Part shown: piece after piece, positions 1 to 64,000 of the stretch
How the letters are laid out: every line of letters starts with the position of its first letter
How positions within the stretch are numbered: position 1 is the first letter of the stretch
Assembly (NCBI RefSeq): GCF_017875325.1
Contig: NZ_JAGGMN010000001.1
Coordinates: 2,004,140 to 2,068,139 of the forward strand
Origin: Methanofollis sp. W23
GTDB lineage: Archaea > Halobacteriota > Methanomicrobia > Methanomicrobiales > Methanofollaceae
DNA length: 64,000 nt
Reading direction: 5' to 3'
Made by a program: the position numbers and the translations under genes
Notes under the pieces: model-generated
Told to the model about the DNA's origin: nothing
Databases searched by the model: none
What the model saw: the letters and a program-made list of their open reading frames with translations, nothing else

Positions 1-1
1 C

Positions 2-490
2 ATCGTCCCGATCGAGTGGTATTCGGACGACGCCGACCTCCTGGCCAGGATGCACCAGCGCTCCCGGCGCGACGATATCCTCCCCAGTCTTGCGGCCCTC
101 CTCTCCGAGACCGCACCACAGAGCGTGATCATCGTCGACTCCCTCACCGAACTGGCCACCATGGCCGACACCCCGGACCACTGGCGGGCGTTCACCGGGT
201 TCCTCCACGGGCTCCAGCGGGTCGCAAAGCGGTGGGGTTCGGTCATCTACCTGCCCCTGGCGCATGGCGTGCTCGCAAGGCCGCACGAACTCGAGGTGAT
301 GGACTCGGCAGACGCTGTCATCCTCTTCCAGTGGGAGGAGTTGCAGGGGATGCGGAGGCAGAGGACCATGTATGTCCAGAAGTTCAGGGGCGTGATGCCG
401 CACCTGGAGGAGCGCGACCTGGTCAAGTTTGCCGTGCGGATCACCCCTGGAAACGGGTTCGAGGTCTCCAATATCAGGGTGGTCGTATGA
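2..490 (+). CDS. KaiC/RAD55-like RecA-fold ATPase, 5'-truncated
   Basis: The reading frame is open from base 2, so the start lies before the window; 162 residues are visible. A hydrophobic strand ending in Asp (VIIVDSLTEL) looks like a Walker B strand. It is followed by an alpha/beta segment and a C-terminal strand region typical of KaiC/RadA-like RecA-fold proteins. No Walker A is visible because the N-terminus is missing. The stop overlaps the ATG of the next gene (ATGA), also a KaiC-like ATPase, so the two probably form one operon and may act as a pair. In archaea such ATPases are often linked to signalling or gas/chemotaxis regulation, but nothing here fixes the role. Confidence 0.7.
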   Translation: MVPIEWYSDDADLLARMHQRSRRDDILPSLAALLSETAPQSVIIVDSLTELATMADTPDHWRAFTGFLHGLQRVAKRWGSVIYLPLAHGVLARPHELEVMDSADAVILFQWEELQGMRRQRTMYVQKFRGVMPHLEERDLVKFAVRITPGNGFEVSNIRVVV

Positions 491-1191
491 ACGGAGGGCC
501 CCCGCGGGTGCGGTTCGGGATCGGCGGGCTTGACCGGATGCTCTGCGGCGGCCTGCTCAAAAAAAGTATCTGCACGATCATCGGCACCTACGGTACCGGA
601 AAAACGACATTTTCCCTCTATTTTACCCATGAAGGTCTGAAAAACGGCGAGAAGGTCATCTTCATCTCCCTGGACGAGCGCGAGGAGATGCTCTACCAGG
701 ACATGGCGCAGAAAGGCTGGGATGTCGAGACGGTCAGGAACACCTCGCTCTTTGTGATCAAACTCGACCCCACCGATTTCACGCTCTCGATCAACCATCT
801 CAAGAACGAACTCCCGCAGTTGATCCAGAAGGTCGGTGCCAGCAGGGTGGTCATCGATCCCATCTCCCTTTTCGAGGGGCTTTTTTCCGACGAAGCGGCA
901 CGGAGAAAGGAACTCTTCAGGTTCATCGAGATCATGCGGGACGAGGAGTGCACCCTCATCCTCACTTCAGAGACAAAAGAGAACAGTTCTTACGCAAGCA
1001 AATACGCCCTTGTCGAGTACATGGCCGACACCGTCATCCTCCTCAGATATGTCAGGCCCACCAAACTTGCCGAGGTCCACCCGGCCGTCGAGGTTGCAAA
1101 GATGCGGGGATCTGATCATTCCAGGGGCATCAAGCCGTACGAACTCCTCAAAGACCAGGTACAGGTCTACTTTGAGGCAAATGTCTTCTGA
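487..1191 (+). CDS. KaiC/RAD55-like RecA-fold ATPase
   Basis: A 234-residue single-domain RecA-fold ATPase. Walker A GTYGTGKTT is at residues 33-41, and a Walker B-like strand VVIDP places Asp at residue 124. I chose the ATG at 487 because it overlaps the preceding stop by four bases (ATGA); the longer open frame upstream runs through the preceding gene and is spurious. The protein is half the size of cyanobacterial KaiC and matches the archaeal single-domain RAD55/KaiC-like group. Its TGA stop lies inside the 8-bp target duplication of a mobile repeat inserted directly downstream. The cellular role is unknown. Confidence 0.85.
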   Translation: MNGGPPRVRFGIGGLDRMLCGGLLKKSICTIIGTYGTGKTTFSLYFTHEGLKNGEKVIFISLDEREEMLYQDMAQKGWDVETVRNTSLFVIKLDPTDFTLSINHLKNELPQLIQKVGASRVVIDPISLFEGLFSDEAARRKELFRFIEIMRDEECTLILTSETKENSSYASKYALVEYMADTVILLRYVRPTKLAEVHPAVEVAKMRGSDHSRGIKPYELLKDQVQVYFEANVF

Positions 1192-1194
1192 AAG

Positions 1195-1428
1195 GGCTTT
1201 GTAGAAACCCTCACTTCCTCTCGGTGCAAGGGTGACTCAATCGCCTTCCCACACAATCACGCCGGGGGCGCGGCTCCCCCGGACCCCCAGGATCACGATG
1301 GATCCGGGAAGGCACACACAATGACCATGAAGAGGGGATTGCCGTCCACGACCTATCGTGTGGCGGGGGGTTCGGGGGGCGGCCAGCCCCCCGGCGAAGA
1401 GAACCATCAAGAGGGTTTCTACAGAGCC
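1195..1428 (+). mobile_element. MITE-like element, copy A1, with perfect 8-bp TSD
   Basis: A 234-bp non-coding element bounded by 18-bp imperfect inverted repeats. The left end reads GGCTTTGTAGAAACCCTC (1195-1212); the right end reads GAGGGTTTCTACAGAGCC (1411-1428). The octamer TCTGAAAG lies directly before (1187-1194) and directly after (1429-1436) the element, a perfect target-site duplication. Inside is a second palindrome running from GCCTTCCC to GGGAAGGC with a G/C-rich core. The target octamer contains the TGA stop of the upstream ATPase gene. No transposase is encoded, so movement must be in trans. Confidence 0.85.
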
Positions 1429-1472
1429 TCTGAAAGAAATATTCTGTTTTGGGTTCAAACTCTCGGCTTTAT

Positions 1473-1590
1473 AGAAATCCTCCAGACGGTCATCTCATGC
1501 GGGGGGCGTGCCACCTCCCCCCGTCCTGGGGTCCGCGAGCATTGAGGAAGGCGGTCGAGTCACGCGTGCACCTCGAAGAGGCGAGGGGTT
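1473..1590 (-). mobile_element. MITE-like element, copy A2, inverted and internally deleted
   Basis: This lies about 45 bp downstream of copy A1 in the opposite orientation. The left end (GGCTTTATAGAAATCCTC) matches the right-end consensus read in reverse. The stretch at about 1545-1590 matches the reverse complement of the first 60 bp of A1, including GAGTCAC and TGCACC. The middle is largely missing. I see no clear target duplication. Confidence 0.55.
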
Positions 1591-2450
1591 ACCATGAACA
1601 TGATCCTGAAAATCGCCTCTCTGGGTTTCCACAATGGTTTGAATCCACCAAACATCTCCCGAATGATCAGGCCTCTGCCTTCCTGTTCCCATCGCCATCC
1701 AGGGGGTCAGGAGGCTATGGGAAGACATGATGATCCGACGTGCCGCCCAATCGTAGAGTCTTCTTCACCGCCGTCTCGCCCCAGGGGGTGCACCCTTTGG
1801 ACCGCCCAGGATAGAAAAGAGGTGGGGGCGGCGAGTGAACACGATCCTCACCTGCCCTTCAGGCCTGGAGGTCATCCCAAAACTCTCCTGAGTTCCCCCT
1901 CTGCCAGAGATAAAGAAAGATGATGGTGTCAAACTCTCCTCCCTTCATAGCGTGAACCTCCATTCATCGCCTTCTTGTATCTTTTCACCGGGTGTTCTGC
2001 CGCCTGACCTCTATCTTCGTCGTGGAGGGTTCCAGGGGGCCTTCCCCGGCGAAAAAAACCAGGAGAAGATCCTTTAGTCTCTATGTGGGGAGGCACGTCG
2101 ATCGGTCTGCCTTCCCACGCCACCGCGCCGGGGGTGCTACCCCCGGACCCCCGGGAAGGAGATAGGAGCGGGAAGGCACATGTGATGATCAGAAGAAGGA
2201 ATTATCGTCCTCCCCCCTCTCTTCTGAGGGGGACCGCGGGGCGGCACGCCACCCGCCGGAAGATCTGCGCTCAGAATTTCTGGAATGAAAGGTTTTGATC
2301 CAGACGAAGATTCATGTCAGGGATACTTTTGAGATATGCTCTTGAAAAAGAAAGACCACGTGACAAGAAATTTTCATCCCATATGCGTAAACCATCGGGT
2401 CATGCCAAGATTCTTCAGAGCCCAAAAAAACCAAAAAAAAGAAAACGTCC
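1591..2450. repeat. Gene-free gap with degenerate dispersed repeats
   Basis: No credible gene. Open frames here are short, overlap on both strands and have no recognisable domain or ribosome-binding context. Bases about 2085-2235 resemble the internal GC-rich palindrome of the A element (CCGGGGGTGCTACCCCCGGA, then a GGGAAGG motif). Bases 2369-2427 match, in reverse, a second repeat family that starts GGCTCTG and contains GGCATGA and CATATG. The motif CCCAAAACTCTC near 1875 belongs to a third family seen again at 32.1, 36.8 and 42.4 kb. Confidence 0.5.
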
Positions 2451-2714
2451 TCAGACGGTGATCCCGACCAGGTCGAGGATGACCAGGAGGACCACCCCGA
2501 CCACCCCGCCAAGGGCGCAGATGATCACCGAGGCCCAGTTGATCGGGATGGCGGTGCCGCCGATATAACTCATCAGGTCGAAGAAGTTGATGAGATAGAG
2601 GATCACAAGTCCTGCTGCGGCGTTGATCACCAGTTTCATCCCCTCCTTGACGAGGTAGTAGAGGACTGCGGCGACCACGATCATCAGGACGATCAATATG
2701 ATTGTCTCGATCAT
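2451..2714 (-). CDS. BofA-like small membrane protein
   Basis: An 87-residue, very hydrophobic protein with two or three membrane segments separated by a short charged loop (VKEGMKLVINAAAG). Size and pattern fit the pro-sigmaK processing inhibitor BofA family, which also occurs in archaea that lack sigmaK. In Bacillus, BofA restrains an intramembrane protease; the archaeal role is unknown. I chose the ATG at 2714, one base after the pmbA stop; a TTG at 2726 would overlap pmbA. It is the last gene of a lonB-tldD-pmbA cluster, so a link to membrane proteolysis is attractive but inferred. Confidence 0.7.
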   Translation of the reverse strand: MIETIILIVLMIVVAAVLYYLVKEGMKLVINAAAGLVILYLINFFDLMSYIGGTAIPINWASVIICALGGVVGVVLLVILDLVGITV

Positions 2715-2715
2715 C

Positions 2716-3999
2716 TCATCTACCAATTAGATGCTGGCCACTTAACCTTACCGCCGGCAGGACGGCGCCGCCGACCGAGCGCTCCTCTCTGCCGAGGGCA
2801 GCGACCTCGCCAAGGAGGGCGAAGACGTTTCCGGCATACATCGCCCCTTTCACCGGGGCGACATACTCCCCGCCCTCCACGATGAAGGGGTTGGAGAGTT
2901 CGACCGAGAAGTCGCCGGTAAGCGGGTTGGCGGTATGCGCCCCGACGACGTCGTGGACATAGACCGCACGCTCGTCATCGACACTGTCCCTGGGACCGTC
3001 GACGACCAGAGTATGGACCCCGATGGCAGGCGCCCCGCCCGCACCCCCGCGGACCGCCGAACCCGTGCTCTCGGCCCCATAGCGGTAGGCGGTCCTGAGG
3101 TCGTAGGCATACTGCTGCAACTCGCCGTGATCGAAGAAGGTGAGTTTCCTGGCAGGCATCCCCTCGGCATCGAACTGCGTGCTCGAAAGCCCGCGGTCAA
3201 GAGGATTGTCGTGGACCGAGATCTCCTCGCCGATACAGACCTCGCCGAGTTTCCCGGCAAGCCAGGACCGCCCGGCATGGACATTCCGTCCAGAGAGAGC
3301 CGGTTCCAGGACATAGCCCAGGAGCTGGGCGAAGGCGACCGGGGAGAGGACCAGATCATAGTCGCCGGTCTCGATCTCCTCGCCGCCGCCGCTCTGCTCG
3401 GCAAAGAAGGCCGCCTCCCTGCCGACACGGACCGGGTCGATCTCGCCGGCAAAACAGGAGGCGTCGAACTCGTAGCCGGTCGACTGCCCGTGGATACATT
3501 CCAGCGAACACCCTGCGCTGGTCCGCGCCTGCTCGTAGCGCACCCCCGCGGTGTTGGCGATCACGACCTTGCCGCGGCTGACCGAGGCCCCGCCCCCGGT
3601 CACCGCCGCGTCATGCTCTTCCACGCCGTCAAGCATCTCTTCAAGGATCTTCCGGCACCATGCCGGGTCAAGCGAGAGCGAGGGGTCGAAGATCGCCGGG
3701 GCGTCGGGCAGGGCCGCCGGTGCAGGAAGGCCCTTCCATTCCTGCGGGTGGGCAAGGTTCGCACTCGCCAGAGCGGCGTCGACACAGCGGCGCCACTCAT
3801 CCCTGCTGCTCGTCGCCGAGACCCCGATCCGGCCATGATCGATGACCCGGATCCCGATCCCGAACGCCTCAGACCCGCCGGCATTTTCTACCTGCTTCTT
3901 CTTCAGATCGGTGGAGACCGACTCGCCCTCTGCGACATAGACCTCCACCTCTTCTGCCCGCGTACGCCCGTACTTCAGGATCTCTTCAATCAGTGCCAT
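2716..3999 (-). CDS. pmbA: PmbA/TldE-like metallopeptidase-family subunit
   Basis: A 427-residue member of the TldD/PmbA (U62/C69) family. The partner gene tldD ends inside its first codons (14-bp overlap), which is why I take the ATG at 3999 rather than the upstream extension to 4032. It lacks the HExxxH zinc motif carried by TldD, as expected for the non-catalytic TldE subunit. In bacteria TldD and TldE form a heterodimeric protease that degrades unfolded peptides and processes microcin B17 and some RiPPs. No RiPP precursor is visible next to it, so a general peptide-degrading role is more likely here. Confidence 0.88.
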   Translation of the reverse strand: MALIEEILKYGRTRAEEVEVYVAEGESVSTDLKKKQVENAGGSEAFGIGIRVIDHGRIGVSATSSRDEWRRCVDAALASANLAHPQEWKGLPAPAALPDAPAIFDPSLSLDPAWCRKILEEMLDGVEEHDAAVTGGGASVSRGKVVIANTAGVRYEQARTSAGCSLECIHGQSTGYEFDASCFAGEIDPVRVGREAAFFAEQSGGGEEIETGDYDLVLSPVAFAQLLGYVLEPALSGRNVHAGRSWLAGKLGEVCIGEEISVHDNPLDRGLSSTQFDAEGMPARKLTFFDHGELQQYAYDLRTAYRYGAESTGSAVRGGAGGAPAIGVHTLVVDGPRDSVDDERAVYVHDVVGAHTANPLTGDFSVELSNPFIVEGGEYVAPVKGAMYAGNVFALLGEVAALGREERSVGGAVLPAVRLSGQHLIGR

Positions 4000-5314
4000 T
4001 GCCACCCACCATCGCGTTTTCAAGGAAGACATGAGGCGAACCGTCGCTGACCGGGACGCTCTGCCCGCCCTTACCGCAGTAACCCTGGCTCATCGTGCGG
4101 TCGTTGCCGATGAGGGCAATCGCATGGAGCGTGCCCAGGATCTCGCCTGAGAGCGAGACGTCCCGTACCATCGCCCCGAGTTCGCCGCCCTCGATCAGGT
4201 AGCCGTACTCGGCATTGAACTGAAAGACCCCGCGGCCAGGATCGACCTGCCCGCCACGGGAACCCTTGAGGAGGATCCCGTCCTGACACTCGGCGACGAC
4301 CTCGTCGTACGAGGCGTCCCCCTCCTCGATGAACGTGTTGCTCATCCGCACCAGGGGCAGGTCGCCGGCACTGGCCCGTGCATGCCCGGCGACGCCGTTG
4401 CCGACCGCCGCCAGGGTCTGGCGCGAGTGCATGAAGGCATTCACCCGCCCGTCCTTGATCAGTTCGGTCCGTCCGACGGCCACCCCTTCGGCGTCCACCG
4501 GTTCGAACCCGAACTCAGGGAGCGTGGGGTCGTCGACGATGGTGAGACCTGCGGCGCCGATACGCTCGCCGGTCCGCCCGGCCAGCACCGAGGAGCCCTC
4601 CTGGACCAGGTCGCCCTCGCTTGCATGCCCGATCGCCTCGTGAGCAAAGACCCCGGCAAGTTCTGGGTCGAGGACCGCCCGCATCCTCCCGCCCTTCGCC
4701 GCCTTCGCGTCGAGGAGGGCAGAGGCGGTATCTGCCGCCTTCGCCCCCATCTCCTGGCGGTGGCGGAGGTTGAACCCAAGGATCGTATACTCGCTCTCGC
4801 GCCCCATCTGCATCTCGCCGTTCCTGGCGGCGACCGCCGTCACCGAGAACCCGCAACGCGGGACTTCGTAGACACACTCGGTCCCTGACGAGTCGAAGAA
4901 CCGCACTCCCTCGATCAACTCGGCATACCGGGCGCGGGTGTTCACGACCCCTGGCCGGTGAGCGGCGGCCTCGATCGCGGCAAGGGCCCCGGTCTTCTCC
5001 TCAAGGGAGATCTCCCGCGGGTCCTCGACGACGCCCGGCACGGCACGCACCTCGCGGGGCGCCGGGGCAAGGTCGACCTCCTCACCGGTGAGCATGGCGA
5101 GACGCACCCCCTTCTCAAGGAGGGGTTCGAGCGGGGCCTCAGGGTCAAAATTGTCCAGGGTCAGGACGCCCCAGCCCTTCGGGCCGAGCACCCTGACCAC
5201 TGCATGGTCGAAAAAACTGGTCCCCGCCGATTCCACGACCCCGTTATCGATGTCCACATGGGTGGAGGAACCGTGGACGTGGCGGACATCATAGTACCGG
5301 ACCTGTTCCATCAT
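3986..5314 (-). CDS. tldD: TldD metalloprotease subunit
   Basis: 442 residues. The zinc motif HEAIGH is at residues 225-230, followed by the family-typical SEGDLVQEGSSVLAG stretch, so this is the catalytic half of the TldD/TldE protease. The start is the first of two tandem ATGs (5314 and 5311), one base after the lonB stop; the frame upstream is inside lonB. Order lonB-tldD-pmbA-bofA-like with overlaps indicates one transcript. Confidence 0.92.
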   Translation of the reverse strand: MMEQVRYYDVRHVHGSSTHVDIDNGVVESAGTSFFDHAVVRVLGPKGWGVLTLDNFDPEAPLEPLLEKGVRLAMLTGEEVDLAPAPREVRAVPGVVEDPREISLEEKTGALAAIEAAAHRPGVVNTRARYAELIEGVRFFDSSGTECVYEVPRCGFSVTAVAARNGEMQMGRESEYTILGFNLRHRQEMGAKAADTASALLDAKAAKGGRMRAVLDPELAGVFAHEAIGHASEGDLVQEGSSVLAGRTGERIGAAGLTIVDDPTLPEFGFEPVDAEGVAVGRTELIKDGRVNAFMHSRQTLAAVGNGVAGHARASAGDLPLVRMSNTFIEEGDASYDEVVAECQDGILLKGSRGGQVDPGRGVFQFNAEYGYLIEGGELGAMVRDVSLSGEILGTLHAIALIGNDRTMSQGYCGKGGQSVPVSDGSPHVFLENAMVGGNGTD

Positions 5315-5315
5315 A

Positions 5316-7247
5316 TCACGCCGCCGTCTGCTGGCCGCCGATCCCTGACGCCGACTCAAGCGCCTTCTTCACCGGCCTGGCGGCAAGTCTCTTGAGTTTG
5401 TCCAGGAAGAGTTCGCGGTTCTGCGGGACCAGCGCCACCTCGAGCACCTCCTCGATATGATCGACCGGGATGACCTCGACCATCTCACGATACTTCTCCT
5501 CGATGAGGACATCGTCGAGGTTGCTCTTCGGGATGATCACCGTCTTGATCCCGGCCTTGGCCGCCGCCTCGATCTTGTAGGTGACCCCGCCGATGGGCAG
5601 GACGTCGCCGCGGACCGAGAGCGACCCGGTCATCGCCACATCCTGCCTGACCGGGATCCCCTCGATCGCGCTGATCACTGCGGTCGTCACCGAGACCGAA
5701 GCCGAGTCGCCCTCCACCCCGCCGTAGGTTCCGATGAACTGGACATGGATGTCCATGTTCTTGATGTCCTTGCCGGTGAACTTCTTGAAGACCGCAGAGA
5801 CGTTCTTGATCGACTCCTGAGCGATCTCCTGGAGCTGCCCGGTCGCGATGATCCCGCCGGTCGCCCCCTGGGTCGGGGTGACCTCGGCCATGATCGGGAG
5901 GACCGAACCGGAGTCAGACCCCATCACCGCAAGCCCGTTCACCCGTCCGACCTGGGTGCCGCTCACGACCGTCAGGTCGTACTCGCGGCTGCGCTGGATG
6001 TACTCGTCGGTGATCTGCTGCTCGATCGAGCGGGCCGACCCCTTGGCCCTGAGCACATGCTCGGCCGTGGTCATCTCGGCCCCGTCCTGCCTGGCGATGT
6101 CGCCGGCCACACGGATGAGCCCGCCCATGTCACGGAGCTTGAGGGTCAGGTGCCCCTTCCGGTTGGACCGGCGCTGGGCCTCCCTGATCACCTCTTCGAT
6201 GGCCGTGCGGTCGAAGTGCGGGATCTTCCCGTCGTTCTTGACCTCCTGGGCGACAAACCTGACAAACTTCTTCCTGTTCTCAGGAGTGTCGGGCATCGTG
6301 TCCTGCATATAGACCTCATACCCGTAGCCACGGATCCTGGACCGCAGGGCCGGGTGCATCCCCTTGATGGCGTCCAGGTTGCCGGCCGCGATCATGATGA
6401 AGTGGCAGGGCACGTCCTCGGTCCTGACCATCGCCCCGCTGGAGCGTTCAGACTGGCCGGTGATCGAGAATTTCCCTTCCTGCAGGGCGGTCAGGAGGTT
6501 CTGCTGCGAGTGCGGGGTGAGAGTGTTGATCTCGTCGATGAAGAGCACCCCGCCGTTCGCCTTGTGAATCGCTCCCGCCTCGACCCGGTCATGGGACGGG
6601 GTCTCCAGTCCACCCGACTGGAAGGGGTCGTGGCGCACGTCGCCAAGGAGTGCCCCGGCATGCGAACCGGTGGCATCGATGAAGGGGGCGATGGCGTTTG
6701 CTTCGTTGGAGACCAGGAGTTTCGGGACCATCATCTCTTCACGCGGCCGCATGTACTGGAGGGCCATGAAGAGGAAAGCCGAGGCGATGATGCCCATCAG
6801 CCACTGCCCGGTGATGAGCGAGTAGCCCAGGATGCCAAAGACCAGGAGCATCATCAAGGTGTTGCGCATCTGTTTGCGCTTGGCCGCCTCGGCCTTATGG
6901 GCTGCCACGATCTGTTTGCCTCGGCCGGCAGCGACCGTCCTGATCACTGGATTATTCGAGTCCTCGACGTTCGGATAGACGAGGACGTCCTTGAGTTCCT
7001 CTTTGGGGAGAAGTTCGGCCATCGCCTTGGCAAGCATCGACTTGCCGGTGCCAGGGGTGCCAAGCATCATCACGTGCCGGCGCTGGGTGGCCGCCTTCTT
7101 GATCACCTCCACGGCGTTCTCCTGGCCGATCACCTGGTCGATCAGCCTGGAAGGAACCTCGACCTCTGATGAGTCAGAGATCTCGGTGCTGAAGAGAAGA
7201 TCTTCGTCCGCATTCTTCTCAAGGTTGTCAGAAACAGTCTTTTCCAT
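5316..7247 (-). CDS. lonB: Archaeal membrane-anchored Lon protease (LonB type)
   Basis: 643 residues. AAA+ domain with Walker A GTPGTGKS at 63-70 (numbered from the ATG at 7247). Two membrane helices (about 130-146 and 149-166) are inserted in the ATPase domain, the hallmark of archaeal LonB. The C-terminal Ser-Lys protease domain shows EGDSAS and, further on, [11 protein letters not shown] with the dyad Ser and Lys. LonB degrades unfolded and regulatory proteins at the inner face of the membrane. A TTG at 7271 is a possible alternative start, but the ATG suits family length better. The cluster with tldD/pmbA suggests LonB peptides are passed to a second peptidase. Confidence 0.95.
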
Positions 7248-7269
7248 TATTGGTGCAACCTCATTGGGC

Positions 7270-7321
7270 AATGATACTTAAATACTATTTTCATGATAGT
7301 TTAAGTAGTTTCAGCTGGAGG
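7270..7321. promoter_or_regulatory. Divergent promoter region lonB / prs
   Basis: The 85-bp gap between the divergent starts is AT-rich compared with its surroundings. On the minus strand the box GTATTTAAGTATC (about 7272-7285) sits about 30 bp ahead of the lonB ATG. For prs there is a GGAGG ribosome site at 7317-7321, 11 bases before the ATG, and an upstream TTTAA-containing box. These are sequence-based guesses. Confidence 0.5.
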
Positions 7322-7332
7322 AAAAACCAAAA

Positions 7333-8184
7333 ATGAAGGTCGTATGCACAGAACAATCCCAGATACTCGCTGTCCGGATCGCCGACGAACTTGGGGTCCA
7401 GGTGGCCGACACTCGCTTCGCCCGCTTCCCTGACGGGGAGCTCTACCTGCAGGTCCTCGACCCTCTTGATGACGAGACCGTGATCGTCGGAAGTGTGACC
7501 GACAATGATGCGTTCATCCAGCTGATGCTCCTCGTCGATGCCTGCGAGACGACCACCAACACGCTGGTCATCCCGTACCTCGGGTACGCACGGCAGGACA
7601 AGAAGTTCAAGGACGGGGAGCCGGTGAGCGCCAGGGTCGCGGCACGGGCATTGTCCAGGGGGGTCACCGACGTGATCACCGTCAACATCCATGAGCGGGA
7701 CATCGCCCGCTACTTCGAGTGTCAGGCCCATGACCTCTCCCTGGCCGAGGAGGTCGGGGAATATCTCAAGACGAAGGGGTTCGAGAACCCGCTTATCCTC
7801 GCGCCCGACGCCGGGGCGGCCGAGTTCGCGGCCGAGGTGGCGGCGGCCGGCGAGTGGCAGACCGATTATCTCAAGAAGACCAGGATCTCTGGCGAAGAGG
7901 TCAGGATGGAGCCAAAGACTTTTGATGTCGCGGGCCGGGAGGTCGTCATCGTCGACGATATCATCGCGACCGGCGGGACGCTGGCGACGGCGACGAAGAT
8001 GCTCTATGCCCAGGGGGCGGCCGAGGTCCATGCGGCCTGCGTCCACGGGGTCTTCACCGGCGGGGCCTATGTCCATCTCCGCAGTGCGGGAGTGAAGAGT
8101 CTGGTCTGTTCCGATACCATCGAGCGGGCGTGCTCTGAGGTCTCGGCGGCCAGGGGTATTGCAGCAGCGCTCAAGAAATGTTAG
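7333..8184 (+). CDS. prs: Ribose-phosphate pyrophosphokinase
   Basis: A 283-residue PRPP synthetase that makes 5-phosphoribosyl diphosphate from ribose 5-phosphate and ATP for purine, pyrimidine and His/Trp synthesis. It shows FARFPDGE near the N-terminus, the YARQDKKF flexible-loop region and the PRPP-binding loop VVIVDDIIATGGT at residues 204-216. Length matches the short archaeal class. GGAGG precedes the ATG. The 3' end overlaps rtcA by 7 bp, so prs, rtcA and nob1 are likely co-transcribed. Confidence 0.95.
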   Translation: MKVVCTEQSQILAVRIADELGVQVADTRFARFPDGELYLQVLDPLDDETVIVGSVTDNDAFIQLMLLVDACETTTNTLVIPYLGYARQDKKFKDGEPVSARVAARALSRGVTDVITVNIHERDIARYFECQAHDLSLAEEVGEYLKTKGFENPLILAPDAGAAEFAAEVAAAGEWQTDYLKKTRISGEEVRMEPKTFDVAGREVVIVDDIIATGGTLATATKMLYAQGAAEVHAACVHGVFTGGAYVHLRSAGVKSLVCSDTIERACSEVSAARGIAAALKKC

Positions 8185-9143
8185 AGATCGACGGATCGAT
8201 GGGAGAGGGTGGCGGCCAGGTGGCACGGACCGCCGTCGCCCTGGCGGCACTGACCGGCACCAGGCTCAGGCTCACGCAGATCAGGGCCGGACGGCCAAAG
8301 CCCGGGCTCGCGGCCCAGCACTGCACGGCGGTGCGGGCGGTGGCCCTGGCATGCGGGGCCGAGATGGAAGGATGTGCGGTCGGGAGCACTGAACTCACAT
8401 TTGTCCCAGGCGACCTGCGGCGGACCGAGGGCGAGATCGCGATCGGGACGGCAGGGAGCATCCCGCTCGTCCTCCAGGCCTGGCTCCCGGTGGCCCTGGC
8501 GACAGGGGGGTCGATCACTCTTACCGGCGGGACCGAGGTCCAGAAGAGCCCGACCATCGACTATTGTGCCAGGGTGCTCCTCCCGGTCCTGCAGGCCCAT
8601 GGAGCAAAGGTCAGGACAGAGGTTCTCAACCGCGGGTATTTCCCGCGGGGCGGGGGGCGGGTCAGGGTGACGGTGGAGCCGTCGACCCTCCACCCGCTCG
8701 ACCTCGATGCAGTGCCGCCACACCGGGGGATCGTCTCGTGTTCGCAGGCCCTCCCCGAGCATGTGGCCGAGCGGCAGGCGACGGCGGCGGTCGCCCTTCT
8801 CCATGACTATCCGGTCGAGATCGTGCGGACCGCCGGGCCTGGCACCGGAACCTCGGTGACGACCTGGTGCGGGACGAAGGGGGGGGTGGCCCTGGGCAGG
8901 CGGGGGTTGCCGGCCGAGAAGGTGGGCCGGACGGCGGCACGGGAACTCCTTGCCGCCCTCGAAGCCCCTGGCCAGGTCGATATCCATCTGGCCGACCAGC
9001 TCCTCGTCTACCTGGCCCTATCCGGCGGGCGGTATACCGCCCCGAGCCTTTCCAGCCATGCGGCGACGACCTGCGCACTCCTTGCCCGTTTCGGCCATGA
9101 GGTCACGGTCTCTGGCACCTCGCCGGTGGTGTTCTCGGCATGA
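8178..9143 (+). CDS. rtcA: RNA 3'-terminal phosphate cyclase
   Basis: A 321-residue RtcA-family enzyme that converts RNA 3'-phosphates to 2',3'-cyclic phosphates via an enzyme-AMP intermediate. The N-terminal IDGSMGEGGGQVARTA motif and the RAGRPKPGLAAQH block are family signatures. A C-terminal His at 294 (SSHAATT) is in the position expected for the adenylated histidine. The start overlaps prs by 7 bp and the stop overlaps nob1 by 4 bp. The neighbours point to RNA processing, but its natural substrate in archaea is not settled. Confidence 0.94.
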   Translation: MLEIDGSMGEGGGQVARTAVALAALTGTRLRLTQIRAGRPKPGLAAQHCTAVRAVALACGAEMEGCAVGSTELTFVPGDLRRTEGEIAIGTAGSIPLVLQAWLPVALATGGSITLTGGTEVQKSPTIDYCARVLLPVLQAHGAKVRTEVLNRGYFPRGGGRVRVTVEPSTLHPLDLDAVPPHRGIVSCSQALPEHVAERQATAAVALLHDYPVEIVRTAGPGTGTSVTTWCGTKGGVALGRRGLPAEKVGRTAARELLAALEAPGQVDIHLADQLLVYLALSGGRYTAPSLSSHAATTCALLARFGHEVTVSGTSPVVFSA

Positions 9144-9595
9144 AGATCGTCCTTGACGCCACCGCCTTCTTCGTGGACCGGGCTTATGAGGGCGAGGTCT
9201 ACACCTCCCCGCGGGTCGTGGCCGAACTCGTCGACCTGAGGGCAAAGTGCCGTTACGAGGCGCTCCTGGCCGCGGGGCTGACCGTGACCGAACCCTCGCC
9301 CGAAGCACGGCAGGCGACGGCGGCGGCAGCCGAGGTGAGCCGGGACATTGGTGTCCTTTCCCCGACCGACCTGGAGGTGCTGGCCCTGGCCCACGACCTC
9401 AGCGGCGTGCTGTACACCGACGACTTCGCGGTCCAGAACGCGGCGATCAGCCTGGGGGTCAGGACTCACCCGATCCAGCAGCGGCGGGCAAAGAAGGTGA
9501 AGTGGAAGTACAGGTGCGCCGGGTGCGGACGGTATTATCACGAACCTGGCGAGTGCCCGGTCTGTGGGTCAGAGATCAGGCGGAAACGCCGGTGA
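9140..9595 (+). CDS. nob1: Nob1 endonuclease (PIN domain plus zinc ribbon)
   Basis: 151 residues. The N-terminal PIN domain has acidic residues at D6 and D94/D95. The C-terminal zinc ribbon has Cys 126, 129, 139 and 142. Nob1 makes the cut that forms the 3' end of 16S rRNA during small-subunit maturation. It overlaps rtcA by four bases (ATGA). Pairing with an RNA 3'-end enzyme is suggestive, since PIN-nuclease products and RtcA substrates both concern RNA 3' ends, but that link is an inference. Confidence 0.92.
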   Translation: MKIVLDATAFFVDRAYEGEVYTSPRVVAELVDLRAKCRYEALLAAGLTVTEPSPEARQATAAAAEVSRDIGVLSPTDLEVLALAHDLSGVLYTDDFAVQNAAISLGVRTHPIQQRRAKKVKWKYRCAGCGRYYHEPGECPVCGSEIRRKRR

Positions 9596-9700
9596 GGAGA
9601 GAGGGGTGCGAACACCGACCCTCCCAGAGACACCCCTCCTGAGCCGGAAAGTCCCTGTTCGTCTTAAAAATCCAGGACAGCGCCCGGGCCCCGCAAACTG

Positions 9701-9710
9701 TTATATATCA
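9701..9710 (+). promoter_or_regulatory. TATA box of gfcR
   Basis: TTATATATCA is centred about 25 bp before the gfcR ATG at 9730. That spacing predicts transcription starting at or next to the start codon (leaderless mRNA). No ribosome site precedes the ATG. Confidence 0.6.
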
Positions 9711-9729
9711 ATCCGCAAACCAATCTGGT

Positions 9730-10350
9730 ATGTCTTCCCTCGACGAACTGATCAACAAGGCACAGCTCCTCCTCTCAGAAGGGCATAGTCAGGAGCAGAT
9801 CGCAGACGAACTCTCGCTCTCGATGGAGACGGTGACCTGGTTGCTGACCCAGCAACCCGGGGCCGAGGCACCCAAAGACGTGCATATCGACTGGACGGCA
9901 GTCTCCAGCGATGCCGAACTGATCGATATGACGGCCAGGATGCTCATCCGCCGTTACTTCTCCGCAGTCGAGAGGGGAGACGTCACTGCCGGGTCTGAGG
10001 AGGCCGAGTTCGACACGGTGGTCGGGATCTCTCTCTCCGGCGTCCCGCTGGCCACCCTCATCGCCGAGGAGACAGGGTCTCGCCTGGCCATCTACCACCC
10101 TGCCAAACACAGTCCGGCCGAGAAGAAGATCGGGTCGGTCTCCGGGAGTTTTGCCGGCGTCGACGGCAAGTCGTGCGTCATCGTCGACGACGTGATCACC
10201 ACCGGCAAGACCCTCCACGAGGTCGTTGATTATCTCCGTGCCCATGGGGCACGGCCGGTGGCCATCTGGGTGCTCTTCGACAAACGGGATGTCAGGACCG
10301 TCGAGGGAGTACCGGTCTTCCCGCTTTGCAGGATATCGAGGATCGACTGA
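9730..10350 (+). CDS. gfcR: GfcR-type PRTase-domain transcription regulator
   Basis: 206 residues. N-terminal helix-turn-helix ([20 protein letters not shown], about 20-40), then a phosphoribosyltransferase-like domain with the PRPP loop [14 protein letters not shown]. Such proteins are annotated as orotate phosphoribosyltransferase-like; in haloarchaea the family member GfcR is an activator of sugar catabolism genes. With an HTH fused to the PRTase fold, a sensor/regulator role is more likely than catalysis. The target genes in methanogens are unknown. It has its own TATA box and is separate from the prs cluster. Confidence 0.85.
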
Positions 10351-10362
10351 ACTCTCTTTTTT

Positions 10363-10600
10363 TGCTCTGTAAAAACCCTCGCCAATTCTCGGTACGAGCG
10401 CTATCCACCCGCCTTCCCCGATCTTCACGCCAGGGGCTCCGCCCCCGAGACCCCCGGGATGAAGATAGGGCTGGGAAGGCACAATCAGCGACCATAAAGA
10501 GAGTATTGCCATCCTCCGCCTATCGCTCGCGCGGGTGGGTCCGGGGGGCGGCCAAGCCCCCCACCAGAGAGAAAGAGATCAAGAGAATCTCTACAGGGCC
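10363..10600 (+). mobile_element. MITE-like element, copy A3
   Basis: The left end TGCTCTGTAAAAACCCTC and right end GAGAATCTCTACAGGGCC are imperfect inverted copies of the family terminus. The internal palindrome GCCTTCCC to GGGAAGGC is present, followed by the ACCATAAAGAGAGTATTGCC block shared with other copies. Flanks (CTTTTTTT and CCTTTTTC) are a possible decayed 8-bp duplication. It sits 12 bp after the gfcR stop. Confidence 0.7.
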
Positions 10601-10728
10601 CCTTTTTCCGGCTATTGAAGAGTACCTCTTCTGGAGCACTTCAATCTGAATGAGGATCTTCCAGACCATCACAGACAGGAGGGCACTCAAGATGATGTTC
10701 ATGGACCTTTTCTGTCCCTTAACCCCTA
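10601..10728. other. Gap after copy A3
   Basis: Non-coding. It contains a short inverted stretch around GAAGAGTACCTCTTC. No gene or clear promoter is seen. Confidence 0.4.
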
Positions 10729-11391
10729 TCAGAAATTCTGAAGAACCCGGTCCCTCTTCTTCAACGCCGTCACCACCCCGTGACACCGGCAGGCCGTCCC
10801 GACAACAAGAGTCTCTTCCTCGCGGGCACAGGCAAGGACGGCGGCGACGTCCCGGCCCCGCAGGCCGCCGACCCCAGGCCCGAGTTGCAGGCTCTCCAGA
10901 ACCTGCGCATCAGGAAGGGCGTCTGCCAGCAGGGCGTGAAGCGGACGGGGCCAGCACTCGCCGGTCGCCGGGCAGCGGGGCGGGGCCGGGCAGGCAGGGA
11001 GGCATGTCCCGTCGCGGTTGTACGAGAGGACGAGCGTCCCCTCTAAAGAAGAGACAAGGATACGGGGAGGGAGGGCGGCGGCGGCCGTCGTCGCACCTCC
11101 GGTCCAGGGGACGTACTCGCACGACCTGGCGACAAGGCTGGCAAGGAGATGGAAGGGGACGGTGGGGACCAGGACATCAGGAGCATGGGAGGTGAAGAGG
11201 GCGAGGGCCTTCACCACCCCTCCCTGCACAAATGAGACCTCTCCGTCTGTCCCCTCCATGAGAACCGCGCGTGCGGCCAGGCAGAGGGAGTCCTGGTCGA
11301 CGACGATGCACCGCCATCCTTCCCCAAGGAGGTACCTCGTGCAGGCGGCCCCATAGACCCCACCACCGACGACAAGGGCGGTCTTACCCAA
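10729..11391 (-). CDS. Uncharacterised Rossmann-fold protein with Cys cluster
   Basis: 220 residues. The N-terminal VVGGGVYGAACTRYLL is a dinucleotide-binding GxGxxG motif, and VVDQD at the end of the second strand fits NAD/FAD binding. A striking Cys/Pro-rich stretch (CLPACPAPPRCPATGECWPRP, starting near residue 130) could bind a metal or Fe-S centre. The only in-frame start is TTG at 11391, because TGA lies four codons upstream. It overlaps the preceding archaellin-like gene by 8 bp. I do not recognise the family; it looks methanogen-specific. Confidence 0.75.
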   Translation of the reverse strand: MGKTALVVGGGVYGAACTRYLLGEGWRCIVVDQDSLCLAARAVLMEGTDGEVSFVQGGVVKALALFTSHAPDVLVPTVPFHLLASLVARSCEYVPWTGGATTAAAALPPRILVSSLEGTLVLSYNRDGTCLPACPAPPRCPATGECWPRPLHALLADALPDAQVLESLQLGPGVGGLRGRDVAAVLACAREEETLVVGTACRCHGVVTALKKRDRVLQNF

Positions 11392-11950
11392 GTTCCATCA
11401 CCCCGGTCATCTTCAACGGGACGGTCCTGACCGCCGAGGCGGCGACCGCACCCGGGGGGGCGACCGAGAGAGTGAAGGTCTCGCCAGGGCCGAGGGTGCG
11501 TCCGGGCGTGGCCAGAAGCACAAAGACCTCGCCAGGCTCAAGGAGGTCGTCGTCGTCCACTTTAAAGAGCGGGACATTGACTCGCGTGGTGATCGTCCAT
11601 GCAGGCGGGGTGGGGGCGTCCTTTGTAAGCGACCACTCCTCGGTCTTTGTCTCAAACCCTACGACCGCCTTTCCCATGTCCACGCCACCCATGTCGCCGG
11701 GGAAGAGGCGGACCGAGCACGAGACCGCCCCCATCCGGCCGGGACCGGCCTCGTCGGCATGGCCATAGAGGTCTTCGATGAGGACGGCATGCCCTGAGAG
11801 ATCAAGGGTGCCGACCACCATCCCTGCCGGGGCCTCGGCAGGTCTGGTCTCGGCGTAGATGACGACGCCGGCGGCAAGGAGAATGACGGCGGCAAGGATC
11901 CCGCACTCCAATCTGGTGAAGGCGGCGGTGGGATCGGGGTCAGTCTGCAT
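11384..11950 (-). CDS. Archaellin/type IV pilin-like membrane protein
   Basis: 188 residues. The short charged N-terminus ([15 protein letters not shown]) is followed by one long hydrophobic helix ([19 protein letters not shown]), the class III signal pattern of archaellins and archaeal pilins. The remainder is a beta-rich ectodomain with the archaellin-like string [28 protein letters not shown]. It is shorter than a typical filament-forming archaellin and no fla operon is next to it, so it may be a minor pilin or an archaellin-like surface anchor. It is co-directional and overlapping with the Cys-rich Rossmann gene. Confidence 0.7.
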
Positions 11951-12070
11951 ACCAGAATGATTGTCTCAGGCAGGTTTGACCTTTGCTTTTCGGCCCTGGA
12001 AGCCGCGGGCAGACCTTGCAGGCACCGGTGTTTGGGCGAAAAAAGGAGAAGAGGGCGGCGCCACCGAACG

Positions 12071-12114
12071 CCATATATAGAAGTTCTAATCCATAGTAAT
12101 GAGATATCGGAGGT
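12071..12114 (+). promoter_or_regulatory. Thermosome promoter and ribosome site
   Basis: TATA box CCATATATAG is at 12071-12080, about 45 bp before the ATG, which leaves room for a short leader. GGAGGT at 12109-12114 is a good ribosome site 7 bases before the start. Confidence 0.65.
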
Positions 12115-12121
12115 TTCTATT

Positions 12122-13711
12122 ATGCTTGCTGGACAGCCAGTCGTAGTCTTACGAGACAATGTAGAACGCACCAAAGGGACAGAGGCACAGCAGTCTAATA
12201 TCATGGCAGCAAAGGCGATCGCTGCCGCTGTGCGCACCACACTCGGCCCCCGGGGCATGGACAAGATGCTCGTCTCCTCGACCGGAGACGTGACGATCAC
12301 CAATGACGGAGCCACCATCCTGCACGAGCTCTCGGTCCAGCACCCGGGCGCGAAGATGATGGTCGAGGTCGCCGAGACGCAGGACGACGAGGTCGGCGAC
12401 GGTACCACCACCGCCTGCATCCTTGGCGGTGCCCTGATGGAGCAGGCCGGGACCATGGTCAACCAGGAGATCCACCCGACGATCGTGGCCCAGGGCTACC
12501 AGATGGGCCTGGAAAAGGCCCTCGAGATCCTCAACGACCTGGTCATCACCGTCACCCCTGAGGACCGGGACGTGCTCACGCAGATCGCCTCCACCTCGAT
12601 GACCGGCAAGTCGATCGAGTCGGTGAAGGAGAAGGTCGCCGGGATCGTCGTCGACGCCGTCAAGGCGGTCGCCGAGGAGAAGAACGGGAAACTGATCATC
12701 GACGAGGACGACGTCAAGGTTGCCAAGGACGTCGGCGAGACGATGGACGACGCAGAACTCATCAAGGGCGTCGTCATCAACAAAAAGCGCGTCGCCGACG
12801 CGATGCCAAGGAAGGTCGAGAATGCAAAGGTCGCCCTCCTCGCCCAGCCCATGGAGATCACCAAGACCCAGGTGAAGTCGAAGATCAAGATCTCTGAGAG
12901 CCAGCAGCTCAACGCCTTTGGCGACCAGGAGCGCGAGACTCTGAAGAAACTGGCAGACGAGGTCAGGGCGGCGGGCGTCAATGTGATCCTCTGCCAGAAG
13001 GGGATCGCCGACGCGGTCCAGTATTATCTGGCAAAGTACGGGGTCTTCGCGGTCGAGGACGTCCCTGAAAAGGACATGAAGTTCGCGGCCAGGGCCCTCA
13101 ACGCCGTCATCGTCAACAAGGTCAACGAGCTCTCCCCAGAACTGATCGGCTCGGCCGGGTACGTGGAGCAGATCGAGGACACTGAACTGGTCAAGATCGC
13201 CGAGTGCCCGAACCCGAAGGCAACGACGATCCTGCTGCGGGGTTCGACCCAGCACCTCATCGACGAACTCGAGCGGGCGGTCGAGGACGCACGCAGGGTC
13301 GTCCAGGACACCCTGGAAGACGGGACGTTCGTGGTCGGCGGCGGCTCGGTCGAGACCGAGATGATGCTCAGGATCAGGGAGTACGCGGCAAGTGTCGGCG
13401 GACGGACCCAGATCGCCCTGGAGGGCTTTGCCGATGCCTTCGAGTATATCCCAAAGACCCTTGCCGAGAACTCGGGCTTTGACCCCATCGACAAGGTCGT
13501 CGCCCTCAAGGCGGCCCATGCAAATGGCGAGAAGTACGCGGGGCTCAATGTCTACACCGGCGAGGTCGTGGACATGAAGGCCGAGCGGGTCTTTGAACCG
13601 GCACGGGTAAAGAAGCAGGCAATCCTCTCGGCGTCCGAGATGGCAAGCATGCTGGTGCGGGTCGACGACATGTTCGTCACCGTCACAAAAGAAGAAGGCC
13701 CTGTTGCCTGA
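12122..13711 (+). CDS. thsA: Thermosome subunit (group II chaperonin)
   Basis: A 529-residue cytosolic ATP-driven folding chaperone. Start ATG 12122 ([10 protein letters not shown]) follows GGAGGT. The open frame to 11957 is spurious. Signatures: [23 protein letters not shown] and the ATPase motif GDGTTTA with Asp at 93. The C-terminus ends with [14 protein letters not shown] and lacks the Gly/Met-rich tail of many thermosomes, so the central-cavity tail is reduced. Which paralogue it is cannot be told from this window. Confidence 0.95.
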
Positions 13712-13716
13712 TCTTC

Positions 13717-13920
13717 TCAACCACGCGAACAGGTCGAGACTATCTCGGCCTCATCTATTTTTATCTCGTCGTCCTGGGCCACCGGACACCCGTCCACAAA
13801 GACGATCATGGTGTCAGGGTTCATGCCAAGGCAGAGGAGCGCCTTCTCCCAGGTGTCGCCTTCCTCGCCATGGTAGGTGAGCACGATCCCCTCGCGGGGG
13901 AACCGAAGAGTGCATTCCAT
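13717..13920 (-). CDS. Ubiquitin-like small modifier / sulfur-carrier protein (SAMP/ThiS-like)
   Basis: A 67-residue beta-grasp protein. The pattern LGMNPDTMIVFVDGCPVAQDD followed by an acidic segment and a terminal EIVSTCSRG aligns with ThiS/MoaD/SAMP2-type proteins, which carry sulfur as a C-terminal thiocarboxylate or are joined to lysines. The C-terminus is Arg-Gly rather than the usual Gly-Gly, with a Cys four residues from the end. It is convergent with the thermosome gene (5-bp gap). No partner E1-like gene is nearby. Confidence 0.7.
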   Translation of the reverse strand: MECTLRFPREGIVLTYHGEEGDTWEKALLCLGMNPDTMIVFVDGCPVAQDDEIKIDEAEIVSTCSRG

Positions 13921-13965
13921 CGCAAAGGTTATCAGAGCGGCGGACAGATAGTGTTACCGCAACGG

Positions 13966-14049
13966 GCCGGGGTAGTCTAGTCCGGGAAGGCGGTGGCCTC
14001 GAAAGCCACTGGTGCTCGCACCTCGGGAGTTCAAATCTCCCCCCCGGCG
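13966..14049 (+). tRNA. tRNA-Ser (anticodon CGA)
   Basis: 84 nt. Acceptor GCCGGGG pairs with CCCCGGC at the 3' end (discriminator G at 14049; no encoded CCA). The anticodon stem GTGGC/GCCAC encloses loop CTCGAAA, so the anticodon is CGA, which reads UCG (Ser). A long variable arm (GGTGCTCGCACC) and T-arm GGGAG-TTCAAAT-CTCCC are as expected for a class II tRNA. It lies 200 bp upstream of CRISPR array 1. tRNA genes are frequent integration sites, but I see no att-like repeat of its 3' end here. Confidence 0.95.
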
Positions 14050-14099
14050 CCTTTCAAAGAATGCGCTTTTCTCACCAAGGTTTTTGCTACAGGTCGAAG

Positions 14100-14252
14100 G
14101 CAGAAGATTCATCTGATCGCTTCTCGAAGATCGAGTAGATGATGCAGGGGTCTGGTCTGTGCTGGAGCCGCGCAGGTGCCAGTCAGGATGAACTGCTTCG
14201 TCACGGGCCATGGTAGGAAAGAAGGTTCTTTCCGGGGATCATAAGGAGAAGA
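14100..14252 (+). promoter_or_regulatory. CRISPR array 1 leader
   Basis: Non-coding sequence before the first repeat. Its last 35 bp share a block with the array 2 leader (GAAAGAA, CTTTCC, GGGGAT and finally ATAAGGAGAAGA adjoining the first repeat). The degenerate repeat at the far end of the array supports this being the leader side. No clear TATA box was identified. Confidence 0.65.
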
Positions 14253-15991
14253 GTGTTCCCCACACGCGTGGGGATGAACCGATCTCGACAGTAGCACAGG
14301 CCCTGGGCCTTAAGTGTTCCCCACACGCGTGGGGATGAACCGGACCCGGCCCTGCTTGCAGGACGGGAGGATCAGTGTTCCCCACACGCGTGGGGATGAA
14401 CCGAGGATATTGTCCTCTGCTGCCTCTACTCCGGCGTGTTCCCCACACGCGTGGGGATGAACCGTTGGGAGTGACATTCTTCCCATCGCCAAGAGCGTGT
14501 TCCCCACACGCGTGGGGATGAACCGGCAGACCTCCGCGCTGAGGGGATGGTGGTCCGGTGTTCCCCACACGCGTGGGGATGAACCGCGCCGGGAGATCCG
14601 GGAGGCTGGCAGCCTCGAGTGTTCCCCACACGCGTGGGGATGAACCGGCATATGAATCTGCTCGCCGATGTTCGCATCAGTGTTCCCCACACGCGTGGGG
14701 ATGAACCGTCTACGTCGATGTCGTCGTCCTGGGCGGCCGCGTGTTCCCCACACGCGTGGGGATGAACCGGCGTCTTCGTTCTGTATTTCGGTCTGAAATT
14801 TGTGTTCCCCACACGCGTGGGGATGAACCGACGCAGAATCGGGCGCTATTATTACCAACTCCGTGTTCCCCACACGCGTGGGGATGAACCGGTCATTAAT
14901 TTGATTAAAGTTGCGGGAATTTAGTGTTCCCCACACGCGTGGGGATGAACCGTTAGGGAGCAGATTTGGATCTACAGTCATCGAGTGTTCCCCACACGCG
15001 TGGGGATGAACCTCAAGATCCGCAATTACCCCGAAGAGGCAATCCGTGTTCCCCACACGCGTGGGGATGAACCGATCATCACCACATCATCACCAGGTCA
15101 TCGATGGTGTTCCCCACACGCGTGGGGATGAACCGAAAATTGAAATTGAGGCGAGAGAGGAGGCTTCGTGTTCCCCACACGCGTGGGGATGAACCGAACA
15201 CTCTCTCTCTCTGGTGCGGGGCACCGACGTGTTCCCCACACGCGTGGGGATGAACCTTAGCGCGGTGAGCCGCGCCCAAGTCGTCACCCGTGTTCCCCAC
15301 ACGCGTGGGGATGAACCGGATGACAGACAATCCCTACCTGGGGAGATACGGTGTTCCCCACACGCGTGGGGATGAACCGCGATCAGGTACTATCAGAAAC
15401 GGACAATTGGCGTGTTCCCCACACGCGTGGGGATGAACCGCAGGGCTATCTGTGGCGCCTGCGGCCCTCCTCCGTGTTCCCCACACGCGTGGGGATGAAC
15501 CGTTCTATCAGCGGGGCAGGGAGCGAGATACAGCGTGTTCCCCACACGCGTGGGGATGAACCGGGTATCTTCCCTGCAAAGGCGAAGACCCATGAGTGTT
15601 CCCCACACGCGTGGGGATGAACCGATCCCTACGTCGATCCGTGGTCGGATCTGTTCGTGTTCCCCACACGCGTGGGGATGAACCGAATTTCTGGCAGTTG
15701 CCGGGGCCTCCGGGCCTGTGTTCCCCACACGCGTGGGGATGAACCGATGCAGCTAATCCGCGACGTCTGCGCCAAGGAGTGTTCCCCACACGCGTGGGGA
15801 TGAACCGAACAGCGCCCCCGGGTACTCGTCAATCTCCAGAGTGTTCCCCACACGCGTGGGGATGAACCGTCCTGCCCCCACCGATCCCAGGCGGCCTGAA
15901 GGTGTTCCCCACACGCGTGGGGATGAACCGTCTGCGTCCCGTCGGTTCTGTGACGCTGTGGAGTGTTCCCCACACGCGTGGGGATGAGTCA
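14253..15991 (+). CRISPR. Type I-E CRISPR array 1 (29 repeats, 28 spacers)
   Basis: 29-nt repeats begin GTGTTCCCCACAC and end GTGGGGATGAACCG, with a CCCCAC/GTGGGG hairpin, spaced every 61 bp (32-nt spacers). Two spacers are 33 nt (before the repeats at 15474 and 15841). The final repeat (15963-15991) is degenerate, ending GATGAGTCA, which marks the distal end. Two internal repeats (14985 and 15229) end in T instead of G. The array is on the same strand as the cas operon. The long open frames on its minus strand are translations of the repeats, not genes. Confidence 0.99.
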
Positions 15992-16150
15992 CCCTGGTGC
16001 ATCCATAGATCTCTTCTTCTCCCGATTTCGGTCCCTCACCCCCCCTCATCTATCCACCTCCTCTCCTGCCTCAGCCCCATACAGAACTCCATCACACCCT
16101 GAGGCGACACTCATTATGGTTGAAACATAATATCGATTCAATTCGGAATC
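15992..16150. other. Gap between array 1 and cas3
   Basis: Non-coding; AT content rises toward the cas3 start. No gene seen. Confidence 0.5.
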
Positions 16151-16160
16151 TGCATATATC
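16151..16160 (+). promoter_or_regulatory. Putative cas operon TATA box
   Basis: TGCATATATC is centred about 25 bp before the cas3 ATG at 16181 in an AT-rich stretch. The spacing suggests a leaderless or near-leaderless cas3 transcript; no ribosome site is present. Confidence 0.55.
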
Positions 16161-16180
16161 AAAAAATCAATTATTGGGCC

Positions 16181-18856
16181 ATGGAGCACCAGACCGACCG
16201 CCCATACTATCGCTACTGGGCAAAGACACCCAATGAAGAGGAATCTGCTCCTATCGCACACCTCCTCCCATACCACGCCCTCGACGTCGCGGCGGTCGGG
16301 CAGGTCCTGCTCCAGAACGACCCCATTCTCAGGGCGAGGTTCGCCCCCCTCGGGATGGAGGACGAAGACCTCAACGCTTTCCTCTCATTTCTGCTTGCCA
16401 CCCACGACATCGGCAAGTTCTCCACCCCTGCCTTCCAGGCGATGGCCCCCGAGGTCGTACGACATCTCAGAGACGAGGAGGTCCACCTCACCTCAGACGC
16501 CCACCACTCCACCCTCGGCTACACCCTCTGGACCGAATATCTCTGGGATGCAACGACCGACGCCGGGTGTTTTGGTTTTGATGAGCCGATCGACATCGAC
16601 GACTGGCAGTACTTCCCCTTTCTCAGGGCGGTCTGCGGCCACCACGGCACCCCCCCCGAGAACTTCTTCGGCACCGGTACTTTCTCTGCCGAGGACCGCG
16701 AGGCCGCCCTCGCCTTTGTCGAGGACTGTGCCACCCTCTTCTTCTCAGGGCGTGCGGTACCCCTCCAGCCCGACAAAGATCTCGTCAAAGATGCAAAGAC
16801 GCTCTCCTGGATCCTGGCCGGGCTCTGTGTCCTTGCCGACTGGATCGGATCAGACAGGACATACTTCGGCTACCGCGACACCCCGCTCCCGCTCATCGAG
16901 TACTGGGCGACCGCCCTGGAGCAGGCCGACAGGGCCGTCAGAGCGAAGGGCGCGGTGCCGACCACACCCTCCACCAACGAAGGACTGGCCGCACTCTTCC
17001 CTGAGATCTTCCCGGCCCACACCCCCACCGACCTCCAGACCCACCTTGCCACCCGCCCACTCGGGTCAGGCCCTCACCTCTTCATCATCGAAGACGCCAC
17101 CGGGAGTGGGAAGACCGAGGCGGCGGTCAGCCTTGCCCACCGTCTGATGGCACGCGGCGAGGGCGAAGGGATCTATATCGCCCTCCCGACCATGGCCACG
17201 GCCAACGCGATGTACAGCCGGATCGCCGAGGCCGCCGACCACCTTTTTGTGGACGACACCTACTCTCTCGTCCTCGCCCACTCGGCCAGCCACCTGTACC
17301 AGACCATGCAGACATACCTGGACGGAACCACACCTGGAGAGAAAAAGCCCGCAAGTCCAGGATCTGTCTGGCTCTCAGACCGGCGCAAGAAGGCCCTGCT
17401 CGCACAGGTCGGGGTCGGGACCATCGACCAGGCCCTCCTCGGCGTCCTCCCGGTGCGCCACCAGTCGCTCAGGCTCCTTGGCCTTGCCAGGAACATCCTG
17501 GTCGTCGATGAGGTCCATGCCTGCGACCCCTACATGCACGAACTTCTCAGAAAACTCCTGGAGTTCCAGGCCAGTTTCGGTGGGAGTGCCATTCTCCTCT
17601 CGGCCACGCTCCCTGAACGGCAACGCAGAGACCTTGCCGGAAGTTTTGCCCGCGGGGCCGGGTGGCCTGCACCAGGCCTCAGCAAAAAAGACTGCTACCC
17701 CCTCGTCACCCACCTCTCCGGGGTCGGCACGGAAGAACAGGTCTGCAAGGCAAACGGTGAGAGACGGGTGGCGGTCAGCCTCACCTGTTCGGTGACAGAG
17801 GCCGAAACCGCGATCGTCGCCGCCGCAGACGCGGGCCGGTGCGCCTGCTGGGTGAGGAACACCGTCGACGACGCCATCGATGCCTACCTCCGGCTCAAAG
17901 CACGCCTGCCGCCCGGCACCGTCCACCTCTTCCATGCCAGGTTTGCCCTTGGGGACCGGCTCAGGATCGAGAAAGAGGCCCTCGACCGCTTCGGAAAGAG
18001 CACGGTGCAGCCGCGGGCAGGCCACGTGCTCATCGCCACGCAGGTCGTCGAACAGTCCCTCGACCTCGACTTCGACCTCATGGTCACCGACCTCGCTCCC
18101 ATCGACCGCCTCATCCAGCGGGCCGGCCGGATCCATAGGCACGACCGCGGCGAACGAGGAGAGGCACGGATCATCGTCCTCTCCCCACCGCCGGTCGACG
18201 ACCCCGGACGAGAATGGTACCGCACCTTCTTCAGAGGCGGAGCGGCGGTCTACCCCGACCATGCCAGACTCTGGCTGACCGCCCGACTCCTTGCAGAACG
18301 CGGGGAGATCGTCATCCCCCGCGACGCCCGGCCTCTCATCGAGGGGGTCTATGGGGAGGAGAGCGAGCAGGCCATCCCTGAAGGGCTCAGAAGAACAGCC
18401 GCCGAGGTGCAGGGCGCCGAGCATGCGGACGCCTCGTTCGCCCTCGAAAATGCCCTGAAGATCAGGACGGCATACTCCGCGACCGGAGGGCTCTGGGCCA
18501 GCGACACCAGGACCCCCACTCGCCTGGGCGACCCGACCGTCACCCTCCGCCTCGCCCGGTGGGACGGCACGAGGCTCTCCCCATGGGCAGATGGGCCAGA
18601 CCCCACAGCTGCCTGGGACCTCAGCCAGATAAGCGTTCGGGCGAGTTGGGTCGGGGGTCAGGCACCCCTCGACCCCACCCTCGACGAGGCCGTCGTCAGG
18701 GCCACAGAGACGATGCCCGATCGGGGGCGGACCGTCGTGATCGTTCCTCTCTCGGCACACGATGCGGTATGGGAAGGCCCTGCACTCGACGGCGCTGAAA
18801 ATGCGATCCTCATCCGCTATTCTGAGGAGATCGGGCTCGTGAACAGGAAAGTATGA
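16181..18856 (+). CDS. cas3: Cas3 nuclease-helicase, type I-E
   Basis: 891 residues. HD nuclease motifs: H32, H75-D76 (THDIGKF) and H154-H155 (GHHGTPP). SF2 helicase: Walker A ATGSGKTE at 306-313, DEVH at 443-446, then SATLPE, and motif VI-like LIQRAGRIHR. Cas3 is recruited by Cascade after R-loop formation and degrades the displaced DNA strand. All key residues are present, so interference should be functional. It is the first gene of the operon; a 64-bp gap separates it from cse1. Length fits the I-E family. Confidence 0.97.
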   Translation: MEHQTDRPYYRYWAKTPNEEESAPIAHLLPYHALDVAAVGQVLLQNDPILRARFAPLGMEDEDLNAFLSFLLATHDIGKFSTPAFQAMAPEVVRHLRDEEVHLTSDAHHSTLGYTLWTEYLWDATTDAGCFGFDEPIDIDDWQYFPFLRAVCGHHGTPPENFFGTGTFSAEDREAALAFVEDCATLFFSGRAVPLQPDKDLVKDAKTLSWILAGLCVLADWIGSDRTYFGYRDTPLPLIEYWATALEQADRAVRAKGAVPTTPSTNEGLAALFPEIFPAHTPTDLQTHLATRPLGSGPHLFIIEDATGSGKTEAAVSLAHRLMARGEGEGIYIALPTMATANAMYSRIAEAADHLFVDDTYSLVLAHSASHLYQTMQTYLDGTTPGEKKPASPGSVWLSDRRKKALLAQVGVGTIDQALLGVLPVRHQSLRLLGLARNILVVDEVHACDPYMHELLRKLLEFQASFGGSAILLSATLPERQRRDLAGSFARGAGWPAPGLSKKDCYPLVTHLSGVGTEEQVCKANGERRVAVSLTCSVTEAETAIVAAADAGRCACWVRNTVDDAIDAYLRLKARLPPGTVHLFHARFALGDRLRIEKEALDRFGKSTVQPRAGHVLIATQVVEQSLDLDFDLMVTDLAPIDRLIQRAGRIHRHDRGERGEARIIVLSPPPVDDPGREWYRTFFRGGAAVYPDHARLWLTARLLAERGEIVIPRDARPLIEGVYGEESEQAIPEGLRRTAAEVQGAEHADASFALENALKIRTAYSATGGLWASDTRTPTRLGDPTVTLRLARWDGTRLSPWADGPDPTAAWDLSQISVRASWVGGQAPLDPTLDEAVVRATETMPDRGRTVVIVPLSAHDAVWEGPALDGAENAILIRYSEEIGLVNRKV

Positions 18857-18920
18857 ACATGAAACACATGGTAGCCATGCGCAGAAAACGATGTGAAATG
18901 ATACAGACCAGGAGGCGCTC

Positions 18921-20525
18921 ATGCCCCTCAACCTGATCGCCGATCCATGGATCCCGGTCAGAAGAAAAGACGGCGAGACCAACAGCATTGCACCCTGGGA
19001 AATCACCAGTCGGCACGACGATAACCCGGTCATCTCAGTCACCTCGCCACGAGCAGACTTCGACGGTGCGATCACGCAGTTTATCATTGGCCTGTGCCAG
19101 ACCGCCCTCCCGCCTGAGAAGTGCACCGAGAAACAGGCCCTCCTCACACCTCTGACACCTGACGACCTCAGAGAGGCCTTCATCCCCCTTGCCGCGGCCT
19201 TCAACCTTGACGGCGACGGCCCCTGGTTCATGCAAGAACGCAACCTCGATCAGAAGAAGTCCTGGCAGATCGATAGCCTCCTCATCGGTATGCCTGAGGA
19301 CGAGAAGGTCAAGGACAACACAGACTTCTTCCAGAAGCGAGACACCATCACCGGGCTCTGCCCGGTCTGTGCCGCCGCCGCCCTCTTTACTCTCCAGACC
19401 AATGCGCCTGGCGGGGGCAGGGGTCACATGACCTCGGTACGGGGCGGAGGGCCGATGACCACTCTCATCCTCGGCGAGACCCTCTGGCAGACGGTCTGGG
19501 CCAATGTCGTCGACAGAGACCAGAGCCACGAGCCTCCCAGGGCCGACGACCCCGCCCTCTTTCCCTGGATGGGGGAGGTCAGGGTCAGCAGGGACGGGAC
19601 AAAGACCACTCCCAGAGACGTCCATCCCGACCAGGTCTACTGGGCGATGCCGAGAAGGATCCTCCTCGACTTCGAGGGGGGGAAGCCGGGGACCTGCGAC
19701 CTCTGCGGTCAGGAGACCGACCGGCTCATCACGAGGTACTGGGCGCAGCCCTACGGAGTGAAATATGCCGGGTGGACCCATCCCCTCAGCCCGTATTACA
19801 AGAAAAGCAAAAGCAGTCCAGAACTCCTCCCGGTCCACCCGCAACCAGGCGGGATCACCTATCTCAACTGGCTCGGCCTGGTCATCAACGACCGGGCCGA
19901 TGGAAAGCAGGTCGCAGAGAACGTCACCCGATTCCCTGACCGCACCAGAGGCAGGAGCGTCGCGGCCGTCTTCGGGCGCATGCCGCGGCTCTGGGCCTTT
20001 GGATACGATATGGACAACAAGAAGGCTAGGTGCTGGTACCAGGGCACGCTCCCGATCATCACCGTCGACGAAGAGTGGAAAGACGGTTTCGAGAACCTCG
20101 CCGCACAGATGGTGAGGGCCGCTGCCGACATGGCGCAGAACGTCCAGTGGTGCATCAAACTCGCCCTCTACGACAAACCCGGCGACGCCAAGGGTGACTT
20201 TTCGGTGATCAATGCAAGGTTCTACCAAGCGACCGAGAAAGAGTTCTACCAGATGCTCGAACACGAGGCAATACCGACCCTGAACAATGGCGGCGACACT
20301 CTTGCACTCAGGCAGGGATGGCTCAAGACCCTCCAGGCCGAGGGGCAGACGCTCTTCGAAGAGTATTCGCAGATCGACCTCATCGACGAGATCGATACAC
20401 AAAGGGCCATCACCGCCTGGCGGGCGCTGAAGAACCCCTTCTCCAAATTGAACAAAAAGATCAGGAAAGATCTCGACCTTCCTGACCTGAAAAAACAGAA
20501 AAACGCAGAAAAACGAGGTGAATAA
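18921..20525 (+). CDS. casA: Cse1 (CasA/Cas8e), Cascade large subunit
   Basis: 534 residues starting MPLNLIADPWIPV, the typical N-terminus of Cse1. It carries two Cys pairs (CPVC and CDLC) that could hold zinc, as in some Cse1 proteins. Cse1 reads the PAM and starts DNA unwinding. The GGAGG-like AGGAGG site ends about 6 bases before the ATG. The gene is followed 5 bp later by cse2. Confidence 0.95.
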   Translation: MPLNLIADPWIPVRRKDGETNSIAPWEITSRHDDNPVISVTSPRADFDGAITQFIIGLCQTALPPEKCTEKQALLTPLTPDDLREAFIPLAAAFNLDGDGPWFMQERNLDQKKSWQIDSLLIGMPEDEKVKDNTDFFQKRDTITGLCPVCAAAALFTLQTNAPGGGRGHMTSVRGGGPMTTLILGETLWQTVWANVVDRDQSHEPPRADDPALFPWMGEVRVSRDGTKTTPRDVHPDQVYWAMPRRILLDFEGGKPGTCDLCGQETDRLITRYWAQPYGVKYAGWTHPLSPYYKKSKSSPELLPVHPQPGGITYLNWLGLVINDRADGKQVAENVTRFPDRTRGRSVAAVFGRMPRLWAFGYDMDNKKARCWYQGTLPIITVDEEWKDGFENLAAQMVRAAADMAQNVQWCIKLALYDKPGDAKGDFSVINARFYQATEKEFYQMLEHEAIPTLNNGGDTLALRQGWLKTLQAEGQTLFEEYSQIDLIDEIDTQRAITAWRALKNPFSKLNKKIRKDLDLPDLKKQKNAEKRGE

Positions 20526-20530
20526 AAACC

Positions 20531-21037
20531 ATGGCAGATGCACCCGAGCAGGCGCAGGGCCAGACCGCCGGGCTCAACGCGGCGGTTCTTGGATGGTGGA
20601 GAGAGTTGCGAGATGAACGCGGGGCCAGGGCCGAACTACGGCGGTGCCACACCCCCACCGAGGTCGCCTTTGTCCCGGCTTACTACCGGCTGAAGGCGGC
20701 AGTGCCCAGGCTCGACGACCGGAAACTTGCGGCCGCCGCCGGCGTCCTCGCCCACGTGGACGAACCGGCAATGGGCGCCAGGATCGCCGAACAGTTTGCC
20801 CGCCCAAAGGACGGGGGGACCATGCCGCGAGTGAGCGAGGTACGGTTCCGCCGTCTCCTCAGGGTGGAGGACGATGACTACGAGGAACTCTACCCGATGA
20901 TGATCAGGTTGGTCCGCCAGGTCGACCGCACGGCGAACATCCCCGACCTTTTCTGGGGGCTCTACTCCTGGAATGCCCAGACCAAGAGGCACTGGGCCGA
21001 GGCGTATTACACGAACGTACCGTCGAAGAAAGAATGA
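20531..21037 (+). CDS. casB: Cse2 (CasB), Cascade small subunit
   Basis: A 168-residue helical, basic protein with the family-typical FVPAYYRLKAAVP segment and C-terminal LFWGLYSWNAQTKRHWAEAYY. Two copies line the Cascade belly and stabilise the displaced strand. An AGGTGAAT ribosome site overlaps the cse1 stop. Confidence 0.93.
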   Translation: MADAPEQAQGQTAGLNAAVLGWWRELRDERGARAELRRCHTPTEVAFVPAYYRLKAAVPRLDDRKLAAAAGVLAHVDEPAMGARIAEQFARPKDGGTMPRVSEVRFRRLLRVEDDDYEELYPMMIRLVRQVDRTANIPDLFWGLYSWNAQTKRHWAEAYYTNVPSKKE

Positions 21038-21049
21038 GGTGAAGAAAAA

Positions 21050-22198
21050 ATGTCTGAATTTATCCAACTGCACATGCTTGTATCGTACCCCCCGTCAAAC
21101 CTGAACCGCGACGATCTCGGGAAACCAAAGACCGCCAGGATGGGCGGGGCCCAGCGGCTCAGAGTCTCCTCACAGAGCCTGAAGCGGGCCTGGCGAGAAT
21201 CCGAGATCTTCCAGGAGGCCTTCGACGGCCACCTCGGGATCAGGACCAAGGAGATGGGCTGGCAGGTCTACCGCGCCCTGAAGAGTGGCCAGGGACTGGC
21301 CGACGTCCTCGCAGAAAATGAGAGTGCGCCGGTCCGCCCTGCCATCGAAGAGAAGAAGGCCGTCGCCTGGGCGCAGCAGATCGCCGGGCGGTTTGGGAAA
21401 CTGAAAAAACCCAAGGATTCAAAGGACGACGACGAGAAGGTCGACCCCGAGAAGCAAAAGAAAGAGTCGCTCTGTGTCGAACAGATGGTGCACTTCAGCC
21501 CTGCCGAGATCGCCGCCATCGACGACCTCCTCGGCCGCCTGGCAGAGGGCGGGAAGAAACCTGAGGAAAAAGATCTCGAACTGCTCAGGGCCGAGCGGAC
21601 CGGGGTGGACATCGCCATGTTCGGCCGGATGCTTGCCGCCTCCCCGGCCTTCAACTGCGACGCCGCCGTGCAGGTCGCCCACGCCATCACCGTGCACAAG
21701 GTGGCCGTGGAAGACGACTACTTCACGGCCGTCGACGACCTCAACCACAGGGATGAGGACAGCGGAGCGGGCCATGTCGGGCAGGCCGAGTTTGCCGCCG
21801 GGCTCTTCTACGCCTACCTCTGTGTCAACCGCGACCTTCTCGCCGAGAACCTGGACGGCGACGAGGAACTGACCGACCGGGGGGTCGAAGCCCTGGTGGA
21901 GGCGGCGGCCAAGGTCGGGCCGAAGGGCAAGCAGAACAGTTTTGCCTCACGGGCCTATGCCTCCTACATCCTGGCTGAGCGGGGGAGTGAACAGCCCAGA
22001 TCGCTCTCGGTGGCCTTCCTCAAACCGGTCGAAGGCGACGACTACCTGACCGCCGCGGTCGACGAACTCAGGACGACCAGGCAGAACATGGAGAAGGTCT
22101 ACGGGGCATGTGCCGATGGGTGCGTGGAGATGAACGCCGCGACCGGTGAGGGCTCGCTCGACGAGGTTCTTGCCTTTGTCACTGGTGACCATGCCTGA
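21050..22198 (+). CDS. cas7e: Cas7e (Cse4/CasC), Cascade backbone
   Basis: 382 residues. The N-terminal FIQLHMLVSYPPSNLNRDDLGKPKTARMGGAQRLRVSSQSLKRAWR is the conserved Cas7e start; six copies coat the crRNA. A lysine/aspartate-rich linker at about 120-145 (KPKDSKDDDEKVDPEKQKK) may be an insertion relative to the E. coli protein. AGGTGAAG precedes the ATG. It overlaps cas5e by 8 bp. Confidence 0.95.
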   Translation: MSEFIQLHMLVSYPPSNLNRDDLGKPKTARMGGAQRLRVSSQSLKRAWRESEIFQEAFDGHLGIRTKEMGWQVYRALKSGQGLADVLAENESAPVRPAIEEKKAVAWAQQIAGRFGKLKKPKDSKDDDEKVDPEKQKKESLCVEQMVHFSPAEIAAIDDLLGRLAEGGKKPEEKDLELLRAERTGVDIAMFGRMLAASPAFNCDAAVQVAHAITVHKVAVEDDYFTAVDDLNHRDEDSGAGHVGQAEFAAGLFYAYLCVNRDLLAENLDGDEELTDRGVEALVEAAAKVGPKGKQNSFASRAYASYILAERGSEQPRSLSVAFLKPVEGDDYLTAAVDELRTTRQNMEKVYGACADGCVEMNAATGEGSLDEVLAFVTGDHA

Positions 22199-22946
22199 AT
22201 TTCTGATCGTCCGGCTCTACGGCCCGCTGGCCTCGTGGGGCGGGATCGCCGTCGGGCAGTATCGTCCGGCCGAGAGCCACCCGTCCTGGTCAGGCGTCCT
22301 GGGCCTGGTGGCGGCGGCCCTGGGGATCCGGCGGGAGGACGTGGCAGGGCAGGCGGCACTCAGGGAGAGTTATCATATGGCTACCCTGGTCCATACGGAG
22401 GGGACGCTCCTGCGCGACTACCACACCACTCAGGTCCCGTCCGCGACGGTCAAGAAGCGGGCCTGGCCCTTTGCCACACGACGCGAGGAGTTGAGTGTGC
22501 CGCGGGACCATCTCAACACCATCCTTTCAAGCCGCGAGTATTACTGCGACACCCTCGCCACGGTCGCGCTCTGGCCGATGGTCGACGATCCCCCATACTC
22601 GCTCGCCGAGATCGCGGAAGCGCTCAGGCATCCGGCCTTTGTACCGTACCTCGGGCGGAAGTCCTGTCCGCTCGCCCTCCCGCTCCTGCCGCAGGTGGTC
22701 GAGGGCGCCGACCTCTATGAGGCCTTCAGCGCCGTCAGGTTCCCTGACCAGGAGATACTCGCCGACATCCCAGGGCGGGGCGATTCGGGAACGCTCTTCT
22801 GGGACAGCGAGGGAGAGACCGGGTTTGAGAGCGAAAACACCTACACGGCCCCACGGCGCGACGTGCCGCTGGACCGGATGACCTGGCAATTTGCAGAGCG
22901 GGACGAACACCGGGCGCAGGTCCTGGTCCCGGAGGGCGTGCGATGA
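22191..22946 (+). CDS. cas5e: Cas5e (CasD)
   Basis: 251 residues from the ATG at 22191 (MPEFLIVRLYGPLASWG), a start that matches the family and overlaps cas7e by 8 bp; the open frame from 22146 is an extension into cas7e. Cas5e caps the 5' handle of the crRNA. The family glycine-rich C-terminal and RDYHT motifs are visible. It overlaps cas6e by 4 bp. Confidence 0.95.
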   Translation: MPEFLIVRLYGPLASWGGIAVGQYRPAESHPSWSGVLGLVAAALGIRREDVAGQAALRESYHMATLVHTEGTLLRDYHTTQVPSATVKKRAWPFATRREELSVPRDHLNTILSSREYYCDTLATVALWPMVDDPPYSLAEIAEALRHPAFVPYLGRKSCPLALPLLPQVVEGADLYEAFSAVRFPDQEILADIPGRGDSGTLFWDSEGETGFESENTYTAPRRDVPLDRMTWQFAERDEHRAQVLVPEGVR

Positions 22947-23614
22947 GCGGACACACCTTCTACCGGATCCACCTCAAGGACGGGGCCGGGCAGGACCCGG
23001 CCTTCTGGCGGAGGGTCAGGAACCCCTACCAGGTCCACAAAATGGTCTGGCGGATCTTTTCGGACGGCTCCCACAAGGACCGCGACTTCATCTACCGCCT
23101 CGAGATGCAGGAGCACACCCCGGTGATCTATGCAGTCTCGACGGCCGACCGGGTGGACCTGGACGGGATCTGGAGGGTCGACGCAAAGGACTACCACCCG
23201 GCCCTCAGAAGGGGGGACCGGTTGGGGTTCAATCTCAGGGCCAATCCGGTCCGGACAAAGCGGGACGAAGAGGGGCGTCAGCACCGGCATGACGTGGTGA
23301 TGGACGCAAAGTACGCGATGGAGACGAGAGACAATATCGAGGTGGACCTGGTGCAGCAGGAAGGGTTTGCCTGGTTGGCCTCCAGAGGTGAGAGACTTGG
23401 GTTCAGCGTCGAGGAAGGTGCGGTCAGGGTCGACGGCTACCGCCAGCACCGGTTCAGGAAGCCGCGGTCAGGCCGAAGGGTGACGATCAGCACCATCGAT
23501 TTCACAGGCGCGTTGACGGTCACCGACCCCGACCTCTTCAAGGAGGCGCTCTACACCGGGGTGGGGCCGGCGAAGAGTTTTGGCTGTGGGCTCCTCCTGG
23601 TCAGGCGGGTCTGA
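22943..23614 (+). CDS. cas6e: Cas6e (CasE) crRNA endoribonuclease
   Basis: 223 residues. The segment NPYQVHKMVW places a His at 32 where the E. coli enzyme has its catalytic His20. The C-terminal glycine-rich loop GVGPAKSFGCGLLLVRR is the RAMP signature. Cas6e cuts the pre-crRNA at the base of each repeat hairpin; the repeats here have a matching 6-bp stem. ATGA overlap with cas5e. Confidence 0.95.
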   Translation: MSGHTFYRIHLKDGAGQDPAFWRRVRNPYQVHKMVWRIFSDGSHKDRDFIYRLEMQEHTPVIYAVSTADRVDLDGIWRVDAKDYHPALRRGDRLGFNLRANPVRTKRDEEGRQHRHDVVMDAKYAMETRDNIEVDLVQQEGFAWLASRGERLGFSVEEGAVRVDGYRQHRFRKPRSGRRVTISTIDFTGALTVTDPDLFKEALYTGVGPAKSFGCGLLLVRRV

Positions 23615-23623
23615 GGTGGTCGG

Positions 23624-24819
<1,196 letters not shown>

Positions 24820-24918
24820 GAGGGGGCGACGCACCCTGATGGTGACAGGCGGAAGAGCCTGGCACCGGCGTGAGACGCGATAGAAAGAACTTTCCTTCTG
24901 GGGATGATAAGGAGAAGA
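24820..24918 (+). promoter_or_regulatory. CRISPR array 2 leader
   Basis: 99 bp between the cas2 stop and the first repeat. The final 36 bp (GAAAGAA, TTTCC, GGGGAT, ATAAGGAGAAGA) match the array 1 leader with small shifts. The array may also be read through from the cas operon. Confidence 0.6.
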
Positions 24919-26944
24919 GTGTTCCCCACACGCGTGGGGATGAACCGATATAATGCGTGACTCTCAGAAGAAATAAACAGTGTTCCCCACACGCGTGGGG
25001 ATGAACCGCCGCCTTTGCGGTGGTGGACTCCAGACCCGAAGTGTTCCCCACACGCGTGGGGATGAACCGTCGCTCAGCGCTGAACTCCAGAGCGAAGTGA
25101 AGTGTTCCCCACACGCGTGGGGATGAACCGTTCTAACTCACGGGATGTTAATGTTGTTTTTTGTGTTCCCCACACGCGTGGGGATGAACCGAACAACACT
25201 TCAACTTTTTTTGATGTGGGATAGTGTTCCCCACACGCGTGGGGATGAACCGTTTCTTTCCCCATTCTTCAAAATTTTTTTGCAGTGTTCCCCACACGCG
25301 TGGGGATGAACCGTTTAACTCCCCCTTTGACCTAGGGGCCTTATCGTGTTCCCCACACGCGTGGGGATGAACCGGTACCAACAAGCCCCGATCATCGACG
25401 CTGACAGTGTTCCCCACACGCGTGGGGATGAACCGAGGCAATACGGTGCCAGAGTTGCGGCGCAGATGTGTTCCCCACACGCGTGGGGATGAACCGGCGA
25501 TCTCCTCCTCAGTACTCGACCCTGCAGAGTGTTCCCCACACGCGTGGGGATGAACCGGGGCACTATTGTTTGGGAGATAGGGGTGAGACGTGTTCCCCAC
25601 ACGCGTGGGGATGAACCGAGCAGTCTGGAGGTGCCTCCCCCCCTCCAGTTGTGTTCCCCACACGCGTGGGGATGAACCGACCCCTCGCCACAACCCGCAC
25701 CCCCGGACCCCGTGTTCCCCACACGCGTGGGGATGAACCGCAGTCGCAGCCTAAACGCCGGCCAAGGGGCCGGTGTTCCCCACACGCGTGGGGATGAACC
25801 GGTAGGTCAGTTCGTCGAGGCGACCCTCAAGAAGTGTTCCCCACACGCGTGGGGATGAACCGGGGGGGCGAGCGCGTGAGCTGCGACGACTACGGTGTTC
25901 CCCACACGCGTGGGGATGAACCGGTCTCGGCCCAGAGGGTCCGGCGGGCGAGGAAGTGTTCCCCACACGCGTGGGGATGAACCGAGTGTTGATCGGTGCT
26001 TCCCCATCCGGCTTCTGTGTTCCCCACACGCGTGGGGATGAACCGGCACCCAAACGTTTGAGAACGGCGGCAACACAGTGTTCCCCACACGCGTGGGGAT
26101 GAACCGAAACGGGAGAGAGTTAGGGGAGCAACCCCGCGGTGTTCCCCACACGCGTGGGGATGAACCGTTCTTCATCATAAATTTTTAATTCAGCATATTG
26201 TGTTCCCCACACGCGTGGGGATGAACCGCCCCTCGCGAGGTCCTCTCCCAGGTTGCAGAAGTGTTCCCCACACGCGTGGGGATGAACCGATTGCCAGGGC
26301 CATCAAGAAGAATCCCAATATGTGTTCCCCACACGCGTGGGGATGAACCGTTTTTATTATTCCCCTGCGTGATTTTTATGACGTGTTCCCCACACGCGTG
26401 GGGATGAACCGTAGGTCCACTCGGGCGCGGCGCGGCGGTCGGCGTGTTCCCCACACGCGTGGGGATGAACCGGCGGGGATCAACACTGAGCTGCAGACGC
26501 GGTGGTGTTCCCCACACGCGTGGGGATGAACCGGTGAGCGTACCCAGGGCGCTCGTCATCTGTCGGTGTTCCCCACACGCGTGGGGATGAACCGATCCAC
26601 ATCTCCACTTCTTCCCTGGTGACTGGGTGTTCCCCACACGCGTGGGGATGAACCGACCGAAAAAACGTCTGAAGCGCCGCCTGGACAGTGTTCCCCACAC
26701 GCGTGGGGATGAACCGTTGATCGACCCGTCGAGGCCGGTGGTGCCGGAGTGTTCCCCACACGCGTGGGGATGAACCGGAGACGCTTCTGAGGTCTTCGAT
26801 CCGATGCGTGTGTTCCCCACACGCGTGGGGATGAACCGTGGTGTTTGCCGGCGGCGGGGTGTCGGGGTAGGTGTTCCCCACACGCGTGGGGATGAACCGT
26901 CCTTCTTTCGATTCGTGCTATTTGTTGTGTGGTGTTCCCCACAC
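24919..26944 (+). CRISPR. Type I-E CRISPR array 2 (34 repeats, 33 spacers)
   Basis: Same 29-nt repeat as array 1, with strictly 61-bp spacing throughout. The last repeat (26932-26944) is cut after GTGTTCCCCACAC. All complete repeats end in G. Leader-proximal spacers 1 and 4-6 are strikingly A/T-rich compared with the host. The array lies directly downstream of cas2 on the same strand. Frames on the opposite strand are repeat translations. Confidence 0.99.
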
Positions 26945-26998
26945 TCAATACAGGAGAGCAGTTGCATTCACGCGTACGTCCTGAGAAGGTAAGAATTC

Positions 26999-27245
26999 AG
27001 GCTCTGTAAAATCAGGCATGATCCCTGGACTCAGACATAGAGGATGAACATGATCGTGGATTTCTGGGTCGTCTACTGATCTGGGTTCCTCCTCTGGAGC
27101 AAGACACGACGCGGGAAGATCATCAAATGGCCGCCCCCACCCATCATGCCGGAGGCGCGCTCCAAACAAGAAAGTATGGGAAGATGGGGGAGGCATGGTC
27201 ACACCATGAATTGGTGAGGAGTCCTCCAGGGCCCCGCACCAGGAT
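26999..27245 (+). repeat. Composite of dispersed repeat fragments
   Basis: It starts GGCTCTGTAAAATCAGGCATG, the terminus of the second repeat family (also at 45684), and continues with the GATGAACATGATC block shared with 36.63 and 51.09 kb. Bases about 27130-27240 resemble an eroded A-type palindrome ending GGTGAGGAGTCCTCCAGGGCC. No gene. Confidence 0.5.
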
Positions 27246-27385
27246 AGCAATAATGGTCTCCCCCATGCATAAAAGAGAGAAAGATAAACCCCAACGACCA
27301 ACCCCTGTATGGTCGCTCTCCCACACAGGGAGGAGCAGACCATGACACGCATTTCTTCGGGAGGGCGTGGCCCAGAGAAGACACT

Positions 27386-27472
27386 GACCTTCCCCACCCT
27401 GTGGGGATGTACCGTGCAACGGCTAGAGAACGATGCTTCAACGCATCTCTTCCCCACCCTGTGGGGACCCCG
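27386..27472 (+). CRISPR. Relic two-repeat array with a variant repeat
   Basis: The identical hairpin TTCCCCACCCTGTGGGGA occurs at 27390 and 27450, exactly 60 bp apart. The first copy continues ATGTACCG, close to the ATGAACCG end of the active repeats. The spacer-like interval is about 31-32 bp. This looks like a dead remnant of an I-E-like array with a different stem/loop (CACCCTG instead of CACACGCG). The second copy lies in the 3' end of the exonuclease gene on the other strand. Confidence 0.6.
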
Positions 27473-27995
27473 CCACCCCCCCATAAAACCCCTGGCGCCG
27501 CAGGGCATAATAACACTCCGCACAGAGACGTGCGTCGTCGAGCGCCCGGTGCACCTCCTCGCATGGTTCTCCAAAAAGCACCTGGTAGAGTTCAGAGAGC
27601 CGCGGCCACTTGTACCCCCACGCCCGCCTGATCCCGCAGAAGGCCGCCGTCGATTCCATCGTGCAGCACCCCGGAAGACCGGCGAAGGGATCGGGACGGA
27701 CAAGACGCCGGCACTCTCCCCGCACCACCGCCAGGTCATAGGCCAGGTTATGGGCAACCACCCCTGAGACCCCAACTGCGTCCCTTGCGAGGTCGGCAAG
27801 CACTCCCGCCAGCGCCGTCCCCTCCTCTCGTGCCCTGGCCGTGGTGATCCCATGCACCTGCACCGCCGACGGCGGGATCACAAACCCCTCAGGACAGACC
27901 AGCCTGCTCTCCTCGCGCACCACCCCACACGAGACATCACAGACAAGCCAGGCCGCCTCGACCAGCCGCGGCGGCTCCTCCCCACGCCTCAACAC
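27438..27995 (-). CDS. DnaQ-like DEDDh 3'-5' exonuclease; 5' end anomalous
   Basis: 185 residues from the GTG at 27995. Motif II (AHNLAYDLAVV) and motif III (HRALDDARL, H-x4-D) of DEDDh exonucleases are clear. The first catalytic motif (VLVLDVETTG) is encoded in the same frame just upstream, at about 27996-28025. That extension runs back to a TGA at 28047-28049 with no ATG, GTG or TTG; an ATGATGAGAATG run sits there in another frame. So either a CTG start is used or a 1-base shift has inactivated the gene. The last residues are encoded by the relic CRISPR repeat. Homologues proofread or trim DNA 3' ends. Confidence 0.7.
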   Translation of the reverse strand: MLRRGEEPPRLVEAAWLVCDVSCGVVREESRLVCPEGFVIPPSAVQVHGITTARAREEGTALAGVLADLARDAVGVSGVVAHNLAYDLAVVRGECRRLVRPDPFAGLPGCCTMESTAAFCGIRRAWGYKWPRLSELYQVLFGEPCEEVHRALDDARLCAECYYALRRQGFYGGVAGSPQGGEEMR

Positions 27996-28187
27996 CCCGG
28001 TCGTCTCGACGTCCAGGACCAGAACATTCTCATCATCCCTCAGATCTCACACCCCCCCATCCATAGGAAAAACCTGGAACCAAAAGAGGAGATAAACTTT
28101 CTCTTCTGCGTCAAACCCATAATCCTCTTCTCCCCTCAAGCCACACATAATCTCACACGTTCTCTGACCAGACCGGAGCAGACCATC

Positions 28188-29033
28188 ATGACCAACACCA
28201 TGCACATCGCCTTCACCGAGTCAGCCGGGGGCTGCCTCAAAGCAGCATTCAGAGACCGGCCCGAGCACCACGTCGCCGCCCTCGCCGACGACCTCTCTCT
28301 TGGTCCCATCAATCCCTACCACTACCCAGACAGACAGGTCTACTTCGAGACACTCTATGCCGACACCGAGTTTGCGTCCTGGTACCAGGATTCCCTCCCC
28401 AGGATCCGTACCTTCTGGAAAGAGACCAGACCCGACACTCCCCGCCGGATCGCCTGGTTCACCAGGCGTTCGGCCATCGAGTACTCCGGGTTCCTGGAGT
28501 TCCTCTCCAGAGAGCCGGACCCCTGTGCCATCGAGGTCATCGACCTCACCGAAGGCGTCGACGTCCTCTGGGACGACGAACCCGACGAGGCCCCCGACCG
28601 CGTCATCCCAACCAGCATCGGCGAACTCGCTCCCGAGTGGCTCAGGGACCAGACCGACCGCACCCGGTTCCTCAGCCGGAGCGAGGCCTCCTTCTACCTG
28701 CGGAGCTGGGGAAGACTCAAAGAGGACGAAGACGGCGTGCGCACCCTCTGGCGGGGACAACTCTACCCCACCGTCCCCTCCACCCTGGGGGAGGACGTGC
28801 TCTACGCCGTGCCTGAAGACTGGACCAGCGCTGCGATGGTCATTGGGGAAGCGCTTGGCACCTCGTCAGACGAATATACCCAGTGCGGCGACGCATTCCT
28901 GTACAGCCGCCTCCTCTTTCTCATCAGGTGCGGTGAGGTCGAGGCCAAGGGTGACCCAGTCTCCATGCGGACGTTGCAGGTGCGGCGGGCAGACATCGTC
29001 GACGAGGACGACCTCTTCCCGGCTATTCCCTGA
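28188..29033 (+). CDS. DUF1835/DUF3658-type protein
   Basis: 281 residues from the ATG at 28188, preceded by GGAG; the longer frame to 27852 is antisense to the exonuclease. The N-terminal HIAFTESAGGCLKAAFRD and ALADDLSLGPI match the DUF1835 pattern (a Rossmann-like domain). A C-terminal winged-helix-like segment ending in DIVDEDDLFPAIP fits DUF3658. Function is unknown in all lineages I know of. It is divergent from the exonuclease and close to the CRISPR block, but no functional link is shown. Confidence 0.7.
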   Translation: MTNTMHIAFTESAGGCLKAAFRDRPEHHVAALADDLSLGPINPYHYPDRQVYFETLYADTEFASWYQDSLPRIRTFWKETRPDTPRRIAWFTRRSAIEYSGFLEFLSREPDPCAIEVIDLTEGVDVLWDDEPDEAPDRVIPTSIGELAPEWLRDQTDRTRFLSRSEASFYLRSWGRLKEDEDGVRTLWRGQLYPTVPSTLGEDVLYAVPEDWTSAAMVIGEALGTSSDEYTQCGDAFLYSRLLFLIRCGEVEAKGDPVSMRTLQVRRADIVDEDDLFPAIP

Positions 29034-29216
29034 CGGTCAGAAAAGTATGGCCCTCACGGGCTTTGACCAGGAGTTCCAAAGACCTTCCTGAACAGTTGAA
29101 ACATGCCGCCTGACGTACCGTTCAGCATGTGCCCTGGCAAGGCCGGCAGAAGGCCCTATAAGAAGGAGATCGCCGCGGGTAGGGAGGTGAGCACGAGAGG
29201 CTGATCTGTTCATCAC
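29034..29216. other. Short gap, nothing recognised
   Basis: Between the DUF1835-type gene and a convergent lipoprotein gene. No hairpin or gene stands out. Confidence 0.4.
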
Positions 29217-29843
29217 TCAGAGACCGGCATCATCCAGAGCCAGGTCCATCATTGCGATCCATTCCTCAAGTGACTTTTCAAATTCGTGGACATAGGTCTT
29301 CATCCCGACGAAATCCCCTTTTATCTCCGCGGGTAGATGATCGACTTCGACGGCGTCAATCTTCGTTTTCATTACAGCGGTTTTCTCTTTCATCCTGACA
29401 AGGGCTGCTCTGGACTCACGAAAATGACCGACCGCCTCCTCCTCATCCACCGCAAATGAGATCTTCTGAGAATGATCGATGAAGTCGCAGAAATCACTCG
29501 CCATCATCTCACAGATATCGATGTCGATCTGACACATGACCTTCACGGCATCCATTCCTTTCCTATCCTCAGAAGAGAGATAATCATAGGAGATAGACTC
29601 CAGGACCGTGAGCGCCTCGGTGAAGTCCACTTCTGCCGCGGCCATCTCGGCCCTGATCGACCCGACATAGAGGGTCTCATAATCATCAGTGGTATTCAGC
29701 ACCTCGAAGTGGTCATATGCAGACTCAACAAGGGACGTCACCTGATTCATTTTTTCTTCCTCTTCATAGACACATCCTGCAGTGCACCCGAAAATAAGAA
29801 GAAAAATACAGCAGATTCCAGAGACTAAGAGATGAGATCGCAT
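29217..29843 (-). CDS. Putative lipoprotein, uncharacterised
   Basis: 208 residues. A signal segment (LLVSGICCIFLLIFG) is followed by a lipobox-like CTAGC with Cys at 20 and 24, so it is probably anchored on the outer face of the membrane. The mature part is helical and acidic, with repeated Met-rich amphipathic helices likely to form a bundle. No family recognised. It has its own promoter. Confidence 0.7.
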   Translation of the reverse strand: MRSHLLVSGICCIFLLIFGCTAGCVYEEEEKMNQVTSLVESAYDHFEVLNTTDDYETLYVGSIRAEMAAAEVDFTEALTVLESISYDYLSSEDRKGMDAVKVMCQIDIDICEMMASDFCDFIDHSQKISFAVDEEEAVGHFRESRAALVRMKEKTAVMKTKIDAVEVDHLPAEIKGDFVGMKTYVHEFEKSLEEWIAMMDLALDDAGL

Positions 29844-29855
29844 AATATCACATAG

Positions 29856-29870
29856 ATGTATTTATATGAT
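29856..29870 (-). promoter_or_regulatory. TATA box of the lipoprotein gene
   Basis: On the minus strand CATATAAATACA is centred about 20-25 bp before the ATG at 29843, predicting a very short or absent leader. Confidence 0.5.
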
Positions 29871-30149
29871 ATTATGTCTCTTTTCTTTTGCTCCTCTGGG
29901 CCCCTCTCCGCCAAAGAGAGATGAAGGATCCTCCCCCTTTCTCTCTTCTGCGTGGGGTTGGCGGTTCGAAACCTACGACTCTTCTCAACAGTTCGAAGAT
30001 TTTCCGGTCAAGAAGATATGACACGGCGGGATATCCTCCATGCAATAAGAACCGGACTCTGACCGCACCCGGCCGACACTCACCCCCATGTCTTCCAGAC
30101 ACACCACAAGAGAGCAACCTATTTCCTCTCCATCTTCCACCCTCCCCCC
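29871..30149. other. Gap before the MFS gene
   Basis: No gene. GGCGGTTCGAAACCTACG near 29960 resembles a tRNA T-arm, but the stem does not pair well and no upstream tRNA body is present. Confidence 0.4.
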
Positions 30150-31355
30150 ATGCAGGAGGCCCCTCTCCCACCTGGCGCCACCCCACGGCAGACCGCCATC
30201 AGGCTCATCCTCATCCTCGGGGCCGTCAGCCTCCTCGGCGACATCGTCTCGAACGGCGCCCGGAGCGTCACCGGCCCTTTCCTCCTCACCCTCGGGGGGT
30301 CGGCGGCAATCGTCGGGCTCGTCGGCGGGATCGGGGAGTTCACCGGGTATGGGCTGCGGGTGCTCACCGGGCTCTACTCTGACCAGAGCAGACACTACTG
30401 GCGGATCATCTATATCGGATACGGCCTCCTGATCGCCATCCCCTTTCTCGCCCTCGTCGGCACCTGGGAGGCCGCCGCGCTCCTCATCATCATCGAGCGG
30501 GTCGGCAAGGCGATCCGGGCCCCGGCACGCGACACCATCATCTCCCTTGCCTCATTTCATGTCGGGCGGGGCTGGGGCATCGGGGTCCACAAGGCCCTCG
30601 ACCAGGTCGGTTCCATCATCGGCCCCCTTGTCCTCTCGGCCGCCATCCTCTGGGGGGCCGGATACAAGGCCGGGTTCGCCCTGCTCGCCTTTCCTATCGT
30701 TTTCCTCTTCGTCTTCCTCGCCGCAGGAAGACAGACCGCCCCTGTCCCCGAAGCCTTCGAGAGAGACGAGAGAGACGAGACCGACCACACCATCGACCCA
30801 CGCCGGTTCGTCCCCTTCGCCACCTTCCTCTTCCTGGCGATGGCCGGGTTTGCCAGTTTCCCCCTCATCTCCTATCACATGAAGGCCCAGGGGCTCCTCA
30901 CCGACCCGCAGATCCCGGTCGTCTACGCCCTTGCCATGACCGTCTCCACTGTCGTCGCCCTCCTGGTCGGCTGGAGTTATGACCGTCTCGGCACCAGGGT
31001 CCTCCTCCTTATCCCGTGCGTCAACCTCGCCATCCCGGCCCTGGCCTTCAGCGGTTCAGTCCCCCTCGTCGTCGTCGGGACCGCGATCTGGGGGGCAGGG
31101 ATCGGGATGCACGAGACCGTGATGCGGGCCGCCCTTGCCGACCGCACCACCACCGACGTCCGGGGTCAGGCCTTCGGGTTCATCTACGCAGTCTACGGCG
31201 CCGGGTGGTTCCTGGGGAGCACAGTGATGGGTGTCCTGTACGAGGTCTCGATCTCCCATATCATCGGGTTTGTGGTGATCGCCGAGGGGCTCGCGGTCAT
31301 GGCCTATGTCTGGATGCGACGGGGGGTCCGGGGCCGGGGAGAAGAGTCAGCATAA
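30150..31355 (+). CDS. MFS transporter
   Basis: 401 residues with about 11-12 hydrophobic segments. The loop GLYSDQSRHYWR between helices 2 and 3 is the MFS motif A position. The charged central loop (AFERDERDETDHTIDPRR) splits the two halves. Similar MFS proteins are annotated only generically; the substrate is unknown. The first Met is taken, though there is no strong ribosome site. Confidence 0.85.
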   Translation: MQEAPLPPGATPRQTAIRLILILGAVSLLGDIVSNGARSVTGPFLLTLGGSAAIVGLVGGIGEFTGYGLRVLTGLYSDQSRHYWRIIYIGYGLLIAIPFLALVGTWEAAALLIIIERVGKAIRAPARDTIISLASFHVGRGWGIGVHKALDQVGSIIGPLVLSAAILWGAGYKAGFALLAFPIVFLFVFLAAGRQTAPVPEAFERDERDETDHTIDPRRFVPFATFLFLAMAGFASFPLISYHMKAQGLLTDPQIPVVYALAMTVSTVVALLVGWSYDRLGTRVLLLIPCVNLAIPALAFSGSVPLVVVGTAIWGAGIGMHETVMRAALADRTTTDVRGQAFGFIYAVYGAGWFLGSTVMGVLYEVSISHIIGFVVIAEGLAVMAYVWMRRGVRGRGEESA

Positions 31356-32491
31356 AATGTGCTGGGGAGCACTCCTGAATGTCGAGAGATTCCTGACCAC
31401 TTCCTCCGCACCCGAGCAGGCGATGAACACACGCCTCTGTCCTCTCCACCTACCGGTGCCGCGGGATGAAACTGGAGAGAAAGAAGGAGAAAAACCCGGA
31501 AAGAATTCTCCCAATGGTCCTCTGTGACTTAAAGTTGACCTGAACCTGACCTCGAAGACCTCGTGATGGTCTTCTCAAGTTCGCTATACTCAGACACCTA
31601 AATTCTGTGAATCCATGATTATCAGCTTTGTAGAGACCCTCACCAATTCCTGGCATGAGTGTACCTCACCCGCCTTCCCATCTCTTCGGGCCTGGGGCAG
31701 CGCTCCCGGCGCGAGGGTATGGGAAGGCGTGATGACCAGGCACGCCGTCCTCATTGCAGAATCTCTCCCTTCGTCTCGTCCCGGGGGGCGGAGATGAAAC
31801 TGTATCTTCAAGATGCCATGTCGGAAAGAGAGGGATCCGCACACGCGCTGAAGCGGTGCTCAAAAAATTTTCATCGCATATGCGTGAGCCCGAGGTTCAT
31901 GCTAAACTACCATGAAAATGATCCTGACGATCAACCCGGGAGGTTTGTATGAGTGTTTGAACTTGCCATATCATGTTGGAGCCGACACGCAGAGGATAGA
32001 AAATTCCTCTGATGGATCGGCGACATGGTGCTCGACTTCGATCTGCTCCTCGAACAAAATGGATGAGGGTCAGGAATCGATCCAGTCCTGATATGATATT
32101 TTCATCCTGAGGATATCCCAAAACTCTCCGGCCCTCATTCTCACCGATGAAGAGCGATGGATGACAATGAAGAGATCCCAGATTTTTCATCGCGCACCCA
32201 TGCATTCGTCGCCTTCCCCCTCGCCCCCGCCGGGGGCTCTGCCCCCGGACCCCCGGGACGGCGATGGAGCTGGGAAGGCAGAGAAAAGATCATGAAGATT
32301 GGACGCAATCCTCCGCCACTCTTCATCGGCGGGGGGTCAGGGGGGTGCAACCCCACGGTCGAGGAGTGGGTGTAGAATTTCTAGAAGCAAGCACTTCAGT
32401 TCAAGGAGATCTTCAACCCTGGAGAGTTTTGGGATATGCTCCCTGTGTACGTGAGACCTGCTCGAACCCAAAAAAAAGTATCGGCCTCCAC
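31356..32491. repeat. 1.1-kb gene-free gap filled with dispersed repeats
   Basis: About 31623-31800 is a partial A element (left end GCTTTGTAGAGACCCTCACC, internal GCCTTCCC to GGGAAGGC palindrome, right end lost). About 31866-31950 belongs to the second family (TTTTCATCGCATATGCGTGA). About 32103-32440 belongs to the third family: GATATCCCAAAACTCTC at its left, an A-type palindrome with CCGGGGGCTCTGCCCCCGGA in the middle, and GAGAGTTTTGGGATATGC at its right, so its ends are inverted. No gene seen. Confidence 0.6.
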
Positions 32492-32911
32492 TCACGGCAC
32501 CGGAAGCGGGAGGTCCTGTATCCCGGTCAGGTTCAGGCGGGTGGAATACGTCCCTCTCGAATGCCCCGCACCCTCGACCCGCCCGGCCGCAAGGTCCTGG
32601 AGGAGGATCTCCCTGATCGCCATGCTCGCATAGACCTGGATATAACTGCGCTGTTCATAGGTCCACCAGTGAGTCACCGGGGCTGAATACCCACAATATG
32701 GGCATGTGGTCGTATGATCCTCGTCCTCCTCCTGTCGATAGAGACGATTGGAGTCGAGGATATGAAACGAGTTCAACCGTGCCGCGGAGATCTCTTCGAC
32801 CTCGGTCCTGTCCAGTTGCAGTTTGAAGGTCCGCTCACACGTCGGACACTTGCGCTCGATATATCCGTCATCGTCAAAAGGGAAGGTGATATGGATGCTG
32901 ATATCATTCAT
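32492..32911 (-). CDS. Zinc-ribbon protein, uncharacterised
   Basis: 139 residues from the ATG at 32911 (MNDISIHITFPFDDDGYIERKCPTC), preceded by GGGTGA. Two Cys pairs (CPTC near residue 22 and CPYC about 50 residues later) form a likely zinc ribbon. A TATA-like AGAATATATATTC at about 32962 on the minus strand would place the transcript start near an alternative ATG at 32941. The upstream part of the open frame (to 33169) is antisense to the HEAT gene. Possibly nucleic-acid or protein binding. Confidence 0.6.
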   Translation of the reverse strand: MNDISIHITFPFDDDGYIERKCPTCERTFKLQLDRTEVEEISAARLNSFHILDSNRLYRQEEDEDHTTTCPYCGYSAPVTHWWTYEQRSYIQVYASMAIREILLQDLAAGRVEGAGHSRGTYSTRLNLTGIQDLPLPVP

Positions 32912-33098
32912 AAGATTCACCCGGGGTCCAGAGGTTCCCATGGACACTGCACATCCCCAGAATATATATTCTTCGTACTGGGTGCATAGCCCTCCTGCAT
33001 GGCAGTGCCGCCACCCGTCACCTCCTCGCAAATCTTGATAAACAAACGGCGTATGAGAGGGAGGTCGCCGCAAAAACGCGGAGAACGAGGAGATATAC

Positions 33099-33581
33099 AT
33101 GAAAGCCATCGAGAGACTGCGATCGACCGGTGACCTCGAAGGACTGGCCAGACTTGTCAGAGAGGGCACAGCCTACGAACGGCTCACCGCAGCATGGGAA
33201 CTTGGAAAACACGGAGACGAAGGAGTCGAACTTCTGGTCCCCATCCTCCTGGAAGGACAGGGTGAAGAGACCTGGGAAGCGGCGATGGGGCTCTCCAGGG
33301 CCGGGGCACCGGCCGTCGAACCCCTGATCGAGGCCTTCACCGTAGGGAGGCCCGGGACCAGGACCGCCGCCGCATGGGCCCTTGAGGAGATCGGTGACGA
33401 CCGGGCAGTGGACGCGCTGATCAGGGGACTGAGCGACACCGACGAATTCTGCCGGTGGACCGCCGCCGCCTGCCTGCTCAGGCTCGGCCGCGACGACGGC
33501 AGAGAGGCCGCCGAGCAGGTGCTCCAGAAAGAGAGCGAGGAGGCCCGCGGGTATATCGGCGTCCTTGCCGAAGGGTCCTGA
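33099..33581 (+). CDS. HEAT-repeat (PBS lyase-like) protein
   Basis: 160 residues made of four or five HEAT-like helical pairs, for example AAWALEEIGDDRAVDALIRGLSD. GGAGATATAC precedes the ATG. Such short HEAT proteins act as scaffolds; no enzyme motif is present. It is divergent from the zinc-ribbon gene. Confidence 0.85.
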   Translation: MKAIERLRSTGDLEGLARLVREGTAYERLTAAWELGKHGDEGVELLVPILLEGQGEETWEAAMGLSRAGAPAVEPLIEAFTVGRPGTRTAAAWALEEIGDDRAVDALIRGLSDTDEFCRWTAAACLLRLGRDDGREAAEQVLQKESEEARGYIGVLAEGS

Positions 33582-33613
33582 GACGACCCAAAGACCACAT
33601 TATTTTCTTCCGG

Positions 33614-34774
33614 TCACTCGGCGGCCAGCGCCTCGACCGGGTTGAGGCTGGCCGCCCTTAGGGCCGGGTAGACCCCTGAGAGCAGGCAGACCACCACGCC
33701 GACTCCCATCCCGAAGGGGACATAGAGGAGGGTCTGGGCCGTGAAGAAGTAGGTCGTGTCCTGGAACATCAGGAGCATCAGGATATACCCGCCGCCAAGG
33801 CTGAAGATGGCGCCGGTGCCGGCCCCGATCAGCCCGAGGATCACAGATTCATACAGGAAGAGCTGGGTGATCTCGTGTTTCTGTGCACCCAGGCTCCTGA
33901 GGATCCCGATCTCCTTGACCCGTTCGTTGACCGACATCAGCATCACGTTGAAGATGCTCACCGCCGCCACGACCAGGGAGATCCCGCCAATGGCCATCAC
34001 AAAGAGGGAGATGCTTCCCAGTGCTTCATCGATCATATCAAGGAAGGCGCGGGAGTCCCAGACCATCACCGTATCCTCCCGGCGGTTCATCCTGTCCTCG
34101 ATCCGTTCTTTGACCTGATCGATCTCGTCAAGGCTCCTGACCACCACCTGGACCATGTCGTAGCCCTCGTCCCCGTACGCCCCGGTATACCAGCGTTCAG
34201 GGACCAGGACCGCGTTGTCGGTCATCATCGTCCCTGAAAACCCGGACTCCTTCAGGACGCCGACGACTCGCACCGCCCGTTCTTCGCCTTCTTTCCCGAG
34301 AAAAAGTCTGCTCCCGACCCGCAGATCATAGTCGCGGGCGAGAGTCGGGCCGACAAGAACGCCCGCACTCCCCCTGAAGGCGACACCTTTCTCTACCTCG
34401 GCCACGGCGTCCAGGTCGCCGGGGTCAAACCCATAGACCATGGCAGACCCGGTCTCGCTCCCGATGACGACCCGGTCTGATCCGCTCATGATCGGGACCA
34501 CCTGGTTCGGCCCGGCGGCCATCCTGATATCGCGCAGTTGCCGCTCGGTGATCCCGCCGCCGTCAGACCCTGAGATCTTTGGATAGACCATCAGACTGTC
34601 GGCCCCCCCGGAGAGTTCGGAGGTGACCGTCTGCTGGAGGGCGGCGCCCATCATCCCCATCGCCGTGATGGCCAGCACCCCGATGACGATCCCGACCGCC
34701 GCCAGAAGCGACCTGACCAGGTGGAGTTTGACATTCCGTCCTGCCATCTCAAAGAGGATCCCGGTCGAGGGCAT
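33614..34774 (-). CDS. ABC transporter permease, MacB/FtsX type
   Basis: 386 residues. One N-terminal membrane helix (LLAAVGIVIGVLAITAMGM), a large extracytoplasmic MacB-like domain and three C-terminal helices. The SVNERVKEIGILRSLGA coupling segment and C-terminal NPVEALAAE are typical. It starts directly after the stop of the ATPase gene. MacB-type systems do not transport through the membrane but couple ATP use to external work. No membrane-fusion partner is visible here. Confidence 0.9.
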   Translation of the reverse strand: MPSTGILFEMAGRNVKLHLVRSLLAAVGIVIGVLAITAMGMMGAALQQTVTSELSGGADSLMVYPKISGSDGGGITERQLRDIRMAAGPNQVVPIMSGSDRVVIGSETGSAMVYGFDPGDLDAVAEVEKGVAFRGSAGVLVGPTLARDYDLRVGSRLFLGKEGEERAVRVVGVLKESGFSGTMMTDNAVLVPERWYTGAYGDEGYDMVQVVVRSLDEIDQVKERIEDRMNRREDTVMVWDSRAFLDMIDEALGSISLFVMAIGGISLVVAAVSIFNVMLMSVNERVKEIGILRSLGAQKHEITQLFLYESVILGLIGAGTGAIFSLGGGYILMLLMFQDTTYFFTAQTLLYVPFGMGVGVVVCLLSGVYPALRAASLNPVEALAAE

Positions 34775-35446
34775 TCAGACCACCCGTCCGTCTGAGATGG
34801 TCACGACCCGGTCGGCATATTCCGCCGTGGCCCGGTCGTGCGTGACCATCACCACGGTCCGCCCTCCTCGATGGAGGTCGGCGAGGAGGTCCATGATCTG
34901 TGTGCTCGTCCTGGAGTCCAGGTTCCCGGTCGGTTCGTCGGCAAGGAGGATCGTCGGGTCATTGACCAGGGCCCGTGCGATGGCCACCCGCTGCTGCTGT
35001 CCTCCTGAAAGTTCGGCCGGGGTATGGGTGATCACCTCGCCTTCGAGCCCGACGGTCCTGAGGAGGGCCTCGGCCCGGCCTCTCGTATCGCGGTGGCCCT
35101 CCTTGAGGATGAGGGGGATCTCCACATTCTCCTGCGCCGTCAGCACCGGGATGAGGTTGAACTTCTGAAAGATGAACCCGATGGCGTCGCGCCGCAGTTC
35201 GGTCAGTGCAAAGTCGGTCATCTCACCCACGTTCTCACCGGCGATCCAGAGGTGGCCTGAGGTCGGGACGTCGAGGCAGCCAAGCTGGTTGAGGAGGGTG
35301 GACTTGCCCGAGCCCGAGGCTCCCATCACGGCCACGAACTCCCCTTCTTTGATCACAAGGGAGATGTCGTCAAGGGCGACGACGTCCCCGGCAAGCCGCG
35401 GGTAGACTTTCCGCACATGTTCCAACCTGATTACCTCGGCACTCAT
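34775..35446 (-). CDS. ABC transporter ATP-binding protein, LolD/MacB type
   Basis: 223 residues from the ATG at 35446. Walker A GASGSGKST, signature LSGGQQQR, Walker B ILLADEPTGNLDSRT. It pairs with the adjacent permease (stop and start abut). A GTG at 35461 is a weaker alternative start. Confidence 0.93.
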   Translation of the reverse strand: MSAEVIRLEHVRKVYPRLAGDVVALDDISLVIKEGEFVAVMGASGSGKSTLLNQLGCLDVPTSGHLWIAGENVGEMTDFALTELRRDAIGFIFQKFNLIPVLTAQENVEIPLILKEGHRDTRGRAEALLRTVGLEGEVITHTPAELSGGQQQRVAIARALVNDPTILLADEPTGNLDSRTSTQIMDLLADLHRGGRTVVMVTHDRATAEYADRVVTISDGRVV

Positions 35447-35613
35447 CAGACTCTTCTCCACACCATATTCCCCTGGAAACCGTTTCCGCCGCCAGCGCGG
35501 AAGAAAAGCACGGGCGACCGGTCAATAGATCTCACCGCCGCCCGGTTCTTATAGATGACGAAATTGACGTGCGTGAATAAAATACATATAGACTTAACAC
35601 GGTGATAGGAGAG

Positions 35614-36339
35614 ATGTTTTTTCTCTGCCACCTTGCCGCCGGGGTCGTCATCGGCATTCTCCTTGCCAGGCTCTTCAGGGACCTGCGGGCCGTGCCCGCC
35701 TGCGCCTTCGGGGCGGTCGTGCCAGACCTTATCGATAAGCCGCTCGGGCACATTATCCTCGCCGATACGCTCCAGTATGGGCGGATCTATACCCATGGTC
35801 TCCTTGCCCTCTCCATCGTCACTCTCGTCGGTCTCCTCCTCTACTGGCGCTACCGCAGCGGCCTTGGCCTCGCCCTGGCCGTTGGGATCGGTTCCCACCA
35901 GGTGCTGGACGCCATGTGGCGCGAACCTGCCAACTGGCTCTATCCCTTTCTTGGACCCTTCACGACCAGCGGCACCACCTCAACCTTCCATGACCTGGTG
36001 ATGGCAGAACTCTCCGAACCCTCAGAATGGATCTTCTTCCTTTTCATCCTCTTTTTCGGGGTTCTGTTCCTGAAAAAGTCCTGGAGAAAGACCATCCTCT
36101 CCAGGTCAGGGAAGACTCTCGAGAAGTTTGCGGTCCCGGTCGGTATCCTCCTCATCATCTTTGGCGGGTTTCTCATCTTCTCAGGACTCTTCCCCCTCTC
36201 TTCGGCAGTCACCCACCTCCAGGCCCCGGCCGACATCGCCCTCTGCGGCCTGATCATCGTCGCCGCCGGGATCGTCCTCGCCTGGGCCAGGGCGCTCGTC
36301 GCCCACGATAAAACACCCCTGGCAGAGAAAGAGGAATAA
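35614..36339 (+). CDS. DUF457-like membrane-bound hydrolase-type protein
   Basis: 241 residues from the ATG at 35614 (GGAG six bases upstream; GTG at 35602 is possible). It has four or more membrane segments and the conserved polar residues of the YdjM/DUF457 group: CHLAAGV, PDLIDK, HGLL and GIGSHQVLD. That group is annotated as membrane-bound metal-dependent hydrolase on weak evidence. A TATA-like box ACATATAGAC lies at about 35583. The TAA stop is inside the target duplication of mobile copy A4. Confidence 0.7.
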   Translation: MFFLCHLAAGVVIGILLARLFRDLRAVPACAFGAVVPDLIDKPLGHIILADTLQYGRIYTHGLLALSIVTLVGLLLYWRYRSGLGLALAVGIGSHQVLDAMWREPANWLYPFLGPFTTSGTTSTFHDLVMAELSEPSEWIFFLFILFFGVLFLKKSWRKTILSRSGKTLEKFAVPVGILLIIFGGFLIFSGLFPLSSAVTHLQAPADIALCGLIIVAAGIVLAWARALVAHDKTPLAEKEE

Positions 36340-36341
36340 TC

Positions 36342-36579
36342 GGCCCTGTAGAAACCCTTACCAATTCTCGGTGCACGCGCGATTCAACCGCCTTCCCCCA
36401 TCTTCTCGCCGGGGGCGAGTGCCGCCCGCACCCCCGGGACCACGATAGGGACGGGAAGGCACAATCAATCGTCATGAAGAGCGTAATGCCGTCCACCGCC
36501 TATCGAATCGCGCGGGGGGACCGGGGGGGTGGCCACGCCCGCCGCCAGAGATACCTGTCCAGAGGATTTCTCCAGAGCC
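36342..36579 (+). mobile_element. MITE-like element, copy A4, with perfect 8-bp TSD
   Basis: 238 bp. Left end GGCCCTGTAGAAACCCTT, right end GAGGATTTCTCCAGAGCC. The octamer GAATAATC flanks it on both sides (36334-36341 and 36580-36587), and the left copy contains the TAA stop of the preceding gene. The same internal palindrome and GTCATGAAGAGCGTAATGCC block as copy A1. No coding capacity. Confidence 0.88.
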
Positions 36580-36587
36580 GAATAATC

Positions 36588-37088
36588 ACCTCTGGAGAAT
36601 CCGGCACGAACCCCCTGCTCAGGCATATGAGATGAACATGATCATGGGTCTCCGGGATGTGTGGATCCGTGCTCCCCCTTCAAGAGCAGGACTCCACACA
36701 GAAACACCGCCGCAGTGCCGCCCCCACGATGGAGGGGGCGACAGGAATGCAGAGGGCACATCTTAAGAGACGACCTTCAGGATCAGTTCCATGGAGCATA
36801 TCCCAAAACTCTCTTTGAGTGAATATCTCCTCGAACTGAAGTGTATCCTTCCAGAAATTCTACACCCACTCCTCCACCGTGGCGGGGGGGTGCACCTCCT
36901 GGTCCCCCCTCGATTGGTCGATGACGGACCCAGTTCTAATCTCCCATCACGCCTTTCTGGCCGCCCCCAGCGGTCTGGAACAGCGCCCCAGGCGAGACGA
37001 GAGAGGGAGGGCAATTCTTCTGACCCATGCCCCGGAGATGTGGGGGTTCCTACAGGGCCGAAGAATGACTCAAGACCCGAAAAGAGAG
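36588..37088. repeat. Gene-free gap with second- and third-family repeats
   Basis: About 36600-36700 matches the second family (GGCATATGAGATGAACATG). About 36790-36880 is a third-family end (GAGCATATCCCAAAACTCTC, then CTTCCAGAAATTCTACACCC). No gene is convincing. Confidence 0.5.
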
Positions 37089-38702
37089 TTATCGCTCCTT
37101 CCTGAATGCAAAGAGCACTCCGGCCATGAGCAGCGCCGCCCCTCCGCCTGCCACACTCAGCCATGGCATGCGGCCCGAGGAGGGAGGGACGTCAGTCGAC
37201 AGGGCCGGGGTCGTCATCTCGGGAGAAGGTGTCTCCATGGGGGTTTCCTCCGAGGGAGGACCGGCAAAGACTGCGAAGGTGGTGAAGTGCGTGACACTCG
37301 CGACGACCTGGCGGTGCGACCGGTCGACCCCTGTCCTGACCTCTTCCCAGTCTCCACTCTCAGCGCAGTACCACCTGACCACGAACTCCTCGCCAGGGCC
37401 GCAGGTCTCCCACTCCTCGTCCGTGAGGGTGAAGCAGAGTTCCACGGCAGGGTCGAAACTTGCCCCATTCGGACCGCACTCCAGCACCGGGCCGACCTGC
37501 CTGAAGCCATCCTTGCCGGTGGGCGGGAGGGTGTCGGAAGAGACCTGCCTGATATCGATCATCTCCAGAGGCCTGCCAAAGATGTTCAAGGCCGTGCCTC
37601 CGGCATCAAGGGAGAGAGAAACATCTCGAGTCTGTAACGCCGCCGATGCCTCGACCTCACCGGCATTGCTGACGCTGAGGCGGGCGTTTGCGGCCTCTTC
37701 ATCCTCAAGAGTGCCCCTGTGAGCAGGGCGAGGGGTTGGTGAGAGGGAGACGACATCAGGAGTTTCGTCGACAGGCTCCAGAGGATCAGGGCGGGTGCTG
37801 GCGACCGTCCTGACCGCGGCAAGTCGCTGATAGACATCGTCACATGAGGCAGAGTTCAGGGCCCTGGTAAGGGTGGCCGCCGCCCCTGGCATATCATCTG
37901 GGTCAAGGTCGATCACCTCCCTGTCTGCGCCCCTGATCTGAGAGATAGTATCTCCTCCTGCTACTGGACAGACGCCATAGACCTGGTCCGCTCCAGGGTG
38001 CTGGACGATCACCATGCCCCGCCCCTCTGCAAGGTCCCGGGCACTGATGCCGGTCAGAGTGTACGCAAATATGCCGCTCCTTGGTACCGGCACCGTGACA
38101 CTGCGTACAGTATGGTCGCCGAAGGCCCAGAGCGTGACATTCTCCAGTCTACCGTCAGCGACACCGCTCACCCTGACATTGTCGCCCGCACTCTGGGGAT
38201 CGATCTCATCGAGTGTCACCTGAGGCAAATTAAGGACGAAAGAATAGCGGACTGTCCTGACCCCCTCGAGATTGTCCTTGTGAACAGCACCGTCTCCGTT
38301 CTCAGGAGCACTGACCGCATGCATGAGATAGTTCCCTCCGCGAGGGACGCCGCCTTTCATGGACAGGACAGAGGTGTCCCAGCGGTACGCCCATCTGTGA
38401 CTCGGCGCAACGGTGCAGAGAAGATAGTTCCCCTCAGATGCCTTGAGTGCGGGGTCATCAAGCGGGACGCCGTTGCCAAGGCCCGGGCCGGTCAGGAAGA
38501 GATAGGTCGTGTCGCTGGCGGTGTTGGTGCCAGAGATCGTGATCTCCTCGCCAAGGTAGTAGACGCCAGCGCCTTCGAGCGCGATGGTGACCTCGCCGGC
38601 ATCGCCATCATGCTCCTCAAGATCCGACGCCGTTGCCGGGAAAGAGAGGATCATGAAGCCCAGTATAACAGCAACTGAGAGTTTCAATCCATGTAAATTC
38701 AT
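37089..38702 (-). CDS. Large membrane-anchored surface protein
   Basis: 537 residues. N-terminal signal (LSVAVILGFMILSFPATAS), beta-rich repeats beginning GEVTIALEGAGVYYLGEEITISG, a Pro/Thr/Ser-rich stalk (PMETPSPEMTTPALSTDVPPSS), one C-terminal membrane helix and a short KER tail. The pattern is that of methanogen S-layer-type surface proteins, probably glycosylated. Such proteins are common in Methanomicrobiales. Ligand or role unknown. Confidence 0.75.
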   Translation of the reverse strand: MNLHGLKLSVAVILGFMILSFPATASDLEEHDGDAGEVTIALEGAGVYYLGEEITISGTNTASDTTYLFLTGPGLGNGVPLDDPALKASEGNYLLCTVAPSHRWAYRWDTSVLSMKGGVPRGGNYLMHAVSAPENGDGAVHKDNLEGVRTVRYSFVLNLPQVTLDEIDPQSAGDNVRVSGVADGRLENVTLWAFGDHTVRSVTVPVPRSGIFAYTLTGISARDLAEGRGMVIVQHPGADQVYGVCPVAGGDTISQIRGADREVIDLDPDDMPGAAATLTRALNSASCDDVYQRLAAVRTVASTRPDPLEPVDETPDVVSLSPTPRPAHRGTLEDEEAANARLSVSNAGEVEASAALQTRDVSLSLDAGGTALNIFGRPLEMIDIRQVSSDTLPPTGKDGFRQVGPVLECGPNGASFDPAVELCFTLTDEEWETCGPGEEFVVRWYCAESGDWEEVRTGVDRSHRQVVASVTHFTTFAVFAGPPSEETPMETPSPEMTTPALSTDVPPSSGRMPWLSVAGGGAALLMAGVLFAFRKER

Positions 38703-39234
38703 TGTATCTCCCTTCGTTTTTCTCAGAAGGAGGGCCGACCCGCCGTGCAGACAAAAACCAAAATCAGGATTTGAACAACCCTGGACCAGATCAGAGGATC
38801 AAACACTGTGTGATGGCGGATCATCCCTCGTATTGTTCGAGATATTGGAGAGATATTGGATATAGTTTCCGAAATATAATTCAGAACGCTCCAAGACGTT
38901 GCAGCCCCCTCGCAGCGGGATCGAGATCCCCTGATCCTTCTCCACATGGCATGAGAGAAACGAACAGACGCGCCAGGGACGGCGACACGGTCTCTGATGT
39001 CACCCGGACATAAGGGAACAGAAGAACCGCGCCCCCAAAGGGAACATATGCCTCAAAATTACTGGATGAACTCTCAGGGTGCTCAAGGTGCGGAGATGAT
39101 TCACTCACCTTCCTGTATCTTCTCGCGGGCACGGTCCCACAGGGGCGATCCAGGAGGGGGTCGGGCCCAGGTATTTCCCTGGACGCCACCCAATCGCGAA
39201 GGTTACAAGAAGGTGGAAGGGAAATGGTACTTGC
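38703..39234. other. 532-bp gap, no gene recognised
   Basis: Mixed composition with an AT-rich stretch around 38850-38890 (GATATAGTTTCCGAAATATA) that may hold a promoter for one of the flanking genes. Frames here lack recognisable domains. AAGGTGG near 39210 could serve cofG. Confidence 0.4.
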
Positions 39235-40218
39235 ATGCACCGCAGGGTGATCACCTATTCACGCAACGTCTTCCTTCCCCTCACCAATGTCTGCCAGAAC
39301 GCCTGCGCGTACTGCTGTTTCAGGCAGGCGGTGGGAGAGAGATGTGTGTTGCCGCCTGAAGAGGCACACCGGACTATCGACGTCGGCGCCCATCTTGGGT
39401 GCACTGAAGCCCTCTTCACCTTCGGAGAACGCCCGGGGGAAGTGCCCGGGTTCTCTGATCACCTTGCCGCGCTCGGCTATGCCGATATTCTTGACTATTG
39501 TTATGACCTCTGCCTGTACGCCATCAGGGCCGGGGTGCTGCCGCACACCAACGCGGGCATCCTCACCACCGCAGAACTCGAACGTTTCAAGGAGGTGAAT
39601 GCAAGCATGGGACTGATGCTGGAGACGACCGCAGACGTCCCGGCCCACCGTGCCTCGCCAGGGAAGGACCCGGAGGTGCGGATCGAGATGATCGAGGAGG
39701 CGGGCAGGCTCAGGATCCCATTCACCACCGGTCTGCTCATCGGGATCGGCGAGACCCCTGCCGACCGCGAGGAGTCGCTCCAGGTGATCGCCGACCTGCA
39801 GAGGCGGCACGGGCATATCCAGGAGGTCATCATCCAGAACTTCTGCCCAAAGGAGGGGACAGAGATGGGAGGGGCCGCCCCGGCATCGACCACGGAGATG
39901 GCCGAGACGATCACCCTTGCCCGTGAGATCCTCCCCAGGGAGGTTACCGTCCAGATCCCCCCGAACCTTGCCGATGCAGAGCACCTTATCAGATGCGGGG
40001 TCGACGACCTCGGCGGGGTCTCGCCGCTCACCATCGACTATGTCAACCCAGAACGCCCCTGGCCCCAGATCGAGGCGCTCAGGAAGATCGTCGGCGACGC
40101 AGATGTGCGCGAGCGGCTCTGTATCTATCCACGGTTTATCGAGAGGGGGTGGTACTCAGATACCATCGCCCCACTTATCCATACACTCCAGAGAGAAATT
40201 GAGGAGAGGTCATTGTGA
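39235..40218 (+). CDS. cofG: CofG, FO synthase subunit 1 (radical SAM)
   Basis: 327 residues. Radical SAM cluster Cys 20, 24 and 27 (CQNACAYC). CofG with CofH builds the deazaflavin FO, the redox core of coenzyme F420, from tyrosine and a riboflavin precursor. The FTFGERPGE and TTGLLIGIGET blocks are CofG-specific. The stop overlaps the GTG start of purC, so it heads a cofG-purC-purS-purQ unit. cofH is not in the window. Confidence 0.95.
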   Translation: MHRRVITYSRNVFLPLTNVCQNACAYCCFRQAVGERCVLPPEEAHRTIDVGAHLGCTEALFTFGERPGEVPGFSDHLAALGYADILDYCYDLCLYAIRAGVLPHTNAGILTTAELERFKEVNASMGLMLETTADVPAHRASPGKDPEVRIEMIEEAGRLRIPFTTGLLIGIGETPADREESLQVIADLQRRHGHIQEVIIQNFCPKEGTEMGGAAPASTTEMAETITLAREILPREVTVQIPPNLADAEHLIRCGVDDLGGVSPLTIDYVNPERPWPQIEALRKIVGDADVRERLCIYPRFIERGWYSDTIAPLIHTLQREIEERSL

Positions 40219-40925
40219 CAGAACAGGAACCCATCTATTGCGGAAAGGCAAAGTCTGTCTTCCGCTCTGAAAACCCCGACGAACTGATCGTAAAGTTCAG
40301 GGACGACATCACCGCCTTTGACGGTGCAAAAAAGGACGAACTCTCTTCCAAGGGAGTGTACAATGCCAGGGTCTCGGCGTACTTCTTCAGGTACCTGGAG
40401 GAGCATGGAGTCGGTACCCACTTTGTGAGGATGGACGATGAACGGACGATGATCGTCAGACCGCTGGAGATGATCCCGGTCGAGGTGATCGTCCGCAACA
40501 TCGCCGCCGGGTCGCTGGTGCGCAACTATCCCTTCGAGGAAGGCGCACCCCTCAACCCACCGGTGGTCGTCCTTGACTACAAGGACGACGAGCGGCATGA
40601 CCCGATGATCAACGACGAGATCATCGTGGCGCTCGGTTTTATGACTTTTGAAGAGATCGAGGCCGTGAAGCAGACGGCTCTGAAGATCAACGACCTGCTC
40701 AAGGTGCGGGTCGATGCGATCGGACTCGACCTCGTCGACTTCAAACTCGAATTCGGTCGGCACGGCGACGAGATCCTGCTGGGCGACGAGATCTCGATGG
40801 ACTCGATGCGCCTGTGGGACAAACAGACCCATGCCTCGATGGACAAGGACGTCTACCGCTTTGACAAGGGAGACGTGATGGCCACCTATGCCGAGGTGGC
40901 GAAGAGACTCATCGGGGAGGAGTAA
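40215..40925 (+). CDS. purC: SAICAR synthase
   Basis: A 236-residue enzyme joining CAIR and aspartate in purine synthesis. Typical GKAKSVF start, FRDDITAFDGAKK, IVRNIAAGSLVR and the C-terminal DEISMDSMRLWD motif. GTG start at 40215 overlapping the cofG stop; GGAGAGG lies just upstream. Full length. Confidence 0.96.
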   Translation: MTEQEPIYCGKAKSVFRSENPDELIVKFRDDITAFDGAKKDELSSKGVYNARVSAYFFRYLEEHGVGTHFVRMDDERTMIVRPLEMIPVEVIVRNIAAGSLVRNYPFEEGAPLNPPVVVLDYKDDERHDPMINDEIIVALGFMTFEEIEAVKQTALKINDLLKVRVDAIGLDLVDFKLEFGRHGDEILLGDEISMDSMRLWDKQTHASMDKDVYRFDKGDVMATYAEVAKRLIGEE

Positions 40926-40928
40926 AGA

Positions 40929-41174
40929 ATGAAATTCACGGCAAAGGTCACGATCGGGCTCAAGGAAGGGATGCTCGATCCCGAGGCGCGTGCGATCCAG
41001 CATGCCCTCGCCAACATCGGGTTTGCGACCGAAGGGCTCTCGACGGCGCGAGTCTTCACCATCACCCTGGAGGCAGAGGACAGGGCAGCCGCAGAAGCGG
41101 AGGTCGGGCAGATGTGCGAGCGGCTCCTCGCCAACCCGGTCATCCACCGCTACGAGGTCGAGGTAGTGGCATGA
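40929..41174 (+). CDS. purS: FGAM synthase subunit PurS
   Basis: An 81-residue alpha/beta protein with GLKEGMLDPEARAIQHALANIGF, the PurS signature. It bridges PurQ and PurL in the three-part FGAM synthase. GGAGGAG precedes the ATG. It overlaps purQ by 4 bp. Confidence 0.95.
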   Translation: MKFTAKVTIGLKEGMLDPEARAIQHALANIGFATEGLSTARVFTITLEAEDRAAAEAEVGQMCERLLANPVIHRYEVEVVA

Positions 41175-41872
41175 AGTTCGCGGTGGTCCAGTTCGGGGGG
41201 AGCAACTGCGACCGCGACGTCCAGTACGTCATCTCCGAGGTCTGCGGGGTCGACTGCGATCTGGTCTGGTACAAGGACGGACTCAAAGAGGACTATGACG
41301 CGATCGTCCTCCCTGGCGGGTTCAGTTACGGCGATTATCTCAGGGCAGGGGCGATCGCCGCACGGACCGGGATCATGGATGCGGTGGTCAGACATGCGCA
41401 GGCCGGCGGACTGGTCCTCGGGATCTGTAATGGCGCCCAGATCGGGGCGGAGAGCGGGATGGTGCCCGGCACCTTCACGATGAATGCCAGCCCGACCTTC
41501 ATCTGCAAACCGGTCTGCCTGCGGGTCGAGGAGAATACCTCGCCGTTCACCTGTCTCTTCAAGAAGGGCGAGGTGGTCAGGATCCCGATCGCCCACAAGG
41601 AAGGCCGGTACGTCGCCTCTCCTGAAGAACTCGCACGGCTCAATGCCGAAGAAAGAGTGGCGTTCCGGTTCTGCGACGAGCAGGGCGAAGTGACCCCGGC
41701 CATGAACCCGAACGGCGCCGCGGAGAATATCACCGGCGTCCTCGGCGGTCCTGCCCGCAATGTCCTCTGCATGATGCCCCACCCTGAACGGGCCTCAGAG
41801 GAGGTGCTCGGATCGGCCGACGGGAAGAAGGTCTTCCTCGGGATGATCAAGAGCATCGAAGCGCGCGAATAA
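41171..41872 (+). CDS. purQ: FGAM synthase glutaminase subunit PurQ
   Basis: 233 residues from the ATG at 41171 (ATGA overlap with purS; the frame to 41114 is an extension). Glutaminase nucleophile C86 in GICNGAQ, and the His-Glu pair in MMPHPERASEE. It delivers ammonia to PurL, which is not in this window. A small mobile element follows 18 bp after the stop. Confidence 0.96.
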   Translation: MKFAVVQFGGSNCDRDVQYVISEVCGVDCDLVWYKDGLKEDYDAIVLPGGFSYGDYLRAGAIAARTGIMDAVVRHAQAGGLVLGICNGAQIGAESGMVPGTFTMNASPTFICKPVCLRVEENTSPFTCLFKKGEVVRIPIAHKEGRYVASPEELARLNAEERVAFRFCDEQGEVTPAMNPNGAAENITGVLGGPARNVLCMMPHPERASEEVLGSADGKKVFLGMIKSIEARE

Positions 41873-41890
41873 GCGGAATATTTCGAAATT

Positions 41891-42013
41891 GACCCTTTAG
41901 AAACCCTCTCCTATTGATGAGGAGAGTATGTGTGCCGCCCACCTTCCCATAGTCTCTCTCCGGGGGCGGCACGCCTCCCACTATAGAGAATCTCAAGGGG
42001 ACCTCTCCAGGCC
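41891..42013 (+). mobile_element. MITE-like element, copy A6, internally deleted
   Basis: About 123 bp. The left end GACCCTTTAGAAACCCTC and right end GGGGACCTCTCCAGGCC match the family termini; most of the internal palindrome is gone. No target duplication is recognised. Confidence 0.5.
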
Positions 42014-42023
42014 CCTGATCCTT

Positions 42024-42317
42024 TTACTCTCTGTTGGTTTTGAAGAAGAGATTGCAGTGGCAGTGCCCGTCCCCCTCGACCTCGTCCCTGTGATAGATGC
42101 AGGGGCAGATGATCTTTCTGTCCTCCTCGGTATCGCCGCTCCTGAGCCGGCAGGGACAGTACTGTTCCCCGAACCTGAGGGTGTTGCGCGCAAGCCCCTT
42201 GATCACGGTGCGCAGTTGCTTCTCGTCCGGATTGAGGTTCCATCCGTTCTTCTGGGCATACTCTTTTGCCCAGGCAAGGATCTGCTCTTCGAGTTCTTCC
42301 TGCATCAGTTCAGTCAT
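42024..42317 (-). CDS. Ferredoxin:thioredoxin reductase-like Fe-S protein (FTR beta type)
   Basis: 97 residues from the ATG at 42317, preceded by GGTGAT. Cys at 54, 56, 71, 73, 86 and 88 in the pattern CPC ... CPC ... CHC, the FTR catalytic-subunit arrangement that holds a 4Fe-4S cluster next to a redox-active disulfide. In methanogens FTR homologues reduce thioredoxin-like partners with ferredoxin or F420-linked electrons. No thioredoxin gene is adjacent. The longer open frame to 42470 runs into repeats. Confidence 0.85.
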   Translation of the reverse strand: MTELMQEELEEQILAWAKEYAQKNGWNLNPDEKQLRTVIKGLARNTLRFGEQYCPCRLRSGDTEEDRKIICPCIYHRDEVEGDGHCHCNLFFKTNRE

Positions 42318-42348
42318 ATCATCACCTTGTCGGTACCGAACTTTAGGT

Positions 42349-42933
42349 TTGCCCAGGAGGTTATCCCAGAACTCTCTTCCCTCCTCCTCATCGATGAGCA
42401 CGATGAATGAAAATGAAGAGATCCCTGCGTTTTCATCGCGCACCCATGCATTCATCGCCTCCCCGAGCATATCCCAGAACTCTCTGGGGGGAACATCTTA
42501 TCGAACCGAAACGCATCTTTCCAGAAATTTTAAACCTTCTCCTCCACCGGGGGGTGGCGCCTCTGGCACGGGTGTCCACGTAAACGTCTCCTGGTCGGTC
42601 TGCCTGAGTGAGAGGCATGGTGCAGAGGGGAGGTACGCACGACTCAAATACGGCCATATTGCCTCTGATTCCATGGGCCTGCCCTTCAATCCGGCGCCGA
42701 TATGGGCTTATTTCGAGATGGGACTATAGAGGCGTTTATTCATCCAGTGCGGTGAGGAAAACACCCTTCTCCCGCCCTTATGCAGGGCGATATTTTTGTC
42801 AGTAATGTTTTGCCCTGTTGGTGCATGCTACGCCCCTGAGAAGGGGGGATATAATGCCCAGATTATAGACGGATTTCCAGGGGTCTGAGATTGTGGGACT
42901 CGCATGCATTCCATGAGATGGAGATGAATAATG
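42349..42933. repeat. Gene-free gap with third-family repeats
   Basis: About 42349-42480 and 42470-42560 repeat GGTTATCCCAGAACTCTC, CATCGCGCACCCATGCATTC and GAGCATATCCCAGAACTCTC. The same words occur in the same order at 32.1-32.25 kb, so it is a dispersed unit. No convincing gene. Confidence 0.5.
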
Positions 42934-43163
42934 GGCTCTGGAGAAATCCTCTTGATGTATCTCTCTGGCGAGGGACATGCCGTCCCCCGAACCCCCCGCC
43001 ACACGATTGGTCGAGGAGGGCAACGCTCTCGTCACAGGTGCCCATGATGCCTTCCCGCCCCTATCGTCATCCTGGGGGTTTGGGGACTGAGCCCCGACAG
43101 GAAGCTATGGGAAGGCAGATGACACGCATTCTCCCAAAGATACGTGAGGGCATCTACAGAACC
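42934..43163 (-). mobile_element. MITE-like element, copy A7, inverted
   Basis: 230 bp. The left end GGCTCTGGAGAAATCCTC and right end GAGGGCATCTACAGAACC are inverted copies of each other. The internal palindrome from GCCTTCCC to GGGAAGGC is present. Flanks GAATAATG and AAAATTTT show no duplication. Confidence 0.7.
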
Positions 43164-43216
43164 AAAATTTTTAATTTTCTGAAGGCAAGGGATGCCAAAA
43201 AAATATCCCGACCAGA

Positions 43217-44398
43217 TCACCGCGACCCCACCCTTGCTCCCCGCCTGAACAAGACCCAGGGATATGGGATGAGAAGGGTGAGGAGGGCGGCCGCAATGAT
43301 CGGGACCGGGAGAGTGAGGAGGGCGGCGTCGAGGGAGACGGCGTCGGCGATCGCTCCGCTCACGACCACCCCTACGCCGCCGGCCCCGACTGCCAGGCCG
43401 AGCATCAACCCCGAGGCGAGCCCGGCATTCCCTGGCATCACTTCCTGGCCCATCGCCACGGTCACCGAGAAGGTGGACCAGAGGAAGAAGCCGAAGAGGA
43501 TGAGGCCCACATAGGAGAGGACTCCGCCTGCAGTGAGGAAGAGAAGAAAGGGGGGGACCGACGCGACGAGGCCGAAGAAAGTGTACTCTTTTCTGCCATA
43601 GGTATCAGAGAGCGCCCCGCCGACGTACTGCCCGACGACACCGGCGACAAGCATCAGGGAGACGATGGTGTTGGCGACGAGCAGGTCGACCTCGAGGGCG
43701 GCATGGAGATAGGTCGGAAGAAAGGCGACGGCGGCAAAGATCGCCCATGACCGTAGCGCCCCGACACCGACGACCATCGTGATCGGCCTGAGCGAGACCG
43801 GGGTCTTTGTGTCCTTCTCCTCTGCGGTCTCTGGTGTCGGCCTGATCCCCTCATCAGGGAGGAGGTGGCCGAAAAAGACCGCCATCAGGAGACCAGGGAC
43901 GGCAAGGAAGAGGAGCCCCTGGAGACCGAAGGCCCCGACGGCCAGACCTGCAAGGACCGGGCCGAGGGCAAACCCGAGATTGCCGCCGATGACAAAGATC
44001 GAGGTAAGGCGCCCGCGGTTCTCGGTCCTGGTCAGGCGGTTGACCATCGCCATCGCCGACGGATGATACAGCGCCGCCCCGAAGGCTGCAAGACAGGCGC
44101 AGGCCAGTAAGACCGGATAACTCCCGATGAACCCGAAGACCCCGATACAGACTGAAGCAATAAGAAAGGGTATCGAGAAGGGGACAGCGATGCCGCGCCG
44201 GTCTGCAAGCCACCCCACAAAGGGCTGGAGGAGCGACGAGGTGATGTTGAACCCGGCGACCAGGAGACCGGCGACGGCGTATGACCATCCGTGCGTCGCG
44301 ATGAGCAGGGGGAGGACGGCGGGGATGACCGGCGAGTAGACATCGATGACAAAATGGCCCCACGCGAGGGCGAGGACCGACCTGAGTCCCTTCAGCAT
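43217..44398 (-). CDS. MFS transporter, fosmidomycin-resistance-like
   Basis: 393 residues with about 12 membrane helices. The HFVIDVYSPVIPAVLPLL start and GWLADRRG loop match the Fsr-like MFS branch, usually drug or small-molecule efflux. Substrate unknown. It overlaps the upstream methylase gene by 7 bp, so the two are co-transcribed. Confidence 0.85.
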   Translation of the reverse strand: MLKGLRSVLALAWGHFVIDVYSPVIPAVLPLLIATHGWSYAVAGLLVAGFNITSSLLQPFVGWLADRRGIAVPFSIPFLIASVCIGVFGFIGSYPVLLACACLAAFGAALYHPSAMAMVNRLTRTENRGRLTSIFVIGGNLGFALGPVLAGLAVGAFGLQGLLFLAVPGLLMAVFFGHLLPDEGIRPTPETAEEKDTKTPVSLRPITMVVGVGALRSWAIFAAVAFLPTYLHAALEVDLLVANTIVSLMLVAGVVGQYVGGALSDTYGRKEYTFFGLVASVPPFLLFLTAGGVLSYVGLILFGFFLWSTFSVTVAMGQEVMPGNAGLASGLMLGLAVGAGGVGVVVSGAIADAVSLDAALLTLPVPIIAAALLTLLIPYPWVLFRRGARVGSR

Positions 44399-45009
44399 GG
44401 TCCGGTCCTTTCGATCCTGAGAACCTCGACCGGGATCTCCACCCGGTCTTTCCGATGGAAGGCAAAGGTCCGTGGGATGACAAAGGAGCCCTCGACTACC
44501 CCGGTGACCTCACCCCGGCCCTTCACATAGTTCTCAATAAAGCCCAGTGATCCGGCATTGAAGATGCCGTAGACGACCGGTGCGGCCACCAGGGCGCAGT
44601 CGATGAAAGGCCGGTCGGCATGTTTTCTCTGCGCCCCAAAGGGGGGGTTCATCACGACGGTGTCGAAGGTCTGCGGGCGGAGAGGGAAAGCGGTACCGAC
44701 CTCACCGCGGAGAAGGCCAAGGTCGGCCTCAAGACTCCCGGCATTGCTGCGAGCAGTCCGCAGCGCTCCCATGTCCACATCGATCCCGACAACCTTGTCG
44801 GCCCCAAGAAGGGCCGCCCCACAGGCGAGGACACCGGTCCCGCACCCGAGGTCAAGCACCCGTCGCCCCGCGATCGCATCCTCAGTCGAGGCATGATACA
44901 GGAGGCGGGCGGCGACAGCGGCAGGTGTCGCATACTGCTCCAGTACCGGCCGTGGGGCAGGAAAACCCCTGAGTCGCTGGAGCTTCATCTCCAGGTGTTT
45001 CAGCCTCAT
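44392..45009 (-). CDS. METTL5-like N6-adenine rRNA methyltransferase
   Basis: 205 residues from the ATG at 45009 (MRLKHLEMKLQRLRGFPAPRPVLEQYATPA). SAM site VLDLGCGTGVLACG and catalytic NPPF (N6-adenine type). The N-terminal LEQY-TP block is typical of the METTL5 family, which modifies small-subunit rRNA in eukaryotes. An archaeal rRNA target is likely but not shown here. Confidence 0.88.
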   Translation of the reverse strand: MRLKHLEMKLQRLRGFPAPRPVLEQYATPAAVAARLLYHASTEDAIAGRRVLDLGCGTGVLACGAALLGADKVVGIDVDMGALRTARSNAGSLEADLGLLRGEVGTAFPLRPQTFDTVVMNPPFGAQRKHADRPFIDCALVAAPVVYGIFNAGSLGFIENYVKGRGEVTGVVEGSFVIPRTFAFHRKDRVEIPVEVLRIERTGPC

Positions 45010-45073
45010 ATGGTGCTGTACGCGTGGGTGAGGAGAGCGGATGAATATGCCGGAGAGAGACCCGCCGCCACAC

Positions 45074-45466
45074 TCACCCTCGCACGACCGAGACGGAGAG
45101 ATACGCGCCTTCGTACTCAAGGACCGCCGGGGCGGTCATGCGAAGGAGGGCCTGGTCCTCAAGGCGGGTGAGGACATGGGCGCTCCATCCGTCCATGACG
45201 CTCTCATCCTGCCACATGGTCCACGAGGTGGGGAAAGGAGAAGGACGCCTGACCTTCTTCTTCTCCACGAGGAGGGCATACAATGCCGGATGGGCATGCA
45301 CGTCCTCCTCAGAGAGGCGGAACACCGGCCCGCCGGTCACTGATCCGGCCGGGGAGGCGAGGTAATACCCGCCATAGAGAGGATACAGAAGAAAAGTGAT
45401 GACTATGATGAGGACCAGGACGGCCAGACCGAGGAGGCGGAGGGCGCGCCTGCCATGAGGCCACAT
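45074..45466 (-). CDS. Single-pass membrane protein, uncharacterised
   Basis: 130 residues from the ATG at 45466, preceded by GGAGGCAGGAG. One N-terminal helix (LLGLAVLVLIIVITFLLYPLYGG) and a soluble tail with no known motif. The frame upstream to 45589 runs through a repeat. It ends 64 bp before the methylase start. Confidence 0.65.
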   Translation of the reverse strand: MWPHGRRALRLLGLAVLVLIIVITFLLYPLYGGYYLASPAGSVTGGPVFRLSEEDVHAHPALYALLVEKKKVRRPSPFPTSWTMWQDESVMDGWSAHVLTRLEDQALLRMTAPAVLEYEGAYLSVSVVRG

Positions 45467-45499
45467 AACTCCTGCCTCCACCGGAGAGATGATGAACCT

Positions 45500-45886
45500 T
45501 CCTGAGGGAGGGGAGGGGAGGGGCGGCATCGCCTTTTTTGGGGGATTCCCCCAGACCCACAGGATGACGATGGAGCCGGGAAAACACAATCAATGACTAA
45601 AGAGGATCGTGGCTCCATGCCCATCTTCATACTGGGGATCCAAGGGCGACCACGAGCGCCCCCCCGCAAGATCGAGAAATGGGCTCTGTAAAATCAAGCA
45701 TGAACCATGGGCTCACGCATCCTTCCGAGCAAGGCACCACACAGGAACATCATCACGCCTTCCCACATCTTCGCACCGAGGGCGCAGCGCCCCCGCACGC
45801 CCGAGAGGAAGACAGCAATGAAAAGGCAGAATGGACGACCATGGCGAGGGGGATGCCGTTCCCCAATCGGCGCCCCACCTATGAGG
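45500..45886. repeat. Gene-free gap with A-type and second-family fragments
   Basis: About 45525-45610 resembles the A palindrome core and the CAATCAATGACTAAAGAGGAT block. At 45684 begins GGCTCTGTAAAATCAAGC of the second family, followed by another eroded palindrome (GCCTTCCCACATCTTCGCACC). No gene. Confidence 0.5.
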
Positions 45887-46858
45887 TCACACGATCTCGT
45901 CGACCTCATAGTCCTCCCAGGCCCGCACCCCTACCAGGACCTCGAACTCCTGCGGAGTGAGGAGAGGGACCGGGAAGCGGACCTGGTCGTCATAGGCCAG
46001 GCGCGGGCAGGCGGTGTTCACGTAGGCCCCGCACCCGAAGTTGACCATCTCGGCCGCCGAGACCTCGCGCATCGTGATCACCACCGCCTTCTCTGAGAGC
46101 GCGGCCAGGCGGGCCGCAAGGGCAGGACGCGCCTGCCCGCTCTTGGTGGAGAGGAGGATCCCGATGCACTCGGCCGAACGCGCCTTCTCGATGAGGGCGA
46201 AGCGCCGACGGAGCAGACGGTCGGCGTCTCCGGAAACCTCGCGCACCTCGCCAGAATAGGGGTCGAGGGCGACGACCCGCCTGCCGGTGGCAAGGGCGAC
46301 CCCGATGGCATGGAAGACCCCGGTCCCCACATAGAGGATCTCAGGGGCCGAGAGGGTGCGGGCATTCGCATAACTGCACCCGAGCACCTGGCCGGGAAGA
46401 GGCGTCCGCCCACTGCCAGGCCCGACCTCGGCCTGCACCCCGTGCGCGGCCAGGACCTCCGCGACTCTGGGGAGGAGATGGGCGTGCTGGACTGTGGTGA
46501 CCAGGCCCACCTCTGTGCCGTGAAGAAGGGGAAGCGCCGCGGCCACGGCCTCAACGTCGAAGTCGAAGGGGAGGTATTCGTACACCACCCCCTCCCGCTC
46601 CTCGACCGGGGCATGCCCGACATGGACCAGGAGGTCGGCCCCGGTGAGGGCGACGGTGTCAAGGGCCAGGTCGCAGGCCCCATAACACGGGTCGCCGGCG
46701 ACGGCCGCGACCTTGATCCCCTCCGCTTCGAGCGCCCTGACAAGGGACGGCGCCTGCCGCTTCAGCCCGTCAGGGAGCTGGAGGACGACCCGACGGCCCC
46801 CTGCAGCGCGCACCCGTGCCGCCAGGTCAGCGGCAGGTATCGATGACCCTGACTCCAT
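45887..46858 (-). CDS. dph2: Diphthamide synthase Dph2 (radical SAM-like)
   Basis: 323 residues from the ATG at 46858. Cys 58 and 62 (GDPCYGAC) plus later Cys in LGCSYAN and TACPRL; three of these bind the 4Fe-4S cluster that cleaves SAM for the first step of diphthamide formation on elongation factor 2. Archaeal Dph2 works as a homodimer. It overlaps hpt by 32 bp and is the last gene of the ppsA-mfnA-hpt-dph2 unit. Confidence 0.93.
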
Positions 46859-47378
46859 CGGCATCCACATCGATCGTGACAAGGGGGGTGTACGCCCGTC
46901 CGAGGTCGGGCGTACCGCGCTGGATCACCACGCAGACATCGGCGATCTCGGCCCCCGCGTTTTCAAGGGCGGAAAGGACCGCCTTCAGCGTCCCGCCGGT
47001 CGAGATCACGTCGTCGATCACGACCACGCGGTCCCCCTTCTCGATCCCGTTCAGGTAGAGCTGGCCGTGCGAGTAGCCGGTCGACTGGTGGACGGCGATC
47101 TCGCCGGGCAGGGAATACGAACGCTTACGCAGGATGTTCAGCGGGATGTCGGTCATCAACGAGAGCGCAGTCCCGATATGGATCCCCATCGCCTCGGCGG
47201 TGACGATCTTGTCCACCCCCTGGAGGTCGGTCACCGTGACCATCGCACATGCCACGTCCCGCAGGAGGGCGGGATCGAGGAGCGGCACCCCGTCGGTGAT
47301 TGGGTGGATAAAGTAGTTGTATTCTCCCCGCGGCACAATTGGTGCGGCTTCCAGTGATTCTATCAGATGTTCAAGCAT
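46827..47378 (-). CDS. hpt: Hypoxanthine/guanine phosphoribosyltransferase (archaeal Hpt)
   Basis: 183 residues from the ATG at 47378. PRPP loop [14 protein letters not shown] and the archaeal Hpt N-terminus [15 protein letters not shown]. Salvages hypoxanthine or guanine with PRPP. It overlaps mfnA by 8 bp. Confidence 0.93.
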
Positions 47379-48468
47379 CCATCTCACCAATATCCTGTAA
47401 AAACTCCTCGATGACGTCCCTGGTCACATGGGGCATCATGACCGTGCGCATATGGCCACGCCTGGTCCGTGAGACCCGCCACCCGGGCGGGACCGTGCCG
47501 GCCTCGAAGGTCGCCACGTTCAGATCAGGAGTGACCGCACGCCGGTACCCGAAGGTCTCCATCCCCTCGATGAGCCGGCGAGTATTCTTCATGCATCCCT
47601 CGACGACCGCCTTCATCCCACTCATCCCGAGATACTCGAGGACTGCAAAGGCGCCGACGACCGCACCGCCAGACCTCGTGCCGGCCAGGGTGCACTCCTG
47701 CTTCACCGTCAGATATGGGGTCTCCACATTGAGGAGCCCGAACCACGAGGGCTCGCGGGCCAGCAACCCCCCGCACGGGATGGTACTCATCCCCATCTTG
47801 TGCGGGTCCACCGCAATGGACGAGACACCAGGGAGCGTGAAGTCAAAGGGGATCTTATGGTCCAGGAACGGGATCACCAGGCCACCGAAGGCGGCGTCCA
47901 CATGGAGGGGGACGCCGGCGTCATGGGCGATCTCAGAGACCGCCTTCACCGGGTCGACGACGCCGTACTCGGTCGTCCCGGCGACGGCGACGACACAACA
48001 GGTGTTCTCGTCCATCTGATCCTGGAGGGCGTCGACATCCATCCTGAAGGTCTCGTCAGACGGGACCGTCCGCATCTCAAGCGAGAGGATGTCGCAGGCC
48101 TTTTCAAAGGAGAAATGCGCCGACTCGGGGACCACCACATTCGGACGCCTCGAACCCTTCATCTTTGCAAAGATCCGCAGCGCCTGGAGGTTGGACTCGG
48201 TCCCCCCTGAGGTGGCATACCCCCCGGCCTTCGGGTGATGAAAAAGCGTGCCCAGTCGTTCGACAAGGAGTTCCTCGATCGAAGTGGTCCCAGGGAAGAG
48301 CCCGGGGTCTCCGAGGTTGGCCTCGATGAACATCTGGTGTGCCCGCACCGCAACCGGGTGGGGGATCGTGCACATCGAACTCAACACATGATGATAGTTC
48401 GAATCCTCGTCTTTCTTCAAAGAGAGGAAAGAAAAAAGTTCCTCTTCAGATATTCCATTCACTTGCAT
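47371..48468 (-). CDS. mfnA: MfnA, L-tyrosine/L-aspartate decarboxylase (PLP)
   Basis: 365 residues. PLP lysine K224 in DPHKMGM; H118 and D191 (HVDAAFGG) are the other cofactor contacts. It makes tyramine for methanofuran and, in some methanogens, beta-alanine for CoA. ATG at 48468, overlapping the end of ppsA by 23 bp. Confidence 0.94.
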
Positions 48469-50761
48469 TCTTTGCTCTCACTGCGTCAAGGATCAGCCGC
48501 TTCTCTGTCTTTGCCGCCGTTCCCCTGATCTTGGGGACGGCATCGATGTTTGCTGATACACTGGTGATCCCGTTCTCAATCAGCCACTCGACCATCTTCG
48601 GGTCTGAGCCGGCCTGCCCGCAGATCGAGCACTCCACATGATAGTCCCGGCAGACGGCGATGGCGTCGTGGATCAGTTTGAGCACCGCCGGGTGCTTGGG
48701 CCAGTACATGGGAGAGACCAGTTCGTTGTTCCGGTCGATGGCGATGGTGTACTGGATGAGATCGTTGGTCCCAAAGGAGGCGAACGAGACGCCCGCCTTG
48801 CAGAAGTCCTCGATGAGAATGGCGCATGCCGGGATCTCGATCATGATCCCGAGGTCGACCTCGTCCACATTCACGCCCCATCCTGCGATGAGCTCTTTTG
48901 CCCTGACAAACTGGTCTGGGTGAGAGACGAGCGGGAACATCAGCCCGAGGTTGTCATAGCCCTCGTCCCAGAGCCGCTTGAAGGCGTCGACCTGCATCTT
49001 GAACTGGGCCTCGCTCTGGAGGTCGCGGCGGATCCCGCGCCAGCCAAGCATCGGGTTGTGCTCATCAGGCTCGTCCTCGCCGCCGAGCATATTCCTGAAC
49101 TCGTCGGTGGGGGCGTCAAGGGTCCTGACCCAGACAGGCTTGCCCGGGAAGGCGTCGAGGACGGTCTTGATCCCGGTATAGAGTTCGGAAATGAACTCCT
49201 CTTCCTTGCCGTTCTTGATGAACCAGCCAGGAGTCTTGTTCATGCCGAGGATCAGGTGCTCGATGCGCAGGAGACCCACGCCGTCCGCACCGGTGGCCGC
49301 AGCCCTGACCGCAGCCTCGGGGAGGGAGACGTTGACCTTGACGCTCGTGGCGGTGATGACCGGGGCCGGGGCGGCGACGGTGGCACCGGCCACCTGGGCC
49401 GCAGGAGCGGCCTGGGCAGGTGCAGACACTGCCGCCGCACCTTCAAAGACCAGGCCCTTCTCACCGTCGATGGTGACCATCTGCCCGTCTTTCAACGTCT
49501 TTGTGGCGGTCTTCGTCCCGACGACCGCCGGCGTGCCGAGTTCTCTTGACACGATCGCGGCGTGGCAGGTCATCCCGCCCTCGTCGGTGATAATGCCCGA
49601 GACCTTCCGCATTGCAGGGACCATGTCCGGGTTTGTCATTCTTGCAACAAGGATGTCGCCGTCCTTGACCTTGCCGAGGTCCTTGACGTCGTGGACGATG
49701 ATCACCGGGCCGCCCGCCACGCCCGGCGAGGCGCCATTGCCTTCGAGTATGACAGCACCCTGCGGACCGGTCTGCGCGCTGGGAGCCGCATGGGTGTTGT
49801 TCACGCCGATGGTGGTGATCGGCCTGGACTGGAGGATATAGATCGTGTCGCCGACCATTCCCCATTCAAGGTCCTGGGGGACGCCATAATGTTCTTCTGA
49901 GATCCGGCCGAATTCAGCAAGCCGCGTGACCTCGGTGTCAGAGAGGACAGGTTCGTCCTGGCGGTCCTTCGGGATCTCCACCAGTTCGGTGCCTTTCTCC
50001 CCGACCGGGACGATCATATACTCTTTATTCGAGATCAACCGGTCGACGACCCGCTTGAGGCGGCGGTCAAAGACATACTTGTCAGGCGAGACGCTGCCCG
50101 AGACGACCGCTTCTCCAAGGCCCCAGGAACCCTCGATGATGGTGAGAGGTTCGCCACTCACAGGGTGCGATGAGAACATCACGCCTGATTTCTCAGAGCG
50201 GATGAGTTGCTGGACCACCACGGCGATGTTGACGGTCCGGTCGTCGAAGCCCTGCTTTGCACGGTAATAGACGGCACGGGCCCCATACAGGGATGCCCAG
50301 CACATCTGGACGGCCTCGATCACGTCGGCATCGCCCTTGATATTCAGGTAGGTCTCCTGCTGCCCGGCAAAACTGGCGTCAGGGAGGTCTTCGGCCGTGG
50401 CACTGGAACGGACGGCGACCACCAGTTCTCCGTCGCCCATCGATCCATAGGCGGCGAGAACCTCCTCTTTGATCCCTTCAGGCATCTTCGCGCCAAGGAC
50501 AAGGTCCCTGACACTCCTCGAGACCTCTTCGAGGGCGTCGTTGTTGTCAACGTCAAGGTCTGAGAGAAGAGTAAAGATCGAGTCTTCAAGTCCGGTCTCC
50601 ACGAGGAATTTTCTGAAGGCCTGGGCAGTTACCACGAATGCTTTCGGGACAGGCAGCCCTACCGAAGTCATTTCACCGAGGGAGGCCCCTTTTCCCCCTA
50701 CGGATGGGATATCATCCTTTGAAATCTCTTCGAGCCACAAAACGTTGGGCATTTCGGTCAT
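48446..50761 (-). CDS. ppsA: Phosphoenolpyruvate synthase
   Basis: A 771-residue enzyme making PEP from pyruvate and ATP, central to sugar formation in methanogens. N-terminal ATP-grasp domain (GGKGASLGEM), swivelling His domain (GGMTCHAAIVSRELG) and C-terminal TIM barrel (SFGTNDLIQYTIAIDRNN, CSICGQAGSDP). A low-complexity Ala/Pro linker (VSAPAQAAPAAQVAGATVAAPAP) joins the last two. GGTGGTG precedes the ATG. Full length. Confidence 0.97.
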   Translation of the reverse strand: MTEMPNVLWLEEISKDDIPSVGGKGASLGEMTSVGLPVPKAFVVTAQAFRKFLVETGLEDSIFTLLSDLDVDNNDALEEVSRSVRDLVLGAKMPEGIKEEVLAAYGSMGDGELVVAVRSSATAEDLPDASFAGQQETYLNIKGDADVIEAVQMCWASLYGARAVYYRAKQGFDDRTVNIAVVVQQLIRSEKSGVMFSSHPVSGEPLTIIEGSWGLGEAVVSGSVSPDKYVFDRRLKRVVDRLISNKEYMIVPVGEKGTELVEIPKDRQDEPVLSDTEVTRLAEFGRISEEHYGVPQDLEWGMVGDTIYILQSRPITTIGVNNTHAAPSAQTGPQGAVILEGNGASPGVAGGPVIIVHDVKDLGKVKDGDILVARMTNPDMVPAMRKVSGIITDEGGMTCHAAIVSRELGTPAVVGTKTATKTLKDGQMVTIDGEKGLVFEGAAAVSAPAQAAPAAQVAGATVAAPAPVITATSVKVNVSLPEAAVRAAATGADGVGLLRIEHLILGMNKTPGWFIKNGKEEEFISELYTGIKTVLDAFPGKPVWVRTLDAPTDEFRNMLGGEDEPDEHNPMLGWRGIRRDLQSEAQFKMQVDAFKRLWDEGYDNLGLMFPLVSHPDQFVRAKELIAGWGVNVDEVDLGIMIEIPACAILIEDFCKAGVSFASFGTNDLIQYTIAIDRNNELVSPMYWPKHPAVLKLIHDAIAVCRDYHVECSICGQAGSDPKMVEWLIENGITSVSANIDAVPKIRGTAAKTEKRLILDAVRAKNASEWNI

Positions 50762-50869
50762 TATCGCACCACCTATATGGTAGTCGTAACGAATATTATA
50801 GATTCTCCCTGTACGGCTCTATCCTTTTTTGAGATAAATATATACCGGGCAAAAGGCGGATCAAAACTT

Positions 50870-51189
50870 CTCCCAGGTGTCATGCCGCCTTTTGACGATC
50901 ATGCACCTGAACCCTGACAGACCACACCGAGCAGAAGCACATCTTTCCCCTCTCTGTTACGCACCCATCCATCAGTCACCTTCCCCCACCACTGCGCCGG
51001 GAAGGCAGAAGAGACGAGCATGGCCTGACGAACGCAATTTTCGGATCTGGAGAATTGGGCATGAACCCTGGGCTCAAGCATATACGATGAAAATGATCGA
51101 GGGCCTCCAGGGCGTTTGGATCCATGTTCGCCCTTCAGAGCAGGACAACACAGGGATATACCACTTCATTGCCAACCCCAGGCGAGAGA
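50870..51189. repeat. Gap with second-family repeats
   Basis: About 51040-51150 matches the second family (GGGCATGAACCCTGGGCTCA, CGATGAAAATGATC). No gene. Confidence 0.5.
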
Positions 51190-51426
51190 TGCTGGTGAAG
51201 GTTCTGCGATTGAGAACGGCATGTTCTGATCATCATGCCTTCCCACACCATACGCGCCGGGGGGCTCTGCCCCCGGACGGACCCCTGGGAGGAAGAGAGG
51301 GCAGGGAAGGCACAATCAATGACCATGAAGAGCGCACTGCCATCCCCCGCCTATCGTGTTGCGGGGGGTTCGGGGGGCGGCACGCTCCCCGCCAGAGAGA
51401 TTCATCAAGAGGATTTCTACAGAGCC
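51190..51426 (+). mobile_element. MITE-like element, copy A8
   Basis: The internal palindrome GCCTTCCC to GGGAAGGC, ACCATGAAGAGCGCACTGCC and right end GAGGATTTCTACAGAGCC are all clear. The left terminus is eroded, so the left border is approximate. Confidence 0.65.
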
Positions 51427-51467
51427 CATCATACAAACCACCCGGGTTGAACGTCAGGATCATTTTC

Positions 51468-51696
51468 ATGGTAAACCCTCCCCTGTTGTCGAAAGAATGC
51501 GTGTCACCTGCCTTCCCACCTCTTCGGCCGGGGGCACTGCCCCCGGACCCCCGGGACGAAGATAGGGACAGGAAGGCAGAATCGACGACCATGAGGGAGG
51601 TGGTGCCGTCCTCGACCTATCGTGGTGGGGCGGGGGGTTCGGGGGGCGGCACGCACCTCCGCCAGAGAGGTTCATCAAGAGGATTTCTACAGAGCC
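51468..51696 (+). mobile_element. MITE-like element, copy A9
   Basis: Tandem with A8 and in the same orientation. Left end eroded (GGTAAACCCTC); palindrome and right end GAGGATTTCTACAGAGCC intact. Both sides carry CATTTTCAT/AATTTTCAT, suggesting insertion into a second-family element whose remainder continues at 51697-51760. Confidence 0.65.
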
Positions 51697-51959
51697 CAAT
51701 TTTCATCCCTATGCATGTGCCATGGGTTCATGCCAGATCCTACAGGACCGATCTTTTTGCATCCCCCTGTCTGTACCCATCCATGGCCCTCATCCTTCAC
51801 AGAGGCGAGGCCCCCTCCTTCACCCTATTTTCTGAAGAGCGCTCCCCTCCCTTGCAGGGAGAATGGGAAGGCGACAGATCCATGATCTGAGACCAGACTT
51901 CACGAGAAGACGAGGGTATTTACAAAGTCCTAATATGGCGCAACACCCAGTACACAGCA
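51697..51959. repeat. Gap with second-family fragment before the MBL gene
   Basis: About 51697-51760 (AATTTTCATCCCTATGCATG, GGGTTCATGCC) is second family. The remainder shows no gene. Confidence 0.45.
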
Positions 51960-52727
51960 ATGAAGGTCACCATCCTTGCAAGTGGGAGCAAGGGAAATGC
52001 GATCTATATCGAAGGAGAAGAAGGGTCCCTTCTCGTCGACGCCGGGCTCTCCGCCCGGGAGATCAGGAAGCGGATCGGGGAGGCCGGCGGGGACGAGCGC
52101 GACCTGCAGGGGATCCTGGTCACCCATGAGCACACCGATCATATCAGGGGGGCCGATGTCCTTGGCAGGAAGTTCGAGGTCCCGGTGGTCGGGACCGGAG
52201 GGACACTGGAGACATTTCTGCGCACCAGAAAGTCTACCAAACCAGTGACGACCAGGAGGGTTTCGGCCGGAGACCGCTTCTCGATCTCAGGGTTTTCGGT
52301 CCTCCCGTTTTCCACGGCTCACGACGCCGCCGAACCCTGCGGCTACTGCCTGGAGACCGACGGCGTCCGCCTGGGGTGCTGCCTGGACACCGGGATCATC
52401 ACCCCGCGGATCGAACGGGCGCTCTCAGGGTGCGACGCCGTCGTCCTTGAGAGCAACCACTGCCCAAGGATGCTTGAAGAAGGGCCATATCCCGCATTTC
52501 TCAAGGCAAGGATCAGATCCAAACTCGGACACCTCTCCAACAATGCCGCTGCCACCTGCCTCCACGACATCGGGGACGACCTCTCGACGGTGATGCTTGC
52601 ACACCTCTCAGAGGTGAATAACACTCCAAAAAAGGCGGAAGAGACCGCACAAGAGGCATTTTATGACGGGGTCGAGCACCTGGTCGTCGGCGACCAGCAC
52701 GTGGTCTCGGAAAGCGTGAGGATCTGA
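51960..52727 (+). CDS. MBL-fold hydrolase, YycJ/WalJ-like
   Basis: 255 residues. Metal motif THEHTDH (H56, H58, D60, H61), an N-terminal [14 protein letters not shown] and later DTG and HLSEVNN typical of the YycJ-like metallo-beta-lactamase group, which includes nucleases acting on DNA ends. It is followed two bases later by the DNA ligase gene, which supports a DNA-processing role by context only. Confidence 0.88.
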
Positions 52728-52729
52728 GT

Positions 52730-54370
52730 ATGAAGTTTGCAGCATTTTCGCAGGTCTGCGAGCAACTCGAAGGGATGAGCGGCAGACTCGAGATGATCGA
52801 CCTCATCGCCTCCATCCTCCCTTCCCTCTCAGACGAAGAACTCCCCGTCTTTGTCAGGTTCGTGATGGGACGGGTCTTCCCTGACTGGAGTCCTCAGAAA
52901 CTCGGCATCGGCCCAAACCTCCTGTACGAAGCGATCGGGTATGTCGCCGGGAGAAAGAAGGCCGAGGTCGTCACCGAGGTCAACAGGACCGGGGACGTCG
53001 GGGGCGCCGTCGAGCACCTCCTTGCCACCAAGTCCCAGACCTCGTTCTTCGTCGAACCCCTTACCCTCTGCGGAGTCTATGCCGACTTCACCAGGATCGC
53101 CACGACCGACGGGAACCGCTCGCAGCGCGAGAAACTCAGGGTCATCAAGGGACTTCTCGGCAATGCAGGTCCTCTTGAAGGACGCTATCTCTCCCGTCTC
53201 CTCCTTGAGGAACTGCGGATCGGGGTCGGAGAGGGGAATGTGCGGGACGCGATCGCCGGGGCCTCAGGCGTCAACCCCGCCCTTGTCGCCCATGCCCACC
53301 AGGCCCTCAACGACCTGGGCGAAGTCGCCCTCCTCGCGCGCACCGGCGAGGCCTCCCTGCGGGATGTGCATATCGCACCCTTCAGACCGGTGAAGATGAT
53401 GCTTGCCCAGCAGGGGACCATCTCCGGGATGGTCGAAGAACACGGCAGCGTCGCAGTGGAGTACAAGTACGACGGCACCAGGTTCCAGTTTCACAAGGTC
53501 GGCGAGGAGTGCAGGATGTACTCGCGCAGACTTGAGGAGGTCACCGGGGCGGTCCCTGACGTGATCGAGATACTCTGCAAGGCGACGGCCCACGACGTGA
53601 TCCTGGACGGCGAGGTGATCGCGGTCAAAGACGGGCGGCCCCGCCCCTTCCAGTTCGTGCTCAGGCGGTTCAGGCGCAAGCACGAGGTCGAGGCGGCGAT
53701 GGAGAAGATAGAACTTGTCCCGAATGTCTTTGACATCCTGTACCTCGACGGCGAGACTCTCATCGACCGGCCTTTCTCTGAACGGCGGGCGGTGCTGGAG
53801 ACGGTGCTCTCAGAGTATGTCGCTCCGCAGTGGGTGAGCGACGAGACCAAGAACCTTGAGTCGATCTACCAGGAGGCCCTGGACGCAGGGCACGAGGGCG
53901 TGATGGTCAAGACGCGCGGGGCCGGCTACACCCCGGGCGTGCGCGGCAAGAACTGGATCAAGGTCAAACCCGCCGTCGACACCATCGACCTCGCGGTGGT
54001 CGGGGCAGAGTGGGGAGAAGGACGGCGCGCCCACCTCTTCGGTTCATTCCTTCTTGCCTGCCAGGACGAGGGCGGCGACCTTTTCCCGATCGGGAAAGTG
54101 GCGACCGGGCTGTCAGACAACGACCTCGCCTTCATCTACCAGCACCTCAAGGACCTTGTCGTTGCAGAAAAGGGCAAAGAGATCGTCCTCGAACCGAAGG
54201 TCGTCTTCGAGGTCGGGTATGCCGAGGTCCAGAAGAGCCCGAATTATGAGAGCGGGTATGCCCTGCGGTTCCCGCGGTTTGTGAGGATGCGGGATGACAA
54301 GAGCGTGGACGAGGTCGAGACGGTGGACAGGGTGGCCGCTCGCTACGAGCAGCAACTCAAGTCCTTATGA
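52730..54370 (+). CDS. lig: ATP-dependent DNA ligase
   Basis: 546 residues. Adenylated lysine K246 in EYKYDGTR; N-terminal DNA-binding domain, then nucleotidyltransferase and OB domains ([26 protein letters not shown]). It is the replicative archaeal Lig1-type enzyme by length. It overlaps the convergent membrane gene by 14 bp. Confidence 0.96.
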
Positions 54371-55160
54371 CCCGGTAGATCTCCCGGTTCTCGTCCCCTT
54401 CCACATAGGCGTAATATTCTGAGCCGAGGCCTTTCATGTCACTGAAAGAGACCTCCCCATTGAAATCAGTATATTTGGTCCTGATATTGAGACCGTTCCG
54501 GTGCCTGAGCACGACCTTTACATCTGCCGCAGGCTCTTCTGTCCTCCTGACATCGATCTTATAGGAGAGGACAGGGTTCTGGGGTTCATTGCTTTTTTTC
54601 ACAATCTCCTGCGCACTCGTACCGCTCCTGGTCGGGGTCGCGACCTCTGCAAAGATCTCTTCGCCGCCATAGCGTACGATGAACGTCACCCCGAGGAGGA
54701 AGACGAGTACCCCCGCCGCCCCGAGGAGGAGAAGGGCGATGGTCGTTGAGGGGATGACCACGCCGGTTGCCGCCGGGATGGTGTCGGTGATGATGTAGGC
54801 AAGGACGTTCCAGGTCCAGGCAAAGAGCGCGACGTCGGCATAATGGCCGAGGACCACGAGAGCCGCGGAGATGATACAGATACTGCCGGCAGCGACCGAG
54901 AGAATGCCAAGAGATACCCCTATGACACGTGCAATAGTCGACTGTCCTTTGATCCTCTTGCCTCGCCGCAAGATGTAGATACAGACGACTGCAAGAATGG
55001 CGATATAGAAGACACCGCCGATCAGAAGGGTGACCATGTCCTGGTTCGTAGATTCAGCGGCTTTTGCAGCCATATTTGTTGCTGCGACCGAGGAAACGAG
55101 GTACGCAAAGAGGAGGAGGGCAGAAACAACGCAGGGTATTTTCCTCAGAGGAAATGGCAT
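54357..55160 (-). CDS. Membrane protein with four helices, uncharacterised
   Basis: 267 residues from the ATG at 55160, preceded by CCGGAG (ATG 55190 is possible). A signal-like first helix and three further hydrophobic segments are followed by a cytoplasmic or external beta-rich tail ([26 protein letters not shown]) that looks like a carboxypeptidase-regulatory-like fold. No family recognised. Confidence 0.65.
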
Positions 55161-55248
55161 GATTTCTCCGGGGATCCGTACATTGCGCATGCCCTGATAT
55201 GTGTGCTCAAAAATAGATATACTTGTCCATTCTTATCGACGCGAAAAG

Positions 55249-56394
55249 CTAAAATTCAAATAGAGTTCTCTGAGATAGGGCCTCATCAAGGAGTTTGCTC
55301 CTCTCACGCCAGTGCGTGTACCCGAGGGTGGTGTCCATCTGCGCGGCGGCGTCCTGCAGGCTGGCGCACTTCACCGGGGTACCCTGCATGGCCGCCCGCG
55401 TCGCCTCCCTGATCACCCACGAGCCGAGAGGAGCCCAGTAGTCGCTATTGACATGCCTGACCACGATGGCGCGGGCCGAACGCTGTTTTTTCACCAGGTA
55501 CTCGGCCACGGCCAGGCGGGCCGCATAGTAGGCCCCCCCGATCGGGGAATACCGCCCCTGTTTCCTGCCCTCATGGTCAGAGAGGATGGTCTCCTCCTCT
55601 CCGGCCCAGAGAGAGCGGCGCCCCCAGACCTCGATCATCTCAAACTTCCAGTCGCCAGGTATCAGGATGACGGCCATCGTATTGCCGTACAGGGTTGCCG
55701 CAAAGAACTCCGCCTCCCGTACGGGGGCGAAGCGGAAGATCGCTTTCTTCATGCCTTTGCTGACGGTGTCGTCCACCGCAGTGATCGCCCATTTGGTCGG
55801 GACGACCCGACGCCGCTTGCCCAGGAGCCCGGCACTCATCAACTGGGCGATCTGATAGACGTCCACACCCTCGGCCCCGAGGTGTTCGCAGGCCTCGGTC
55901 GCAGGGAGATCGTCGTCCGAGGTGATCCGGTCGACGACGCGGCTGACCCTGGCATTGTCGATGACGTCGAGGTGCCTGATACTTCCTGAGAGCCCGACCG
56001 GGGTGATGGTCCCGTCAAAGTTGAGGTCGAACCTGACCGGGCGCTCGAAAGCGGCTTCGACATCGAGAGGACTGGAAGAGAGGGCGATCTCCTGGATCTG
56101 TCCGGTCACCGCCACGGTGGGTGCCGAGCCCCTGATGGTCCTGGCCCTGATCCCGACGATCTCCTCGATGGAGAGGCCCTGCGCCACCCAGACCGGGGGG
56201 GCGTCGGGGTCGACGGTCATGAGCGGCCCGGACGAGACCGCGGGATAGCCATAACTCCCGACAAAGACCGATGGGGCCGTGCCCATATAACTGGTGCCGC
56301 ACCCGGCGGTGGAGACCTGGGCATGGAACCTGCTCATGATCGGGCACCTCGGGAGCCCGCAGAACAGTCGGCCCTTGCACTCAGCGCAGCGCAT
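55249..56394 (-). CDS. nreA: NreA, archaeal DNA-repair protein
   Basis: 381 residues from the ATG at 56394 (CTG and GTG upstream are weaker). N-terminal zinc site C3, C6, C12 and C17. The C-terminus ends QRTLFEF, a PCNA-interacting (PIP-box-like) tail as described for NreA. NreA affects DNA-damage tolerance in archaea, with unclear biochemistry. Its ATG overlaps the stop of the upstream gene (ATGA). Confidence 0.88.
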   Translation of the reverse strand: MRCAECKGRLFCGLPRCPIMSRFHAQVSTAGCGTSYMGTAPSVFVGSYGYPAVSSGPLMTVDPDAPPVWVAQGLSIEEIVGIRARTIRGSAPTVAVTGQIQEIALSSSPLDVEAAFERPVRFDLNFDGTITPVGLSGSIRHLDVIDNARVSRVVDRITSDDDLPATEACEHLGAEGVDVYQIAQLMSAGLLGKRRRVVPTKWAITAVDDTVSKGMKKAIFRFAPVREAEFFAATLYGNTMAVILIPGDWKFEMIEVWGRRSLWAGEEETILSDHEGRKQGRYSPIGGAYYAARLAVAEYLVKKQRSARAIVVRHVNSDYWAPLGSWVIREATRAAMQGTPVKCASLQDAAAQMDTTLGYTHWRERSKLLDEALSQRTLFEF

Positions 56395-57443
56395 CAGCAC
56401 TCACTCCTCAGGTCGAGGGCCACCTCGGTCCGGTCTTCCACGGCCACGATCGCCTCTGAGACCCAGGTTTGCCAGGTGACCTGGTAGGGGGGGATCGTCT
56501 CTGCCAGTTCGAGCCCGAGGTCGTCGTCACGGCCTTCGGTCACCCTGAGGACCACCGAACCTGCCGGGAAGGTCTCACCGATCACGCCGTCGAGGTCGCC
56601 GTCGGTGATGCCGAGCACCGGGATGCCCAGGTGGAGGGCGATGTGCCCGACGACCGCGGTGGTGTCGTCCCCGATGGTGAGGACGCCGCAGGTCTCAGGG
56701 GTGATCAGGTCGTAGAAGTGGTGCCCGCAGTGGTCGATGAGCGCAACCCGCCCGTCTTCTGGACAACGATTCCCGTCCGCCGTGGCGGTCGCCTGCCCCC
56801 TCCGGATCGTGCCGCTCTTACACCAGGCGTCGGCCAGGGATAGGGGGGCGTGCCGGTGCAGTTTCTCAAGTCCGTGGGGTTTGGGGGAAAGCCCGGCCAC
56901 CGGTACGACCCGGCCGTCATGCTCTTCCAGGACTACCATCTCAGACGTCGCCTCGCCGATGACGGTCCCGTTCACGCAGACCGGTTCGCCAGGGAGGCAT
57001 CCCTGCACGGCCCTTCTCGTCCCGCCCTCTGATCTGCGTGCGGTCACACGCTCGACCTTATACCCAAAGACCGCAGACAGCCGTCTGGCAAGGTCGACGT
57101 CTCCATCGTTCCAGAGGTACACCCTCTCCGCGGCACACTCCACATGGACCAAACCGCCGCACCGGATCCTGCCTGCGATGATCTCCCCGAAGGCCCGGCC
57201 TGAGATGGGGGTCTTGCCGTGGTTGAGGAGGAAGACCTGACCTCCGGCATCGTTGAGCACCATGCTTGGCGGGACACTGCAGCACTCGACAGGCAACCCC
57301 GACTCTTCGGCGGCGGTCCGGCCCATCACTCCGGCCACGAGGGTCCTGACCTGACCCATGGCTGAGAGGAGGGTCCTGACATCTCCGCAGTCGAAGGGCT
57401 CAGGGCCGTGGACGACCATGGTCAGCGGAACTCTCGGACTCAT
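56394..57443 (-). CDS. DUF2117-like methanogen protein
   Basis: 349 residues from the ATG at 57443; ATG at 57419 (MVVHGPEPFD) is equally possible. The start MVVHGPEPFDCGDV and the C-terminal segment with DDTTAVVGHIALHLGIPVLGITDGDLDGVIG fit the DUF2117 group seen in methanogens. Function unknown. The ATGA overlap with nreA suggests a joint role in DNA repair or nucleotide sensing, but only by context. Confidence 0.75.
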   Translation of the reverse strand: MSPRVPLTMVVHGPEPFDCGDVRTLLSAMGQVRTLVAGVMGRTAAEESGLPVECCSVPPSMVLNDAGGQVFLLNHGKTPISGRAFGEIIAGRIRCGGLVHVECAAERVYLWNDGDVDLARRLSAVFGYKVERVTARRSEGGTRRAVQGCLPGEPVCVNGTVIGEATSEMVVLEEHDGRVVPVAGLSPKPHGLEKLHRHAPLSLADAWCKSGTIRRGQATATADGNRCPEDGRVALIDHCGHHFYDLITPETCGVLTIGDDTTAVVGHIALHLGIPVLGITDGDLDGVIGETFPAGSVVLRVTEGRDDDLGLELAETIPPYQVTWQTWVSEAIVAVEDRTEVALDLRSEC

Positions 57444-57808
57444 CTGATTACATTCTTGCCCTCTCTCCTCAAAAAGGCACGGGCATGGACAGTGGTCCAG
57501 GGGACCTGAGGGGCGGGGGGCATAGGGCGTGTCCCCACAGATCTGCACCAGGACAGGACCGAAGACGGCACTATGCTCATTTGGACCACATTCTCCGGAT
57601 CTTCCCCCCGATCCTCTGGCGAGATCAGGGGGTGCCCCCCTGGCGCAAGGCTACGATGAAAATCTTATGATGAGGGCATCGTCCGTCTCCACCGAATCCG
57701 GGGTGACGATGGGGGCAGGACACCTCAGTGATGATCGTGAAGAGTGGGTCTGTGTCTTCGTCTCTCTCTCCTGCGGGGCGCGAACACCAGGAGCACGAGA
57801 ATATTTTC

Positions 57809-57915
57809 GGGTTTGTAGAACCCCCTGGATGGATATCTCTGGCGGAGGGCTCGCCGCGACGCGATTAGTCGAGGGCGGCACTCGTCCGCGGTGTGAGGGT
57901 ACGGGAAGACACACC
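57809..57915 (-). mobile_element. MITE-like element, partial copy
   Basis: The left end GGTTTGTAGAACCCCCTGG reads as the reversed family terminus, followed by an eroded palindrome region (GGCGGAGGGCTCGCC). The right border is not found. Confidence 0.4.
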
Positions 57916-58164
57916 GGTCAGAATGCCCGACCTCAATCGCAGAACATTCATCGGCATCTCGCGCCGGGGGCGGTGCATTGAACACGGCCTCCACCGATTC
58001 CCCTGTCTTGAAAAAGAGCGACCAAGCAACAGAAAATTTTCATCAGATGTGTGTGAGGGGTGCCCTCGCGTCACACCTGATCCAACAGAGCCATTCCCAG
58101 AAAGGAGTGCTCCGATTGGGAGGGGTGTTCACGTCCCAGGGCGTCTCGATCCACGCGTGATTCA
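57916..58164. repeat. Gap with second-family fragment
   Basis: About 58029-58085 contains AAAATTTTCATCAGATGTG of the second family. Bases 57444-57808 also hold no gene I can support. Confidence 0.4.
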
Positions 58165-59994
58165 TCACCGCCGCCGACTGTCTCGCGGTTTTCTCTCGGC
58201 CCGTCCTCTCCCACGCTGGGGCCTGACCAGGCATGCCCACCCGGTCCCGATGAGGTCCTGCCTGCCGACGGCCCTGAGCCCTTCCTCCACCAGCCTCCGA
58301 TTTCTGTGATCTTTGTACTGGAGAAGAGCCCGCTGGACCTGTTTCTCCCGGCCCTTCGGCACATGGACCTGCTCCCTGGTCAGAGGATCGATCCCGGTGG
58401 CGTACATGCAGGTGGACCTGGTCATCGGGGTGGGGGTGAAGTCCTGGACCTGCTCGGTGTACAGGTGGCGGTCTCTGATATATTCGGCAAGTTCGACGGC
58501 GTCCTTGAGCGTGGCGTCCGGGTGGCCAGACATGAAGTACGGGAGGATGTACTGCTTTTTTCCGGCGGCCTTGCTTGCCCCTGCGAAGCGCTCCCTGAAC
58601 CGGTCAAAGACCTCACGCCCCGGTTTGTTCATCCGGTCGGTGACCTTCCTGGCAATGTGCTCGGGGGCGACCTTGAGGTGGCCTGAGACATGGTGGGCGG
58701 CGAGTTCCTGGATATACTCGTCGTCGGCAAGGGCGAGGTCGAACCTGACTCCTGAAGAGATGTGGACATGCCGCACCCCCTGGATCCCACGCAGGCGCCT
58801 GAGGAGTTCGACCTGCGCCGCATGGGAGGTCTGCAGGTTCGGGCAGTCCGGACTGCACCGCCGGTCAGGGCAGGTGCCGTGGGTCTCCCACCGCGGGCAG
58901 GTGAGCCCGTACATGTTTGCCGTCGGGCCGCCGACGTCCTGGATCACTCCCTTGAACCCTGGCATCAAGACGAGGCGTTCGGCCTCCGCGAGGACCGAAG
59001 CCTGGCTCCTGCTCTGCACGATCCGCCCCTGGTGATGGGTGAGGGCGCAGAAGGAGCAGGAGCCAAAGCAGCCGCGATGGGTGGTGATCGAGAACCTGAC
59101 CGGTTCGAGGGCAGGGATAGGTTTCGTGTAGGAGGGGTGGGCGGCGCGGGCATAGGGGAGGGCGTAGACCTGGTCGAGTTCGGGAGTGGAGAGAGGGCGG
59201 GCCGGGGGGTACTGGACGACCACGGTTTTCGGGTGGGGCTGGACGATAGTCCGGCCGCGAACCGGGTCCTGTTCCCTGGCATGGAGGGCGAAGGCCCTGG
59301 CATAGGCCTCGGGATCATTTTTCACCTCTGGAAATCCGGGGATGACAACGACGTCCTCTCCAGGCCCAGCCTCCCGCCACTCGGCCACCGTGACCGTCGC
59401 GGCGGTCCCCCTGATCCCATGGAGATCCTCCCCGGCGGCGTACCGCGCCGCAGCCTCGACCACCTGCCGCTCTCCCATCCCATAGACCAGAAGATCTGAA
59501 GGGGCGTCGGCCAGGACCGACTGACGGATCCTGTCTGACCAGTAGTCATAGTGGGCGAAGCGCCTGAGACTGGCCTCGATCCCGCCGAGAAGGATCGGGG
59601 AGTCTGGAAAGAGGGACCTGACCATGTTCGCATAGACGACCAGCGCCCGGTCAGGCCGGCGCGGCACCCCGCCGGGCGAGTAGGCATCCGTGCTCCGCCT
59701 CTTCTTGTTCGGGGTGAAGGCGTTGACCATCGAGTCGACGTTCCCAGAAGAGATCCCGAAGAAGAGGCGCGGGCGGCCCAGGCTGAGAAAGTCGTCTGGG
59801 CGCGTCCAGTCAGGCTGGGCGATGACCCCGACGGTATAGCCTGCGTCCCAGAGCACCCTCCCGATGATCGCGGTCCCGAAGGAGGGATGGTCGACATAGG
59901 CGTCACCGGTGATGAGAATGACATCGAACTCGTCGATGCCGAGGATCTCTGCCTCCCTCATCGTCATCGGGAGGAAGGGGGGTTGTGGGGTCAT
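58165..59994 (-). CDS. YgiQ-family radical SAM protein
   Basis: 609 residues. Cys 309, 313 and 316 (CFGSCSFC) bind the radical SAM cluster. The N-terminal B12-like Rossmann domain (VILITGDAYVDHPSFGTAIIGRVL) and extra Cys run (CPDRRCSPDC) match UPF0313/YgiQ. The reaction is unknown. A basic, low-complexity C-terminal tail is present. The ATG at 59994 is kept because the upstream sequence is non-coding. Confidence 0.92.
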   Translation of the reverse strand: MTPQPPFLPMTMREAEILGIDEFDVILITGDAYVDHPSFGTAIIGRVLWDAGYTVGVIAQPDWTRPDDFLSLGRPRLFFGISSGNVDSMVNAFTPNKKRRSTDAYSPGGVPRRPDRALVVYANMVRSLFPDSPILLGGIEASLRRFAHYDYWSDRIRQSVLADAPSDLLVYGMGERQVVEAAARYAAGEDLHGIRGTAATVTVAEWREAGPGEDVVVIPGFPEVKNDPEAYARAFALHAREQDPVRGRTIVQPHPKTVVVQYPPARPLSTPELDQVYALPYARAAHPSYTKPIPALEPVRFSITTHRGCFGSCSFCALTHHQGRIVQSRSQASVLAEAERLVLMPGFKGVIQDVGGPTANMYGLTCPRWETHGTCPDRRCSPDCPNLQTSHAAQVELLRRLRGIQGVRHVHISSGVRFDLALADDEYIQELAAHHVSGHLKVAPEHIARKVTDRMNKPGREVFDRFRERFAGASKAAGKKQYILPYFMSGHPDATLKDAVELAEYIRDRHLYTEQVQDFTPTPMTRSTCMYATGIDPLTREQVHVPKGREKQVQRALLQYKDHRNRRLVEEGLRAVGRQDLIGTGWACLVRPQRGRGRAERKPRDSRRR

Positions 59995-60030
59995 GGGAGC
60001 ATATCAGTCGCCAATCTGGATATAGATGTG

Positions 60031-60534
60031 TTATGAAGCACGGGCGTAGAAGACCATCCCGGCCGGGGTGTCCCGTCCCAGCGAGTCCTCGACCTTGTTG
60101 AGGATTAGCACCTTATCGGCCTCTGTTTCGACGTCAAGAAGGTAAAAGGACACCCGTGGCCCGCTCCGGCCGGGATCGCGTTTCCAGGTGATGTTCTCGG
60201 TTTCTGAGAAGTCCGACGGCGCAGGATGGTCGGTGACAAACCTGCCGGTCCCGTCGCTCCTGAGAAGGAGTTCTTCGGTATGGGTCCGGTTGGAGATCCA
60301 ACGCCCGACCACAGGATCCACCTCTGAGACGGTGATGGTCGTCTCAGGCACTGGCGTGGCGGCAGTGGTCCTGAATGTCTGGACCGGTGTCGGTGTGGGA
60401 GTCTCGACCTGGCTCGCCGGCGTGAGGGTGCCCCCCTCCTCTTCACCAAGCGCTCCTCCGAAGGCCAGGAGAAATACCACGATGAAGACGGCGGCCGAGA
60501 GTACAATGATCGCAAAAGCGGTTTCTCCTTTCAT
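60031..60534 (-). CDS. Single-pass membrane protein with extracellular beta domain
   Basis: 167 residues. N-terminal helix AFAIIVLSAAVFIVVFLLAFGGAL, a Thr/Pro-rich linker (VETPTPTPVQT) and a beta-rich domain (VVGRWISNRTHTEELLLRSDGTGRF). Pattern common among methanogen surface proteins; function unknown. Own promoter. Confidence 0.7.
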   Translation of the reverse strand: MKGETAFAIIVLSAAVFIVVFLLAFGGALGEEEGGTLTPASQVETPTPTPVQTFRTTAATPVPETTITVSEVDPVVGRWISNRTHTEELLLRSDGTGRFVTDHPAPSDFSETENITWKRDPGRSGPRVSFYLLDVETEADKVLILNKVEDSLGRDTPAGMVFYARAS

Positions 60535-60555
60535 AATGAGAGATCATCTGCACCC

Positions 60556-60568
60556 CATTTATATCATC
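60556..60568 (-). promoter_or_regulatory. TATA box of the 60031-60534 gene
   Basis: Minus-strand GATATAAATG lies about 27 bp before the ATG at 60534, suggesting a leaderless start. Confidence 0.5.
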
Positions 60569-60700
60569 CTGTTGAATGTAGCCGAAAACCTGGCAGATCG
60601 TCAATTAAATAGTATTTTTACGTTTTTTTATATCCTATTTTCTCTTTTTCATGCAGAAAAATAGGTGGAGATTTCTGATTATAGACACAAACTCTCTCAC

Positions 60701-61318
60701 TCAGAGGCGTTCTCGCAACCTGCGCAGGTCGATCGTCATCCCGATCACCTCTGCCTGCGCAAGGGCGTTCGTGATGAGGGGGACGAGGACTGGGACGGCA
60801 CCGCGGACTCTCCCTCTGAACCCCCCGCCAGGCGAGAACCCTCGCGCCGCCTGGGCCTCATAGATCTTCTTCCCCTCATTCTGGAGGTGCGGGATGAACC
60901 GCAGGGCGACCAGCGTCATCAGGGCATAGTCTGCCGGGAACCCGATCCTCCTGAGAGCGCGGACAAGGGCAGTCGGCATCGTCGTGGAGACCAGGACCTG
61001 GAAGGCAAAGACCATGGCACAGAAACGGAGCGCCAGCGCAAGCCCGAAGAGGAGACCGGTCTCAGGGATGGTGAGCCAGGTGACGGCGACCAGGAACCCA
61101 CCAAGGAAGACGAAGAGGGGGACCTGTCCGAGGAACACCCTCCCCAGGCCCGCACAGACCCCGAGCGCGGCGATGGCAAGCACCATCCCGCCGAGGACCA
61201 GAGGGTCACGGGTGAGGACCGCAAGAACGACGACCGCCGCCACCCCGGTGATCTTCGCGAGCGGGTTCATGCGGTGGAAGATGCTCGTGCCGCTCCTGTA
61301 CTGAAAGATCTCGTGCAT
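60701..61318 (-). CDS. ecfT: ECF transporter T component
   Basis: 205 residues with five membrane helices. The N-terminal SGTSIFHRMNPLAKI and the cytoplasmic loop with ALRRIGFP are the EcfT signatures that grip the ATPases. It overlaps the ATPase gene by 52 bp, so the start (MHEIFQYRSG) lies inside that gene. Confidence 0.9.
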   Translation of the reverse strand: MHEIFQYRSGTSIFHRMNPLAKITGVAAVVVLAVLTRDPLVLGGMVLAIAALGVCAGLGRVFLGQVPLFVFLGGFLVAVTWLTIPETGLLFGLALALRFCAMVFAFQVLVSTTMPTALVRALRRIGFPADYALMTLVALRFIPHLQNEGKKIYEAQAARGFSPGGGFRGRVRGAVPVLVPLITNALAQAEVIGMTIDLRRLRERL

Positions 61319-62685
61319 GTTTCCTCATCTCCTGACATCTGATCGCCGGCGATCTCTCCGTCCTCCATCCTGAGAACCCGATCAGCATAGCGCCCGGCAA
61401 GTCCGCGGTCGTGGGTGACCATGACCACCGCCTTCCCCTCCCTGCTCAGATCGCACAGCAGGTCCATGACCTGCCCGGCCTCGTCAGGGGCAAGCCCGGT
61501 GGTCGGTTCGTCGAGGACGATCACCGCCGGGTCCATGGCAAGGACGCAGGCGATGGCAAGGCGCTGCCGCTCCCCTCTACTCAGGTGGCGGGGGTAGAGA
61601 GATTTTTTTTCGAGAAGCCCGACGGCGGAGAGGGCGGCGTCGACCGCAGCGGAAGGGCCAGGCGCCCCGATGTTGTGTACCCCAAAGAGCACCTCGTCTT
61701 CCACGGTCTCGGCAAAGAGCATGGTGTCAGGGTTCTGAAACACGAGCCCCACCTGCCTCGCAAGAGCCGGGACCGGATAGCGGCGGGTGTCCATGCCGCA
61801 GACCTCGACGCCTCCCTGTTGAGGACCGAGCAGGCCGTTGAGGTGCCTGATGAGGGTGGTCTTCCCTGACCCGTTCTCGCCGGTGATGGCCACACATTCG
61901 CCGGCCCGCACCTGGAGGTCGACGCCGCGGAGGGCAAACCCTCCCTCATAGGCATGGACCAGTCCGCGGACCCTGACCACCGTCTTGCCTCGCCGCCTCT
62001 CCTGTACAGGGGTCGCCACCGGCCCTGGTGCCTCGACCAGCAGGTCGGTGACCTTTCCCCCTGCAAGCCTGACGACCCGATCGGCGACGGCAGCGAAGGG
62101 GCCGGGAGTGTTCTCCACGATGAGAACCGCCTTCCCTTTCTCCTTCAGGCCCACGAGGATCTCAGCGACCATGCCGGCATGGCCGGGGTCGAGTTCGGCC
62201 GCCGGTTCGTCAAGGATGAAGACTGGCTGGTCACCGGCGATCACGGTGCCAAGGACGGTCCGCTGTTTCTCCCCGCCCGAGAGGGTGTGCGGGGCGCGGT
62301 CTCTCAGGTGGCAGAGCCCCATCATCTCAAGGACCTCTTCGGTCCTCTTCTCATCGGCGGTGGCTGTCCTGATCTCCTCCTCGACGGTCGAGAAGATGAG
62401 CTGGGCGTCGGCGTCGTCGAAGGCGATCCCGGTGACTCCGGCGATCTCGGTCATGCCCCCGTACTCCTCAATCCCCCGACCGCCAAGTCTCACCGACCCC
62501 TCGAGGGTGCCGCCGTACTCATGGGCGAGCACCCCGCCGGCCGCCCTGCAGAGGGTGGTCTTGCCCGCACCGGTCGGGCCGGTGACGAGCACGATCTCGC
62601 CTGTCCTCACCGAGAGGTCGATCCCTCTCAGGGCCGGAGTCTCTGCACCTGGATAGGTGTAGGTGAGGCCCGAGATCTGGATCAT
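61267..62685 (-). CDS. ecfA: ECF transporter ATPase, fused double (A-A') type
   Basis: 472 residues, two complete ABC ATPase domains in one chain. Domain 1: GPTGAGKTT, LSGGEKQR, VFILDEPAA. Domain 2: GENGSGKTT, LSRGERQR, VIVLDEPTT. Usually EcfA and EcfA' are separate subunits. The last residues (CTRSFSTGAARASSTA) are the other-frame reading of the ecfT start. Confidence 0.93.
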   Translation of the reverse strand: MIQISGLTYTYPGAETPALRGIDLSVRTGEIVLVTGPTGAGKTTLCRAAGGVLAHEYGGTLEGSVRLGGRGIEEYGGMTEIAGVTGIAFDDADAQLIFSTVEEEIRTATADEKRTEEVLEMMGLCHLRDRAPHTLSGGEKQRTVLGTVIAGDQPVFILDEPAAELDPGHAGMVAEILVGLKEKGKAVLIVENTPGPFAAVADRVVRLAGGKVTDLLVEAPGPVATPVQERRRGKTVVRVRGLVHAYEGGFALRGVDLQVRAGECVAITGENGSGKTTLIRHLNGLLGPQQGGVEVCGMDTRRYPVPALARQVGLVFQNPDTMLFAETVEDEVLFGVHNIGAPGPSAAVDAALSAVGLLEKKSLYPRHLSRGERQRLAIACVLAMDPAVIVLDEPTTGLAPDEAGQVMDLLCDLSREGKAVVMVTHDRGLAGRYADRVLRMEDGEIAGDQMSGDEETCTRSFSTGAARASSTA

Positions 62686-63209
62686 CGCTCCCTCCCCCGG
62701 TTCAGGGCCCGTGATGCCGGGACAGAGAGGGCCTGGGCGATCACGGCGTTCACGGCCGCGGTGATGACGACGATCGGGACCGTGGTCATGGCGAAGACTC
62801 CGATGGAGGCGTACTTGGTGAGGATCACCGGGGCGATGCCGAGGATGGCGATGAGGACGAAGGTCGTCCCTGAGGCGAGGGTCGCGACGAGGGTGGCGGC
62901 TCCAGGCGCGATGCCGGTCCGCCCCTTCAGCACCATATAGGCAAGGAGACAGACGGCCGCACCCACCGGTTCTGAGACCAGGTTTGCGGGCGGGAAGACC
63001 GAGTGGCTGATGAGGGCGCAGAGGATCCCGGCGACGACCCCGATGCCCACGGCTTCGCCGAAGGTGGGGACGATGAGGATGACCGCAAGGCAGTAGAAGG
63101 CGATGACCAGGTTCGAGACAATCGGGCCCGGGACCGCCAGGGAGATATAGCGCACGATGGCGCCGGTGGCAAGCAGGATGCCTGCAATGGCAATGTCGCG
63201 TGATTTCAT
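62682..63209 (-). CDS. ECF transporter S component, substrate unknown
   Basis: 175 residues with five or six membrane helices and the S-component N-terminus SRDIAIAGILLATGAIVRYI. The binding residues do not let me assign a vitamin or metal. It overlaps the ATPase start by 4 bp. Confidence 0.82.
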   Translation of the reverse strand: MKSRDIAIAGILLATGAIVRYISLAVPGPIVSNLVIAFYCLAVILIVPTFGEAVGIGVVAGILCALISHSVFPPANLVSEPVGAAVCLLAYMVLKGRTGIAPGAATLVATLASGTTFVLIAILGIAPVILTKYASIGVFAMTTVPIVVITAAVNAVIAQALSVPASRALNRGRER

Positions 63210-63390
63210 GATATCGGTGTTCTATAGATGGTGGTCTGAAGGCGGTGCTGGCGTGAAAAGAGCAGGGGTCACCAGCACCAGGAGATGATGAGATAAGGGG
63301 TAGATGGCCGCAAGGCGTACGTAGGTGTCGTTCGATGTTCAGGTGTGTTCATCGCAGTACAAACATGATCGTCATCCTATATAACATCTG
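63210..63390 (-). promoter_or_regulatory. Promoter and structured leader of the ECF operon
   Basis: A TATA-like box GTTATATAGG (about 63376-63385, minus strand) lies far from the S-component ATG, leaving about 140 nt of leader. The leader holds a perfect 8-bp stem (GGTGCTGG at 63244-63251 with CCAGCACC at 63272-63279). Such leaders can carry a ligand sensor; no known riboswitch class is recognised. Confidence 0.4.
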
Positions 63391-63476
63391 CGATGGCACA
63401 AGGGGAGGTCTCAAAAAAAGGCGATATCTATTGGTCGGGGGACCGGGCGTGGATCCGGAGATCCCAGGGCATTGAT

Positions 63477-63620
63477 CTATCTTCTCTTTCTCTTTTTTTC
63501 GACGTAATCGTACGGGTCGAACTCGTCGTCAAAGTCTCCGTAGTCGGAACGTCTGTTCCTGGCGTCCAAATCCAGGTTCTTCATCTGTTTCCTGATCGTC
63601 TTATCCCACGACCTGGACAT
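63477..63620 (-). CDS. Small 47-residue charged protein
   Basis: The reading frame runs from the ATG at 63620 to the TAG at 63477. The peptide is basic, then acidic (YGDFDDEFDPYDYV), then basic again (EKKRKRR). A TATA-like ATTTATAAAT at about 63642-63651 sits about 27 bp upstream, as for a leaderless gene. No family recognised; it could be a small regulator or a nucleic-acid-associated protein. Confidence 0.5.
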   Translation of the reverse strand: MSRSWDKTIRKQMKNLDLDARNRRSDYGDFDDEFDPYDYVEKKRKRR

Positions 63621-63651
63621 AATTTCTGATGATATTCCCGGATTTATAAAT

Positions 63652-64000
63652 CTAATCCCTGGACCTCATGGCGTTTATATCCTGGTCGAAGGGCAGTGTA
63701 CCCAGTGATTAGATCGCGGATCAGAGAGATGCATGGAGAGGGAGGGATTGGAGTGGTAGGATAGTGGGCTCCAGAGAGGGTGGATCGATGATGCCGCGGC
63801 ATCTTTTTCCATGGGGTTTCACCCTTAAATTATCCACTGTGAGGAGAGGATCCTCTGAAGATCGACAGCCTTTCTCAAGATCCCTCCGATCACATCTCAA
63901 AGACAATGATAATATGAGAATGATTGTGCTTCTATTCTCATGCTTGGGGAAACTGCAGCGATATGGAGAACAATGGTAGTTGTTTCATGCTCACACGAGG
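63652..64000. other. Right end, no gene recognised
   Basis: AT content is higher than average. A short open frame near 63764 has no domain or ribosome site. A gene may begin beyond the window. Confidence 0.4.

Follow-up and report, generated by a model that had tools for sequence, protein, structure and literature searches.

A hairpin pair beside a type I-E CRISPR-Cas locus of Methanofollis sp. W23 as the probable remnant of a CreR-type gene

RNA-guided autorepression of cas genes by CreR (Cas-regulating RNA) has been described for CRISPR-Cas systems of types I-B, I-E and V-A (PMC13131331; PMC12737573). Repeat-derived RNAs are also found in the antitoxin CreA of the CreTA systems, and in the solitary repeat units known as Racr, RNA anti-CRISPRs which in the account of PMC10651486 are encoded in viral genomes. 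The 64,000-nt stretch of the Methanofollis sp. W23 genome analysed here (the window; the whole genome is 2.9 Mb) contains a pair of hairpins close to a type I-E cas operon, and we propose, with a probability of about 0.7, that these hairpins belong to the repeat-spacer-repeat body of a gene of the CreR type, here uncoupled and decaying.

From sequence features we infer that a CreR-type gene would act as a mini-CRISPR with one spacer and no leader; Cas6e would cleave its transcript at the hairpins and release a crRNA-like RNA. In the relatives of W23 Cascade would take up this RNA and be guided by its seed to a PAM-flanked target at the promoter or in the 5' untranslated region of cas8e. Transcription of the Cascade genes would be blocked there, and free Cascade would in this way repress itself. 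In the window the hairpins are still formed and the guide no longer fits the site; the second repeat most likely survives partly as coding sequence of an exonuclease.

Anatomy of the hairpin pair and its locus

The features of the locus are as follows, in window coordinates.

16181..24819, + strand: type I-E cas operon, intact open reading frames for cas3, cas8e/cse1, cse2, cas7, cas5, cas6e, cas1 and cas2 (open reading frames; Pfam for cas3, cas8e, cas1 and cas6e)
18857..18920, + strand: cas3-cas8e gap, about 64 nt, with no all-A/T 8-mer
18891..18922, + strand: position equivalent to the target in relative G005 (offset −30 from cas8e); ATGTGAAATGATACAGA here, TAGTGAAATTATAGAGA in G005; unmatched by the window guide
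24919..26944, + strand: CRISPR array 2, with repeats of 29 nt at a 61-nt period, final repeat truncated at 26944
26982..27145, + strand: dispersed intergenic repeat, in the place of an upstream region common to relatives; another dispersed piece lies at about 27176-27232
27387..27414, + strand: psi-repeat 1 (28 nt), hairpin at 27390-27407 and 8-nt 5' handle ATGTACCG at 27407-27414
27415..27446, + strand: psi-spacer, the guide region of 32 nt, TGCAACGGCTAGAGAACGATGCTTCAACGCAT; without a seed match in the cas3-cas8e gap of the window
27447..27474, + strand: psi-repeat 2, hairpin at 27450-27467, handle lost (ACCCCGCC), overlapping the C-terminal codons of the exonuclease
27438..28043, − strand: gene for an RNase_T/DnaQ-type exonuclease; its start codon is uncertain and it converges on the psi-repeats (Pfam PF00929, E 5.7e-12)

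The cas operon is flanked by two CRISPR arrays, which begin at 14253 and at 24919, and its closest cas1 relatives lie on contigs of Methanofollis and other Methanomicrobiales. The original prediction of two identical hairpins 60 nt apart was borne out: TTCCCCACCCTGTGGGGA stands at 27390-27407 and again at 27450-27467, a start-to-start spacing of 60 nt, and the copies are identical over 19 nt if the preceding C is included. When up to three mismatches are allowed, TTCCCCACCCTGTGGGGA is matched twice in the window, where chance would give 0.05 matches; none of 100 shuffles reached two. Exactly two exact copies are present in the W23 genome, both of them belonging to this pair, and a reversed control pattern has no copy there.

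The first copy runs into ATGTACCG, identical at seven of eight positions to the active crRNA 5' handle ATGAACCG. The further suggestion that the pair has another stem proved mistaken. The stem-loop of the active repeat is GTGTTCCCCAC-ACGC-GTGGGGATGAACCG and that of the pair ACCTTCCCCAC-CCT-GTGGGGATGTACCG; folding gives both the same 7-bp stem (psi-repeat 1 folds at −11.5 kcal/mol), with a loop of 4 nt (ACGC) in the former and 3 nt (CCT) in the latter. The 60-nt period therefore consists of a repeat of 28 nt and a spacer of 32 nt, against 29 + 32 nt for the 61-nt period of the active arrays. The stretch 27387-27474 has the anatomy of a crRNA-like gene, with Cas6 hairpins, a 5' handle and a single spacer outside the arrays, and it is physically linked to its cognate cas locus, 2.6 kb downstream of cas2 and past array 2. 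Psi-repeat 1 lies 455 nt past 26932, where the truncated final repeat of array 2 begins, and is out of phase with that array. The second hairpin falls inside the minus-strand exonuclease reading frame that ends at 27438, and one repeat does encode the C-terminus of an exonuclease (RNase_T), as had been noted. Loss of the handle is common in the last repeats of arrays.

An array with a repeat type of its own was rejected, because the stem is not different and no live array was found to carry the short-loop repeat: in its own genome both copies are those of the pair, among 232 genomes of the order the 3-nt-loop hairpin occurs in 15, in one or two copies each, and the viral_contigs set has no exact copy. 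An array holding viral memory was likewise rejected, since no protospacer was found in viral_contigs (no exact match to either 18-nt half of the spacer) or in a phage collection, where 28-nt matches had E 0.9. What survives of the dying array originally proposed is a repeat-derived unit outside the main arrays that looks decayed; the repeat type of its own does not.

Several side observations concern the surroundings of the unit. Between 27268 and 27343 there are an A+T-rich box, the motif GGAGGAG and an ATG, from which an open reading frame runs through the entire repeat-spacer-repeat unit. Searched with 26935-27395, the genome gave 42 matches, and among the matches listed most fall on the 26982-27145 stretch; genomes G001, G005 and G004 gave 40, 37 and 19. 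Many copies of this dispersed repeat are about 70-80% identical over some 145 nt, and it is possibly a MITE-like or other interspersed element. The incomplete genome G001, one gene of which is 94% identical to a window neighbour, has at about 3960-4221 of locus L198 a lone I-E repeat behind leader-like sequence, adjoining a partial exonuclease match and with no cas8e found, the apparent scar of a lost I-E locus. An array of G005 (L017, 765-887) has two neighbouring repeat-spacer units that look identical at both displayed ends, a duplicated spacer. The RNase_T/DnaQ-type exonuclease gene recurs beside I-E loci of Methanomicrobiales (the window, L029, L030, L031, L032, L125, L130, L131 and L132), standing upstream of cas3 in L032; a neighbouring exonuclease of this kind might trim prespacers.

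Units in relatives and their match to the cas8e upstream region

The 14 other genomes with the short-loop hairpin were retrieved and compared with the window, and the repeat pair recurs in two settings. In the window, G133, G005, G007, G112 and G092 it is found at the tail of array 2, with the 3' end of the exonuclease gene at psi-repeat 2. The setting of the four g4 genomes (G087, G101, G105 and G108) is another one: there it stands about 200 nt upstream of cas3, and a TATA-like box, recognised by eye, directly precedes the first repeat. The unit of G009 does not have the short loop and was found independently through the cas8e and exonuclease genes, as a displaced or variant form; G003 has a variant form at an array tail, and G107 and G216 have related repeats with no readable cas gap. 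The single hairpins of G086 and G145, which have no CRISPR context, are probably due to chance. In L128 of G107 (at 264) the first repeat of a seemingly genuine array has a 3-nt loop, behind upstream sequence that resembles that of the stand-alone units of the sister species, and it is possible that the unit originates from a leader and first repeat.

In eight relatives, namely the four g4 genomes, G133, G005, G009 and G003, the unit and the cas3-cas8e gap could both be read, and the seed (spacer positions 1-5 and 7-11, ten positions) was scored against the genome's own gap; G007, G092, G112, G107 and G216 fall outside this count, having short-loop repeats and no cas3-cas8e gap on the available stretch. 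All eight seeds match the gap at 9 or 10 of the ten positions, and the guides of the array-tail units in G133 and in the same-genus genomes G005 and G009 match their own cas8e upstream region at 10/10. A whole-genome pattern search with the seed common to G105 and G108 pointed to the cas3-cas8e gap, as did one with that of G005. The PAM is AAG in five of the relatives, ATG in two and TTG in one. Guide position 6 is unpaired in type I-E Cascade, and spacer position 6 differs from the target in seven of the eight. The sites lie at −111 to −113 from cas8e in the g4 genomes, right at a TATA-like box, and at −26 to −38 in the other four, downstream of an A+T-rich box (in G003 recognised by eye only); the G003 guide has its match at −38, a different place in that gap.

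Shuffled spacers, scored without use of the PAM, reached the scores of the eight relatives 0, 0, 1, 1, 1, 21, 30 and 39 times per 2000. In a cross table of spacers and gaps, seeds score 9-10 in their own gap or that of a sister species and mostly 6-8 in those of other species, apart from values of 9 for the G087 spacer in the G105 and G108 gaps and for the G003 spacer in the G009 gap. The G105 unit also matches the antisense strand at the start of cas3 over 12 nt, but this match runs into the handle and lacks a PAM and was disregarded for those reasons. Where both parts are readable, the unit of the relatives appears to be a regulatory guide that fits the sequence upstream of cas8e.

The stem of the first repeat changes on both sides at three of its seven pairs, with 13 such cells against a shuffled mean of 3.1, in a set of 11 sequences, among them the window pair and a single canonical repeat. 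None of 500 shuffles reached the covariation score, a comparison to be read with the caveat that kinship among sequences can beat such shuffles in the absence of structure, and slid controls fell far below it. This pattern speaks for a hairpin under selection in the relatives.

A wider scan of 58 I-E loci (11 of them hand-picked, and L030 and L177 being the same locus), in which PAM, seed, handle and hairpin were all required, gave hits in 19, compared with 2 when the target was reversed. Among the 47 loci taken from the cas1 search alone, 12 had a hit, compared with 2 in the reversed control. G005 does not appear among these 19, since TTG, its PAM, was not one of those accepted in the scan; the hit in L029 and, in L193 and L194, the second hit appear to be due to chance. 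Candidate CreR units with an AAG PAM were also seen in the bacterial I-E loci L043, L044, L069, L082, L085, L086, L099, L104 and L105, near the gap and on the strand opposite to cas8e (for example in L085, L099 and L104).

The window guide and competing explanations

The window guide has no seed match with a PAM at its own cas promoter, and this copy is therefore not counted as a working CreR. Its best seed score in its own gap is 6/10, which 1959 of 2000 shuffles equal, and in a wider test that included the cas3 upstream region 941 of 1000 shuffles did as well. The gap itself measures only about 64 nt, against 97-101 nt in G005, G009, G003 and G133, and the all-A/T 8-mer test finds no TATA-like box in it. 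By the same strict test the box is lacking in G003, where TATTTAT is present by eye and the guide is kept, and in the gap of L029, which has no credible unit. G005 and G009 have an upstream region in common (local score 84, shuffled maximum 22), to which the sequence upstream of the window unit shows no similarity; what stands there instead are dispersed repeats, of which the genome has tens of copies. It is this combination, of no seed match, a short gap without a TATA-like box and dispersed repeats upstream, that leads us to read the window unit as an uncoupled and decaying CreR, decay being most likely rather than re-aiming. There is only a weak resemblance between the window spacer and the spacers of four relatives (p 0.04 in shuffles of the summed identity), so that the case for common descent is built on position and repeat form.

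A less likely reading, which nevertheless deserves some weight, makes the pair the ordinary leader-distal end of array 2, its degenerate terminal repeats never regulatory in this lineage and the last of them absorbed into the 3' end of the exonuclease gene. It would account for a guide without a target, and it draws on G112 and G092, where the short-loop repeat keeps the phase of the array end beside the exonuclease, on L029, whose last array repeat touches the exonuclease with no separate first repeat found, and on G009, which has two further repeats between unit and exonuclease. Set against this are the distance of the window unit from array 2 and its lack of phase, the 3-nt loop in both of its repeats, and the full seed matches to cas8e upstream regions carried by the units at this very place in G005, G009 and G133. 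Re-aiming of a CreR is distinctly improbable. On this account the cas8e promoter was lost, the seed then changed and the hairpins were kept, and Cascade would now repress the promoter of another W23 gene in trans; it would, if true, be a natural CRISPR-interference regulon derived from an autorepressor. The repeats are indeed well formed, the window guide differs from that of G007 mostly in the seed (2/9 positions identical, against 7/9 in the next nine), and the G003 guide has found another place in the same gap. The window, however, has no 9/10 seed site with an AAG- or ATG-type PAM, and the 100 nt before psi-repeat 1 contain no A+T-rich 8-mer. Genome-wide, the guide has three one-mismatch matches (the surroundings of two were inspected by eye) against nine for the control pattern, and a second pattern search gave 44 against 219 for its reversed control.

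Very little can be said for the remaining two explanations. A CreTA-like antitoxin RNA, which would repress the gene of a small toxin immediately before it (ATG 27343, preceded by GGAGGAG), could appeal to the A+T-rich box, the Shine-Dalgarno-like sequence and the ATG before psi-repeat 1, and to the two degenerate repeats described for creA genes in PMC8501985. It was rejected, since no match of the spacer to a toxin promoter, in the form of a seed with an AAG-type PAM, was found within 3 kb on either side; much of the upstream region is moreover dispersed repeat, and in the relatives it is the cas8e upstream region that is targeted. Transcription terminators or chance hairpins are just as improbable. 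A T run (CCTTTTTCC) follows psi-repeat 2 in G133 and G005, where this repeat may also end transcripts, but the window hairpins have no T run, contrary to what ordinary terminators would lead one to expect, and the handle, the 60-nt pairing and the covarying stems are features of CRISPR.

Relation to described systems

The relatives provide eight concrete CreR candidates in archaeal type I-E systems, and their seed match to the cas promoter is the decisive clue for reading a repeat-spacer-repeat leftover beside an array. The window and L029, which both lack the all-A/T box together with a matching guide, may represent a natural experiment in the loss of RNA-guided autorepression.

With the Racr units of PMC10651486 the window unit shares a repeat mimic outside arrays, but it stands beside a host cas locus and has two repeats and a spacer. 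It resembles the tail of a type I-E array in its equal stem, nearly equal handle and 32-nt spacer, and differs in its distance of 455 nt and its 28-nt repeat, and in that the equivalents in relatives carry a guide matching cas. As described for CreA (PMC8501985, PMC9458426), two degenerate repeats surround one spacer, the handle is conserved and there is no leader; no match to a toxin promoter was found, however, and in the relatives the target is the cas operon. The closest likeness is to CreR as described in PMC13131331 and PMC12737573, a crRNA-like RNA whose spacer, with seed and PAM, is partly complementary to its own cas promoter and whose gene adjoins the cas locus. The window copy differs from it in having no match to its own cas promoter, and the methanogen units are placed either at an array tail beside the exonuclease gene or upstream of cas3. 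Judged by their sequences, the units of the relatives fit the CreR kind, and they are presented here as members of that known kind, with no claim that these loci are reported for the first time.

What the first reader, a model, noticed from the sequence alone, without database searches (positions are those of the whole stretch)
36334..36587. Second copy also spans a stop codon with perfect 8-bp duplication
GAATAATC flanks copy A4 on both sides and includes the TAA of the DUF457-like gene. Two independent insertions at stop codons, plus copies 12 bp (gfcR) and 18 bp (purQ) after stops, suggest that insertion or selection favours gene 3' ends. The internal palindrome could then act as a 3' processing or termination structure.
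Basis: partly seen in the sequence, partly recalled or inferred. Interest (0 to 1): 0.75.

Follow-up and report, generated by a model that had tools for sequence, protein, structure and literature searches.

The report
Jumping-DNA relic parked after a gene
The sequence is one of several hundred short non-autonomous transposons (MITEs) in a Methanofollis archaeon; they cluster just after gene ends because their enzyme prefers A/T-rich tracts, and in this G/C-rich genome such tracts lie at stop codons and transcription terminators, so the element is a lodger there and probably not the terminator itself.

Summary
A 238-bp inverted-repeat element (36342-36579) sits between two perfect copies of GAATAATC (36334-36341, 36580-36587). 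The left copy keeps the TAA of an intact YdjM (DUF457-type) gene. It is an IS5-family-derived MITE: the same ends and 8-bp duplications occur throughout the genome, and a relative carries a full-length IS5 element with matching ends. The host genus is Methanofollis.

The proposed genome-wide test was run on about 1.4 Mb. Of 71 well-supported intergenic insertions, 17 lie within 30 bp of a stop, against 5.2 expected for uniform placement in the same gaps. Only one lies within 60 bp of a start. So gene 3' ends really are favoured. A 24-bp A/T-rich palindromic target model, trained only on insertions far from stops, predicts 16.9 near-stop insertions. Target choice therefore accounts for the fine-scale clustering; a 1.8-fold excess remains when all gaps are compared.

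Orthologous sites agree. The T-tract after gfcR is conserved in most of the genus without any element, and was hit by different elements in different species. The tract on the gene side remains after insertion, RNA covariation is absent, and sites are not conserved. A terminator or processing role for the element is not supported.

The parts
36334..36341 (.). left target-site duplication GAATAATC, containing the TAA stop (36337-36339) of the upstream gene
   Evidence: sequence; TSD logic from 77 elements with 7-8/8 matches
36342..36579 (+). MITE, 238 bp, IS5-family-derived
   Evidence: at least 40 homologous copies in own genome at 76-100% identity; alignment A1; parent IS ends
36342..36357 (+). 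left terminal inverted repeat GGCCCTGTAGAAACCC
   Evidence: TIR occurs 549 times at <=1 mismatch vs 6 for the reversed control; nearly identical to one end of the IS in G005
36564..36579 (-). right terminal inverted repeat (reverse complement GGCTCTGGAGAAATCC)
   Evidence: best conserved part between species; no covariation support as RNA
36580..36587 (.). right target-site duplication GAATAATC
36588..37059 (.). probable older, degraded element with related ends immediately downstream (TSD GAATAATC / GAAGAATG, 6/8), 29 bp from the stop of the convergent gene 37089-38702
   Evidence: repeat family D11
35602..36339 (+). intact YdjM (DUF457-type) membrane-protein gene whose stop lies in the left TSD; start codon uncertain
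   Evidence: PF04307 E 4.7e-19; orthologues in 11 of 12 genomes of the genus, own included
1195..1428 (+). sister copy, TSD TCTGAAAG, 3 bp after the stop of a KaiC-like ATPase gene; not at that site in the closest relative G001
10363..10600 (+). sister copy inserted in the T-tract 12 bp after the gfcR stop (TSD 6/8)

Best explanation
The element is a non-autonomous MITE mobilised in trans by an IS5-family DDE transposase that recognises its GGCYCTGTAGAAA ends. The transposase cuts A/T-rich, roughly palindromic targets (core GAWWWWTC with A/T-rich shoulders, about 24 bp) with an 8-bp stagger; repair gives the 8-bp duplication. In a genome of about 60% G+C such targets are scarce in genes and common at stop codons and at the T-rich tracts that terminate archaeal transcripts. 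Insertions in genes or between promoter and start are purged, while insertions just after a stop are tolerated because the gene-side duplication restores the stop or T-tract. Target preference plus purifying selection thus places copies, this one included, at gene 3' ends with no need for a beneficial function. Shown here: element, ends, duplications, parent-type IS in relatives, target preference, 3'-end bias, depletion at starts, repeated hits on one terminator tract. Inferred: that this IS5 transposase mobilised the family, and the neutral or purged fitness effects.
For: Ends: 549 TIR sites vs 6 control; 8-bp TSDs. Parent: in G005 a 1008-bp IS (L113:1444-2451) has ends GGCTCTGTAGAATTCC and GGCCCTGTAGAAACCCTTCC with TSD GAACAATC, and its transposase matches NCBIfam IS5 (NF033579, 237 bits, cut-off 140). 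Target: TSDs are 69% A/T in a 41% A/T sample, palindromic GAWWWWTC. 3'-end bias: 17 within 30 bp of a stop vs 5.2 uniform in-gap; 24-bp model trained away from stops gives 16.9. Starts: 1 within 60 bp vs about 10-11.6 expected. Terminator tract: gfcR stop plus T-tract conserved, empty in G002, G003, G004, G006, G011, occupied by different elements in own, G001 and G008. Full/empty pair after ydjM: G009 has a 274-bp element with TSD GAAAAAAA 18 bp after TGA, G008 is empty. Archaeal termination uses U-tracts (PMC8716108).
Against: Own genome holds no recognisable copy of the IS5 transposase, so the present mobiliser there is unknown and the family may be inactive (median nearest-copy identity 84%, maximum 95%). 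With all intergenic gaps as background even the 24-bp model leaves a 1.8-fold excess near stops (9.6 expected, 17 seen, P 0.013). Near stops the elements are more often in gene orientation (22:7 at TSD>=6, 24:13 at TSD>=5, p 0.10), which a symmetric target does not explain. Gene calls are from my own simple model.
Confidence: 0.83

Rival explanations
1. One reading: the element's palindrome has been co-opted as a 3' processing or termination structure, and selection keeps copies after stop codons.
For: Excess near stops remains at P 0.013 against all gaps; orientation near stops is skewed 22:7 at TSD>=6; the element can fold (MFE -101 kcal/mol, but z only -1.7).
Against: In-gap clustering is fully predicted by target sequence; no T-run in the consensus; covariation 2 of 48 pairs and an unfavourable covariation term; no terminator-like match on the + strand at this site in a bacterial-type scan; element absent at the same 3' ends in relatives, where the T-tract itself is conserved.
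Confidence: 0.07
2. Transposition is guided to gene 3' ends by something beyond DNA sequence, for example terminating RNA polymerase, exposed DNA at terminators or local supercoiling.
For: Residual 1.8-fold excess against all gaps; orientation skew near stops; repeated hits on one terminator, gfcR.
Against: Within gaps, sequence alone gives the observed counts (16.9 vs 17); many insertions sit hundreds of bp from any stop.
Confidence: 0.08
3. The repeats belong to another insertion-sequence family with 8-bp duplications (IS6/IS26 or IS1595).
For: 8-bp duplications; from memory the IS26 end GGCACTGTTGCAAA looks similar.
Against: No IS6 (PF13610) or IS1595 (PF12762) transposase in any of 12 genomes of the genus, while an IS5-family element has matching ends and an 8-bp TSD.
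Confidence: 0.02

Closest known systems
MITEs derived from IS5-family insertion sequences in methanogens (e.g. those partnered with ISMma12 and ISMac15 in Methanosarcina acetivorans, 140 and 252 bp, 24 and 12 copies; PMC3852290)
   Same: Short, non-coding, terminal inverted repeats, IS5-type partner, archaeal methanogen host.
   Different: Far more numerous here (549 TIR ends at <=1 mismatch); 8-bp duplications (listed as 3 and 0 bp there); different ends; confined to one genus in the genomes searched; frequent insertion into terminator T-tracts.
IS5-family insertion sequence with GGCYCTGTAGAA ends in Methanofollis (G005 L113:1444-2451; relative in G003 L133:1435-2441)
   Same: Ends identical over about 12-17 bp, 8-bp A/T-rich TSD.
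   Different: 1008 bp with a transposase gene; the MITE shares the ends but has no coding capacity and is found where no such IS remains (own genome).
Archaeal U-tract transcription terminators (aCPSF1-dependent; PMC8716108)
   Same: The T-tracts just after stops that serve as insertion targets look like these terminators.
   Different: They are the target, present without the element; the element itself has no such tract.

Membership tests
MITE | short element with terminal inverted repeats | tested here: met
   238 bp; 13-16 bp TIRs
MITE | flanked by target-site duplication of fixed length | tested here: met
   8 bp perfect here; 41 of 123 sampled candidates perfect, 36 more at 7/8; displaced control never above 6/8
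MITE | many dispersed copies | tested here: met
MITE | no transposase gene; shares ends with an autonomous element | tested here: met
   238 bp is too short to encode a transposase; ends match the IS in G005
MITE | shown to move in trans | not testable with these tools
   only full/empty site comparison between species
IS5 family (parent) | DDE transposase of IS5 type | tested here: met
   NF033579 at 237 bits, cut-off 140; PF01609
IS5 family (parent) | autonomous parent present in the same genome (not a defining feature of the family, but expected for an active MITE) | tested here: not met
   0 matches in own genome; full-length copies seen in G003 and G005
IS6/IS26 family | IS6-type transposase in host or genus | tested here: not met
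   PF13610: 0 of 12 genomes, controls positive
IS1595 family | ISXO2-like transposase in host or genus | tested here: not met
   PF12762: 0 of 12 genomes, control positive
structured RNA / terminator element | conserved RNA structure with compensatory changes | tested here: not met
   2 of 48 pairs with double changes, covariation term +0.62; no Rfam match at the site

The most novel reading that the evidence does not exclude
An archaeal IS5-type transposition system for which transcription terminators are the preferred landing site, perhaps helped by terminating RNA polymerase or factor-bound DNA, giving a 'safe haven' strategy that leaves the gene and its T-tract intact and inserts mostly in gene orientation.
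Probability: 0.1. Interest if true: 0.6.

Novelty: new member of a known kind. Interest (0 to 1): 0.36.

Why it matters
It explains a striking pattern (repeats welded to stop codons) without invoking a function: target chemistry plus purifying selection is enough to predict where copies sit. It documents an exceptionally large MITE population in a methanogen, with a candidate parent IS in relatives, and shows that archaeal terminator tracts can be recurrent transposition hotspots. That is a caution for anyone who reads repeats at gene ends as regulatory elements.

Tried and rejected
IS6 and IS1595 parentage: no transposase in the genus. A search for orthologues of the YdjM protein in GTDB contigs found nothing; orthologues came. 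Null models tried: uniform, 8-bp motif, A/T and homopolymer class, and extended 16-, 24- and 32-bp motifs; the 8-bp and class models leave a residual excess (P about 0.01-0.05), the 24-bp model removes it within gaps. RNA-structure reading: energy only 1.7 sd below shuffles and no covariation. Literature: no paper in the held library combined Methanofollis with MITE; searches on terminators as targets and on IS5 MITEs gave no matching description.

Full report
WHAT IS THERE. At 36342-36579 lies a 238-bp element with inverted terminal repeats GGCCCTGTAGAAACCC and GGCTCTGGAGAAATCC, bordered by perfect 8-bp copies GAATAATC. The left copy carries the TAA of ORF 35602-36339, a Pfam YdjM protein. 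The left duplication preserves the gene's end: orthologues in G004 and G005 stop at the corresponding place. One nuance: the element sits 2 bp after the stop; only the staggered cut overlapped it.

A LARGE FAMILY. A DNA search of the genome scored about 40 candidates and returned 44 matching stretches. The end motif GGCYCTGTAGAAA (at most one mismatch) occurs 549 times in 2.9 Mb against 6 for the reversed pattern. In an 844-kb sample, ends with at most two mismatches number 294 against 12 for the reversed control. The family is found in 10 of 12 genomes of the genus and none of nine genomes outside it that were searched. It is expanded in own (549 ends) and G001 (687), moderate in G005, G009 and G004 (104-187), and low or near background elsewhere. 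A core pattern scanned against GTDB contigs hit only a Methanofollis MAG, so the genus is Methanofollis; that this MAG is G001 is an inference.

TARGET-SITE DUPLICATIONS. Among 123 sampled candidate elements, 41 have perfect and 36 have 7/8 duplications. In 481 comparisons with displaced windows none exceeded 6/8. The consensus is palindromic GAWWWWTC, 69% A/T in a sample that is 41% A/T.

PARENT. IS6 and IS1595 transposases are absent from the genus. In G005 a 1008-bp element has ends GGCTCTGTAGAATTCC and GGCCCTGTAGAAACCCTTCC with TSD GAACAATC. Its transposase is IS5-family (NF033579). A degraded relative with TSD CGAAAATC is in G009. Own genome has no match to this transposase. The copies differ from their nearest sampled neighbour by a median of 16%, so the family in this genome looks old. 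Mobilisation by this IS5 transposase is an inference from shared ends and TSD length.

Genes were called with a codon model on 84 stretches (1.44 Mb: systematic 20-kb samples, the window, and 8-15-kb stretches around further copies). Of 77 elements with TSD at least 7/8, 71 fall in gaps between called genes; the others lie at stretch ends or overlap gene calls. Seventeen lie within 30 bp of a stop. Uniform placement in the same gaps expects 5.2 (P < 0.00025), and an 8-bp TSD motif 11.5 (P 0.034). One lies within 60 bp of a start, against about 10 (uniform) or 11.6 (motif) expected over all gaps. In the unbiased sample without the window or the copy-directed stretches, 13 are near stops against 3.5 and 8.0 expected.

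WHY GENE ENDS. Near-stop sites are mostly of two kinds: T-tracts just after the stop (taa|TTTTTTTTTGG, tga|ATTTTTTTTCTTTTTTTTTTG) and A/T-rich stops themselves. T-tracts are the known archaeal termination signal (PMC8716108). A 24-bp target model trained only on insertions more than 60 bp from stops predicts 16.9 near-stop insertions within the gaps; 17 are seen. With all gaps as background it predicts 9.6 (P 0.013), so some preference for particular gaps or ends may remain.

ORTHOLOGOUS SITES. The gfcR stop and its T-tract are conserved across the genus. G002, G003, G004, G006 and G011 are empty there. Own, G001 and G008 carry elements. Own and G001 elements are 72% identical, whereas the gene is 93% and the aligned right flank 88% identical, and each is closer (83-87%) to other copies. 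Independent insertion into the same tract is the simplest reading; exchange between copies is not excluded. After ydjM, G009 has its own 274-bp insertion with TSD GAAAAAAA, 18 bp past the stop, and G008 shows the empty site. The KaiC-gene copy (1195-1428) is not at that site in G001.

FUNCTION. The element has no T-run. The T-tract or stop lies between the gene and the element. Compensatory changes are found in 2 of 48 pairs. Folding is only 1.7 sd better than shuffles. Sites turn over between species. A terminator or processing role is therefore unlikely, though only RNA 3'-end mapping can settle it. One observation does not fit a symmetric target: near stops, elements lie in gene orientation 22 to 7 (TSD at least 6/8) or 24 to 13 (TSD at least 5/8, p 0.10). 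It was found after the fact, and other distance bins fluctuate in the opposite direction, so I treat it as a lead.

VERDICT. An ordinary kind of element (MITE) in an unusually large family, with a well-supported explanation for its position.

Noticed in passing
L084:7059-9056 (G000:C1:652756-654754): Two elements of the family flank a gene with two GNAT acetyltransferase domains, and the whole 2-kb unit has a perfect outer 8-bp duplication TATTTTGT: possibly a composite transposon carrying a passenger gene.
   Followed up: partly
L113:1426-2343, L133:1270-2334, L181, L196: The IS5-type transposase frame has no stop codon of its own: it runs through the terminal repeat (EFYRA) and the duplication and ends in host DNA.
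   Followed up: partly
L142:4399-4629, L151:10056-10493, L146:255-523, L093:18162-18715, window 36588-37059: Elements often sit head to tail, a new end starting directly after the right duplication of another, as if old duplications serve as targets.
   Followed up: no
elements within 60 bp of stops, own genome: Orientation skew towards gene direction (22:7 at TSD>=6; 24:13 at TSD>=5).
   Followed up: partly
window 14253-15975 and from 24919: CRISPR arrays with 61-bp period and repeat GTGTTCCCCACACGCGTGGGGATGAACCG on both sides of a gene cluster (16181-24819).
   Followed up: no
window 32155-32218 / 42401-42464 and 2340-2388 / 58006-58054: Other dispersed repeats (89% and 78% identical pairs), possibly further repeat families.
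   Followed up: no
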